10,731 nucleotides of DNA from Tannerellaceae bacterium (GTDB lineage: Bacteria; Bacteroidota; Bacteroidia; Bacteroidales; Tannerellaceae). The stretch lies in NCBI GenBank assembly GCA_031279915.1, contig JAITHO010000126.1, forward strand, positions 1-10,731, written 5' to 3'. Shown one piece after another: positions 1-10,731 of the stretch. Every line of letters starts with the position of its first letter. Positions within the stretch are counted from its first letter, which is position 1. A program made the position numbers and the translations under genes. The notes below the pieces were generated by a model, which saw only the letters and a program-made list of their open reading frames with translations, searched no databases and had not been told where the DNA came from.

Positions 1-860
1 ACGGCGAGCAGTATATCCATATATATACGCATGCAGACGGAGGGATTTCGAAAAGACTTCCGCTCATGAATATCCGGCAAAGCGTGCTTAGCAGCGTAAT
101 CAACATAGAGCTTCCTCAAATCTTTGCAGTCCGTGAAGAAATGCGCGCATGGAAGTTCCTCCAATTTAATCCGGAAGACCTGCGCGAACCTACTCGGCAA
201 GGCTCAGGCGACGTCATATCTCGGACAGGAAAGAACCTGGCTGCCGCATTGTTCATCCTAAAGCATGAGGATCCGTATAACCTTGTCGCAATATCCAGAA
301 AGATCAACGAGTTTCTTCCGGAATTTATAGACATCGACGTGATTGACGACAGAGCCAACCGACAGTTCATCATCACGCTCAAGAATGCCGACGGCACAAT
401 CTTTACCTCCAGGCTGCTCTCCGAGGGAACTTTGCGGATTGTCGCTCTCGCCACTCTGCTGTGCGACGACAGGCATAAGAGCCTCCTCTGCATGGAGGAG
501 CCTGAGAACGGCCTGAGTCCGCAGCGCATTACATCTATGGTTGGATTGCTGAAAGAGCTTAGCATCGACTTCAGTTCGGATTCGCCCGCCACCAGGCAAG
601 TGATAATCAACACTCATTCGCCATGGCTGATTACTGAATGTTGGAAACTCGGCGATCCCGACACAAGCATCTGGTTGACTAAAATGATAACCTGGTTTTG
701 CGAAGTCGACGGGCATCGTTATAGCTTTCCTATCTCCAAAGCCATACCCGGATGTATGAACAAAGAATCGAAATCCGGCGATGCCTTCTCGGAGAGGGAC
801 AGAAAGCTGGGGCTATATGAAATCAATAAGTACCTGAGCGAACAAAGACAAGATAAATGA
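1..860 (+). CDS. AAA/SMC-type ATPase, C-terminal part (5' end outside window)
   Basis: The frame is open from the first complete codon (base 3) with no stop, and the residues before the first in-window ATG (base 66) read like the middle of an ATPase domain, so the true start and the Walker A motif lie to the left of the window. Counting from the ATG at 66, an ABC-type signature LSEGT lies at residues 118-122, a Walker B with catalytic glutamate (CMEEPENGL) at 142-150, and the switch histidine in INTHSPWL at 181-188. The block AWKFLQFNPEDLREP (28-42) followed by GKNLAAALF is typical of RecF/OLD-like AAA_21 ATPases found with effector genes. No TOPRIM or nuclease domain follows in this chain; the TGA stop overlaps the next start (ATGA at 857-860), so the next gene is probably its translationally coupled partner. 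Family assignment is solid. A role as sensor or motor of an anti-phage system is inference from the arrangement. Confidence 0.85.
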   Translation, partial: GEQYIHIYTHADGGISKRLPLMNIRQSVLSSVINIELPQIFAVREEMRAWKFLQFNPEDLREPTRQGSGDVISRTGKNLAAALFILKHEDPYNLVAISRKINEFLPEFIDIDVIDDRANRQFIITLKNADGTIFTSRLLSEGTLRIVALATLLCDDRHKSLLCMEEPENGLSPQRITSMVGLLKELSIDFSSDSPATRQVIINTHSPWLITECWKLGDPDTSIWLTKMITWFCEVDGHRYSFPISKAIPGCMNKESKSGDAFSERDRKLGLYEINKYLSEQRQDK

Positions 861-1513
861 CACGAGAATTACGCATAGGCCTCTTTGCCGAAGGAACGAC
901 CGACGAACGCTTCCTGCCAAGCATCATTAAGCGAACTATTGAACGCCTCAGCAAGAATAGTCCGGTTCATATAGATGCGTGCGATATCATTATTATCCGC
1001 TCCGACGCCGATAAATTCACGCAGAAAGCCGTGGAAGCCGCACGTAAGGGCTTTAAGGATTATAACATCGACATCCTTTGCCTGCACGCTGACGCCGATG
1101 ATAAGAACGACAGCAATACCTATAAAACCCGAATCGATCCTGCTCTTGCAGCTATCCAGAAAGCAGGGGAGGATGTTTGCCAAGTGATTGTTCCGCTTGT
1201 TCCTGTTTGGATGACCGAGGCTTGGATGCTTGCCGATAAGGAATGCTTCAAACGGGAGATAGGAACAAGCAAAAGCTACAGCGAACTTGGGCTCAACAAA
1301 AAGCCAGAAAAAGAAGGCAAGCCTAAAGAGGCTATCCGGGAAGCTATCCGTAAAGCTTATGCAGGCAAACCCAAAAAGCGCAGAAAGGAATTGGACATAA
1401 CGGATCTCTACCAAATTATAGGGCAATCGACTTCGCTTTCCGAGCTCGACAAGCTTTCGTCATACAGTACATTTCGCAAGCTCCTTGCAAGCAAGCTTCA
1501 ATTTCTCAACTAA
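857..1513 (+). CDS. DUF4276-like protein with TOPRIM-type acidic motifs, partner of upstream ATPase
   Basis: A 218-residue soluble protein with no signal peptide or membrane segment. It opens with strand-motif FAEGTTDERFL (residues 10-20), giving Glu12-Gly13 and Asp16, followed by a second acidic motif HADADD at 77-82 (Asp79, Asp81, Asp82). This EG-then-DxD pattern is the metal-site layout of TOPRIM folds. The later EAWMLAD (121-127) and PExxxKPK (150-157) blocks match what I know of the DUF4276 family, which is often encoded beside AAA ATPases. A very basic stretch (KPKKRRK, about 161-167) could touch nucleic acid. The start at 857 overlaps the preceding stop by 4 bp (ATGA). By analogy to OLD/Gabija systems, where ATPase and TOPRIM nuclease are one chain, this may be a nuclease effector supplied as a separate subunit. 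No activity can be proven from the sequence; DUF4276 has no function I can state firmly. Confidence 0.72.
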   Translation: MTRELRIGLFAEGTTDERFLPSIIKRTIERLSKNSPVHIDACDIIIIRSDADKFTQKAVEAARKGFKDYNIDILCLHADADDKNDSNTYKTRIDPALAAIQKAGEDVCQVIVPLVPVWMTEAWMLADKECFKREIGTSKSYSELGLNKKPEKEGKPKEAIREAIRKAYAGKPKKRRKELDITDLYQIIGQSTSLSELDKLSSYSTFRKLLASKLQFLN

Positions 1514-1526
1514 CAACACAACCAAA

Positions 1527-2336
1527 ATGAACACCATCAACAGCATCTCCCTCTCCGGACTCTTCGGCAAGTATAGCCTGCACTGGAACCTGCATCCTGA
1601 TGTGAACATTCTCGTGGGAGTCAATGGCTCGGGGAAGACTACTATCTTGCGATGCCTCGATGCATTGCTGTCGGGAAACTTCAGCCTCTTAAAGCAGCGG
1701 AGCATTGAGATCGCTATCACTCTGGCCGACGGACTGACGATCGCCTACAAGGGCAAAGCTATACCCATACCCAACATCAAGCATGAGTACATCACTACCT
1801 TCGACGTTCCGCTCAGAAAAACGCCTAACCGCGACGAAACCCCGCTCGACAAGGAGTTACAGCGAACGCTCTACGCCCTGGGGAGCAACCAGAAATCCTT
1901 CTCCGGATACAGGCTCAAGGCTACCAACTCGCCCGAAGAGGCACAGACTGTCAATCGACGCATACAGAAGCTCTTCGCACTGATCAACGAGCTATGCGCC
2001 GAAACCGACAAAACCATCGAAATCAATCGAGAAAACAACAGCATCGTATTCAGGCATGCCGACGAAATCATCCCGCTGGGGAGATTATCCTCCGGCGAAA
2101 AGCAATTGCTGGTCATACTCTTCACCGTCTTCCTCATGGAAGAAGAACCCTGCCTGTTGCTGACCGACGAGCCCGAAATATCACTACACATAGGATGGCA
2201 GCAGCGCTTCATCGACGTACTCTACGAAGTCAACCCAAGCCTGCAACTCCTCATAGCTACCCATTCGCCATCAATATTCGGAGAAGGATGGGGAGATAAA
2301 ATCTTTTTCACCGAAGACCTTATCAACCCTTTATAA
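1527..2336 (+). CDS. Small ABC/SMC-like AAA ATPase, candidate partner of the DUF4435 protein
   Basis: A complete 269-residue ATPase. Walker A is GVNGSGKTT (residues 31-39), the ABC signature LSSGEKQ is at 187-193, Walker B with catalytic Glu is LLTDEPEISLH (211-221), and the switch His is in ATHSPSI (234-240). The region between Walker A and the signature is only about 150 residues, so there is no long SMC coiled coil. I chose ATG 1527 over the upstream in-frame ATG at 1485 because the latter lies inside the preceding gene and adds residues that match no domain; from 1527 the chain begins directly with the usual first strands (SISLSGLFGKYSLHW). The gap to the preceding gene is 13 bp and to the following gene 2 bp, so it is very likely co-transcribed with both. 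An ATPase next to a DUF4435 gene is the arrangement of PARIS AriA/AriB, but this one is short for AriA. It is a different ATPase subfamily from the gene at 1-860, not a recent duplicate. Confidence 0.85.
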   Translation: MNTINSISLSGLFGKYSLHWNLHPDVNILVGVNGSGKTTILRCLDALLSGNFSLLKQRSIEIAITLADGLTIAYKGKAIPIPNIKHEYITTFDVPLRKTPNRDETPLDKELQRTLYALGSNQKSFSGYRLKATNSPEEAQTVNRRIQKLFALINELCAETDKTIEINRENNSIVFRHADEIIPLGRLSSGEKQLLVILFTVFLMEEEPCLLLTDEPEISLHIGWQQRFIDVLYEVNPSLQLLIATHSPSIFGEGWGDKIFFTEDLINPL

Positions 2337-2338
2337 CA

Positions 2339-3301
2339 ATGATAACAACCGACAAAAGAACATATTTCAGCCGCTTAGCCTTATACTACAAGAACAGGGC
2401 AAGGCTCAAAGGATGCACCGCCGCAGTACATCTGGAGGCAGCCTTTGACCAAGTGTTCTGGGACAAAGTATTCAGGCAAACAGCTCCACATTGTCGGTTT
2501 GACTACGTCACATACAGCCGCAATCCCTTAGGGCAAAAAGCAACCGGATGCTCCGTATGCCTCCAGTACCTCAACTACGGATGCCTCTCCGACCGCTTCT
2601 TTGTATGCATCGACAGCGATTACAGGCGCCTCATGCGAGAAGCTCGAATCAACATTGGACATTATGTATTCCAAACCTATACCTACTCGCTCGAGAATCA
2701 TTTTTGCCATCCGACGAACATAGTAGGCGCATTCCAGCAGCTTGGCCTTGGCATACCGCCTTTCGATTTCGACGCCTTCCTCAAAGATTATTCGCAAACG
2801 CTTTATCCTCTGTTCCTCTACCATCTTATGTCGGTAGAAGCCGACGACGATGTTTTCCCAATGAGCGACTTTGGCCAATATATGAACATCGACGTCGCGC
2901 CGCCCGAGCATCCCGCCATTATCCGCTCCTTGCGTCAGCGCGTTAGGCGCAAAGAACTCGCGCTCCAGAGTATTTATCGTCGCGTAAATCCCGAAACCCT
3001 CGAAAAACGATTCGGATATGCCGGACTGACGCCTGAAAACGCCTGGATGTACTTTAGGGGCCATAACCTACTCGACCAAGTGATAATGAAGCTGATTAAG
3101 GCTATACGCAGCAAGATGGAAGCCCGCGCAACCCAAACTTACGACAACAGTCGCAAGCGGATTTTTTACGACGAACGACAGAACATCAAGCAGCATCTCA
3201 CGGATACGCTCGCTTTCGGACAATATCCCGAAATCATCTGGCTCGAACAAGATGCCAAACAGTTTTGCAAACGATATGATAATGAGAAACGACGGTCATA
3301 A
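2339..3301 (+). CDS. DUF4435 protein (TOPRIM-like, AriB-type), candidate effector
   Basis: A 320-residue soluble protein recognisable as DUF4435. The N-terminal motif HLEAAFDQVFW (31-41) supplies Glu33, Asp37 and the characteristic Phe-Trp; FFVCIDSDY (87-95) supplies the second acidic pair Asp92/Asp94; YSLEN (116-120) is another family hallmark, and FRGHNLLDQ (239-247) matches the conserved GH/GK-D/N-L block in the C-terminal half. In PARIS anti-phage systems the DUF4435 subunit AriB is a TOPRIM-type nuclease released from the ATPase AriA when a phage trigger is sensed. Here the Gly that usually follows the first catalytic Glu is Ala34, which is worth noting since the acidic residues themselves are kept. 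It starts 2 bp after the upstream ATPase stop. The C-terminal tail is strongly basic (KRYDNEKRRS). DUF4435 assignment is good; the PARIS-like role is inference from family and neighbour. Confidence 0.8.
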   Translation: MITTDKRTYFSRLALYYKNRARLKGCTAAVHLEAAFDQVFWDKVFRQTAPHCRFDYVTYSRNPLGQKATGCSVCLQYLNYGCLSDRFFVCIDSDYRRLMREARINIGHYVFQTYTYSLENHFCHPTNIVGAFQQLGLGIPPFDFDAFLKDYSQTLYPLFLYHLMSVEADDDVFPMSDFGQYMNIDVAPPEHPAIIRSLRQRVRRKELALQSIYRRVNPETLEKRFGYAGLTPENAWMYFRGHNLLDQVIMKLIKAIRSKMEARATQTYDNSRKRIFYDERQNIKQHLTDTLAFGQYPEIIWLEQDAKQFCKRYDNEKRRS

Positions 3302-3331
3302 TATCACAGCCCCCTTCCGCCCCCCGCAAAG

Positions 3332-3351
3332 CCAATGTAACGTTACATTGG
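3332..3351. other. 20-bp perfect palindrome at left edge of the array
   Basis: At the first unit the palindrome extends to CCAATGTAACGTTACATTGG, a perfect 20-bp inverted repeat with no loop. The inner 12 bp are the array consensus. It is the most extended of the 14 copies and marks the left array boundary, just after a C-rich stretch containing CCCGCAAAGCC. A dimeric DNA-binding protein site is a reasonable reading, but nothing in the window identifies the protein. Confidence 0.8.
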
Positions 3352-3859
3352 GCTCGTTTTCGGAAATCAAGGAAAATGTAACGTTACATTTGGCTCGTTT
3401 TCGGAAATCGAGGGAAATGCAACGTTACACTGGGCTCGTTTTCGAAAATCGAAGCAAATGTAACGTTACAAAAAGCTCGTTTTTCGACGATCGAAGCAAA
3501 TGTAACCTTACAAAAGGCTCGTTTTTTTGCGATCGAAGCAAATGTAGTGTTACAAGAGGCTCGTTTTTCGGATTTGAAGTAAATGTAATGTTACAAGAGG
3601 CTCGTTTTTCGGCGATCGAGGCAAATGTAACGTTACAAAATGCCCGTTTTCCGAAAATTGAGGCAATTGTAACGTTAAAAAAGGCCCGTTTTCCGAAAAT
3701 TGAGGCATTTGTAACGTTGAAAAAGGCCCGTTTTCCGAAAATTGAGGCATTTGTAACGTTACAAAAGGCCCGTTTTCCAAAAATTGAGGCATTTGTAACG
3801 TTACATTTGGATCGTTTTCGAAAATTGAGGCAAATGCAACGTTACATCGGCTTCAAATA

Positions 3860-3881
3860 CGAAAAACGAGCCTCTTGTAAC
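3860..3881 (-). repeat. Inverted array unit near right edge
   Basis: These 22 bases are the exact reverse complement of the unit flank found at 3549-3570 and again at 3590-3611. All other units have their inter-palindrome segment in the forward orientation, so the array flips orientation just before its last palindrome (3876-3887). This gives the array an inverted-repeat end, as seen when short bricks assemble into MITE-like elements or when inversion occurs between palindromes. Confidence 0.85.
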
Positions 3882-3934
3882 GTTACATTGGGTTCGTTCC
3901 CGCAAATTGAGGCATCTCAGTATATGCGCTATCG

Positions 3935-3960
3935 CCAATTCCCCTCCTTTGGAGAGTTGG
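3935..3960 (+). other. Imperfect hairpin upstream of mraY
   Basis: In the roughly 130 bp between the array and mraY, CCAATT pairs with AGTTGG (one G-U) and CTCC pairs with GGAG across a TTT loop, with a CCC bulge on the 5' side. No T-run follows, so it does not look like an intrinsic terminator. It would lie in the mraY leader if transcription reads in from upstream. I saw no convincing Bacteroidota promoter (TTTG, 19-21 bp, TAnnTTTG) in 3913-4042 and no Shine-Dalgarno before the mraY ATG. The role is unknown. Confidence 0.35.
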
Positions 3961-4042
3961 GGCGCATGTCTCGGCTTTCATCCTCAGGCCTGGCAAAGGA
4001 CAGATATATAGTTAGGTACACAAAATCTTTAATGACATAATT

Positions 4043-5305
4043 ATGCTATACGACTTGTTTCATTGGTTACAGCAGCTAGACTTTCCGGGAGCCGGCTTGT
4101 TTAAGTACGTTTCGTTCCGATCCGGAATGGCGTTAATCCTTTCCTTGTTTATCTCTACAGCCATAGGGCACCGGCTTATCGACACTTTGCGTAAGATGCA
4201 GATAGGCGAAACGGTGCGCAACCTTGGCCTGGAGGGGCAAGAGAGCAAGAAGAATACGCCCACGATGGGAGGAATCATCATCATCATAGCCATCTTGGCG
4301 CCCACCCTTCTCTTCGCACGGCTGAACAACGTTTATACGCAGCTCATGCTTGTCACCACCATCTGGCTGGGCGCAATAGGGTTTATCGACGATTATATCA
4401 AGGTGGTTAAAAAGAACAAAAAGGGGTTGCACGGGCGTTACAAAATCATAGGGCAGATAAGCCTGGGATTTATCGTCGCATTCGCTCTATACTTCAGTCC
4501 CGATGTGGTGATCCGCGAGAACCGCGAAACGCTTAACCGCAACCAAACGGTGCAGAGCGTCAACATCCATCCCGAGGAAACGAAATCAACGAAAACCACC
4601 ATCCCCTTCATGAAGAACAACAACTGGGACTATCGCAACCTGGTTCGCTGGGCCGGGCCGATGGAGGATGCTCTGACCTGCATTGTCTTTATCATCGCTG
4701 CCGCCTTCATCATAACGGCAGTGTCTAACGGAGCCAATCTAACCGACGGATTAGACGGGCTTGCCGCAGGGAGTTCAGCAATCATAGGAATAGCATTGGG
4801 GATACTCGGCTATATGTCGTCGCATGCCCAGTTTGCCGAGTTCCTGAATATCATGTTTATCCCCGGCGCCGAGGAGTTAGTGGTGTTTGCCGCCGCGTTC
4901 TTCGGCGCCACCATGGGATTTCTGTGGTATAATGCCAATCCGGCCCAGGTGTTCATGGGCGATACGGGTAGCCTTACGCTTGGAGGGATAATCGCAGTGT
5001 TCGCTATTCTTATCCGTAAAGAGCTTCTGCTGCCTATACTTTGCGGGATATTCTTGGCGGAGATAGTGTCGGTCATGATTCAGCAGGGATACTTTAAGCT
5101 AACCAAAAGGATGTACGGCGAGGGAAGGCGGATATTCAAGATGACCCCATTGCATCATCACTTCCAAGTGAAAGGAAACAGTGGTGTCAATGCATGGATT
5201 CAGCGGCCGATGAACATAGTTCCCGAATCAAAGCTCGTGGTTCGCTTCCTGCTGGTAGGGGTCATTCTGGCCGTCATAACCATAGTAACGCTAAAGATGA
5301 GATGA
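4043..5305 (+). CDS. mraY: Phospho-N-acetylmuramoyl-pentapeptide transferase (MraY)
   Basis: MraY is the integral membrane enzyme that transfers phospho-MurNAc-pentapeptide from UDP to undecaprenyl phosphate, making lipid I on the inner face of the membrane. The 420 residues carry the family motifs in order: NTPTMGG (71-77), the Mg-binding DDYIK (116-120), NLTDGLDGLAAG (232-243), WYNANPAQVFMGDTGS (295-310, with Asp307), and MTPLHHHF (367-374). Several hydrophobic segments fit the usual ten-helix topology. It is about 60 residues longer than the E. coli enzyme because of a hydrophilic insertion around 152-205, typical of Bacteroidota MraY. The start at 4043 gives the normal family N-terminus (MLYDLFHWL). 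murD follows after 7 bp. The gene upstream in related clusters is usually murE; here it is replaced by the repeat array and an accessory operon. Confidence 0.97.
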   Translation: MLYDLFHWLQQLDFPGAGLFKYVSFRSGMALILSLFISTAIGHRLIDTLRKMQIGETVRNLGLEGQESKKNTPTMGGIIIIIAILAPTLLFARLNNVYTQLMLVTTIWLGAIGFIDDYIKVVKKNKKGLHGRYKIIGQISLGFIVAFALYFSPDVVIRENRETLNRNQTVQSVNIHPEETKSTKTTIPFMKNNNWDYRNLVRWAGPMEDALTCIVFIIAAAFIITAVSNGANLTDGLDGLAAGSSAIIGIALGILGYMSSHAQFAEFLNIMFIPGAEELVVFAAAFFGATMGFLWYNANPAQVFMGDTGSLTLGGIIAVFAILIRKELLLPILCGIFLAEIVSVMIQQGYFKLTKRMYGEGRRIFKMTPLHHHFQVKGNSGVNAWIQRPMNIVPESKLVVRFLLVGVILAVITIVTLKMR

Positions 5306-5312
5306 AAAGCTT

Positions 5313-6650
5313 ATGAGAAAAAGGATGGTTATTCTTGGAGCCGGCGAGAGCGGTACCGGAGCAGCCGTACTGGCTCGGCAAAAGGACTACGATGTGTTCG
5401 TATCCGACGCCGGCCCCATACAAAGCCGCTTCAAGGAAGCGCTTGATTCGCGTGGGATAAGCTGGGAGGAGAACGGTCATACAGAGGCTTCGATTCTTTC
5501 GGCCGATGAGATAATCAAGAGCCCCGGCATCCCCAACAGCGCTCCTATCATGCAAAAGGCGATAGCGAAAGGCCTTCCGATCCTCTCAGAGATCGAATTG
5601 GCAGGCCGCTATACCTCATCCTTCATGATATGCATAACGGGTAGCAACGGCAAAACAACCACAACCATGCTCACCCATCATATACTGAAAAGCGCCGGGC
5701 TCGACGTAGGCCTGGCCGGCAACGTTGGTCACAGCCTGGCAATGCAAGTGGCCGAAGATCCTCACGAGTATTACGTCGTTGAGCTCAGCAGCTTTCAGCT
5801 CGACAATATGTATAGCTTCAGGGCTAATATAGCCGTACTGCTTAATATTACTCCCGACCATCTGGATCGTTACGATTACCAGATGCAGAAGTATGTCGAC
5901 TCCAAGTTCCGAATCCTAAGGAATCAGACCTCCGCCGACGCCTTCATCTATTGGGCCGACGATCCGATCATAGCCCGTGAAGCGCATCGCAGAAATATAC
6001 CCTCCAGCCAGTATCCGTTCGCCATAAAGAAACGCGAAGGCCTGAAGGGCTACGTAGATAATAACCGTATAACAATAGAAACAATCAATGAAAATCTAAG
6101 TATGAACCGTGAATCGCTATCTCTAAAAGGAGAACACAATCTTTATAACTCATTAGCAGCCGGCATAGCTGCTAAGGTCATATACATCAAAAAGGAGATC
6201 ATCCGTAATGCGCTAAGCGATTTTACGGGCGTGCCGCATCGCATGGAGTATGTAGCTCGCGTTCGCGGCGTGGATTACGTTAACGACTCTAAGGCCACTA
6301 ACGTCAACTCCTGCTGGTATGCTCTCAAAACCGTTTGCAGCCGGATTGTTCTCATCATGGGAGGCACTGACAAGGGCAACGATTATTCTGAGATAGAAGC
6401 TCTCGTGCGCGAGAAAGTCCATGCTCTGATCTTCCTCGGAGCCGACAACAGCGCGCTTCACCGCTTCTTCGACGGCAAGGTCGATCGCATAGCCGACGCT
6501 CATTCGATGAACGAAGCCGTGCAGGCAGCCTATCGCCTGGCCGAGAAAGGCCAAACCGTGTTGCTATCGCCATGCTGCGCCAGCTTCGACTTGTTTAAGA
6601 ACTACGAAGACAGGGGTAACCAATTCAAGTCATGCGTTCTCAACCTGTAA
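5313..6650 (+). CDS. murD: UDP-N-acetylmuramoylalanine--D-glutamate ligase (MurD)
   Basis: Cytoplasmic ATP-dependent ligase adding D-glutamate to UDP-MurNAc-L-Ala. The 445 residues show the three Mur ligase domains: an N-terminal Rossmann-like UDP-binding domain beginning MVILGAGESGTG (5-16), a central ATPase domain with P-loop ITGSNGKTTTT (108-118), ELSSFQL (157-163) and NITPDHLDRY (178-187), and a C-terminal domain with NDSKATN (324-330) after HNLYN (275-279), ending in the conserved SPCCASFDLFKNYEDRG block. Length is normal for MurD. It lies 7 bp after mraY, and its 3' end overlaps the ftsW start by 19 bp, which points to one transcript and coupled translation. No unusual residue changes in the visible motifs. 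Confidence 0.97.
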   Translation: MRKRMVILGAGESGTGAAVLARQKDYDVFVSDAGPIQSRFKEALDSRGISWEENGHTEASILSADEIIKSPGIPNSAPIMQKAIAKGLPILSEIELAGRYTSSFMICITGSNGKTTTTMLTHHILKSAGLDVGLAGNVGHSLAMQVAEDPHEYYVVELSSFQLDNMYSFRANIAVLLNITPDHLDRYDYQMQKYVDSKFRILRNQTSADAFIYWADDPIIAREAHRRNIPSSQYPFAIKKREGLKGYVDNNRITIETINENLSMNRESLSLKGEHNLYNSLAAGIAAKVIYIKKEIIRNALSDFTGVPHRMEYVARVRGVDYVNDSKATNVNSCWYALKTVCSRIVLIMGGTDKGNDYSEIEALVREKVHALIFLGADNSALHRFFDGKVDRIADAHSMNEAVQAAYRLAEKGQTVLLSPCCASFDLFKNYEDRGNQFKSCVLNL

Positions 6651-7882
6651 GCGAAGAGAAGGGGAAAAGTTTCAAGTCGATGCTTTTGAGCGGCGACAGG
6701 GTTATATGGATAATCTTCCTGCTAATGTGCCTTGTGTCGTTCGTTGAAGTATTCAGCGCGAGTACATCTTTGGCGCATAAGGATGGCAACTATTGGTCGC
6801 CCATTATCCGTCATGGCCAGATGCTAATAGGCGGTATCTTCATAGCGAAGGTGATGCAATACCTGCCCTTCCGAGTGTTTACGATTGGCAACTGGCTGCA
6901 TTTGCTGTCCATCGTCCTGCTCATTCTGACGCTCTTCATCGGCAAAGAGATCAACGACTCCAAGCGCTGGCTGGCGCTGTTTGGATTGCAGTTCCAGCCA
7001 TCGGAAGTGGCCAAGCTCACGACTGTGATCTTCATTGCCTATTGCCTGAGCGTTCGGCGTCAGTATACGGAGGCGCGTATGTTCAGGTACATTCTGATAG
7101 GAACATTCACGGTGGCGGGACTGATAGTTACCGAGAATGTTTCGACGGCGGCTTATGTGATTATCTTCAGCTACGTGCTGATGTTCATCGGAGGAATATC
7201 CGCCAAGCGAATGATTTCGCTTACCCTTGTGATAGCCTTTTGCGGAGCATTGTTTGCCGGATCGCTATTCACAATGAAAGACGAGTGGATAGCCAAGTAT
7301 AACTTCCTCCAGAAATCGAAGAACAGGATACTGGAATTTTCCAAGCCCTCGGCGGCTCTCAATCCTGAGACCTACGTCATCACCGACTATAACCGGCAGG
7401 AAACCTACTCGAAGATCGCCATAGCTAACGGCAGCAGCGGTATGTTTCCGGGAATGGGCCAGCAGCGCAGCACTCTTCCGCTGGCCTACGCTGATTACAT
7501 TTACGCGATTATCATCGAGGAGCTGAGCGTGGCGGGCGGAATAATCATCATGATCCTGTACATCGTCCTGCTCTTTAGAGTGGGACGCATCGCGCAGAAG
7601 TGCGACAAGCTATTCCCAAAGTATCTCGTCATGGGATGCGGACTGATGATAGGCATGCAGGCCTTTATGAACATGGCCAGCGTTGTTGGGCTCTTTCCTG
7701 TTATGGGACAGCCATTGCCTCTCATCAGCCACGGAGGAACGAGCACTATCATCACCTGCACTTATTTCGGCATCATCCTCAGCGTAAGCCACACTATCAA
7801 TAAAGAAGATGAGAAAGTAGACGAAGAGGAGGAGGATGATCTCCCCTCGCCATCAAATCAAGAACAAACCAATGAAACCTGA
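6632..7882 (+). CDS. ftsW: Septal peptidoglycan glycosyltransferase FtsW (SEDS family)
   Basis: FtsW polymerises lipid II into glycan strands at the division site together with the transpeptidase FtsI. The 416-residue protein is strongly hydrophobic with about ten membrane segments from residue 24 to 390. Family marks are KRWLALFGLQFQPSEVAKL (111-129), TENVSTA (167-173), the large periplasmic loop ending in LPLAYADYIYAIIIEEL (282-298), where Asp288 corresponds to the catalytic Asp of SEDS polymerases, and GQPLPLISHGGTS (359-371). The cytoplasmic tail (391-416) is very acidic (KEDEKVDEEEEDD), then rich in Ser, Pro and Gln. The ATG at 6632 overlaps murD by 19 bp; ATG 6680 (residue 17) is an alternative start that would still keep all membrane segments. 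The 3' end overlaps murG by 11 bp. Confidence 0.96.
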   Translation: MRSQPVSEEKGKSFKSMLLSGDRVIWIIFLLMCLVSFVEVFSASTSLAHKDGNYWSPIIRHGQMLIGGIFIAKVMQYLPFRVFTIGNWLHLLSIVLLILTLFIGKEINDSKRWLALFGLQFQPSEVAKLTTVIFIAYCLSVRRQYTEARMFRYILIGTFTVAGLIVTENVSTAAYVIIFSYVLMFIGGISAKRMISLTLVIAFCGALFAGSLFTMKDEWIAKYNFLQKSKNRILEFSKPSAALNPETYVITDYNRQETYSKIAIANGSSGMFPGMGQQRSTLPLAYADYIYAIIIEELSVAGGIIIMILYIVLLFRVGRIAQKCDKLFPKYLVMGCGLMIGMQAFMNMASVVGLFPVMGQPLPLISHGGTSTIITCTYFGIILSVSHTINKEDEKVDEEEEDDLPSPSNQEQTNET

Positions 7883-10337
7883 AAGAATTATTATCAGCGG
7901 AGGCGGCACGGGCGGGCATATCTTCCCAGCCCTATCTATTGCTAACGCCTTCCGCGAGCGATTCCCCGAGATTGAGATACTCTTTGTTGGGGCCGACAAT
8001 CGCATGGAGATGGAACGCATACCGGCGGCAGGCTATCCAATCAAAGGCCTCCCCATTATGGGCTTTGACCGACGAAGGCCGTGGCGCAACTTTAAGGTTA
8101 TAGCCAGGCTTGTGAGGAGCTTACGGATGGCCCGCAGGATATTGGGCGAATTTAAGCCCGACTTCGTTGTGGGAGTCGGAGGCTATGCCAGCGGTCCGCT
8201 CTTATGGGCAGCCTCAGCTTTGAAGATCCCTGTCTTCATACAAGAACAGAACTCGTATGCCGGCATAACGAACAAGCTCTTGGGGAAGAAGGCCGCGGGC
8301 ATCTTCGTTTCTTATGAAGGCATGGAGAAGTTCTTCCCCTCCGGAAAGATCATCCTTGCCGGCAATCCTGTACGCAAAGACTTGGAGGCGGCAGCCGGAA
8401 AGCGCTCCGAGGCTTGCGCCTTTTTCGGCCTATCGCCTGATCGGACAACGTTGCTAGCCGTTGGCGGCAGCCTTGGAGCAAGTACAATCAACAGGAGTAT
8501 CGGCGCCGGACTAGAATATCTTCGGAAGGCCGACATTCAGCTGATATGGCAAACCGGTCGCAATTATATAGACGAAGCTCGGAGGATAGTCGAGCAGCAG
8601 GGCGCAAGTTCCTACGTTTGGGTATCTGATTTCATAAGCAGGATGGACTACGCATATACAGCCGCCAGCTTAGTGATCTCCCGCGCAGGAGCCGGAACCA
8701 TTTCCGAACTCTGCTTGCTGGGCAAACCGGCCATACTTATTCCGTCGCCAAACGTGGCTGAGGATCATCAAACCAAGAACGCTATGGCCCTCGTTGTCCG
8801 AGGGGCCGCCATATTCATTGCCGACAAAGAGGCCGAGCATCTCCTTATTCCCATGGCAATCACTCAGACCAAGGATGCCGCATCGCTGGCTAAGCTCGGC
8901 CAAAAGATAAGAGCCATGGCTCGACCTCGCAGCGACCGGCTTATCGTTGAATCTATATTGACAATGCTGGGAGAAGCCTTCTATTTCGTTGGAGCCGGAG
9001 GAATAGGAATGAGCGCTATCCTGCGATACTATCTTTCGAAAGGAAAAGCCGTGGGAGGATACGACAAAACTCCGTCGAGCCTCACCGAGCAGCTGATCGG
9101 CGAAGGAGCCCTTATCCACTACGACGACAACGCCAATCTCATTCCCGAAGCCTTCAGATCGCCGCAAACAACCACCGTGATATATACCCCTGCCGTTCCC
9201 GATTCGCATGGCGAGCTGAATTGGTTTCGCAGCCGCAACTTCACTATCATGAAGCGAAGCGAAGCGCTTGGAGCAATAACGCGAGCCTCGCGGGCGCTTT
9301 GTGTGGCTGGAACCCATGGCAAAACAACTACGTCGTCGATGATTGCTCACTTGCTGAAGCAATCTCCTGTTGACTGCAGCGCCTTTCTGGGAGGCATCCT
9401 CAAGAACTACGGAACGAACCTGCTATTGTCCGACAAAAGCGATCTGACGGTGGTGGAAGCCGACGAGTACGATCGCTCCTTCCTGCATCTCCAGCCCTGG
9501 ATGGCCATCATCACATCAGCCGACCCCGATCATCTCGACATCTACGGAACGCCGGAAGCCTATCGCCAAGCCTTCGAACAGTTCACCTCCCTCATCCGTC
9601 CCGGCGGCTGCCTCATAATGAAGCAGGGCGTCGACATCTCGCCACGGCTCCAGGATGACGTTCGGCTATATACCTATTCAATAGGTGAGGAAAGCGATTT
9701 TGGGGCGGATAATATCCGTGTCGGAGGCGGCGAGATCATCTTCGACGCCATCCTGCCCGACGACGGTCGCATCAGCGATATCCATCTTGGAGTACCCGTG
9801 CGGATAAACATCGAGAACGCCATTGCAGCCATAGCCGTGGCACGACTGAATGGAGCAGGCGACGAAGATATACGGCAAGCTATGGCGAGCTTCAGAGGCT
9901 CCGAACGCCGGTTCGACTTCCATATCAAGCGCGATGATTTGGTTCTCATCGACGACTATGCCCATCATCCGGCCGAATTGCAGGCAAGCATAAGCTCCGT
10001 GCGCGAGCTCTATGCCGGAAGGAAAATCACCGGCATTTTTCAGCCCCACCTCTATTCTCGCACCCGCGACTTCGCCGACGACTTTGCCGCCGCCCTCTCC
10101 CTCCTCGACGAGCTGATCCTCCTCGACATCTATCCCGCCCGCGAAGAGCCCATTCCAGGCGTAAGCTCCCTGATAATATTCGATAAGGTAGCCATCCCGA
10201 ATAAGGTTCTCTGCACAAAAGAACAATTGCTCAAAGAGATGGCCGACCGAACCAACGACATCGTCATAATGCTTGGAGCCGGAGATATCGACCGGCTTGT
10301 AGAACCCCTAAAGCATCTATTATTAAATGGGAAATAA
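7872..10337 (+). CDS. murG-murC: Fused MurG-MurC: lipid II-forming GlcNAc transferase joined to UDP-MurNAc--L-alanine ligase
   Basis: One uninterrupted frame of 821 codons encodes two normally separate enzymes. Residues 1-364 are a full MurG (adds GlcNAc to lipid I at the inner membrane face): GGGTGGHIFPA (10-20), VGVGGYASGP (100-109), GGSLGAS (198-204), and RAGAGTISEL with Glu279 (271-280), followed by AEDHQTKNA (296-304). Residues 365-821 are a full MurC (first amino acid ligase, UDP-MurNAc + L-Ala): GAGGIGMSA (374-382), P-loop AGTHGKTTT (479-487), ADEYDRSF (530-537), SADPDHLDIYG (549-559), GSERRFD (676-682), DDYAHHPAE (694-702), and IFQPHLYSRTRDF (722-734). Both halves have near-normal lengths and all visible key residues. 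The junction ILTM-LGEAFYFVGAGG has no linker: the terminal MurG helix runs straight into the first MurC strand. ATG 7872 is preferred to the in-frame ATG at 7836, which is buried in ftsW; it overlaps the ftsW stop (ATGAAACCTGA). ATG 8964 (residue 365) could additionally start a free MurC. Confidence 0.93.
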   Translation: MKPERIIISGGGTGGHIFPALSIANAFRERFPEIEILFVGADNRMEMERIPAAGYPIKGLPIMGFDRRRPWRNFKVIARLVRSLRMARRILGEFKPDFVVGVGGYASGPLLWAASALKIPVFIQEQNSYAGITNKLLGKKAAGIFVSYEGMEKFFPSGKIILAGNPVRKDLEAAAGKRSEACAFFGLSPDRTTLLAVGGSLGASTINRSIGAGLEYLRKADIQLIWQTGRNYIDEARRIVEQQGASSYVWVSDFISRMDYAYTAASLVISRAGAGTISELCLLGKPAILIPSPNVAEDHQTKNAMALVVRGAAIFIADKEAEHLLIPMAITQTKDAASLAKLGQKIRAMARPRSDRLIVESILTMLGEAFYFVGAGGIGMSAILRYYLSKGKAVGGYDKTPSSLTEQLIGEGALIHYDDNANLIPEAFRSPQTTTVIYTPAVPDSHGELNWFRSRNFTIMKRSEALGAITRASRALCVAGTHGKTTTSSMIAHLLKQSPVDCSAFLGGILKNYGTNLLLSDKSDLTVVEADEYDRSFLHLQPWMAIITSADPDHLDIYGTPEAYRQAFEQFTSLIRPGGCLIMKQGVDISPRLQDDVRLYTYSIGEESDFGADNIRVGGGEIIFDAILPDDGRISDIHLGVPVRINIENAIAAIAVARLNGAGDEDIRQAMASFRGSERRFDFHIKRDDLVLIDDYAHHPAELQASISSVRELYAGRKITGIFQPHLYSRTRDFADDFAAALSLLDELILLDIYPAREEPIPGVSSLIIFDKVAIPNKVLCTKEQLLKEMADRTNDIVIMLGAGDIDRLVEPLKHLLLNGK

Positions 10338-10343
10338 AACAAA

Positions 10344-10731
10344 CCTTGACCAGAGAAACAGAAGCTTCCCGCAACCGATCAACAGATGTAGTTGGGCCGA
10401 ACTTTTTTCCCGCAAGCCAATCACATCTGTATTTTTAGCCAGGAAATTTCCCGCAAGCCAATCACATCTGTATTTTTGGCCAGGAAATTTCCCGCAAGCC
10501 AATCAGAAAAAAATTTTTCGTCCGGAAATTTTCCGCAAAGAAATTACAAATGGTTTTTTCGTCCGGAAATTTTCCGCAAGGAAATAACAAATGGTTTTTT
10601 CGTCCGGAAATATTCCGCAAGGAAATTACATCTGTTGTTTTGGCCAGGAAATTTTCCGGAAGGAAATTACAAATGGTTTTTTCGTCCGGAAATTTTCCGG
10701 AAGGAAATTACATCTGTTGTTTTGGCCAGGA
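10344..10731 (+). repeat. 41-bp tandem array following murC, runs past right edge
   Basis: The anchor CGCAAG, or its variants CGCAAC, CGCAAA and CGGAAG, begins at 10370, 10411, 10452, 10493, 10534, 10575, 10616, 10657 and 10698: nine copies at exactly 41 bp. Each unit carries a short inverted repeat of the form CCGGAAATTTTCCGG (7-bp arms around one base), exact in units near 10650-10700 and as GGAAATTTCC in earlier ones. The linker exists in two types that are interspersed: ACATCTGT..TTTTGGCCAGG and ACAAATGGTTTTTTCGTCCGG. The first two units are degenerate. The array starts within about 10 bp of the murC stop. Open frames across it (for example on the + strand to 10587) are repeat translations, not genes. 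No ftsQ, terminator or other gene is visible before the window ends. Confidence 0.93.

Follow-up and report, generated by a model that had tools for sequence, protein, structure and literature searches.

The stretch of DNA analysed here (hereafter, the window) comprises 10,731 nucleotides of contig JAITHO010000126.1 from a Tannerellaceae bacterium, and carries murG and murC as a single open frame within a dcw cluster ordered mraY-murD-ftsW-murG::murC (Table 1). The frame is stop-free over positions 7836-10337 of the forward strand and reads as 833 residues from 7836; the ATG at 7872, which agrees with the starts of relatives, gives the 821-residue chain, and the murG start thereby overlaps the ftsW-like gene by 11 bases. 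Past the fusion, the window holds a repeat array and then the contig ends; a search of the literature on repeat arrays in this group returned nothing relevant. In two relatives, namely G015 and G011, ftsQ-like and ftsA-like frames (judged by eye) come after the fusion.

Table 1. Features of the window, with positions counted from its first letter.
Feature	Coordinates	Strand	Evidence or remark
mraY	4043..5305	+	TIGR00445, 296 bits (cut-off 192.05)
murD	5313..6650	+	TIGR01087, 396 bits (cut-off 211.95)
ftsW-like gene	6632..7882	+	best NCBIfam match ftsW, 217 bits, below cut-off of 337.5
MurG-MurC single frame	7872..10337	+	821 residues; stop at 10335-10337
MurG half, GT28 glycosyltransferase	7872..8957	+	residues 1 to about 362
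MurG N-terminal glycine loop GGGTGGH	7899..7919	+	residues 10-16
Joint	8931..8978	+	last MurG helix 354-366, first MurC strand from 369, linker-free
In-frame ATG, Met365	8964..8966	+	possible separate MurC start in principle
MurC half, UDP-MurNAc:L-Ala ligase	8976..10334	+	TIGR01082, PF01225/PF08245/PF02875, 1p31
MurC loop GTHGKTTT	9309..9332	+	residues 480-487; conserved in alignment

The MurG half scores 284.4 bits against the NCBIfam equivalog TIGR01133 (curated cut-off 250.25), with the profile covering residues 14-373 of the 833-residue reading (about 2-361 from 7872); it contains the GT28 N- and C-terminal domains (Pfam PF03033 and PF04101) and matches the folds of P. aeruginosa MurG (3s2u, TMt 0.90) and E. 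coli MurG (1f0k, TMt 0.78), to both of which its glycine loop, invariant in our 17-row alignment, can be aligned. The MurC half scores 362.2 bits against the equivalog TIGR01082 (curated cut-off 335.1), with the profile covering residues 382-824 of the same reading (about 370-812 from 7872); it contains the three Mur ligase domains and matches the fold of H. influenzae MurC (1p31, TMt 0.90), while its GTHGKTTT loop, which we take to be the MurC ATP loop, aligns to solved MurC chains. Among the best 50 chains of the fold search, MurC chains lead, MurG chains appear from rank 23, and none spans both halves. Two other Mur fusions were rejected as identities of the frame, namely MurC-Ddl (NF011171; 208.7 bits vs a cut-off of 1015) and MurE-MurF (NF008896; 48 bits vs a cut-off of 1023). 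Both in the window's genome, a draft of 229 contigs that is only about 61% complete, and in three other fused genomes of its genus, the fused frame is the sole match to murG (E <= 0.001) as well as to murC (E <= 1e-60). Comparison with G015, whose protein is 79% identical to that of the window, indicates purifying constraint on both halves (uncorrected pS/pN of 0.61/0.16 for MurG and 0.53/0.11 for MurC). The preliminary description had read one 821-residue MurG-MurC chain without a stop, and this reading holds, with the frame open and both halves above their curated cut-offs.

In an AlphaFold2 model of the chain (mean pLDDT 88.6), the helix at residues 354-366 runs almost directly into the strand at residues 369-373, in agreement with the earlier claim that the halves have no linker; the relative placement of the MurG and MurC halves in this model is not confident (pTM 0.60). 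Relatives with separate genes carry a leader of 8-10 residues (e.g., MDINNIKAV) ahead of the first MurC strand, and in the window this leader is gone, its place being held by the last helix of MurG. The earlier statement that MurC begins at its normal first strand is thus correct for the strand, but not for the leader that precedes it in separate relatives. The joint is of equal length and indel-free in G015, where its 15 codons give an uncorrected pS/pN of 0.57/0.28, and it is also as long as the window's in P0003-P0006, which lie on other contigs. Comparison with these close relatives, which keep the same joint, shows that murG and murC, neighboring genes read in one direction, became a single gene through the loss of a short stretch containing the stop of murG and the leader of MurC.

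The distribution of the murG-murC fusion is patchy. An unbroken frame is present in 4 of the 18 genomes of the window's genus, in 9 of the 110 readable genomes of the family (the other 101 having separate genes), and, by best matches only, in 6 of the 393 genomes searched across the order, 11 of which had no match at the cut-off of that search; a phylum search, in which 10 of 395 genomes cleared a more stringent cut-off of 1e-170, returned a single fusion, which is the window's own. Weaker, very divergent fusions would escape both the order and the phylum searches. Confinement to the window's genus is ruled out by the fusions in the wider family and order. Direct reading of 80 contig matches, which are among the matches listed and no census, found three fused frames, one of them (L192) cut by the contig end. 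The search for proteins of MurG-MurC length that had been proposed at the outset also found the pairing elsewhere: 112 of the 120 matches listed (of 710) contain the full set of five Pfam domains of MurG and MurC. Where listed fused chains have a functional name in the source, the MurC half alone is named (e.g., P0003), and others are called hypothetical or are nameless; annotators should therefore be aware that such chains get named by their MurC half only.

In a further 49 of the 393 order genomes, the match continues through both genes in a single frame interrupted by only one to three stops, and fusion is therefore mechanically easy; the 14 of these that were read directly have a murG stop followed by murC in the same frame. 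Since the open-frame lengths of the order search include read-through, only rows without an internal stop were counted as fused. One candidate, G472, with a 933-residue listed open frame matching MurC, was rejected because direct reading resolved it into two frames, of 372 and 460.

Mapping of the trait on a tree, as the preliminary description had suggested, required at least seven changes between the fused and separate states in a 127-row FastTree tree, of which several long branches are flagged and 20 rows come from outside the family (5 fused, and 15 with both genes in one frame, including G472, initially chosen because its listed frame was long), these having been chosen for their state and not as a random sample. 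Three changes are needed within the family, and a single origin of all fusions was rejected on these trees, which exclude the partial or duplicate sequences G086b, G080, G005, and G115. A constraint uniting the five tight fusions of g1 and g4 was only marginally rejected (AU p = 0.042), and g1 alone as one clade was rejected (p = 0.009); g1 and g4 together already form one side of a branch, with a support of only 11. By rpoB, G003 and G015 fall inside g1, and G000 and G020 have no rpoB match. Because long branches are involved, we are unsure whether the tight fusion of G011 is separate in origin from that of the window. Judged from these sequence comparisons, fusions appear to have arisen repeatedly among the relatives, either tight or with a linker, suggesting that such a joint forms readily and is well tolerated.

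Most probably, the frame encodes a true bifunctional enzyme of Bacteroidales, with MurG and MurC in one chain, whose halves work as they do when alone. As the stand-alone enzymes would, (i) the MurG half would transfer GlcNAc onto lipid I, and (ii) the MurC half would ligate L-Ala to UDP-MurNAc; the joint would make the two activities equimolar and place MurC wherever MurG sits. Substrate is not expected to pass directly from one half to the other, because MurD, MurE, MurF, and MraY catalyse intervening steps. A further proposal is that the joint was selected as a scaffold, with MurC tethered to membrane-associated MurG so that the entry ligase is anchored to a Mur complex, and we regard it as possible but doubtful. 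It draws on the recurrent fusion of one pair when neighboring pairs of the family's cluster are not seen fused: of the 113 genomes that have a murD match, none joins murD to mraY or ftsW; of 108 genomes, none joins murC to the next gene; and the family's murG rows include no ftsW-murG frame. Pure drift is not obviously a source of this restriction to the murG-murC boundary; gene overlap and membrane topology could be other reasons why the neighboring boundaries are unfused. In the same direction, MurG oligomers of B. pertussis, which bind MurE-MurF, have been put forward as a scaffold (PMC6420597). However, the MurG and MurC steps are not consecutive, most relatives in the family are unfused, the one-frame arrangement makes fusion mechanically easy, and the model gives the halves no confident relative placement; moreover, fusions that the trees set apart have linkers of anything from zero to about 60 residues, and no fixed geometry is therefore kept.

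It is rather improbable that the locus yields two products, with MurC made also or only from an internal start, or with the chain cleaved at the joint. Met365 of the window sits six residues ahead of the YFVGAGG motif, an ATG lies within 20 codons of the first MurC strand in 8 of 14 fused loci, and P0116 retains an apparent old MurC start (MDVENINSVYF). Against this, the equivalent of Met365 is absent from the nearest relative, G015, which has neither ATG nor TTG in the 20 codons and a single GTG, inside the MurG helix; none of the codons ATG, GTG, and TTG occurs there in 4 of the 14 loci (G003, G020, G097, and G172); and in 92 of the 110 fusions listed, the first-strand motif of MurC has no Met within 20 residues, although protein sequences cannot reveal GTG or TTG starts. 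The independent MurC start is therefore mostly gone, with one retained in the window, whereas 115 of 116 loci with separate genes have a Met in this interval, because a separate MurC must start somewhere.

An assembly or sequencing artefact is very unlikely, even in so fragmentary a draft and with separate murG and murC in 14 of the 18 genus genomes, because the joint recurs at equal length in G015 and P0003-P0006, and because mere loss of a stop would have kept the MurC leader, which is gone. A missed indel in MurG is likewise unlikely, since a by-eye reading of frame +1 through the joint yields an end that does not resemble that of the MurG family. The earlier judgment that this is no frameshift is borne out by a fusion common to relatives and by two complete halves under purifying constraint. 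Separate genes in close relatives, which the same description had counted against the fusion, do occur in those 14 genomes, but they do not refute it because other relatives share it.

The MurG-MurC pairing is already in print, and the probable single-chain enzyme of the window is a further case of an uncharacterised kind. A genome survey (Laddomada et al. 2016, PMC4929429, text and Fig. 3 legend) reports a murG/murC fusion in the actinomycete 'C. gilvus' and remarks that its partners catalyse non-sequential reactions. As described there, murG and then murC form one open frame in the dcw cluster, which is also what the window has, but C. gilvus belongs to a different phylum and its fusion, as presented there, is a survey observation only. 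MurG-MurC fusions are mentioned again in PMC6420597. The MurE-MurF of Bordetella pertussis, for which expression as one bifunctional protein is demonstrated according to the same paper, also combines two cytoplasmic Mur enzymes per chain, although they are different enzymes with consecutive reactions. The MurB/C fusion of Verrucomicrobium spinosum, which rescues E. coli mutants of murB and of murC and has been retained across lineages (PMC4803751), likewise contains MurC, but with MurB as its partner and with MurC N-terminal rather than C-terminal as in the window. MurC-Ddl (PMC6420597; NF011171) resembles the window in joining MurC to an enzyme that acts at a non-adjacent step, and differs in that the partner is Ddl. 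Beyond these mentions, the open-access literature, among the matches listed, contains no study of a Bacteroidota MurG-MurC fusion and no biochemical characterisation of any MurG-MurC fusion.

We advance only tentatively, as an unlikely idea, that the murG-murC boundary in Bacteroidales may be a site of repeated, convergent fusion where anchoring of the entry ligase at the membrane-bound lipid II step is favored by selection. If this were true, the many separate tight and linker-bearing fusions would be natural experiments favoring an assembly of Mur enzymes around MurG. Fused proteins set apart by the trees, tight or loose, and their close unfused relatives would provide ready pairs for asking whether tethering of MurC to MurG alters flux, localisation, or sensitivity to Mur inhibitors.

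Judging by their codes, Tannerellaceae bacterium isolates of the window's genus presumably come from termite or cockroach guts, and the window's genome is a draft (229 contigs, 60.75% complete). The reading of its murG::murC frame as an artefact is nonetheless judged very unlikely, since the unbroken frame recurs in the genus, in the family, and among the listed proteins. Our family search covered 123 genomes, of which 110 had both murG and murC readable on one stretch; the 13 left out comprised three without murC on the stretch, eight without a murG match, and two with only a piece. Nine of the 110 were fused: 4/18 in the window's genus (G000, G003, G011, and G015), 1/1 and 4/33 in genera g4 and g15, 0/36 in g12, and 0/22 in nine other genera. 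The remaining 14 genus genomes have separate genes, one of them (G005) being judged from a contig-end piece. The preliminary description's view that this does not look like a frameshift artefact is therefore supported. It had also proposed searching for fusion-length proteins, and a length-gated search, which kept out normal-size single MurGs and scored the 7998 candidates sharing most words, returned 710 matches. All five MurG and MurC domains were present in 112 of the best 120 of these 710, the other eight being two apparent cut-off fusions, one FtsW-MurG protein, and five with MurG domains alone.

The fused frame closes the window's gene order, mraY-murD-ftsW-murG::murC, in which the end of ftsW overlaps the start of murG by 11 bases and the ftsW-like gene scores under its own NCBIfam cut-off. 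The first (MurG) half scored 284.4 bits (curated NCBIfam cut-off, 250.25) and the second (MurC) half 362.2 bits (cut-off, 335.1); both carry full Pfam domain sets, which bears out the earlier claim of a complete MurG and a complete MurC on one 821-residue chain. Foldseek matched the halves to solved MurG (3s2u) and MurC (1p31), each with a TMt of 0.90. In relatives with separate genes, MurG ends in a closing helix of type RIVDEIVKIIEK followed by a stop, and a MurC leader (such as MDINNIKAV) precedes the first strand, YFVGAGGIGMS. The window's joint reads IVESILTMLGEAFYFVGAGG, with the murG stop, the spacer, and the MurC leader all lost, and is of equal length in five close proteins (P0001, the window's own, and P0003-P0006, of which P0003 is the nearest fused protein). 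An AlphaFold2 model (mean pLDDT 88.6), computed from a 17-row alignment with rows chosen by us from 120 listed proteins, placed a helix at 354-366 and a strand at 369-373 with two residues between; with a pTM of 0.60, it does not place the two halves confidently relative to each other.

The window's protein is 79% identical to that of its nearest fused relative, G015. Uncorrected differences per site in MurG, joint, and MurC were 0.61, 0.57, and 0.53 (synonymous) and 0.16, 0.28, and 0.11 (nonsynonymous), respectively. In this coding comparison, both halves are under purifying constraint, and the joint is looser in sequence than the halves, yet contains no indel or stop.

In an order sample, 6/393 genomes from 5/120 families were fused, the five besides the window's being confirmed by direct reading; 11 genomes of the sample gave nothing that reached the cut-off used. 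A further 49 order genomes gave one match across both genes in the same frame with 1-3 internal stops, the match falling slightly short of full length in two; in 14 of these, read directly, murG closes with a stop and murC continues in the same frame. Among 395 genomes sampled from the phylum, the sole stop-free match over both genes at a strict cut-off was the window's own, and 3 of the 80 named loci listed in a further scan were fused. Mapping the trait on a tree, as also proposed earlier, gave at least seven changes between fused and separate over 127 rows. The family tree gave three changes, with the fused genomes in two groups (G000, G015, G003, and G020; G104, G110, G088, and G097) plus G011, for which a separate origin is only marginally supported by the tree comparison (AU p = 0.042). 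By rpoB, G003 and G015 fall within the window's genus. These fused lineages are longer-branched than their genus-mates in the rpoB as well as the MurG/MurC trees, hinting at faster overall evolution.

No MurD frame exceeded 715 residues in the 113 family genomes with a match, and therefore none of these MurD frames is fused to MraY or FtsW. Likewise, no MurC frame ran into the next gene in 108/108 ending within the stretch (two more run off its end), and no long murG frames were found in the family besides the nine fused to MurC. Because these other tested boundaries yielded no fusion, murG-murC is, within the family's genomes, the boundary that fuses, a comparison uncorrected for overlaps, frames, and membrane topology elsewhere. 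Outside the family, P0069 (760 aa) carries FtsW and MurG domains on one chain, another fusion in the dcw cluster; PMC4929429 also gives an FtsW-MurG fusion in K. flavida.

Linkers are borne by the fused group of G104, G110, G088, and G097. In G088, the linker is made up of 7-codon (21-base) repeats that are stop-free in frame, which suggests that a spacer array became a linker by read-through. Arrays also lie on either side of the window's cluster, and these and the other examples tabulated are located at gene boundaries. Across the family, 30/37 arrays around this cluster have a unit close to 21 bases or to one of its multiples (20-22, 40-42, 63, 82-84); counting arrays regardless of unit, 28/110 loci have one or more, but the loci are of unequal length and groups are thus not fairly comparable. 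The unit, near two DNA helical turns and often a multiple of three, may be of importance. In G011, MurD may have a repeat-encoded N-terminal extension. Upstream of the window's cluster, two AAA-ATPase frames resemble defence-type ATPases, with weak MAD3 and PtuA matches far under cut-offs; one is followed by a DUF4276 protein and the other by a DUF4435 protein.

Features of the window and of example family loci
Feature	Location	Strand	Remarks
AAA-ATPase frames	window 3-3301		two frames
Tandem array	window 3334-3846		42-base unit; within 262-codon frame closing just before mraY
murG::murC open frame	window 7872-10337	+	821 codons + stop
In-frame ATG ahead of MurC first strand	window 8964-8966	+	DNA reading
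Tandem array	window 10406-10731		41-base unit; after murC, up to contig end
Arrays	L054 2474-2810 and 9357-9993
Array	L053 1663-2271
murD frame	L053 (G011) 1595-3619		674 residues, first ~230 mostly array-encoded
Array	L047 2423-2588
Array	L085 3240-3433

A separate MurC product from an internal start is an unlikely alternative, although in the window one could begin at the in-frame ATG. At the DNA level, 8 of 14 fused loci, the window's among them, have an ATG in the stretch before the MurC first strand and 6 have none; of these 6, G003, G020, G097, and G172 have neither ATG, GTG, nor TTG there. Several lineages therefore seem to make MurC only as part of the fusion. No Met lies within 20 residues before the first-strand motif in 92/110 fusion-length proteins (those with the motif among the 120 listed, nearest to the window, of 710); one is present in 115/116 separate loci, as expected, given that MurC must start there.

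The fusion belongs to a known kind, since MurG-MurC fusions are mentioned in two papers: a C. gilvus murG/murC, called actinomycete in a figure legend (PMC4929429) and of the same kind as the window's, and a further mention stating that an obvious catalytic gain is lacking (PMC6420597). The recurrent distribution goes beyond those mentions, and the literature searches listed neither a characterization of any MurG-MurC fusion nor an account of such fusions in Bacteroidales. Substrate hand-over between the halves is unsupported, because MurD, MurE, MurF, and MraY act between MurC and MurG in the pathway as outlined in PMC4803751 and PMC6420597. A selected scaffold is a possible explanation. At the level of sequence, our comparisons establish that one frame encodes two complete enzymes, both under constraint, that the separating signals have been lost, and that the fusion recurs. 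Each half is predicted to work as a stand-alone enzyme, and the fusion would produce MurG and MurC in equal number and locate MurC wherever MurG sits.
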